Below are positions 1 to 26,081 of a stretch of DNA of 26,081 bases, one piece after another; within the stretch, counting starts at the first letter, position 1; each line of letters begins with the position of its first letter. The translations under genes were made by a program, and so were the position numbers. A model generated the notes under the pieces. The model was not told the origin of the DNA. It saw only the letters and a list, made by a program, of their open reading frames with translations, and searched no databases. The DNA comes from a virus, in IMG/VR virus record IMGVR_UViG_3300044641_000380, positions 1 to 26,081 of that record. One strand, written 5' to 3'.

Positions 1-208
1 TACCACCGTGTGCTTTGATCAATGAAAAATTGATGTATGGTTGTGGTCCAGATCCACCTAGTGTAATAGTATCCAATCCGCCTCCTATGCTAATAGTGTG
101 ACCACTGCCGGCAGCACCAATTCCCCAATTGCCACTGGAGCCTTGTGCTCCTGCTATAGCAGTGGAAATATTGATGCCACTGGTCTTCCGCGGTAGCTTG
201 CCGGCCAT
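1..208 (-). CDS. Gly-rich protein, N-terminal part (runs off left edge)
   Basis: An open frame begins at an ATG (bases 208-206, minus strand) one base past the stop of the BI-1 gene and stays open to the window edge, giving 69 residues. It starts MAGKLPRKTSGINIS and continues with Gly/Ser/Ala-rich stretches such as AGAQGSSGNWGIGAAGSG and ISIGGGLDTITLGGSG. Gly-rich repeats of this kind are common in phage tail-fibre or other virion proteins, but with only the N-terminus visible I cannot assign a function. The tight spacing behind the BI-1 gene suggests the same transcript. No signal peptide or membrane segment is visible in this portion. Confidence 0.6.
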   Translation of the reverse strand, partial: MAGKLPRKTSGINISTAIAGAQGSSGNWGIGAAGSGHTISIGGGLDTITLGGSGPQPYINFSLIKAHGG

Positions 209-209
209 G

Positions 210-887
210 TTATTCTTTCTTGCTACCAAACAATTGTAGTAGGCTTAGGAATAAGTTAATAAAGTCCAGGTACAATGCTAGTGCGCCTTGCACTTCTAGT
301 GCATCAGTGGCACTACCATCATATAGCATTTCGCGAATCTTCTGTGTGTCGTAGGCCGTAAGTCCTAGGAAGATAATCACAGCCAATGCACTGATAACCA
401 TTTGCATAACACTACTGCCGATGAAAATGTTTACAATGCTGGCAATGATAATTGCAATCAATCCTACAAACATAAACTTGCCAATGCTGTCTAGGTTTTG
501 TTTGGTAAAATAACCGTATACGCTCAGTACTCCAAACAGGATAGCGCCAGCCATGAATGCGCTGACAATACTTCCCATATTGTAAACTACAAAGATAGTG
601 GCAAAGCTCAAACCCATTAGTGCGGCGAATCCATGCAACATGGCCAATGCAATTGGCTTTGGCGGATTAGCATTGAGAGCAATACTGATACCAAATACAG
701 CAACCAGTGGTGCAAAAATTACAACCCACTTAAGAATGCCAGTAAAGAAAAACTGATAAATTTCAGGGTTACTGCCCACTAACCAGCTGATAATCATACT
801 GGTTAGTACAGCACCGGCCATGTGTGCATAAACACGGGCCATGGCAGAATTGATTGCTTCTGCGGTTCTATAAACAATAGCGGTCAT
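210..887 (-). CDS. BI-1 / YccA-family (UPF0005) integral membrane protein
   Basis: 225 residues, almost entirely hydrophobic, with about seven predicted membrane segments. The last third carries the family signature: GLTAYDTQKIREM (Asp180) followed by LYLDFINLFLSLLQLFG (Asp208). These two Asp match the paired aspartates that act as pH and calcium sensors in the bacterial homologue YetJ. Family members are inner-membrane proteins. In E. coli, YccA binds the FtsH protease and limits degradation of membrane proteins such as SecY. A phage copy might protect phage membrane proteins or stabilise the envelope during infection, which is inference. It follows the 65-residue gene by two bases, with AAGGAG just ahead of the ATG. 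Length and motifs are complete, so it looks intact. Confidence 0.88.
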   Translation of the reverse strand: MTAIVYRTAEAINSAMARVYAHMAGAVLTSMIISWLVGSNPEIYQFFFTGILKWVVIFAPLVAVFGISIALNANPPKPIALAMLHGFAALMGLSFATIFVVYNMGSIVSAFMAGAILFGVLSVYGYFTKQNLDSIGKFMFVGLIAIIIASIVNIFIGSSVMQMVISALAVIIFLGLTAYDTQKIREMLYDGSATDALEVQGALALYLDFINLFLSLLQLFGSKKE

Positions 888-896
888 GATATCTCC

Positions 897-1094
897 TTAG
901 TTGTCCAATTCTTTAGCGTTCCACTCTTTGACAACTGCAACCATTTCTTCTTCAGTGTTGCAAAGAGTTTTGCAGGTCTTCCATTCGTTGTCGCTGTCGC
1001 GACCACCGACTTCGACCATGAATCCGTTATCGTACCGATTGATAGTAATGGACTCGTTTACTTTATCTAGTTTTGTTAATTTATATCCTGCCAT
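897..1094 (-). CDS. small conserved-type phage protein, unknown function
   Basis: 65 residues, starting MAGYKLTKLDKVNESITINRY and containing two Cys (KTCKTLCNTEEE). No membrane segment or signal peptide. An AAGGAAA ribosome binding site precedes the ATG at 1094, and the gene sits nine bases after the folE stop, so it is probably translated from the folE transcript. Its look, a short mixed beta and alpha protein with an acidic helical end (TEEEMVAVVKEWNAKE), is typical of the small accessory proteins in T4-like aquatic phages. I cannot name a function. Confidence 0.65.
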   Translation of the reverse strand: MAGYKLTKLDKVNESITINRYDNGFMVEVGGRDSDNEWKTCKTLCNTEEEMVAVVKEWNAKELDN

Positions 1095-1103
1095 GATGTT
1101 TCC

Positions 1104-1853
1104 TTATCTTGGTGCAAACTCTTGTTGCATTTTAATGTTATCAAAAAACTCTTTCTTTGTACCTGGGTCGTCTTTGAACGAACCTTTTAATACAGTAGTC
1201 TGAGTCAACGAACTGTGTGCCATAATGCCACGATTCTCACAGCATCCATGCGTGGCCTGGATGTAGACCCCTAGATCCGTGGCCCCTGTGGCTTTTTCAA
1301 TTTCCCTAGCAATATCATTGCAAAGTTCCTCCTGGAGAGTACCTCGTCGGGCACACCACTGCGCGATGCGTGTGTACTTCGATAAGCCAATAAGTTTCTC
1401 AGCGGCAATAATACCAATATAAGCAACGCCAGCAACGGGTTGGTGATGATGACTACACATACTACGCAACTCACTACGAACCACCAACATGCCTTCATAT
1501 CTATCCTCACTGTCATTTGGAAATGCTGTACAATCTGGAGGTAACTCATATCTACCTGCCATGATTTCATTAAAGTACATCTTAGCAAGCCTGCGAGCTG
1601 TGCCTTTGCTGTTAGGATCATCTCCTCGATCGATAAGCAAACGATCAAGCACTAGTTCAAATGCTTCCGCGGCTTCGTCGATTAGTTGCTCTTTGTTATA
1701 GTCGTTAACATATTCACTGATGTTATCTCCGGCCCAAAATCTTTTGCCGTCACGCTTCATTTTAAAGCGAAGGTAATCGCCTAGGTATTTTCCTTCTTGA
1801 TATCCGCCATCTCCTGCCATGGCGTCTAATCCTGTTTCTTTTTTATCTGTCAT
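1104..1853 (-). CDS. folE: GTP cyclohydrolase I (FolE)
   Basis: FolE converts GTP to dihydroneopterin triphosphate, the first step of both folate and 7-deazaguanine (preQ0/queuosine) synthesis. I take the ATG at 1853 (MTDKKETGLD, 249 residues) because GGAG lies seven bases upstream. A TTG 36 bases further upstream has no such site. The catalytic core is complete: CSHHHQP (Cys133, His135, His136) matches the CEHH zinc and catalytic motif, IGLSKYTRIAQWCARR matches the conserved IGLSK.NRI segment, and THGCCENRG supplies His202 and Cys204. The E. coli protein is about 222 residues, so this copy has an extended N-terminus. It has its own sigma70-type promoter. With dpdA and a queD-like gene in the same window, a role in DNA base modification is more likely than folate supply, though this is inference. 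Confidence 0.93.
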   Translation of the reverse strand: MTDKKETGLDAMAGDGGYQEGKYLGDYLRFKMKRDGKRFWAGDNISEYVNDYNKEQLIDEAAEAFELVLDRLLIDRGDDPNSKGTARRLAKMYFNEIMAGRYELPPDCTAFPNDSEDRYEGMLVVRSELRSMCSHHHQPVAGVAYIGIIAAEKLIGLSKYTRIAQWCARRGTLQEELCNDIAREIEKATGATDLGVYIQATHGCCENRGIMAHSSLTQTTVLKGSFKDDPGTKKEFFDNIKMQQEFAPR

Positions 1854-1892
1854 TGTTTTCTCCGAGTTTAAGCCGAGGATGGCTATCAATTA

Positions 1893-1921
1893 ATTGTAAT
1901 ATATTTAGATTTATATGTCAA
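1893..1921 (-). promoter_or_regulatory. sigma70-type promoter of folE with embedded late motifs
   Basis: Read on the minus strand: a perfect -35 TTGACA (1921-1916), a 17-base spacer, and -10 TACAAT (1898-1893, 5 of 6 consensus). The start codon of folE is 40 bases downstream. The spacer also contains TATAAATC (1915-1908, 7 of 8 of the T4 late box) and CTAAATA (1908-1902). The site may thus be read by host sigma70 early and by a T4-like late sigma later. Confidence 0.7.
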
Positions 1922-1938
1922 GCAATTATGACGGTATA

Positions 1939-2931
1939 TTAAATCTTTTTTGGGTATCGTTGTTGCCAATTCCATGCAGACTTTACAATGGTGTATAAGT
2001 CACTGTTAATTGGGCTCCATGATGTAATCGTTTGAAATAGCTCGCTGTTGGCTACTAGCATATCCGGATCGCCTAATCTTCGTGGTCCGGTCACTAGCCC
2101 AATTTCGTCTCCGACTACTTTCTCACAGGTTTTAAAAACTTCTTGGTTGCTCCAGCCTGTGCCAGTGCCTAGATTATAGGATTCAAATTGGCCTACTCTG
2201 AAGTCCTTACTTTTTTCTACGGCCACTAAATGTGCCCACGCAATATCTGTAACATGCAGGTAATCACGGATGCATGTACCGTCTGGGGTATTGTAGTCGT
2301 TACCATTTATGGTAAAAGGACGATAATTATGGTACGCACTGAGAATTCTAGGAATCAGATGTGTGTCGTCTTCAACATGGCCGAGCTCGCCATCTATGTC
2401 GCAGCCAGAGGCATTAAAGTATCTCAGTGCTATACCTTTGAACCCGTGTGCATGGCACCCGTCTTTGATGATGCGCTCGCAAAACAATTTGCTCCATCCA
2501 TAAGGACTAATAGGATTTTGCGGGTCGCTTTCGAGTATGCTACGGTTATCAGTAGGGATACCATAGGTGGCAGCACTACTGCTGAATACTATGGTGCCTT
2601 GCCATTTGTGTTTGGCCAAAGAATCAATCATGAGGTTGGTCTTGGCACAGTTATTGTTGTAGTACTCACCCGGGTCAGATATGCTGGGTCCCACTAGGCT
2701 TGTACCAGCACAATGTACAATAGCATCTGCTTCGCTGACCACAGCCACTATTGGAGCGATTTGTGCAAAATCTTCCATGAACAGTTGATCTAGAAATTTT
2801 GCAGCTTCGGGAATGGTGCATTGACGATCAACACCAATAACATCCCACCCCATGCGCTTAAAAATTTTAGCAGTATGACTGCCAATGAATCCTAGAGCTC
2901 CAGTTACTATGACCGTTTTATTCTTCGTCAT
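1939..2931 (-). CDS. galE: UDP-glucose 4-epimerase-like NAD-dependent epimerase (GalE)
   Basis: 330 residues, an extended short-chain dehydrogenase. The NAD-binding Rossmann motif TGALGFIGSH is at residues 10-19. The catalytic Ser/Tyr/Lys set is visible as SSSAATYG (117-124) and YGWSK (144-148). ALRYFNASG and LGTGTGWSNQEV match conserved GalE segments, and DYLHVTDIAWAHLVA is the usual sugar-nucleotide domain sequence. GalE interconverts UDP-glucose and UDP-galactose in the cytoplasm. Length is close to the E. coli enzyme (338). The start overlaps the end of the 96-residue gene by 14 bases, so translation is probably coupled. Two glycosyltransferases in the window (5655-4465 and 21154-20297) could use its product. 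Closely related epimerases with other sugar substrates cannot be excluded. Confidence 0.9.
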   Translation of the reverse strand: MTKNKTVIVTGALGFIGSHTAKIFKRMGWDVIGVDRQCTIPEAAKFLDQLFMEDFAQIAPIVAVVSEADAIVHCAGTSLVGPSISDPGEYYNNNCAKTNLMIDSLAKHKWQGTIVFSSSAATYGIPTDNRSILESDPQNPISPYGWSKLFCERIIKDGCHAHGFKGIALRYFNASGCDIDGELGHVEDDTHLIPRILSAYHNYRPFTINGNDYNTPDGTCIRDYLHVTDIAWAHLVAVEKSKDFRVGQFESYNLGTGTGWSNQEVFKTCEKVVGDEIGLVTGPRRLGDPDMLVANSELFQTITSWSPINSDLYTIVKSAWNWQQRYPKKI

Positions 2932-3208
2932 TGTTGCTTTCTAAATAATCATTGATATTTTCTGCTATGCTTTCGCCCCACTCAAAGTTGGCATTCCACG
3001 CATCGTCGTACTCTGCTGTACCTTCGTCGGCATCAATAAAGTCTTCAATACCATATGCAAACCACTCGGCAAAACGCTCAATATCTACAAAGCCTTCTAG
3101 GCTAACTGTGCCCGGCTTTTCTAAAATTTCTCTAAGCATGTCGATGTTTGTACTGCCATCGACACAGTCTTCTAACTCATCGTCGGTGAGTTCGTAGACA
3201 TCCTTCAT
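2918..3208 (-). CDS. highly acidic 96-residue protein, possible DNA mimic
   Basis: 96 residues with 31 Asp/Glu and only 4 Lys/Arg by my count, a net charge near -27. Acidic residues are spread over the whole chain (ELTDDELEDCVDG near the start, IEDFIDADEGTAEYDDAW in the middle, YLESNNDEE at the end) and mixed with aromatic residues. There is no signal peptide or membrane segment. AAGGAATAATC precedes the ATG. It lies two bases after the 74-residue gene and overlaps galE. The size and charge are like phage DNA-mimic proteins such as T7 Ocr, which block restriction enzymes, but I see no sequence match to a known family. The role is therefore inference from composition. Confidence 0.65.
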   Translation of the reverse strand: MKDVYELTDDELEDCVDGSTNIDMLREILEKPGTVSLEGFVDIERFAEWFAYGIEDFIDADEGTAEYDDAWNANFEWGESIAENINDYLESNNDEE

Positions 3209-3210
3209 GA

Positions 3211-3435
3211 TTATTCCTTTTGCTTCCTTGCTCTAACAGCTTTGGCCCGAACTGCGGGCTTAAGATTTTGCATTTCTGCGCTGGCAATAGCTTCGCGGAC
3301 TTCGCGAATCAGTGCATCATCATCCCATTCTAACTTGGTGCTACCATCTGGATAAGTGGTAACAGTTAAGTGACTACCTTTGACTACTGTAGGTTCGGTA
3401 GACACAGCTTCAACTTTTTTCTTTCGTGTTGCCAT
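3211..3435 (-). CDS. 74-residue basic-ended protein, unknown function
   Basis: 74 residues: a Lys-rich start (MATRKKKVEAV), a central strand-like part (HLTVTTYPDGSTKLEWDDDALIREVREAIASAE) and a basic tail (RAKAVRARKQKE). AGGAAA sits ahead of the ATG at 3435. The gene lies between guaC and the acidic 96-residue gene with gaps of 8 and 2 bases, clearly in the same run. No known family recognised. The basic ends would suit nucleic-acid contact, but that is only a guess from composition. Confidence 0.6.
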   Translation of the reverse strand: MATRKKKVEAVSTEPTVVKGSHLTVTTYPDGSTKLEWDDDALIREVREAIASAEMQNLKPAVRAKAVRARKQKE

Positions 3436-3443
3436 CGTATTTC

Positions 3444-4463
3444 CTATTTTACAAAAACATCATTAATTTGTCTATTCACACGGATAAATGTCGTGCATTT
3501 ACTTAGTTGCTTGAGAGTGGGCGCACCTACATAAGTGCAGGTGCTACGCAGACCCCCTAGTAAATCTAACACAGTGTCCCGAACTTCTCCGCGATACGGT
3601 ACTGTAACAGTGCGGCCTTCACTGGATCGGTATTCTGCAACACCACCGTGATGTTTGTTCATAGCAGTATCAGAACTCATACCATAGAATGTAACAGTAT
3701 CGTCTTCTACAGTGCCACCGCCCTCATCGTGTCCTGCTAGCATTCCGCCTAGCATTACAAAATCGGCGCCGGCACCAAAGGCTTTAGCAACATCACCAGG
3801 ACAAGTACAGCCCCCGTCGGCAATGATATGCCCACCGAGACCGTGAGCAGCATCGGCGCATTCGATAATGGCCGATAGCTGAGGATACCCGACTCCAGTT
3901 TGGATGCGAGTAGTGCAAACGCTACCGGGCCCAATACCAACTTTAATAATATCTGCTCCGCGAAGAATCAACTCCTGTGTCATGTCTGCGGTAACAACAT
4001 TGCCTGCAATAATAGTAGCATGTGGCCATGCTTCACGGACTTCCTCAACATAGTCACCGAAAACATCGCTGTATCCATTGGCCACATCCATGCAGATAAA
4101 ATGAATTTCTGGATAGGAATTAATAATTCTGCTTAGGCGCTGAAAATCTTTAGTACTAGTTCCTGTGCTGACTGCCAAGTAGTTGCCACCAATCTTACCG
4201 ATAGTGTCGCCAAATTGGTCTTCGCTGTAGCTCTTAACTAGACAGGTAAACATACGATGCTCATACAGAGCCTCGGCCATTTCCAAGGTACCAACGCCGT
4301 CCATGTTTGACGCCATAATGGGAACACCAGTCCACTCAAAACCGCTGTGCTTGAACTTGTAGGTTCTAGTAAGATCTACTTCACGGCGACTTGACAGTGT
4401 GCTACGCTTAGGACGAATAAGCACATCACGAAAGTCAAGTTTGATATCGTCTTCGATACGCAT
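3444..4463 (-). CDS. guaC: GMP reductase (GuaC)
   Basis: GMP reductase uses NADPH to deaminate GMP to IMP. I start at ATG 4463 ([20 protein letters not shown], 339 residues; E. coli GuaC has 347) because family members begin exactly there. A longer frame upstream lies inside the glycosyltransferase gene. The catalytic loop [11 protein letters not shown] carries Cys183. It is followed by [21 protein letters not shown], split here at the conserved GVGYPQ, and the phosphate-binding [27 protein letters not shown]. There is no CBS domain insert, which together with the N-terminus favours GMP reductase over IMP dehydrogenase. The glycosyltransferase stop is one base upstream, so the two are probably coupled. 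It could rebalance purines from degraded host nucleic acid towards adenine nucleotides. Confidence 0.9.
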
Positions 4464-4464
4464 T

Positions 4465-5655
4465 TTAATATTTGTTTTCGTGTGTAAATTTACGATAATC
4501 TGTAGACATACGCAACCACTGTTCGCCCTGACCGTCGAGAATATCGCAGATACGATCAATGGTATTATCAGTCCAATCGCTGACTCGGCCCATATTTGCA
4601 TGAGGCCTTGTTAGCAATACCATGAGCTTTCGGATAGCATCCTCTAAGCTCCACGGGATGTAAAGTCGATCTCTATCATTGGCGAAAGTTTCAGGAAAGC
4701 TACGATATGCCGGATACAGTACATTACATCCAAGAGCATCGGCCTCTGATACGGTGTTTGAAACCCAATCTTGTAAAGCACAATTAAAAAGCACACGAGT
4801 ATCGTTGAGTAGATTGTAGTAGTCATTCTTTTCAAGATCCTCGTAGACAGTTAATAGTCCTTGAGCCTGCAGGTCTCTAGTACGAGCCATGTAGCTGTCG
4901 TTATTACTTTTTAGTTTAGCGCCACTGAAGATAGCAAACTCTACACGATCGCCAAGATTGTTAGCATCATGTCTACGATTCCATTCCTCAATGAGATCCA
5001 TGTAAAAGTCTGGTTGCTTTTCCTGATCCCATCGTGCCGCAAAGCCCACACGCATTTTCCGTTGATCAAATGGCTTTAGGTCACCGGACACACGACTGCG
5101 AACTTCTGACTTACCAAATGCTAATCCACTGATGTTGTAGATTGGAGCCTTCCACCCTGCAACCTTCATATGCATGACCATTTCTTCATTACTGGCCAGT
5201 ACACCATCAACAAACTCATTGACCATTTCTTCATACTTACGCATAAATCCTTGCATATCCCAGACATGCAAGAAGTCATCGGGGTCAATGGCCTGTGCCA
5301 GGCAGCGAACATAAACACGAGGACGATATTCCTTAGGAACCTGTTTAAGGATATAAGGGATACTGTCAATACCTGAAGTGTACATATCTTCAAAGTAAAT
5401 GACATCATCCTTGGTAACTTCACCTTGCTTCATCATTTTGACAAGGTTGGCCATTTGCGTAAGACTGTAGTAAGTACGCCCATGGGCGTCCAGTACCTGT
5501 CCTGTAACAATGGCTTGATCGTTGCTGAGAGTGTCGCCGGGCACCAACACATAGTCAATGTTGCGTCGACCAAACACAGCACGATTCCACTCTTGGAGTT
5601 GTAAGGTATAGCGAGCCTTATAGGGTTCGAGACCCATGTAATATAGTTTACGCAT
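4465..5655 (-). CDS. GT-B fold glycosyltransferase
   Basis: 396 residues from the ATG at 5655. An in-frame TTG one codon earlier is less likely, because the ATG shares a base with the preceding stop (TGATG) and has AAAGGAC ahead of it. The N-terminal half is an acceptor-type domain ([15 protein letters not shown] at the start, [15 protein letters not shown] in the middle). The C-terminal half looks like GT4-type nucleotide-sugar binding: [17 protein letters not shown], then VEFAIFSGA, then [26 protein letters not shown], split here at [10 protein letters not shown], which holds the acidic donor-binding residues. It would transfer a sugar from a nucleotide donor in the cytoplasm. The acceptor is unknown; modified phage DNA or a virion or cell-surface component are possible. 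It sits between a 135-residue unknown and guaC in a tightly packed run. Confidence 0.75.
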
Positions 5656-6062
5656 CAAAGTCCTTTGATAGTAGAAGTTTTCATTATGCTTTTTAAAACT
5701 TGTTCATTGATATCGTTAGACAGGCCGGCAGCGGCCTGAGCCATGGCATACTTATAATCATAGCCGCGGGCGTCGTTCCATTGTGCTTTTTCGGCGGCCC
5801 TGCGCTCTGCATGAACCTCGCTTTCCAGCCGACTAAGTCGATGAGTGATATGATTCATGTCTTCGTATAAGCGCCGCAGTGGTCCGTGATTGCGATCGGA
5901 TATTTGGTCTCTGCTTTCTGGCTTGGTCAGGATAACCATCATCATCAAACTGCGTAGTGCATCAATGACTCTAGGATCCTGACTACGCAAAGCATCATCA
6001 AACATGTCAATGAACCTTTCCAGGTCAAAATCTGCTTGATCTTTTTCTCGAGCCGCTACCAT
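5655..6062 (-). CDS. 135-residue helical protein, unknown function
   Basis: 135 residues, mostly helical. It has an acidic N-terminal helix (DFDLERFIDMFDDALRSQD), a hydrophobic segment (VIDALRSLMMMVILTKPES) and a heptad-like stretch (RRLYEDMNHITHRLSRLES, then EVHAERRAAEKAQW) that could form a coiled coil. No signal peptide and no clear membrane span. The ATG at 6062 is two bases after the stop of the 76-residue gene, and its own stop overlaps the glycosyltransferase start by one base, so all three are probably co-translated. I do not recognise the family. Confidence 0.65.
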   Translation of the reverse strand: MVAAREKDQADFDLERFIDMFDDALRSQDPRVIDALRSLMMMVILTKPESRDQISDRNHGPLRRLYEDMNHITHRLSRLESEVHAERRAAEKAQWNDARGYDYKYAMAQAAAGLSNDINEQVLKSIMKTSTIKGL

Positions 6063-6064
6063 TG

Positions 6065-6295
6065 TTAAGCTCTCCGAAAGTTACGCAATGCAAAGCCCCA
6101 GTTATCTCGAGGATACTTGCCTTTCTTAGTACGGAGGTAGTCGCCGAACGGACTACGCTCGTTATACAAATCCGCTTCGTTGAACGGATATCCTTGGTTT
6201 ACGCAGAATACCCGGTATTCTTCCAAGTCATCAAAAATCCTATTGACTTCGGGCTTCATACGCAGATATTTTTTAATCCAAGCTGGCTGTGCCAT
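6065..6295 (-). CDS. 76-residue basic/aromatic protein, unknown function
   Basis: I take the ATG at 6295 (MAQPAWIKKYLRMKPEV), which has AAAGGAAA nine bases upstream, giving 76 residues. The open frame extends further upstream into the QueD-like gene without a better start. The sequence is rich in Tyr, Arg and Asn (YRVFCVNQGYPFNEADLYNE, YPRDNWGFALRNFRRA) and probably a compact globular protein. It lies ten bases after the QueD-like gene and two before the 135-residue gene. No family recognised. Its place between deazaguanine-type genes and a glycosyltransferase makes it a candidate accessory protein of the same process, on context only. Confidence 0.65.
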   Translation of the reverse strand: MAQPAWIKKYLRMKPEVNRIFDDLEEYRVFCVNQGYPFNEADLYNERSPFGDYLRTKKGKYPRDNWGFALRNFRRA

Positions 6296-6305
6296 TTTAT
6301 TTCCT

Positions 6306-6752
6306 TTAAACACTAATACGTTGAGATTGGTGAGTTTCATATTTAATAAGGGCTCCGTTTTCACCGTCCTCGGAGACCTCAATCCAGACCGTGCGGCCAG
6401 GATACCTTGCGGCAATCTGTGTGTACAGATCGTCCGACATCATTTCGCAACTCTTGTAGTCGAGTCTGAGCGTTTCTTCTTTGTAGAGGTTTTCGAGCCA
6501 TCGCTTGAATTGGATGAACTCGATGTCTCTATCATTGTGTACAACATCAATCCACACCCGGAAATGGAAAATGTGACGATGAGGAGTGCCAAGAAAACTA
6601 ACATCGTATTCATCACCCGTTGCCAGTTGTGGGTCAGTACTAGCCGCAGGGTAGCAATGAATTCCTTCTTTTTGGAAAGTAACCCAGATCTTTCGTTCTG
6701 CATGTTGCATGATCCTCTCGACTTTACTGCGCTCTTCTTGTGTTAGTGCCAT
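6306..6752 (-). CDS. QueD-like T-fold protein (6-carboxytetrahydropterin synthase-like)
   Basis: 148 residues. The pattern fits the pterin-synthase T-fold: a first strand ending in a histidine (FQKEGIHCYP, His32), a second His pair in PHRHIFHFRVWID (HxH), a helix start DIEFIQFKRWLENLY resembling the MVxDFxxLK segment, and a late SCEMMSDDLY with VWIEVSEDGENGA, like the pterin-binding Glu region. QueD converts dihydroneopterin triphosphate, the FolE product, to 6-carboxytetrahydropterin. One caution: the catalytic Cys normally just before HxH is absent (VSFLGTPHRH), and the only nearby Cys follows the first His. It may be a divergent enzyme or a T-fold protein of another activity. It overlaps the upstream 102-residue gene by ten bases. 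Context with dpdA and folE supports the call. Confidence 0.5.
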   Translation of the reverse strand: MALTQEERSKVERIMQHAERKIWVTFQKEGIHCYPAASTDPQLATGDEYDVSFLGTPHRHIFHFRVWIDVVHNDRDIEFIQFKRWLENLYKEETLRLDYKSCEMMSDDLYTQIAARYPGRTVWIEVSEDGENGALIKYETHQSQRISV

Positions 6753-7051
6753 GATTTAATACGCTCCATTGAAACAATTTGTCCTAGTGTACTGGTAAAG
6801 TCTTCGCCATCGGGGATGATGTAAAGACGGTTGTCGTTGCGATCGTTCTTAGGATCGTAAAACGAAGTTTCGATCACAGTGCCGCCTTCGGCTGCGTACA
6901 CATGAAAGATCATTCCGCTACTGCGTATGTTTGAATCGCTGGTACTGATTAGCCGTGCTGATTTCCTAGATGAACGGACTTCGTTGGCAGGCACGGCCTC
7001 ATCGTCTTCGCGCATGGCCCAGACTATAAGTTTCTTAAACAGTTTTTTCAT
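6743..7051 (-). CDS. 102-residue protein, unknown function
   Basis: 102 residues: a basic, hydrophobic N-terminus (MKKLFKKLIVWAMRED) that could be an amphipathic or membrane-associating helix, a Ser/Arg-rich linker (EVRSSRKSARLISTSDSNIRSS, of which SSRKSARLIS is the core), then a beta-rich part (MIFHVYAAEGGTVIETSFYD, LYIIPDGEDFTSTLGQIVSM). The ATG overlaps the stop of the 182-residue gene (ATGA), and the 3' end overlaps the QueD-like gene by ten bases, so it is translationally embedded in the dpdA run. It has no clear ribosome binding site of its own. A CTAAATA box lies 21 bases upstream. No family recognised. Confidence 0.65.
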   Translation of the reverse strand: MKKLFKKLIVWAMREDDEAVPANEVRSSRKSARLISTSDSNIRSSGMIFHVYAAEGGTVIETSFYDPKNDRNDNRLYIIPDGEDFTSTLGQIVSMERIKSWH

Positions 7052-7596
7052 TTAAGTATTTGGTCTTGAGTGTATTTAGACCAGTCAGTAAAGTTACGGC
7101 GGTTTTTTAGATTATGTAAACTATGGCACCACACGCCGGGATTAGATGCCTTAAAGTCTTTGTCGTCAAGTTTAATTGTAGCATTATATCCTAGCAGTTG
7201 TACATAGGGTAGTTTCACCGAAATCATAGGAATGAAATTGTAATGTTCTACCAATGCACCTTCTGCTAGTCCTTCTACACAGCTGACATCGATATCCAAT
7301 GTACATAGATAACGATCCAGAAAAGGTTCAATCATCGAATCCCAGGCGTGCCAGCCAATGGTGTCATTAATGGGCAAACGGGGAAAACTTTGATTGGCTC
7401 CAAAGTATATGTGTTCAATGTGCTTTGAAGAATCTTCAAAACTGGCAAAGTCATCTAGCCAGTCTTGAATTTCTTCAACAGATTGGACACCTACTACAAA
7501 AAGAGTTCTCTTTCCGTATGCAGGTGTGTGTTCCACTTCAGTGCCTACAAACATTGTGGCAGCGTCACTATTACCAGTGTTGTAAATTCTATTCAT
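7048..7596 (-). CDS. 182-residue protein in the dpdA cluster, unknown function
   Basis: 182 residues. Segments look like alternating strands and helices: RTLFVVGVQSVEEIQDWL, HIEHIYFGANQSFPRLP, CTLDIDVSCVEGLAEGALVE and FIPMISVKLPYVQLL. They are followed by ATIKLDDKDFKASNPGVWCHS. The order of beta-strands suggests a partial alpha/beta barrel or Rossmann-like fold. The cysteines do not form a CxxxCxxC cluster, so it is not a radical-SAM QueE in its usual form. The ATG at 7596 has no good ribosome binding site. The gene lies nine bases after the DUF465-type gene and overlaps the 102-residue gene (ATGA). It is probably an accessory protein of the modification cluster, from position only. Confidence 0.68.
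   Translation of the reverse strand: MNRIYNTGNSDAATMFVGTEVEHTPAYGKRTLFVVGVQSVEEIQDWLDDFASFEDSSKHIEHIYFGANQSFPRLPINDTIGWHAWDSMIEPFLDRYLCTLDIDVSCVEGLAEGALVEHYNFIPMISVKLPYVQLLGYNATIKLDDKDFKASNPGVWCHSLHNLKNRRNFTDWSKYTQDQILK
7073..7079 (-). promoter_or_regulatory. CTAAATA late-type box upstream of the 102-residue gene
   Basis: CTAAATA on the minus strand, 21 bases before the ATG at 7051 and inside the 3' end of the 182-residue gene. The same heptamer recurs at five other promoter-like places in the window. It resembles the T4 late box TATAAATA. As a 7-base match inside coding sequence it could be chance, and two further copies lie deep inside dpdA and clpA. Confidence 0.35.
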
Positions 7597-7605
7597 GACT
7601 GTATT

Positions 7606-7815
7606 TTAACGATGATCGTCGTCAAAGTCAAGATATTCACGCTCGTCATACTGCTGTTTTCGTAGGCGAGCTAGCTCGTCTCGTACAGCCAGTTTTTCTT
7701 TTTTGAGTGTTTGTAATTGGTCGTCGGTAAATTTACCGGTGCGCTCTAAAGTTTCGATTTCTTTGTCTAAGCGATCATGCTCTTTTTCAAGATGGCGAAT
7801 GCGTCCTTCAATCAT
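7606..7815 (-). CDS. DUF465 (YdcH-like) coiled-coil protein
   Basis: 69 residues, a helical hairpin with strong heptad character: RIRHLEKEHDRLDKEIETLE, a short turn (RTGKFTDD), then LQTLKKEKLAVRDELARLRK. This is the arrangement of the bacterial YdcH/DUF465 family (LEKEH..LD..I..LE ... LKK.KL.LKDE). The C-terminal tail is acidic (YLDFDDDHR). The function of the family is unclear. The start codon overlaps the dpdA stop (ATGA), so the two are coupled and probably made in fixed ratio. A structural or adaptor role beside DpdA is possible but is inference. Confidence 0.72.
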   Translation of the reverse strand: MIEGRIRHLEKEHDRLDKEIETLERTGKFTDDQLQTLKKEKLAVRDELARLRKQQYDEREYLDFDDDHR

Positions 7816-9365
7816 TGTGCGGCCTCCAATTGATCAAGTTTACTTTGGTCTAACTCAATTTCCGACTCGGTGTCGGATTCTTCGATATGTTCAAATAGTG
7901 CATTGAACATGGTATTGGCATTCACAGTCTTTTTACCTTTAAAACCGCGAGTGCCTACAATTTCCATCCAATAACTGCTGTAGTGTCCAATGATCGATTC
8001 AGCAGTGGCCCGGTCCGGGGCAGCAAAGATACTTTCTACAATATCTTCAAAGTATTCAGCTGTAGGTCCGCTGTAGCGCATCATAGCAGGATGTTGCCCG
8101 GCATCAAATTCTCTGTTAGCTCGCTGTACTGCTTCGAGGTGCGTCCAAACATTATGACCCATTAACAGTGCATAACTAAAACTGTCCCAGCTGGTGCGTC
8201 CTTCTTTGCCAATTTTATTTAGATCACCGGGCTTATAAATGCAGATGTCTTTAATCTTTAGCATCCGGCTAATAGGACTTTCGTCAAAATGATTTACAAA
8301 GCCGTCGTTGATAATAACATCACTGTAGGCTCTGGTGTCCAAGGAATATTTTTTATCATCTACACTAGGACTCATCCTGTAGCACCACTTTTCGTCGTGC
8401 GGTAAATCGATGTGATGATAGACTTGTCCATTGGCTGTGGCCAGGAACGGACTGGCACAGTCAAAGCTAATAGTAAAGTTTGGATTAACATACTTTCTAA
8501 CTGCCCGTTGGATTACTGTGAGTAGCACAGCCCATTCTAATTTGCTAGTACCCAAGAAGTGCATCCAATCGTGGACACCTTCTTGTAGCAGATTATCATA
8601 GCGCAAGGCAATTAGACGCTTTAGTACCAGGTGTACATCACACATGTTTTGTCCACCCATGGCCCAGCCATCAAAATGAGTATCGGGATATTTCTGTGGA
8701 TCACAGTAGTCCTTCATCATCTGATACCATTCCTCGGCTGACCCATGGTTGTCGCCTTGTAACACATTTAAGAATCTTGCGCCACCATTCTTAACACCCT
8801 TACGGTGTTTCATAAAGTATTCGTTATTAAACTTTGTGGCGTCTACTGCTTCTTGTAGCGTGGTGATTTGACAGGCCTTTGATGCTTTCTTATCATGTAT
8901 GACCCAAGTTGGAATATCTAGGATCATACCATAGTCGGCAACATTGTCAAGCCAGTTCAAGATCAGTCCACGCTTCTTTTGTGCTTTAGGACATCCACTA
9001 TTGGCTCGCCAATCACCTTCCCACAGGCCTTTGGCAATCTGGAATCCTCCAGAGTCGCCTAATATGAATGTACCCGGTTCGCGGTTGCGAACCATGTCTT
9101 CACTCCAATCTTGTTTGGCAAGATCTAAGTTAGCATGACCACCAGAGTAAAGACTCCAGCGATAGGTAAACAGACCCTTGGCGCTGTTAAGCCAATTTAT
9201 CTGTTCCATGTCTGTTAGGCCGCTGGGAAACCTAGCAGGATCTACATACTGTTCATTTCTTTGCTTGCCCACAAAGGTAGCATAGAAACCAGAGATGGCT
9301 GGAAGAAATACAGCGTAGTCCTGTTGTTTAGCGGTTAAATTGTCTTGTGTTACAGCGTCAGTCAT
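7812..9365 (-). CDS. dpdA: DpdA-like DNA transglycosylase (TGT-related)
   Basis: 517 residues, related to tRNA-guanine transglycosylase. Visible active-site segments are GDSGGFQ (104-109; the Asp that acts as general acid/base in TGT), MILDIPTW (Asp150, substrate-binding position), FDGWAMGG (like the G.AVGG base-recognition loop), HFLGTSK (where TGT has YLMGVG) and SFDCASPF (301-307; Asp302 in the position of the nucleophile in FDCV.PTR). The CxCxxC zinc site of true tRNA enzymes is not visible in the C-terminus, and the protein is longer than bacterial TGT. Both points fit DpdA, which swaps guanine in DNA for a 7-deazaguanine such as preQ0. It is coupled to the sliding clamp upstream (1-base overlap TAATG) and to the DUF465 gene downstream. 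Modification protects phage DNA from restriction. Confidence 0.82.
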   Translation of the reverse strand: MTDAVTQDNLTAKQQDYAVFLPAISGFYATFVGKQRNEQYVDPARFPSGLTDMEQINWLNSAKGLFTYRWSLYSGGHANLDLAKQDWSEDMVRNREPGTFILGDSGGFQIAKGLWEGDWRANSGCPKAQKKRGLILNWLDNVADYGMILDIPTWVIHDKKASKACQITTLQEAVDATKFNNEYFMKHRKGVKNGGARFLNVLQGDNHGSAEEWYQMMKDYCDPQKYPDTHFDGWAMGGQNMCDVHLVLKRLIALRYDNLLQEGVHDWMHFLGTSKLEWAVLLTVIQRAVRKYVNPNFTISFDCASPFLATANGQVYHHIDLPHDEKWCYRMSPSVDDKKYSLDTRAYSDVIINDGFVNHFDESPISRMLKIKDICIYKPGDLNKIGKEGRTSWDSFSYALLMGHNVWTHLEAVQRANREFDAGQHPAMMRYSGPTAEYFEDIVESIFAAPDRATAESIIGHYSSYWMEIVGTRGFKGKKTVNANTMFNALFEHIEESDTESEIELDQSKLDQLEAAQ

Positions 9366-10096
9366 TACTTAGTCTGTGCAGGTAATGTGTAATTCCATAC
9401 TGCAATGCCACTGTTGACAGTGATCTGTGCGGCACCTTCGTCGCTGATGCGTAGCATCTTGTCGCCAGGCAAGTTAAGAATGCTAATCACTACACCAACG
9501 GGCCACGACCATGGCTTGCTAAGACTTCCGCTAACGCCAGTGGCAAAGGTAAAGTCGCCGGCGTGTGTACTATGATCACCAAAGTAAAACTTCAAATCGC
9601 CTTTGTCGGTCTTGGCAATAAAAGTAGTTTGATCGCTGTTGGCGCTGGCCTGGAACTTCAGCCTTTGAATGCTTAGATTAGTGGGTTCAACTTCAACTCC
9701 CCACTTAACACCCTTAAATTTAACTGTCTTGAGTTTGTCATTAACCACTTCAGCAAACATAAAGCGATAGTCATTCTTGAAGTCCCCCACCTTATTTTCA
9801 AAGTGAATGCCTGCGGGTACATCCTCTCCATTACGATTTTGTCGGATAATAGAAATTTTAGCATCTTCTTGATACTCGCTGATGTTAAGAATGGTGTTTA
9901 GTTTGCCGAGGTTAGGCATGCCAAATGTGCCGATAAAATCTGAGACTGGCCCAGCAAACTTGGCTTCTACAATAACGCTACGATCCTCAGCAATAGCGTT
10001 AACCACTGTTTCTCCCTCAGTGCCAATGACCTTAACTAGGTCAATTACTCCAAGTCCGTGTGTGTGTTGTACAATATCTAAAAGTTGGTCTTTCAT
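9365..10096 (-). CDS. 45: sliding clamp, DNA polymerase accessory protein (T4 gp45-like)
   Basis: I take the ATG at 10096 (MKDQLLDIVQHTHGLGVIDL, 243 residues), which has CAGGAGAAC immediately upstream. A longer frame to 10144 covers the promoter. Clamp-like segments are AIAEDRSVIVEAKFAGPVSD, then FIGTFGMPNLGKLNTILNIS (compare T4 gp45 FGIYDLNQFLGVL), and the closing strands VVISILNLPGDKMLRISDEG and INSGIAVWNY-type ends. The protein would form a trimeric ring that tethers polymerase gp43 to DNA and, in T4-like phages, also activates late transcription. It lies directly after the polymerase gene and before dpdA, so clamp and base-modification enzyme share an mRNA. The assignment rests on local similarity, length and position. 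Confidence 0.82.
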   Translation of the reverse strand: MKDQLLDIVQHTHGLGVIDLVKVIGTEGETVVNAIAEDRSVIVEAKFAGPVSDFIGTFGMPNLGKLNTILNISEYQEDAKISIIRQNRNGEDVPAGIHFENKVGDFKNDYRFMFAEVVNDKLKTVKFKGVKWGVEVEPTNLSIQRLKFQASANSDQTTFIAKTDKGDLKFYFGDHSTHAGDFTFATGVSGSLSKPWSWPVGVVISILNLPGDKMLRISDEGAAQITVNSGIAVWNYTLPAQTK

Positions 10097-10115
10097 AAGT
10101 TCTCCTGTTGTGTAT

Positions 10116-10144
10116 AGTATATAGATTGTATTTAGAAAATTCAA
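10116..10144 (-). promoter_or_regulatory. sigma70-type promoter of the clamp-dpdA operon, with CTAAATA in the spacer
   Basis: On the minus strand: -35 TTGAAT (10144-10139, 4 of 6), 17-base spacer, -10 TATACT (10121-10116, 5 of 6), 19 bases before the clamp ATG at 10096. The spacer contains CTAAATA (10135-10129), the repeated late-type box, as in the folE promoter. This 62-base gap between polymerase and clamp is the only gap in the replication run with such a signal set. Confidence 0.6.
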
Positions 10145-10158
10145 ATAAAATGGTAAAA

Positions 10159-12819
10159 TTATTCAAATGAGAATAAACTGTCAAATGTGGTTTTGATCTC
10201 AGTGTGCCCGGGGATATCCCAGTGTAGAACGCCTAGTAGGTTTTCTACCTTTTGGTCTACAATGGTACTTTCCATCTCATCGTCGTCAAATGGCAGTTCT
10301 TTAAACCACTGTGGTATGTGCGATTCATCTGTGGGATAACCAACACTGGTATAGCCCAAAGGATTATCCTTTAGTTTACACACAATGGTTTTCATGCCGT
10401 CGACGATCTGCATTGAGTAGTTGTCGCTGTGCATACGGCGTAGATTGTTCCAGTTCATAGCGGCCCGAACATGCCCGGGCATGTTAGCACGGCCCAGTCG
10501 TTCTTCTTCTTTGGTAAACTTGGTCAAGTTGTTAACACGTTTAGGTGTGCCTTTTTCCCAAGCAGGTCGATCCTGGAAAGCTAACTTAAACTCGCGCACA
10601 CGATCGTAAATTTCTTCTTTTTGACTGCCAGTTAGAACCTTTAGCAGTAACTCGCTGAGGAAGTCCTGCACAACCTTAGGAGTGTCTGATCGCTTAAGGT
10701 CCAGGCCCATTGCTTTGACCTTACCAGGCTTGCCATGTGTGTCCAGTCTGTTGCCTTCGAGATCATAGATAAGAACAGCATAACGCTTCTTCTTAATAAA
10801 AAGACCTTTTTCTGCAACCAGCTCACGACCGCCTTTGATTAAACTGCCCATTTCTCTAGGACAATGAAACGCTCGTTCCATGAATCCTGGAAAACTTTCA
10901 TTGACACTGTCGGCAATGGTATCATAGAGCTGTACACAGATGTCCTTGTTCCATTCCATGCCACCAGACTCAATGTCTTTCTTCAATGTTGAATACGCAC
11001 TGAAATAAACTGAATCGGTGTCACCGTAGATAATTGCATCGCCGGTATGGTTGTATTCTCCAGTGACACATTCGTTGACATGACTGTCCATGTGCTTGGC
11101 AATTGTACGACCTGTTAGGGTAGTGGATTGGCCAATTCGCTTATCAAAAAACCTACAGCCAGGATTAAGAATAGCACCGTATAAACTGTTAAGGTTAATC
11201 TTTTTAACCAACTGCCTCTTATCCCAGAATGCTTTATCATCTGGCGTAGTAGCTTCTTTTTTCTTAGCTTGTAGTTCTTTTCGTTCTGCATACCAACGCT
11301 CTAGTAGCCCAGGGATAACTCCCTTTTCGTCGTATTTAAAAATAGTACCATTGGCACTAAGAATCCAAGGTTGTCTACTATCGAAAATAAGTCGCCATAT
11401 GTCGGCAGCACTCATAATATCACTGCCACCGGTTTCCCAATCAATGGTAATCTCAGTGCCAGGTTCAGAGTTCATAACTGCTTGATATTCGAGACTACCA
11501 AACATGTTTTCCCATGCATCAGCAAAACTGCTACCAGTGGCAACTTTCTCACTGATGTATCGATCTGTCATTGTGGGTCGGAGTTGTCCGACGATTGTTT
11601 CAGGCGCCATGTTGAGGGCACGAATAGCCGAGGGATAGAGCGAGTTGATGTCGATCGCTCCGATGTATTCGTGCATGCCTTTTTTGGGATAAGCAACATA
11701 GGCACCTGCCGCTTGTGTATCACCTTGTTCATCTCGATTCCTCCTATTTTGAACAATTAAACCTCGTTGATGTGCTTCATTGATAATGGCCTGTTCTGTA
11801 ACAGCCACAGCGCCCATGGTAGTGGGCAGTAACACGGTATTGTCATGTGCCAGTTCATTGGCCAGATCCAAGAATCGCAGTTTCTTATCTAGTTTAGCCA
11901 CTAGCATTGCGTCTTGTCTGTTATAGTCAATGAACTTAGGAAAATCTTTGTTGTACAGTTGATCTAGTGTGCCTTCGTACTGTGTTTTACGCTCGTCGAG
12001 TTCGTACTCACCGATGGCATCTAGACTGTAGCTGTGTCGTTCTTCATAGGTGTATTTCCGGTACAGTTGCATATAGTCCATATGCACACGACCAATTAAG
12101 TCAAAGGTCAGATTCTCTGCACCAAAGCGTTCGAATGTGCGCTCTTTGGGATACTGATTCCATAGACAAAAGCGTCTAGTATCGTCCTTGGTCAGTACCT
12201 TTTTAGTACGCATAACCATGTACGGGATATCAAAGCCTTCTGAGTTCCACCCACTCAATATATCAGCGTCATCGATTAGATTTAGAAATGTGTCTAACAG
12301 TTCTTCTTCTCGTTCAAATAAGAAACAGTTATCGTATTGGTTAACTATTTCCTGTGCAGTTTCCCAACTGTAAGTTTTGGGTGGAACTACCAGCGTGACC
12401 AAACGATCCAGCCAGTCAAGGTATACCGTGACCGCAGTAATAGGATTAAATGGATCATCGGGTCGACTAAAGCCCCGTACTGGGTCAAAGTCAACTTCAA
12501 TGTCAAAGAATGCCGTTTGCAGTTTTGGCGAGTTTTTGCCTAGGTAGTGTTCTGCTAGGCAACGAAAGATAGGATTGATATCAGATTCCCAAAGGCGTTT
12601 ACCTGAGTGAACCTTTAGTTCTTTGTGGAACTCTTTGCTGTTGCGTGTACTAAATCTACTAACCGGAGTGCCGTACACTGTGCGGAACTTACCTTTAGGA
12701 TCGTCATAGTAAAACACATACTGTGCTGGATATTCTTGGTATATCCTTTTACCATTGTCCCGTTCAACGATGTGTATTCTGTCGCTGGAACGGTCATAGA
12801 GTGCGTCAATATAACTCAT
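10159..12819 (-). CDS. 43: family B DNA polymerase (T4 gp43-like)
   Basis: 886 residues, the replicative polymerase with proofreading. The exonuclease motifs are FFDIEVD (Asp106, Glu108), GWNSEGFDIPY (191-200, NxxxFD) and DYNRQDAM (YxxxD, 299-303). The polymerase motifs are A, DINSLYPSAI (390-399), B, KKINLNSLYGA (539-549), and C, IYGDTDSVYF (597-606). KxxxNSLYG and DTD are intact, so it should be active. The extreme C-terminus, TTFDSLFSFE, resembles the short hydrophobic clamp-binding tail of T4 gp43. AGGAGAAC precedes the ATG, and a sigma70-type promoter lies upstream. The sliding clamp gene follows directly. Length is close to T4 gp43 (898). Confidence 0.96.
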   Translation of the reverse strand: MSYIDALYDRSSDRIHIVERDNGKRIYQEYPAQYVFYYDDPKGKFRTVYGTPVSRFSTRNSKEFHKELKVHSGKRLWESDINPIFRCLAEHYLGKNSPKLQTAFFDIEVDFDPVRGFSRPDDPFNPITAVTVYLDWLDRLVTLVVPPKTYSWETAQEIVNQYDNCFLFEREEELLDTFLNLIDDADILSGWNSEGFDIPYMVMRTKKVLTKDDTRRFCLWNQYPKERTFERFGAENLTFDLIGRVHMDYMQLYRKYTYEERHSYSLDAIGEYELDERKTQYEGTLDQLYNKDFPKFIDYNRQDAMLVAKLDKKLRFLDLANELAHDNTVLLPTTMGAVAVTEQAIINEAHQRGLIVQNRRNRDEQGDTQAAGAYVAYPKKGMHEYIGAIDINSLYPSAIRALNMAPETIVGQLRPTMTDRYISEKVATGSSFADAWENMFGSLEYQAVMNSEPGTEITIDWETGGSDIMSAADIWRLIFDSRQPWILSANGTIFKYDEKGVIPGLLERWYAERKELQAKKKEATTPDDKAFWDKRQLVKKINLNSLYGAILNPGCRFFDKRIGQSTTLTGRTIAKHMDSHVNECVTGEYNHTGDAIIYGDTDSVYFSAYSTLKKDIESGGMEWNKDICVQLYDTIADSVNESFPGFMERAFHCPREMGSLIKGGRELVAEKGLFIKKKRYAVLIYDLEGNRLDTHGKPGKVKAMGLDLKRSDTPKVVQDFLSELLLKVLTGSQKEEIYDRVREFKLAFQDRPAWEKGTPKRVNNLTKFTKEEERLGRANMPGHVRAAMNWNNLRRMHSDNYSMQIVDGMKTIVCKLKDNPLGYTSVGYPTDESHIPQWFKELPFDDDEMESTIVDQKVENLLGVLHWDIPGHTEIKTTFDSLFSFE

Positions 12820-12887
12820 AGTTCTCCTATGCCACTTATAGCTGGCAAATACTATTCTACATGTCGTTTTAAGTCCGACGAGACTGT

Positions 12888-12916
12888 ATTATACACTTAT
12901 GTAAGCATTCTTACAA
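12888..12916 (-). promoter_or_regulatory. sigma70-type promoter of the DNA polymerase gene
   Basis: On the minus strand: -35 TTGTAA (12916-12911, 4 of 6), exactly 17 bases, then a perfect -10 TATAAT (12893-12888). It overlaps the end of the small membrane protein gene and lies in the 77-base gap before the polymerase ATG at 12819. Unlike the folE, clamp and dnaJ promoters, no CTAAATA or TATAAAT lies in its spacer, which suggests early or middle expression only. Confidence 0.62.
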
Positions 12917-13184
12917 GGCCAACGGAATCTATAGTTGTCAGCAAGAGGTAGTTAGCCAACATGCCAAAACTTTTGCGACTATAAGCAGCCCAAGCATAGA
13001 GACCGCAGCCGATGATCCAAAGAGGGTACAGAACCAATAAGGGCGGGTTGGGGACTGTAAGAGCCATGGCCAACGAATTCCCGATGCTAATGCCCCAAGC
13101 AATAAACTCAACGCCAAAGCGAACAGGATGACTACGATAATCATCCTTGATCCAATTAAAAATTCCATAGAGGGTATCGTTCAC
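12897..13184 (-). CDS. small membrane protein with about three transmembrane segments
   Basis: 95 residues starting at a GTG (13184) that overlaps the stop of the DsbA-like gene as GTGA; no in-frame ATG exists before residue 40. A cytoplasmic-looking N-terminus (NDTLYGIFNWIKDDYRSHP) is followed by hydrophobic segments VEFIAWGISIGNSLAMALTV, LLVLYPLWIIGCGLYAWAAY and MLANYLLLTTIDSVGLVRML. The pattern of three short helices with Pro-containing PPLLVLYPLW recalls small half-transporter proteins such as SemiSWEET or PnuC-like folds, but I cannot confirm this. Role unknown. It ends just inside the polymerase promoter. Confidence 0.68.
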   Translation of the reverse strand: MNDTLYGIFNWIKDDYRSHPVRFGVEFIAWGISIGNSLAMALTVPNPPLLVLYPLWIIGCGLYAWAAYSRKSFGMLANYLLLTTIDSVGLVRMLT

Positions 13185-13441
13185 AGAGTTTTGCCGACTG
13201 TCTCAAGGATAGTGTTAACCTGTTCGTGATCTGCGTTAGTTTCGCCGAGTTTGGCCTTGTGTGCAATTTTAATGGCCTTTTTAAGTACTGCCGGTTTAAT
13301 TTCAAGTTCTTCGGCAATGGCCTTGATAGTATCGTTGAGACCTGCATTGAGGTCGTCAATTTCGTGCATGGTACGCATGCCTTCATTGACAATCTGTGTT
13401 AGTTTGAGTTTTTGTTCGCCGTTGAAAGTTTTGACATCCAT
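13181..13441 (-). CDS. DsbA-like (T4 late-transcription dsDNA-binding protein) candidate
   Basis: 86 residues, mostly helical. The central block DLNAGLNDTIKAIAEELEIK, followed by PAVLKKAIKIAHKAKLGET, parallels T4 DsbA (a helix, then KDELGVDGKMFNRLLALYHK). Both end in a short acidic helix (HEQVNTILETVGKTL here). T4 DsbA binds double-stranded DNA next to late promoters and is not related to the disulfide enzyme of the same name. TTTGGAGA precedes the ATG, and a sigma70-like promoter lies 23 bases upstream. The gene begins the polymerase run and is coupled to the membrane protein gene. The similarity is modest and the protein short, so the family call is tentative. Confidence 0.55.
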   Translation of the reverse strand: MDVKTFNGEQKLKLTQIVNEGMRTMHEIDDLNAGLNDTIKAIAEELEIKPAVLKKAIKIAHKAKLGETNADHEQVNTILETVGKTL

Positions 13442-13463
13442 TGAAAATCTCCAAATAAAAGTT

Positions 13464-13492
13464 ATTGTATACTAGAAAAATAATTAAAGCAA
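13464..13492 (-). promoter_or_regulatory. possible sigma70-type promoter of the DsbA-like gene
   Basis: On the minus strand: -10 TACAAT (13469-13464, 5 of 6), a 17-base AT-rich spacer and a weak -35 TTGCTT (13492-13487, 3 of 6). It occupies the 56-base gap between the 210-residue gene and the DsbA-like gene. The sequence TTTTTCTAGTATACAAT resembles the clamp promoter segment TTTTCTAAATACAAT, with CTAGTATA in place of CTAAATA. Confidence 0.42.
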
Positions 13493-13497
13493 TAGCA

Positions 13498-14130
13498 TTA
13501 TTGCCAAATGACCATTTTAAATCGTTCGTTTACGATACCAAAGTATTTACATTTCCAATCGCTTTGTGCAAAGAAATCTAAATGGTGCCATTCATCTTTT
13601 CGTTTCAGCAAAGATTTACCAGCATCGTCCCAGTCCGTGGTAACTAGCTTGGCCTGCGCTTGCAACTTATGAACTTGAATTTCTTCGTAGTCGAAACCGT
13701 CCCACTCCCAGTGTAAAACTTCAAACGCATTACCATCTTGGTCTACATAGTCCATGCTAAAGTCCAGACCCCACTTAGGACGCATAGCAATAACTTTGTG
13801 TAATAAAGGAAGGTCTTGTGCCCAATGCTTTAATTGATCGAGTGCGTCTCCTTGATAACCTTTGCGTTCAAATAACAAACTGTGATTTAACACGGCTCCT
13901 ACTATCTTGGGCTCTTGTAGCAGCCAATCTTTTTTCATGCAGTATCTATGTTGCCGGTGATCACGAGTGTTTGACTCGGCATAGTGTTGCTCTATAACAG
14001 TTAAATCATAACCGTTTTGATCAAATAGTGCAACATCTTCTACACAAGGGATATACAGCATTTTATGCATAGGCTTAGTCCAATATCCGTTTGGATCAAA
14101 TCGATTATCGGAAATAGTTAAATTTGCCAT
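13498..14130 (-). CDS. 210-residue protein, unknown function
   Basis: 210 residues with no signal peptide or membrane segment and an unusually high Trp, His and Asp content. Segments include MLYIPCVEDVALFDQNGYDL, DHRQHRYCMKKDWLLQEPKI, MRPKWGLDFSMDYVDQDGNA, and FEVLHWEWDGFDYEEIQ. The last, with paired aromatic and acidic residues, looks like beta strands of a nucleotide or metal-binding domain, but no known motif is complete. The ATG at 14130 has no clear ribosome binding site; it follows the 118-base structured gap described at 14131-14248. It is encoded just before the DsbA-polymerase run. I do not recognise the family. Confidence 0.68.
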   Translation of the reverse strand: MANLTISDNRFDPNGYWTKPMHKMLYIPCVEDVALFDQNGYDLTVIEQHYAESNTRDHRQHRYCMKKDWLLQEPKIVGAVLNHSLLFERKGYQGDALDQLKHWAQDLPLLHKVIAMRPKWGLDFSMDYVDQDGNAFEVLHWEWDGFDYEEIQVHKLQAQAKLVTTDWDDAGKSLLKRKDEWHHLDFFAQSDWKCKYFGIVNERFKMVIWQ

Positions 14131-14248
14131 GCGCTAAAAATAATAGCTCACTTTGGGAGTTGTGGTAGCGAATCACGCATCCAAGCCAGCAGCCGGCTAC
14201 CCTCGTAACTAAGTTACGGTCCTAAGGGTGTTCTTTGCAATGTACATG
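14131..14248 (-). other. 118-base intergenic element with hairpins and 23S helix 69-like sequence
   Basis: This gap separates the polyprotein pair from the replication run. It holds a hairpin CGTAAC-TAA-GTTACG (14204-14218), closed further out by ACCCT (14199-14203) and AGGGT (14225-14229). On the plus strand ACGGTCCTAAGG (14216-14227) and TAACTA (14206-14211) match the region of 23S rRNA helix 69 that includes the I-CeuI site, and GGTAGCGAA (14164-14172), which in 23S rRNA directly follows CCTAAGG, lies 31 bases before the hairpin. I tried to fold a tRNA on both strands and could not. There is no U-run for a normal terminator. Its role is unknown; an RNA processing or regulatory element is possible. 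Confidence 0.5.
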
Positions 14249-14261
14249 TCAGAGCTCTGAC
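14248..14261. repeat. perfect 14-base palindrome at the stop of the 1162-residue gene
   Basis: GTCAGAGCTCTGAC is a perfect palindrome covering the last codons and the TGA stop of the 1162-residue gene. It could be a protein-binding site or, as RNA, help mark the 3' end of that transcript. It has no loop as a single hairpin, so a cruciform or dimer-binding site is more natural. By itself the biological meaning is uncertain. Confidence 0.45.
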
Positions 14262-17200
14262 GCCGATGATTTATTCATTTTAGACAGATCAACAATCAAG
14301 CTGTCAATTTTAGCTTCCAAGTGATCAATGTCTTGCGATTGACCCCGATCTATACGGCCTTCTTTTTCGAGCTCGTCATGTACAAAGCGCATAAATGCTT
14401 CGTTTTCATCCTTGCTGTCAGGATAGCGGTGTTTAGCCTGTTTTAGAAAATTTTGAAATTCAGTGTCCAGTGCTTCGCCAAGGCTGATGGTATTACTTGG
14501 TTTAAAGATCTTACTAACAATGCCTGTGACATCCTGACCATCAATGGCTTTTAAGTTTTTTAGTGTCTCAAAATCTTTGGATCTTACCAAATAGCTCAAT
14601 GCTGACTTAACAGAATTTAACGCTGGTGCGCCCGACCTTAGCATCTTAGTAGAACCGTCATTCATGTCTAAACTAATGGTGCCGGCAGCTTCGTTGACGG
14701 ATTTGTTAGCATACGGAAATACAGTTTCCCATTTGCCATCTAGGCCTTTTTTAACATAGTGCCCGGGTTTAAATTTACTAGGAAAATAACCTAAGGCCTT
14801 CATCGCCTGATCAGGAGTGTCTTTGTATCCTTCGCTGCGAGCTTGGCCAAATTTAGCATGGCTCCACATACGCTGTTTTAATTTACCATCACTGGGATCA
14901 AATCTGTACAGTACACTAGATTCCTCTTCGGCTCGCTCGCGATGTTTCCAATCTCGATTACTACGGTCGCCGTATTCTTGTTCTCTTCGTTCGTCGTCGG
15001 CAGGATTGTAATATCCACGACTATATGGACCTGCTTCTCTTACATTATTTGTAGCCATCGGTTTAACCTTACTAACCCATTGTTGATATTCGTCCTGATT
15101 GTGAAACTTTTTAACTGTTTTTTCTTTGGCAGGAACATTTTGTTTGGCAAAAAACTTACGCATCTGCGAAAGTTTTGTTGGGTCTTGAGCGTCTAGATTG
15201 CCAGCGAAATAGTCGCGCATGGTCGCTAGACTTGCTTCATCGACACCTTGATCTTTGTTAACTGGTACATTTTTATAAACACGCTTAACAGGATCCCATA
15301 CAGTTTTAAGAGGACCTTGCTTGGCTCGTTGACCCACACGTTTGACCATATCTTGATACTCTGGACCGTAGTCGGCTTCTTTGCTCGAAGCTGGACCTTG
15401 CTCTTTTATTCCCTTGGCTATGTCTGCCTTGACTTTAAGAGTGGCAATCTGTTGGGCTGTTTGATGGGCCCGAGCAGTGTTTCTTCCCGCCAGGGCTTGG
15501 TCGTAATATTTTTTATAGTTCTTGTGGTTGACGATTTGATCACCAGTTGTACCATGAGCTACAGTTGAAACTGTGCTGGTCTGAGCCGGGGCGGCAGCAG
15601 CTGGTGTTGGCGCTAGTGCAGTAAGTCCTGCTAGGCCTAATGCTGCTAAATTTTGTTTCCACCCTTCATCTACGCCTTCGTTCTGTGGTTCATAATACCA
15701 GCCCATGCCTGGATCATCGTCTCCGGTGCGTCGGGGATTATCAAACTTGAAATAAGCAATCTGATCACGGCCTTCTGCATCATCCCAGTAGCCTTTGAAT
15801 ACGCCAGTGGCTTTGTCAAACTCTTCATCATCAAAATGGTCAGCTTCAAAGCGTCCAAAGAAGTCTATACTACGGTTATAGTGTTCTGGCTGCGGATACT
15901 TGTATGGATCCTCGCCACCGTCGTCGCCGCCATCTTTATCAAAGGAAAACTCATTTAGGCCCTGACTTCTATGCGCTCTATACGGGTTCATGAAATCTTC
16001 GTCCCAGTGGCCTTCTTTCACAGCCCAAGCAAAATCTGTCAGTCGTCCCAGGCCACCGCCGATTTCACCAAACAAGTCAGCCAGCTTTGTTACCTCGCTG
16101 GCTGTGGCACCGGTTCCGTCCTGTATCAGACCAATGATCCAATCAATATCTTCGTTGTCAATGGCTTGGTTGTATCGATCCCAAAGTTTAGGATTTTGCA
16201 CAACACGCTCGCCCAATCTGCCTAGCTTTTTGACCAGGGCCCATTCACGATCCATGGGTTCGGCGTCTTCCGCCACACCTTGGTCTTCAGGTAAATGCTT
16301 TAACATAGTAGTAGTTAAAACAAATGTATCTTTGTACTTGCCATCTTCGCCGGCGCGACTTGGGTCGTCTAACTTAACTTCGACATTGCCGTCAACATTA
16401 ACATTTTTAGATACAGAAACAATAGTTCCTGTGCCCATTGGAGATTCAACGCGATCGCCAACACTGTAGGTATTCTTAAAGCCTTCCGCCACACCTTCCC
16501 TGGTCAAATGTTGAGCATCACCAGATTGACGCCAACTCTTCCATGCTGCTTTAGCATCGTCACTTCTAGTCTGACTTGGCTTTACTGAGTTGCCCAGCAT
16601 CTTAGCGTAAGCATACATAGTTGACATTATTCCCTGTCGTTGGTATTTTGGATCTACACGAGTCCATTCACTTTCCAACCATATGCGCTTGGGAGTTGTT
16701 TTGGGGTCTGCGAAATCATCAAATGGGGCTGATTGATACATCAATTCAGCATAACCTATTTGTTTGTTACCGTGATAGGCAGTGATTTTCAACCCTTTGC
16801 TCCAGTACCGTGCCACATATAGATAATCGCCGATCTGTTGTTGATGGCTGAATTCTGGATTGGTTATGTCTGGGTTGATGGCCTCCGTTACACCTTTGAT
16901 AGTATAGTCTGGACGACTACGACCTGTTTCTTGATGTAGGTCTTTCAGTGCTTCTATGGCATCTTCTCTACTGTCGATGAAATCATATCCACGGTCCGCA
17001 CGATAGTGAAAAGCACCCCAACTATTACCGTCTTGATAAATTTCGCCTACTGGCTTGCCATTCTTACTCTTGATTACTTCGGCATTAGGGTAGATAGTAT
17101 CACTGGAGCCTTCCGCCACATCTTTTTTATTGAAATGTTGTTCGCTGTGTTTCTTTGCTACTGCCTGTGCTTGATTTATTCTGTCGTATCTTTTACTTTG

Positions 17201-17737
17201 CCAATCACAATTAGGTTCCATACATTTTGCGTGATAGGCTCTAGTGCCATATACCTCAGTTTGAACTATGCCTGCTTTAGCAGTTTGTGATTCCGCCACA
17301 CCTTGTTTAGAATTTTCAAGTTCTCTGCGTTGTTTGCGAATAACAGTCAATGCTTGTAGAACAGTTTTCTTCGTCAGCTTGCCTTCGCCAGCCATCAATC
17401 GAATATCTTGCATGCCGATTCCATCACTGGTTTTTTTGCCCGACTGTAATAGTTTTATGTCAGAGTCTTCCGAGCCTTCCGCCGCACCTTGGTCTTCGAC
17501 TTTAACGCAATTGTTAACTCTGACTCCACCCTTCATCTTGGTACCGGCTTTGCGATACCCGGTCCAGCATTTAGGGTCTAGTCTTTGTTTTTCTTCGTCT
17601 TTACGCTTGCCAAAAGTATTATGAACTAATGTATCTAAGTCGGCATGAAATTCAGTTTCTTTTTCTTTGCTGATTCCGCCATTGGGATCAGCTGATTTTT
17701 TTTTGCGTAGGCTTTGGTCTAGTTCAAAAATGTTCAT
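14249..17737 (-). CDS. 1162-residue modular protein with repeated prohead-protease-like sites
   Basis: 1162 residues cut into blocks by short motifs of the form (V/L)-x-E-(G/A/S/D): VAES 147-150, VAEG 207-210, VTEA 283-286, VAEG 416-419, VAED 488-491, VDEG 689-692, VDEA 832-835, VREA 899-902, VNEA 1014-1017 and LGEA 1086-1089, plus AAEG 85-88. T4 gp21 cuts at (I/L)xE|(A/G), so these could be prohead protease sites. Blocks include CWTGYRKAGTKMKGGVRVNN near the start, a C2H2-like finger (Cys172, Cys177, His197, His201), a GNAT-like block (VDPKYQRQGIMSTMYAYAKM, residues 361-380), a KOW/SH3-like strand block (YSVGDRVESPMGTGTIVSV) and an Ala/Pro hydrophobic segment (693-720). It overlaps the 508-residue gene (ATGA). 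Probably a head-packaged cargo protein; this is inference. Confidence 0.75.
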   Translation of the reverse strand: MNIFELDQSLRKKKSADPNGGISKEKETEFHADLDTLVHNTFGKRKDEEKQRLDPKCWTGYRKAGTKMKGGVRVNNCVKVEDQGAAEGSEDSDIKLLQSGKKTSDGIGMQDIRLMAGEGKLTKKTVLQALTVIRKQRRELENSKQGVAESQTAKAGIVQTEVYGTRAYHAKCMEPNCDWQSKRYDRINQAQAVAKKHSEQHFNKKDVAEGSSDTIYPNAEVIKSKNGKPVGEIYQDGNSWGAFHYRADRGYDFIDSREDAIEALKDLHQETGRSRPDYTIKGVTEAINPDITNPEFSHQQQIGDYLYVARYWSKGLKITAYHGNKQIGYAELMYQSAPFDDFADPKTTPKRIWLESEWTRVDPKYQRQGIMSTMYAYAKMLGNSVKPSQTRSDDAKAAWKSWRQSGDAQHLTREGVAEGFKNTYSVGDRVESPMGTGTIVSVSKNVNVDGNVEVKLDDPSRAGEDGKYKDTFVLTTTMLKHLPEDQGVAEDAEPMDREWALVKKLGRLGERVVQNPKLWDRYNQAIDNEDIDWIIGLIQDGTGATASEVTKLADLFGEIGGGLGRLTDFAWAVKEGHWDEDFMNPYRAHRSQGLNEFSFDKDGGDDGGEDPYKYPQPEHYNRSIDFFGRFEADHFDDEEFDKATGVFKGYWDDAEGRDQIAYFKFDNPRRTGDDDPGMGWYYEPQNEGVDEGWKQNLAALGLAGLTALAPTPAAAAPAQTSTVSTVAHGTTGDQIVNHKNYKKYYDQALAGRNTARAHQTAQQIATLKVKADIAKGIKEQGPASSKEADYGPEYQDMVKRVGQRAKQGPLKTVWDPVKRVYKNVPVNKDQGVDEASLATMRDYFAGNLDAQDPTKLSQMRKFFAKQNVPAKEKTVKKFHNQDEYQQWVSKVKPMATNNVREAGPYSRGYYNPADDERREQEYGDRSNRDWKHRERAEEESSVLYRFDPSDGKLKQRMWSHAKFGQARSEGYKDTPDQAMKALGYFPSKFKPGHYVKKGLDGKWETVFPYANKSVNEAAGTISLDMNDGSTKMLRSGAPALNSVKSALSYLVRSKDFETLKNLKAIDGQDVTGIVSKIFKPSNTISLGEALDTEFQNFLKQAKHRYPDSKDENEAFMRFVHDELEKEGRIDRGQSQDIDHLEAKIDSLIVDLSKMNKSSASEL
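17466..17491 (-). repeat. 26-base repeat copy 1 (in the 1162-residue gene)
   Basis: Matches 18671-18696 in the other gene at 25 of 26 bases. It codes QGAAEGSED here; the single difference changes Val to Ala. The frame is the same in both genes. Confidence 0.85.
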
Positions 17738-19260
17738 ACTTTTGCCTGTGGATTTGCCTGTTGAATAATTTTATCGTACTGTGTTTTTAACCCAGCATTG
17801 GCCTTAATCTTTTCTAATGCATCTTCTTGATCAGGATTCAATTTCATAGGTTGTCCTGTTTGTGCCGGCTTGGCCTGAGTCATAAGTTTATCCAACTGAG
17901 CTTTCATGGTTGGATTAGTTTGAATTTTGTTTAATGCTGTTTGCTCGTCAGGGCTAACGCTGCCTGTGGCCGGGGCAGCATTGGCAGTAGCAGTAGCGGC
18001 CGGATTAGCCGTGGCAGTTCCAGCTGGTGGAGTTGGAGGAGTAGCACCAAGTTCACTGAGCTTTTGTTCTGCGGTCATGCCTTCTTCCATGTTACCCAAC
18101 ATCTGTTCAACATGACGAACCCAACCGCTGACATCACTGCTACCAATTTCTTCCACATCGCCCACAAAGTCTGAAACTTCATCAATGGCATTTAAAACTT
18201 TTTCTGGACCATACTTGCTTAGTAAGTCCGTGCGCTGAAGCATGATTCTACGAGTAATAGCACCGGCCACTGGACTATCGTTCATGCCTTCTGCTATATC
18301 TTGCTCTGGCAGTACCGGAGATTTATGTTTGCCTAAGCGACTACGAATGTGGTCTTTTTTATCCTGTGTGGGGATAAGTTGCTGAATAGCTCGTGGCCGA
18401 TCGCCCTTTTTCCAATCTTTAGGATTGTTAATATAGTAACCTCTACCTGGTTCAATTCCAAAAGTCGCAGTGTCGCTTTTTGGTAGCTTAGAACCAATGG
18501 TTACTGGGCCTACCTCCGTCACACCTTGCTTTTTAGCTTGTTGAATCTTTGCTTGTATTGATTTTAACTGTTTGCTCAGTGGGTCGTCTAGGCCAATACG
18601 ACCACCGTCTTTTACAATAGCATCAATCTTGTCGCTGATTTTGCTTGCTTTAGCTTTTAATGATGCTAAATCTTCCGAGCCTTCCGCCACACCTTGATTT
18701 TTTTGTGCTTTTTCGAGTTCACGAATACGGGCCTGTGTCTCTGCTTGACGCTGTAGTGATGCACGACCGTGTTCGGCATTCTGCCGTAGTTTTAATCTCT
18801 CTAGTTCTTTCTCAGGAGCTTCCCCACCTTCCGCTACACTTTTATTTTTACGCTCTTTTTCTTTGCGTTCGTATTCTCTTCGATCAAATTCTCTATCTGC
18901 TTGCCTCTGTGCAGATGCAGTGCCATCTGGATTAGTTGCACCTTTAGAATAATCTCCGTATCCTGCAGGAGGTAAATCTCTTGCTACGCCTTGCTCGTCC
19001 AATTCTTCTTTTTCTTTTTTCTCGGCTTTTTCTTTGGCCTGTAGGTCTTTGAAGTCTTGATACTTCTTAGCTAATCTATCTTCTAGAGTTGTATCTTCTC
19101 CTACCAAGCGGCCTTTAAAAGGATGATCCTTGCCGCCAGTCTTGGCTTTATCTGTACCGCGAACTTGATCGCCAGGCTTTTGTCCTACTTCTTCACCGGC
19201 ATACTTTTGCTGGCCTTCTAGTAGTTTAACTAGTTTAATCATGTCGTCATTGTGGTTCAC
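17734..19260 (-). CDS. 508-residue modular protein with the same protease-like sites
   Basis: 508 residues from a GTG at 19260, chosen because AAAAGGAAA lies upstream and GTGA overlaps the preceding stop. The ATG six codons on lacks a ribosome binding site. Candidate sites are LLEG (13-16, a full T4-type match), LVGED (52-56), SVAEGG (141-146), GVAEGS (190-195), GVTEV (246-250), IAEG (322-325) and a degenerate GVARD (91-95). The first third is highly charged and helical (KEKAEKKEKEELDEQ, FDRREYERKEKERKNK). An Ala/Thr/Pro linker at 404-434 precedes a duplicated C-terminal unit (436-465 and 475-504). No catalytic motif seen. Its 3' end overlaps the 1162-residue gene start (ATGA), so the pair is co-translated. 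Likely the same class of internal head or scaffold-associated protein; unproven. Confidence 0.72.
   Translation of the reverse strand: MNHNDDMIKLVKLLEGQQKYAGEEVGQKPGDQVRGTDKAKTGGKDHPFKGRLVGEDTTLEDRLAKKYQDFKDLQAKEKAEKKEKEELDEQGVARDLPPAGYGDYSKGATNPDGTASAQRQADREFDRREYERKEKERKNKSVAEGGEAPEKELERLKLRQNAEHGRASLQRQAETQARIRELEKAQKNQGVAEGSEDLASLKAKASKISDKIDAIVKDGGRIGLDDPLSKQLKSIQAKIQQAKKQGVTEVGPVTIGSKLPKSDTATFGIEPGRGYYINNPKDWKKGDRPRAIQQLIPTQDKKDHIRSRLGKHKSPVLPEQDIAEGMNDSPVAGAITRRIMLQRTDLLSKYGPEKVLNAIDEVSDFVGDVEEIGSSDVSGWVRHVEQMLGNMEEGMTAEQKLSELGATPPTPPAGTATANPAATATANAAPATGSVSPDEQTALNKIQTNPTMKAQLDKLMTQAKPAQTGQPMKLNPDQEDALEKIKANAGLKTQYDKIIQQANPQAKV
17749..17955 (-). repeat. duplicated 30-residue helical unit at the C-terminus of the 508-residue protein
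   Basis: Residues 436-465 and 475-504 align without gaps: PDEQTALNKIQTNPTMKAQL against PDQEDALEKIKANAGLKTQY, each ending in a Lys/Gln-rich helix and QA(K/N)P. They are separated by nine linker residues. This is an intragenic tandem duplication that has diverged at the protein level. Confidence 0.75.
18671..18696 (-). repeat. 26-base repeat copy 2 (in the 508-residue gene)
   Basis: Partner of 17466-17491 with 25 of 26 identical bases. It codes QGVAEGSED in frame. The shared block crosses gene borders, so it cannot be due to homology of the two proteins as a whole, which are otherwise dissimilar around it. Confidence 0.85.
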
Positions 19261-19628
19261 GGCATTTTCCTTTTAACAATTTTTCTTTTTTTAAACAGTG
19301 GCTCTGCAGGACCTGTTGCAATGCTACTGCTAGTAGTACCGCAGGCATCGGCATCTTCGCCTAGTCTCTGTCCTGTTTTAGACATTAACTCGTACTCAAG
19401 GTATTCTTTAACTGTGCGACAATAGTCATTGGCCAGTGTAATCTTTTCACTGACCCAACCATCCAAGCCAGTAGTTTCGCTGACCTGTTGTAGTAATTTG
19501 TGTAGTTCAATTGCGTTGCTGGCAATATGATAGCATTCTTCGCGGGCCATTTGTACTTCGTGGTCTTGATGCATTTTTTCAGCATCTGCCACAATGGCAA
19601 CTTTGGGCATAAAGTCTGAGGTTTTCAT
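19257..19628 (-). CDS. 123-residue helical protein, unknown function
   Basis: 123 residues. The first two thirds are helical and rich in His, Gln and Glu (KMHQDHEVQMAREECYHIAS, IELHKLLQQVSETTGLDGWV, KITLANDYCRTVKEYLEYEL). The remainder is a short linker with LGED (99-102, a possible prohead-protease-type site), a Ser/Thr stretch (GTTSSSIATGP) and a basic tail (KKRKIVKRKMP). The stop overlaps the GTG of the 508-residue gene (GTGA). A CTAAATA box lies eight bases before its ATG, overlapping the stop of the nucleotidyltransferase gene. The operon position suggests it works with the two modular proteins, perhaps as a head or scaffold component. I do not recognise a family. Confidence 0.68.
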   Translation of the reverse strand: MKTSDFMPKVAIVADAEKMHQDHEVQMAREECYHIASNAIELHKLLQQVSETTGLDGWVSEKITLANDYCRTVKEYLEYELMSKTGQRLGEDADACGTTSSSIATGPAEPLFKKRKIVKRKMP

Positions 19629-19635
19629 GATACTA

Positions 19636-19642
19636 TATTTAG
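19636..19642 (-). promoter_or_regulatory. CTAAATA box ahead of the 123-residue/polyprotein operon
   Basis: CTAAATA on the minus strand, overlapping the TAA stop of the nucleotidyltransferase gene and only seven bases before the ATG at 19628. If it acts like the T4 late box, transcription would start at or within a few bases of the start codon, which would give a nearly leaderless mRNA. No ribosome binding site is visible ahead of this ATG, in keeping with that idea. Confidence 0.42.
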
Positions 19643-20262
19643 CCTGTTAATTTAGTCTGTAATATGTGCAAGACTTGATCGTTGTAATCGCCAAACAAAT
19701 CCTGCACGATAGCTTTTTGAGTTTCTTCATCAGCGGCTGCAAATTTCTTACGCACTTCTGTGGCAGAAGTCATAGGACGACCTAGTAAAGTAAATGGGAA
19801 TGTAGGCACAACCATTATATAGCCATGCTGGTCGAAAGTTTTCATGCTGGCTGGATTAGCAGGCATAGGCTGAAAGTAACTTGGAGTACCGTCTCTTTTG
19901 GTCCATGACTTAAAACGCGGATCTTCTGCCATGTCTTTTTCGCTGACAGCAAAGATTAATTTAGTAGCGGCAGGGTTATAGTTAGCAGTGATTTCTTCTG
20001 CTTTATAGGGTTGTGTGCTTTGTACAACACGATCCAGTGGCACACCAGTTAATGCCATGAACTGTGTTTTTTCACTGAAGCTAAAAGGACTACGAGGTGG
20101 TTCTACTTTATTGCTACTGGCAATAAAAACGCTGTCACGACTAAACTTTTTTACAAGATAGTCGTAGACAGCTCGGTGTCCTTTGTGGAAGGGTTGGAAA
20201 CGCCCCGGATAAACTACCAGGGTGCCTGCTCCGTCATTTTCAAATAAGTCGTTTAAAAACAT
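19639..20262 (-). CDS. HxGH nucleotidyltransferase (NMN/cytidylyltransferase-like)
   Basis: 207 residues. VVYPGRFQPFHKGHRAVYDY carries the HxGH nucleotide-binding motif (HKGH, residues 26-29), and PMTSATEVRKKFAA has the second signature (like ISSTxxR, Arg171). Enzymes of this fold transfer an adenylyl or cytidylyl group, for example to nicotinamide mononucleotide (NadM), and NadM-like proteins occur in large phages. FASSNKVEPPRSPFSFSEK-type residues after the first helix fit substrate binding. I cannot decide the substrate from sequence. A short N-terminal extension (MFLNDLFENDGAG) precedes the first strand. The gene begins immediately after the CTAAATA inverted repeat and ends against the 123-residue gene. 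Confidence 0.78.
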   Translation of the reverse strand: MFLNDLFENDGAGTLVVYPGRFQPFHKGHRAVYDYLVKKFSRDSVFIASSNKVEPPRSPFSFSEKTQFMALTGVPLDRVVQSTQPYKAEEITANYNPAATKLIFAVSEKDMAEDPRFKSWTKRDGTPSYFQPMPANPASMKTFDQHGYIMVVPTFPFTLLGRPMTSATEVRKKFAAADEETQKAIVQDLFGDYNDQVLHILQTKLTG

Positions 20263-20289
20263 CTAAATACAGCCTTGTGCTGTATTTAG
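20263..20289. terminator. CTAAATA inverted repeat: terminator-like hairpin and possible late box
   Basis: CTAAATACAG (20263-20272), loop CCTTGTG, CTGTATTTAG (20280-20289): a perfect 10-base stem with a 7-base loop. In the minus-strand transcript the stem is followed after two bases by a T run (GTTTTTAAA), as in an intrinsic terminator for the glycosyltransferase gene. That T run is the start of the next gene (ATG at 20262). The arms also are CTAAATA boxes in both orientations. The loop of the transcript carries AAGG, which could be a hidden ribosome binding site. Confidence 0.6.
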
Positions 20290-20296
20290 CGTAGTT

Positions 20297-21154
20297 TTAA
20301 CTTTGTGGAACTGGAGTGGCCTGGCTAAAGTTAGGCATCTTACTGAGATCGCCTTGATACTCATAGTGTCCAATGTGGTTAAGCAGGGTCTTGCTGTGTG
20401 CCCAGATCTCGCCGCCAATTGCTTGCCAACGACGGCAGAACAGCCAATCTTCACTGAGATAGTGTCCCTTTTCGTCAATTTTGCAGTCAAAAATAGCATA
20501 CATCATTGGCTCATACTGCTTGCCCAGTCCTACATCGTCTACATACTTAGTCTCGGGGTGCGCGGCAATCAGTTTCTCGTAAACACTACGGCGGAAGATT
20601 AAAAATCCAGTGCCCGCAGTATCTACAGTAAAAATTTCGCCTTGAATCTTTGTCTGTGGCAGCAGGTTAATCACATAATTTGTGGGTATGCTTTTCTTAG
20701 GATACAGTCCGGCAATAACTTCTTTGTCATAGGCCAGCATCTGCAGAATGCTTTCAGGTTGAAAACGGATGTCAGCATCAATGAACATAAAATGTGTGGC
20801 CTTTTCGTTGGTCATCATTTTAGCCATTAAGTTGTTACGACCACGGGGGATTAAACTTTCATTGACCATAGTGTCCAGACTCCAGTGTAGTCCGTACTTT
20901 TGAGCCATCAATACGAATCTAAGCAGGCTAGTCATAGTTGGCTCACTGACCATGCCACCATAACAGGGTATACCTATATGCAGATGCAGTTTGCTAAAAT
21001 CAAAAGGTACTGGTTCTCCAACTGTTGTTGCTGCGGGCTGTTGATCTTTTTGTTGCTCCATTAGAGCTTGAATTTTTTGTACAACATCCGTGGCCGACTC
21101 GCCTTTGAGATCTGCAAACGGATTAGAAGGTGCTGAGTTGTTTTCTGTGCTCAT
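20297..21154 (-). CDS. GT-A fold (GT2-like) glycosyltransferase
   Basis: 285 residues. A disordered start of about 50 residues (Gln/Asn/Ser-rich) is followed by the first strand HLHIGIPCYGGMVSEP, the segment NESLIPRGRNNLMAKMM, and THFMFIDADIRFQPESI, whose DAD (126-128) is the metal- and nucleotide-sugar-binding DxD. AGTGFLIFRRSVYEKL and LSEDWLFCRRWQAIGG match the later conserved blocks, with the SEDW acidic residue as likely base. Proteins of this type are frequent in T4-like phages and may glycosylate virion proteins, DNA or cell-surface sugars; the substrate is unknown. The ATG lies 15 bases after the 54-residue gene, so it is likely transcribed from the TATAAATA promoter at 21364-21357. 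A hairpin follows the stop. Confidence 0.8.
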   Translation of the reverse strand: MSTENNSAPSNPFADLKGESATDVVQKIQALMEQQKDQQPAATTVGEPVPFDFSKLHLHIGIPCYGGMVSEPTMTSLLRFVLMAQKYGLHWSLDTMVNESLIPRGRNNLMAKMMTNEKATHFMFIDADIRFQPESILQMLAYDKEVIAGLYPKKSIPTNYVINLLPQTKIQGEIFTVDTAGTGFLIFRRSVYEKLIAAHPETKYVDDVGLGKQYEPMMYAIFDCKIDEKGHYLSEDWLFCRRWQAIGGEIWAHSKTLLNHIGHYEYQGDLSKMPNFSQATPVPQS

Positions 21155-21169
21155 TTTTGCTTTCTTGAT

Positions 21170-21334
21170 TTAGGCAATTTCTATTTCGACAACAATGTCG
21201 CTGCCTACTAATTCCTGTGCAACCTGCTCTAGAGCAGCCACAGTTTCGGCACTGACCAAAGATGTCGGTTCGTCATTGTTCTTGATTAATTTACTTAATT
21301 TGATTACGATAGCTTCTTCGTAAATTTTAGCCAT
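21170..21334 (-). CDS. 54-residue protein, unknown function
   Basis: A short gene that is easily missed: 54 residues from ATG at 21334 to TAA at 21170. It starts MAKIYEEAIVIKLSKLIKNN and ends VGSDIVVEIEIA, and it is mostly helix with two closing strands. It carries the strongest ribosome binding site in the window, AAGGAGG six bases before the ATG, and a perfect T4-type late box TATAAATA 22 bases upstream, so it is very likely expressed in quantity late in infection. It is followed after 15 bases by the glycosyltransferase gene. Acidic overall and without membrane segments, it might be a small virion or regulatory protein. Confidence 0.82.
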   Translation of the reverse strand: MAKIYEEAIVIKLSKLIKNNDEPTSLVSAETVAALEQVAQELVGSDIVVEIEIA

Positions 21335-21356
21335 AGCGGCCTCCTTGAATATGAAA

Positions 21357-21364
21357 TATTTATA
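21357..21364 (-). promoter_or_regulatory. T4-type late promoter TATAAATA
   Basis: A perfect 8 of 8 match to the T4 late promoter box, on the minus strand directly after the stop of the 240-residue gene and 22 bases before the ATG of the 54-residue gene, with a strong ribosome binding site between them. Distance and orientation fit exactly. This is the best promoter evidence that the phage uses T4-like late transcription. Confidence 0.8.
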
Positions 21365-21365
21365 G

Positions 21366-22088
21366 TTAGGCCACTACGACTTCATGAATATTTGAGACAA
21401 AATTTGGCTCAATTATGTTTAGCATATTAGCTATGCTAGGATCGTTGGCATAGAACCAAACGCCCCAGGCAAAAGTGGTATCTTTGCCTAGCATACGCCA
21501 AACTGCTTCGCTGACCTTGACCTGGTCTCCGAGCTGTTGTAGATAGGTGTTAATACTTGACTTATTGTAGTAAGTACCGTCTTTGCAGACAAATTTGTAC
21601 TTAAACCCAACATCTGTTTTTACAATGATTGCTCCGCTGTCTAATAAGTTTTTTAAGTTTTCGTTAACAGGTTTGCTCACCGATGATATATGATGAGTCC
21701 AAAGTTTTAAATGTCTTTGTGCAATTTCAAAAAGTACGGCTTCGTCGGCGGCATAAAGAGTTACATATGGCTCTTCAACTCGAAATTTTACAACACTGGC
21801 ATAGTTCTTTTTAATAGTATTCATGTCAGCCAGTTGTAAAGGATCAATATCTTTGAGCCGTTCTCTGGTCACACGCCAGCTGCCGCCGTAGTTGTAATGA
21901 CGATTCATTTCGCGTCTGTGCTCGATGGCATCGGTTATTTTGAACATGTCCATGTCTGGATTGTTCAAGATAATTCTACCACCGGGGCAAAAATACTTGA
22001 GATTGTAGTAGTAACTGTTAAAAAACTTTTTCTTTGTTTCTATTATAGAAACATTAGAGTTAAGTTTTTTCCATTCGAATAAAGCCAT
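21366..22088 (-). CDS. 240-residue protein, unknown function
   Basis: 240 residues, rich in Tyr, Lys and Asn, with no signal peptide or membrane segment. Segments include KKFFNSYYYNLKYFCPGGRI, HRREMNRHYNYGGSWRVTRE, VKFRVEEPYVTLYAADEAVLFE (strands) and DTTFAWGVWFYANDPSIANM. The middle part (EIAQRHLKLWTHHISSVSKP) looks helical. The start overlaps the end of clpA by 29 bases, which is unusually long, so translation of the two is coupled. Because of its place after ClpA and DnaJ it could be an adaptor or client of the unfoldase, but nothing in the sequence proves this. Family not recognised. Confidence 0.68.
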   Translation of the reverse strand: MALFEWKKLNSNVSIIETKKKFFNSYYYNLKYFCPGGRIILNNPDMDMFKITDAIEHRREMNRHYNYGGSWRVTRERLKDIDPLQLADMNTIKKNYASVVKFRVEEPYVTLYAADEAVLFEIAQRHLKLWTHHISSVSKPVNENLKNLLDSGAIIVKTDVGFKYKFVCKDGTYYNKSSINTYLQQLGDQVKVSEAVWRMLGKDTTFAWGVWFYANDPSIANMLNIIEPNFVSNIHEVVVA

Positions 22089-24354
22089 TGATGTCTACCA
22101 TGGGTAAGTCGCTCATTGAGTATGCAATCACATCAAATGTGATCTGCTCGTCCTTGTAATCAATACTTATTACAGATCCATTGGACAAGCCCTCGAACAA
22201 TATCTTCTTACTTACTGGCACCTTGATTAAGTCGTTAATGGTTTTAGCCAAGGGTCTTGCGCCCATTCTAGCATCAAACCCTTTGTTGATTAAATGATCC
22301 ACTGCACTTTCTGTTAGACGAATCTTAATGTTCTTTTCAGACAGCAGGTCATTCATTTCCGTAATAAACTTAGCAACAATTTTCTTCATGCTAAGTTTGT
22401 CTAACTTATTAAATTTCAGTATACCATCTAGACGATTACGGAATTCTGGCTTGAAGAATTCTTTAACAGCCTTATCGTCTTCGCCAGATTTTTGTAGTTC
22501 GCGACCAAAGCCGATATTGTTGCGCTCGTTGTCAGCACTGCCCAGGTTACTGGTCATGATAACAATACAGTTACGAGCATCGGCCTTCTTACCATTACTA
22601 GCAGTAACGAAACCTTCGTCCATTAGTTGTAACAAAATGTTACTGACATCTGGGTGTGCTTTTTCAATTTCATCTAATAGAATAACACTGTTAGGACTCT
22701 TTTCAATGGCGCTGATCAGTAGTCCACCGCCCAAGTTTCCGTCCTCATAGCCTACATATCCTGGAGGAGCACCAACTAGTTTTGCTATACTGTGCTTTTC
22801 TTGATATTCACTCATATCATAGCGTTGCAGTTTCATACTAAGAGACTCGCTGAGCAGTTTAGCCAACTCGGTCTTACCCGTGCCTGTGGGGCCCAGGAAC
22901 AAGAAATTACCAATTGGTTTGTTCAAACTTTTTAGTCCAGCTTTGCTGACATAAATCTTTTCCAGTACACTATCTACCACATGGTCTTGCCCGTAGAGTC
23001 GTTGTTTAATATTGCCGTCTAAATTAATCAAGCTACTGGCAGCTTCTGTGCCAATTTGATCAATGGGAATTTTAGTATACTTACTGAGTACATCAATGAT
23101 GTCGGCTCTGGTAACAATAAATTCTGGTGTAACAATTTTTAGTCTTGCACAGGCTGTGTCAATTAAGTCAATGGCCTTGTCTGGTAATCTCTTGTCAGTT
23201 TGGAATCTTACGCTGAGATCTACAGCAGATTCAATGGCGTCATCGGTGATGATACCATTATGGAATTCTTCAAAATAGCTTCGTAGCCCTTGCAGAATCT
23301 GTTTACTTACAGCCGGGCTAGGCTCGTCAATGGTCATGCGATAGAACCTACGCATTAACGCACGATCTTTTTCAAAGCTCTGTGTGTATTCTTCCCAGGT
23401 AGTGCTGGCAATAACTTTGATATTGCCTTTGGCCAGTGCTGGCTTAATCATATTACTGAAATCTACACTGCTCTGACTGCCACCACCGGCGCCACGCATT
23501 TGATGTGCTTCGTCAATGAACAGTATGCATCGACCTCTAACTGTCAATGCTTTGATAACATCTCGTAGTTTTTCTTCAAACTCGCCGCGATACTTACTGC
23601 CGGCTACTAGATTACCGATGTCTAAGTTGTAGACTGTAAAGTCCTTAAGGTAGTCTGGTACATCGCCTTCTACAATTTGTAAGGCCAGTCCTTCAGCAAT
23701 AGCAGTTTTACCAACACCAGGATCACCAACCATGAGGATGTTGCTCTTATTGCGCTTGGCCAGGACTTGACTAATCTCTTCAATTTCGCTGGCACGGCCA
23801 ATCACCGGATCAATCTTACCATTCTTGGCTTTGGTATTTAGATTGTCGCAGTACTCGTTGAGTATCTCTTCGGCCTTTTGATTAACGGCTGCGGTACGAG
23901 CTGGAACTTCGCTGTAATTCTTTTGATAGAAATGCAGGAACGCCTGACGATCGATTCCGTATTTAAGAATAAAATAAGCGGCATGACTATTAGTCTCTGC
24001 GGTGATACTTAAAAAGATATCAATTAACTGTATGTGTTGTCTGCCTGTGAACAATACCTGTGTCAGCGCACGATTGAACACACGCTCAAGGCTATGAGTC
24101 TTCTTGGGATTTAAGTCTTCGCGTTCCAATAAATCCTTACCTTTGATATAGGGATTTTTAACAATGTATGATTCCAGTTCAAGATCTAAGTTTGCTACAT
24201 CGGCGCCATACTTGCCAACTAGATCTCTAAATGGTTGAAACCTTAGTAGTCCTAGAAATAAATGCTCCAGTGTTACATAGTGATGCCGGTGTTGTTTAGC
24301 CAAGTCTGTGGCATGTGTAATCACTAGTTCAATTTCTGGATTTGTATGAATCAT
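22060..24354 (-). CDS. clpA: ClpA-type AAA+ unfoldase
   Basis: 764 residues (E. coli ClpA 758). An N-domain (1-150, HRHHYVTLEHLFLGLLR) precedes two complete ATPase modules. Module one: Walker A GDPGVGKT (210-217), Walker B CILFIDEAH (276-284), pore loop KYRGEFE (254-260). Module two: GPTGTGKT (488-495), VILLDEIEKAH (557-567), PEFRNRLD arginine finger (636-643). NNIGFG (612-617) contains the IGF tripeptide with which ClpA and ClpX dock on the ClpP protease; E. coli ClpA has IGL. The protein should unfold substrates and pass them to host ClpP, since no clpP is seen here. dnaJ lies three bases upstream and the 240-residue gene overlaps its end. All motifs are intact. Confidence 0.94.
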   Translation of the reverse strand: MIHTNPEIELVITHATDLAKQHRHHYVTLEHLFLGLLRFQPFRDLVGKYGADVANLDLELESYIVKNPYIKGKDLLEREDLNPKKTHSLERVFNRALTQVLFTGRQHIQLIDIFLSITAETNSHAAYFILKYGIDRQAFLHFYQKNYSEVPARTAAVNQKAEEILNEYCDNLNTKAKNGKIDPVIGRASEIEEISQVLAKRNKSNILMVGDPGVGKTAIAEGLALQIVEGDVPDYLKDFTVYNLDIGNLVAGSKYRGEFEEKLRDVIKALTVRGRCILFIDEAHQMRGAGGGSQSSVDFSNMIKPALAKGNIKVIASTTWEEYTQSFEKDRALMRRFYRMTIDEPSPAVSKQILQGLRSYFEEFHNGIITDDAIESAVDLSVRFQTDKRLPDKAIDLIDTACARLKIVTPEFIVTRADIIDVLSKYTKIPIDQIGTEAASSLINLDGNIKQRLYGQDHVVDSVLEKIYVSKAGLKSLNKPIGNFLFLGPTGTGKTELAKLLSESLSMKLQRYDMSEYQEKHSIAKLVGAPPGYVGYEDGNLGGGLLISAIEKSPNSVILLDEIEKAHPDVSNILLQLMDEGFVTASNGKKADARNCIVIMTSNLGSADNERNNIGFGRELQKSGEDDKAVKEFFKPEFRNRLDGILKFNKLDKLSMKKIVAKFITEMNDLLSEKNIKIRLTESAVDHLINKGFDARMGARPLAKTINDLIKVPVSKKILFEGLSNGSVISIDYKDEQITFDVIAYSMSDLPMVDINGFIRMEKT

Positions 24355-24356
24355 GC

Positions 24357-25250
24357 TTATTTTCCTGTTTGTTTTAGTTCATTGGAAAGACTTTCCAATG
24401 CCATCAGTTGCTCAGTGTTTAAATTAGTCGGCACAAACAATTCTATATGCAGAATCAAATTGCCCCTATGCGGATGCTCTATAGAATATAAGCCCTGATG
24501 TCCAATACGCATTCTTGAATTGTTTTGTGTGCCCACTGGTATGTTAACAGTAAACTCAGTGCCGTCTAAGCCATTTACTTTGATAGTTGCCCCAGTGATA
24601 GCGTCAATACAGTTTAACTTAACGATCCGTATAAGGTCAATACCTTCGATAACAAAATCCGGGTGTTGATGCACCCTAAAGTTAATATATAGGTCTCCGG
24701 GGGGCAAATCTCCGTGACTACGATCTCCGTGTCCGGCATACTTCATTTGCATGTTACTGTTCACACCGCGAGGTATCTCTATACTAACGGTTTCTCTGTG
24801 CCCGTTAATGTGTTTAACGCTGATGTGTTTAGTTTGTTTTTCTAGTGTACTGGCTAAATCAAGATCGATGTTGACCCGCAGATCTCTATTTCGTCGAGAC
24901 TGTTGCTGATTTCTAAATCCATTAAATGGATCCTGACCCTGTTGAAAATTTCTAAAAATGTCGTTAATGTCAAACGGATCGCCGCCGGAATTAAATCCAA
25001 AATTAAAGTGGAATCCACCGGGTTGGCCACCACCAAATGGATTACCGCCACCCCCACGGCGCTGCATCTCCCACTCGGCTCGCTTTTGCGGATCGCTGAG
25101 TGTATTGTAGGCTTCTTGTATGTCCTGGAATTTGGCCTGATCACCACCCCTGTCGGGATGGTGTTTCATAGCTAAACTGCGATAGGCCTTTTTAACTTCA
25201 TCTTCGGATGCCTCGGCGGAGACTCCTAATATGTCAAAATAATTTTTCAT
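24357..25250 (-). CDS. dnaJ: DnaJ-like co-chaperone (type II, CbpA-like)
   Basis: 297 residues. The J domain (1-65) holds MKHHPDRGGDQAKFQDIQEAY with the HPD motif at 31-33, which triggers ATP hydrolysis in DnaK. A Gly/Phe-rich linker follows (about 70-120, GGGGNPFGGGQPGGFHFNFG). The client-binding C-terminal domains run from DLRVNIDLDLASTLEK to the end. There is no CxxCxGxG zinc centre, so it is of the CbpA/type II class; full DnaJ has about 376 residues. It would work with host DnaK. It has a sigma70-type promoter directly upstream and is followed by clpA three bases on, so chaperone and unfoldase are co-expressed. Complete and without oddities. Earlier phage cases of J proteins are known, but the pairing with ClpA is notable. 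Confidence 0.92.
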   Translation of the reverse strand: MKNYFDILGVSAEASEDEVKKAYRSLAMKHHPDRGGDQAKFQDIQEAYNTLSDPQKRAEWEMQRRGGGGNPFGGGQPGGFHFNFGFNSGGDPFDINDIFRNFQQGQDPFNGFRNQQQSRRNRDLRVNIDLDLASTLEKQTKHISVKHINGHRETVSIEIPRGVNSNMQMKYAGHGDRSHGDLPPGDLYINFRVHQHPDFVIEGIDLIRIVKLNCIDAITGATIKVNGLDGTEFTVNIPVGTQNNSRMRIGHQGLYSIEHPHRGNLILHIELFVPTNLNTEQLMALESLSNELKQTGK

Positions 25251-25272
25251 TGTACCTTATATGTGCTCTAAT

Positions 25273-25301
25273 ATTATAATTTATATTTCGAGCAAGGTCA
25301 A
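25273..25301 (-). promoter_or_regulatory. sigma70-type promoter of dnaJ-clpA with TATAAAT in the spacer
   Basis: On the minus strand: -35 TTGACC (25301-25296, 5 of 6), exactly 17 bases, perfect -10 TATAAT (25278-25273), 23 bases before the dnaJ ATG at 25250. TATAAAT, seven of the eight bases of the T4 late box, lies in the spacer at 25285-25279. It fills most of the 57-base gap between dnaJ and the 69-residue gene. Strong match, similar in layout to the folE and clamp promoters. Confidence 0.72.
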
Positions 25302-25307
25302 CGATAA

Positions 25308-25517
25308 TTATTTCTTTTGTCCAGGTACTTCTGTGCCTTCTAGTTTCTTGTGTACCTTCATTGTTTTGCAGCTCTGCTTAGGCTTGCCGTCTTTGTCTTT
25401 GACTACTTTACCTTCTTTGTCTTTGACATCGATACAGACTTTCTTTTCTTCAGCAGCCATAACAGGTGCAGACAATAGCCCTGTGGCAATGACTAGACTT
25501 AACAATAACGCTTTCAT
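25308..25517 (-). CDS. 69-residue secreted protein with signal peptide
   Basis: 69 residues. The N-terminus is a typical signal peptide: MKALLLSLVIATGLLSAPVMA with a likely cut after VMA (residue 21). The mature part is small and very lysine-rich (VKDKEGKVVKDKDGKPKQ contains a short KDK(D/E)GK repeat) with two cysteines (28 and 50) that could form a disulfide in the periplasm. No lipobox is visible. AAGGAG precedes the ATG, and the gene follows the holin-like gene at nine bases. A role in lysis or in the periplasm of the infected cell is possible from position, but no family is recognised. Confidence 0.72.
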   Translation of the reverse strand: MKALLLSLVIATGLLSAPVMAAEEKKVCIDVKDKEGKVVKDKDGKPKQSCKTMKVHKKLEGTEVPGQKK

Positions 25518-25526
25518 ACTAACTCC

Positions 25527-26081
25527 TTATAGTAATGGTTGAGGTGCCTCGGGTGGCATCTTCTTGCCACCGAAGCCTACGGAAACATCGCCGAATTGAT
25601 TTGGCGCTGGGTCGAACCCTCCTGCGCTGGGTCCAAAACCTCCTGGGCCACCCATACCCCTAGCTCCTGGGGATCCATAGGTTTGTGTAACGGTTGTTGC
25701 CATTGGTGTACCAAAATTGGGGGCTGCGGACTGTCCCACTGGTGCCGGCGGCGTATATGTTGTTCCGACATTCGATGGTAAATTGATTCCGCCATTATTT
25801 GCTCCTCCTAGTTTTTCTTGAGTACGACCGTAGGCAGCAATACCAAGAACTGCACCCATGGCAATATGGTATAATCCTGCACCTTGTAGTGTAATAGGTT
25901 GCCACTGAATATTAACCTGTCCTTTGCTGATACTTTGTAGAACAGACCATAGTACTGGAAATATCACAAAGTCTGCAATACAAGTTAGCATATAGCTCCA
26001 TCCCATCATAGGACGCCATTTGCTATTCATCCAGTCTTCTTTTTTCTTTTCGCTGTCGCTTAGTTTATTGTAATCTTTTGC
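25527..26081 (-). CDS. holin-like membrane protein (5' end beyond window)
   Basis: The frame is open to the right edge, so the gene starts outside the window; 17 codons (AKDYNKLSDSEKKKEDW) precede the internal ATG at 26030. 184 residues are visible. The first membrane segment is MMGWSYMLTCIADFVIFPVL with WRP just before it; the second is LYHIAMGAVLGIAAYGRTQE. The WRP..GW and TLQGAGLYHIAMGAVLG segments resemble phage holins of the two- or three-span type found in T4-like aquatic phages. The C-terminal 90 residues are Gly/Pro/Gln-rich and probably unstructured (PGARGMGGPGGFGPSAGGFD). A holin would form pores in the inner membrane at the end of infection. The tail is unusual for a holin and leaves other structural or membrane roles open. 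Confidence 0.62.
   Translation of the reverse strand, partial: AKDYNKLSDSEKKKEDWMNSKWRPMMGWSYMLTCIADFVIFPVLWSVLQSISKGQVNIQWQPITLQGAGLYHIAMGAVLGIAAYGRTQEKLGGANNGGINLPSNVGTTYTPPAPVGQSAAPNFGTPMATTVTQTYGSPGARGMGGPGGFGPSAGGFDPAPNQFGDVSVGFGGKKMPPEAPQPLL

Follow-up and report, generated by a model that had tools for sequence, protein, structure and literature searches.

Putative head-cargo polyproteins with protease-site-like joints in a jumbo T4-like phage

Do two adjacent genes of a jumbo T4-like phage, whose products are punctuated by motifs resembling prohead protease sites, encode polyproteins that are cut and packaged inside the head? The genes lie in a stretch of 26,081 nucleotides (the window), a fragment of the genome of this phage, and a preliminary description had read them as an internal head polyprotein. 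Every link of that reading that could be tested on sequence proved favourable (gp21, gp22, the junctions, the targeting peptides and a virion annotation), and we consider it probable that both genes encode head-cargo polyproteins cut by gp21, their location in the head interior, cleavage and delivery being inferred. The two open reading frames, of 508 and 1162 residues, were confirmed on the minus strand and overlap by 4 nt (ATGA); the 508-residue gene also overlaps the gene upstream of it. The genes of the locus are:

17734..19260, minus strand: 508-residue modular protein, six [ILVM]xE[GASD] sites
14249..17737, minus strand: 1162-residue modular protein, 12 [ILVM]xE[GASD] sites, about 12 modules
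19257..19628, minus strand: 123-residue protein, one copy of a module found internally in other modular proteins
19639..20262, minus strand: NadM/NMNAT-like enzyme with an N-terminal extension, MFLNDLFE/N, conserved among orthologues (a slash marks the putative cut)

The search of phage records with the 508-residue protein by tblastn gave no match, and Pfam and PHROGs gave few matches to the window's proteins, which were therefore identified via the modules of related viruses. AlphaFold2 predictions of four chained modules (12 sequences) were poor, with a mean pLDDT of 47, and were left unused.

The punctuation is well above chance, since 18 hydrophobic-x-Glu-small motifs were found where about 16 had been claimed: six [ILVM]xE[GASD] in the 508-residue protein (2.4 expected from shuffling, P 0.025) and 12 in the 1162-residue protein (4.1 expected, P 0.0002), the latter also holding six G[VIL]xE[GASD] for an expected 0.3. 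They are not mostly GVAEG, as had been said, because in the two proteins the exact form occurs only twice (its Val at residue 191 of the 508-residue protein and residue 416 of the 1162-residue protein) and VAE six times, and the spacing of 60-200 residues has to be corrected to Glu-Glu distances of 40-143 and, for a single pair, of 6. [IL]xE[AG], the T4 rule in its strict form, has three matches in the two proteins against about 2.1 expected, which is no enrichment, and thus the exact matches LLEG and LGEA carry no weight by number alone; the N-terminal LLE/G is, however, kept in orthologues. Unlike the strict rule, the relaxed [VILM]xE form is above chance in modular proteins, and a cleaned set of 83 such proteins, all from related viruses, holds 463 [VIL]xE[GAS] motifs where shuffling leaves 135 +/- 12.

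The suggestion that the intervals are separate small domains is borne out by their recurrence as mobile modules in related viruses, where copies reaching 98% identity sit in proteins that are unrelated elsewhere along their length and homology stops at the motifs; in the cleaned set, homology ends within 6 residues of a joint in 27.9% of cases, against 8.9% by chance. This modular anatomy and the shuffling at the joints can be read from the sequences alone. Modules of relatives include methyltransferase-like, DUF192, TonB_2 and DUF6321 domains, and those of the window are as follows:

17492..17596, minus strand: CWxGYxxxGTK..NCV module, residues 48-82 of the 1162-residue protein, also present in cyanophage proteins
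17111..17290, minus strand: module 150-209 of the 1162-residue protein, 98% identical in L020 and 87% in L024
16883..17110, minus strand: module 210-285 of the 1162-residue protein, five copies with differing neighbours
16484..16882, minus strand: module 286-418 of the 1162-residue protein, GNAT acetyltransferase-like, 98.5% identical in L061
16268..16483, minus strand: module 419-490 of the 1162-residue protein, with an 81% identical copy in L069 flanked by two GVAEG joints
15665..16012, minus strand: module 576-691 of the 1162-residue protein, copies in L023, L010, L076 and L125
18679..18825, minus strand: module 146-194 of the 508-residue protein, copy in L106
18520..18678, minus strand: module 195-247 of the 508-residue protein, with copies of 81-96% identity in four further proteins
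18079..18285, minus strand: module 326-394 of the 508-residue protein, 13 copies whose neighbours vary

Module 150-209 stands alone after MKTFSAFIKQNVAE/S in L025, and the GNAT-like module scores 21.1 bits with PF00583, for a cut-off of 20.7. The modules are connected by these joints:

18679..18696, minus strand: joint QGVAEG (CAAGGTGTGGCGGAAGGC), 508-residue protein
16481..16498, minus strand: joint EGVAEG, 1162-residue protein
16265..16282, minus strand: joint QGVAED, 1162-residue protein
17288..17305, minus strand: joint QGVAES, 1162-residue protein
17108..17125, minus strand: joint KDVAEG, 1162-residue protein
17466..17496, minus strand: decayed joint GAAEG, DNA repeat retained, Ala at P3

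Each joint is a DNA sequence of 18-20 bp conserved at the codon level, with codons far from the background (the Ala codon is GCG in 92% of cases at joints and in 10% elsewhere, in a sample partly chosen by DNA), so the sameness of the joints is partly a matter of DNA history and not of protein selection. This is what would be expected of an uncut flexible linker spread by the copying of short DNA repeats, with long multidomain virion or cytoplasmic proteins that remain intact (a copied linker was already an alternative in the preliminary description); it accounts for the conservation of the joint as DNA, for its rare codons and for a conserved stretch of only about 20 bp, and the joint consensus is also unlike the gp23 sites. 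However, at junctions without the linker the Glu at -1 persists, as does a hydrophobic residue two positions before it. Among 142 junctions lacking GVAE, at which a module is preceded by another upstream neighbour, 54% have Glu at -1 (background 7.3%, P 5e-49), and V, I, L, M or F stands at -3 in 77% of those bearing Glu (background 21%, P 3e-25), related junctions being counted as independent. At the protein level, the P1 Glu and P3 are constrained. An earlier conservation test on 146 candidate proteins (P1 Glu 65%, other Glu 46%) lost power because DNA polymerase and other non-modular ORFs were among them, and the cleaned and anchored tests were used in its place. Since the same modules are moreover found behind targeting peptides ending in xE, and gp22 has the same excess of motifs, an uncut linker is unlikely, even though the idea of a copied linker is partly right, the joint being conserved as DNA.

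If the chains are instead head cargo, an N-terminal peptide resembling the capsid-targeting peptides of T4 would carry each of them into the prohead core. One such peptide opens the 508-residue protein:

19216..19260, minus strand: N-terminal peptide, residues 1-15 of the 508-residue protein, capsid-targeting-like, ending in LLE/G

All 7 orthologues seen retain [LI]xE at this position (LLE/ or IHE/). An alternative start at the internal Met 7 would leave an N-terminal peptide of 9 residues. Targeting-type N-termini are borne by orthologues of the NadM, 123-residue and 508-residue genes: those of the 123-residue protein begin with the T4-type peptide MKTTDFITE/N (the window's own protein reads MKTSDFMPK at this position), and orthologues of a neighbouring gene start with MFVSELFE/D, of the capsid-targeting type; the N-terminus of T4 IPIII, for comparison, is MKTYQEFIAE/A. 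A peptide of about 7-19 residues with a gp21-type end, as expected of a T4-type internal head protein, is thus present in the 508-residue protein and its orthologues, in NadM and its orthologues and in the orthologues of the 123-residue protein; in the 1162-residue protein no such N-terminal site is clear. A single module was found after N-terminal MKLSEIIIE/, MKIREVINE/, MRSSEFVFE/ and MELKPIMLE/, and also after internal sites. The numerical support is weak, with 4.3 bare motifs per 1000 at N-termini genome-wide against 3.5, and 15 targeting-type N-termini in the related genome G016 against 7.2 in shuffles, only about twofold.

As regards the protease, the proposed search for gp21 failed within the 26-kb window, which is a fragment, and succeeded in 10 related records, G016 included, where a gp21-family (S77) protease above the Pfam cut-off retains the HP, GVSSRG and Asp catalytic motifs. 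G016 (374 kb) has a DNA polymerase 82% identical to that of the window, a syntenic modular pair and gp21-22-23, and in G002 the head genes are in T4 order, a modular gene following gp23 at a distance of 2.6 kb. The gp22 scaffold is a known type of gp21 substrate. In G016 it ranks first among 495 ORFs for motif enrichment (14 for 2.6 expected), and its enrichment is also high in G002 and G004. The comparison with capsid sites gave a divided answer: the gp23 sites of relatives are LKE/N, LAE/N and LAE/S, their P3 being Leu and their P1' Asn or Ser, whereas the joints favour Val and Gly (P3: V346 L89 M61 I53); the gp22 of relatives has Val at P3 in 39/138 sites (L53 V39 I29 M17). Because Val at P3 and a free P1' do not exactly match the T4 gp21 or gp23 pattern, it might be argued that another host or phage protease cuts after Glu, following synthesis or injection, and not gp21 in the head. 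We find this scarcely credible, given that the gp22 of the same phages is rich in VxE sites and that targeting-type N-termini with the same class of site point to the prohead, although cleavage of VxE by the gp21 of relatives is unproven.

A connection with the virion is provided by cyanophage S-SCSM1, whose SSCSM1_29 consists of related modules and carries a virion-protein annotation; the link rests on few shared modules, and the label does not imply the head interior. NMNAT, an enzyme homologous to the NadM-like protein of the window, has been detected in cyanophage virions (PMC9602691, PMC3037559). SSCSM1_29 and SSM2_109 belong to the T4-GC119/phrog_727/DUF6321 proteins of cyanophages, which have some small modules and a modular build in common with the present proteins and lie near gp16/gp17, but have less regular joints and no GVAEG DNA repeat that we could see; the papers found do not describe them as cargo polyproteins, and literature searches on GVAEG in phages and on shuffled head polyproteins gave nothing.

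The nearest parallels are in T4 itself. Among its internal proteins, which are few and vary between phages, are an anti-restriction protein and an RNA-polymerase modifier. Like the orthologues with MKTTDFITE/N, IPI, IPII, IPIII and Alt have a short N-terminal targeting peptide with a gp21 site, and both sets are small, fast-changing proteins, gp21 being encoded by the genomes of relatives; in T4, however, there is one cargo protein per gene, whereas here modules are chained, sites repeated and modules exchanged between genes. Many [VILM]xE sites per protein are found in the T4 core proteins gp22, gp67 and gp68, as in the modular chains, and it is conceivable that the latter are disposable core proteins of the gp67/gp68 kind, cut by gp21 for clearance from the head and not for delivery. 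In T4, gp21 indeed cuts the core proteins repeatedly, and most of their fragments are lost from the head (PMC9026906); the motif excess that gp22 shares is compatible with this. We nevertheless judge it very improbable, for the intervals are conserved domains (GNAT above the cut-off, DUF192, TonB_2, DUF6321), related modules sit in the virion-annotated protein, and the exchange of domains at cut sites lacks a rationale if the domains are waste. The inner-body and ejection proteins of phiKZ and SPN3US likewise come from jumbo-phage heads, are processed behind a Glu and are in part ejected (PMC5694885, PMC13282480), but their protease is of a different type, with the motif S/A/G-x-E (PMC13282480), cutting mainly N-terminal propeptides, and shuffled module chains have not been described for them. 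Processing of the phiKZ type was set aside because of the motif, with a hydrophobic P3 and not S/A/G, and the type of protease.

Under the head-cargo reading, each chain would consist of small domains, some enzyme-like (GNAT), linked by (V/I/L/M)-x-Glu linkers; a gp21-type protease would remove the N-terminal peptide and cut the joints after Glu, so that the mature head would contain small individual proteins, and these freed modules would enter the host alongside the DNA, as T4 IPI-III and Alt do. Of the features of a viral polyprotein, distinct domains and the sites dividing them are present, the protease is seen in relatives alone, and cutting is inferred. The set of cargo would be altered by recombination at the 18-20 bp joint, which preserves the reading frame and specifies the cut site, a mechanism that is likewise inferred. 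We lean towards a shared pool of effector modules, in which this joint allows in-frame swaps, each yielding a separately released, head-packaged protein. If so, such a plug-in delivery system would evolve via recombination, as a natural case of recombination joints doubling as protease sites, and many uncultured freshwater and marine T4-like phages would carry numerous internal proteins as chains. The (V/I/L/M)xE punctuation would then serve as a search key to catalogue candidate injected proteins for early host takeover, most of unknown function. The copy of module 146-194 of the 508-residue protein in L106 adjoins a module that in the window is located in the 1162-residue gene.

The motif array noticed in the preliminary description lies in two genes, both present as named there and overlapping by 4 nt:

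17734-19260, minus strand, 508-aa modular protein with motif array
14249-17737, minus strand, 1162-aa modular protein with motif array

The form [ILVM]xE[GASD] occurs 18 times, well over expectation (6 vs 2.4 expected in the 508-aa protein and 12 vs 4.1 in the 1162-aa protein). The array is thus genuine, but it was overstated that the motifs are mostly GVAEG, which occurs exactly only twice across the two proteins, and that some match the T4 rule exactly, since its strict form [IL]xE[AG] is no commoner in them than chance (3 vs about 2.1 expected). A decayed joint between modules, GAAEG at window 17466-17496, retains the DNA repeat with Ala at P3 and may be a lost site.

When the window proteins were split at the motifs and the pieces searched against all DNA fetched from related viruses, module 150-209 of the 1162-aa protein was 98% identical in locus L020 and 87% in L024, each time behind VAE/S (a slash marks a proposed or known cut), and stood alone in L025, preceded by MKTFSAFIKQNVAE/S. 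Module 210-285 had five copies with differing neighbours, one of them (L106) followed by a module located in the 508-aa protein of the window, and module 195-247 of the 508-aa protein was present in four other proteins. Among 83 modular proteins (cleaned set), 27.9% of 689 ends of internal homology fell within 6 aa of a joint, vs 8.9% (s.d. 1.1%) at random places. Since homology ends cluster at joints and modules recur with varied neighbours, the inter-motif pieces are, by sequence comparison, units of exchange. One modular protein of a related virus (L022:9851-13030) carries a TAT signal and a TonB C-terminal module, with GNAT-like and DnaJ-zinc-like modules between GVAEG joints.

The joint could be merely a copied linker, as had been proposed alternatively, and its DNA agrees with this: all 306 occurrences of the 14-mer GGTGTGGCGGAAGG in the loci lie in long ORFs and in the GVAEG frame, joint codons depart far from background usage, and conservation, assessed only in loci not selected by this DNA, is limited to about -5 to +14 around the motif. 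The 18-mer joint gave 26 matches in 257 Gb of cellular genomes, all single and close to chance expectation. Against a linker alone stand 142 junctions in which a homologous module follows a different upstream neighbour without GVAE. Glu immediately precedes the module in 54% of them against a background of 7.3%, none of the remaining positions between -6 and +7 rises above 17%, and V/I/L/M/F is at -3 in 77% of the Glu-bearing junctions (background 21%), where P2 and P1' are unconstrained (P1' of 77: G 25, D 17, K 8, S 7, E 6, A 6). Hydrophobic-x-Glu is therefore retained independently of the DNA linker, and follows the cutting logic of T4 gp21, which cleaves after L/I-x-E (PMC9026906). We conclude that the joint is a DNA seam for module exchange that also encodes a cut site, although without cleavage data; the copied linker is not excluded, but becomes part of the cargo reading.

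At least 80 other contigs encode a DNA polymerase with 79-85% identity to the window's, and the closest cultured relatives belong to the jumbo T4-like phages (Phosso, Atu_ph07, 121Q group). The gp21-type protease that had been suggested for searching was found above the Pfam cut-off in 10 related records (the window itself being a 26-kb IMG/VR fragment), and the aligned proteins retain the HP and GVSSRG motifs of T4 gp21 and the Asp after them. These records include G016, the best large relative (374 kb, polymerase 82% identical), which groups portal, gp67-like, gp21, gp22 and gp23 genes together and has, away from them, a locus equivalent to that of the window:

G016 110543-111289, NadM-like gene
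G016 107683-109617, 644-aa orthologue of the 508-aa protein
G016 105255-107681, 808-aa modular protein

A relative also encodes, downstream of its head genes, a 1328-aa collagen-like protein (L002:15226-19212).

Comparison of the joints with head-protein sites gave a divided answer. The gp23 sites inferred by alignment to T4 LTE/A are LKE/N, LAE/N and LAE/S, unlike the joints, which favour V and G; this mismatch is the chief misfit with gp21 cutting and the main unsettled point. On the other hand, gp22 serves as a positive control: it is the ORF with the highest motif excess in G016 (14 vs 2.6 expected) and is also high in the relatives G002 and G004. Taken together, gp22 sites have L 53, V 39, I 29 and M 17 at P3, so Val is common there in the core protein, these sites too lacking cleavage data.

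In T4, IPII and IPIII begin MKTYQEFIAE/A and IPI begins MKTFKEFTSTTTPVSTITE/A. Orthologues of the 123-aa window protein, a lone copy of a module internal to other modular proteins, begin MKTTDFITE/N, MKTTDFIVE/N, MKPAEFIVE/N and MNSKQFLKE/G. Comparable extensions (MFVSELFE/D, MYVADLFE/N, MFINELLE/S) occur in orthologues of the following enzyme, while other NadM homologues in the loci begin at the enzyme itself:

Window 19639-20262, NadM/NMNAT-like enzyme, N-terminal extension ending in xE, kept in orthologues

[LI]xE/ near the start is retained in 7/7 N-terminal orthologues of the 508-aa protein; a small module, WSxKYKxSINCSH..., occurs both after internal sites and directly after the N-terminal peptides MKLSEIIIE/, MKIREVINE/, MRSSEFVFE/ and MELKPIMLE/; and in G002 a protein with MKTFAQYLTE/S precedes a 930-aa modular gene. 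Because such N-termini as a class exceed shuffles by only about twofold across a genome (15 vs 7.2 in G016), the case for targeting peptides rests on orthologue conservation. At L002:8015-8662, between gp23 and a modular gene, lies a kinase-like protein that begins MKINQIVNE/ and matches a PHROG of the T7 protein kinase type. At L269:3509-4144 (G016:103509-104144), minus strand, the targeting-type N-terminus MRATEFVTE/ precedes a TAT signal and then a GH19 chitinase/lysozyme domain (PF00182); the product may be an enzyme that is packaged and, once injected, exported.

The cyanophage S-SM1 virion proteome includes the cytidylyltransferase T4-GC190 (PMC3037559), and that of S-SCSM1 comprises 45 proteins with NMNAT among them, whose carriage in the virion its authors suggest (PMC9602691). 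Since NMNAT is found in cyanophage virions and the extension is kept in orthologues, the enzyme at 19639-20262 is likely a head-carried NAD enzyme. SSCSM1_29 (517 aa), labelled 'virion protein' in the S-SCSM1 record, which we take to mark detection by mass spectrometry, is made of modules shared with the jumbo relatives (DACYHKVKSRY..., CWxGYxKKG..., DUF6321), and its family, phrog_727, weakly matches residues 41-89 of the 1162-aa protein (E 0.002). The family is thereby linked to virions, though not so far to the inside of the head.

We conclude that the 508-aa and 1162-aa proteins are head-cargo polyproteins. An N-terminal peptide would direct the chain to the prohead core, where gp21 would cut it, and the products would be carried in the head and probably injected into the host. 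By rough judgement, we are highly confident that the proteins are a virion component, and no less so of N-terminal trimming; cleavage at the joints is likely though less secure, and delivery to the host is favoured only modestly. Targeted and trimmed internal proteins and multiply cut core proteins are already known in T4, as are ejection proteins in phiKZ and SPN3US. The literature searched gave no report of an exchangeable cargo-module chain with a conserved DNA joint encoding the site, and that combination is, within this search, the new element.

Elsewhere in the window, a TGT/DpdA-like protein (GDSGGFQ; 7812-9365) and FolE-like and GMP-reductase-like genes (1104-1889 and 3444-4601), all judged by eye, perhaps form together a 7-deazaguanine DNA modification set.
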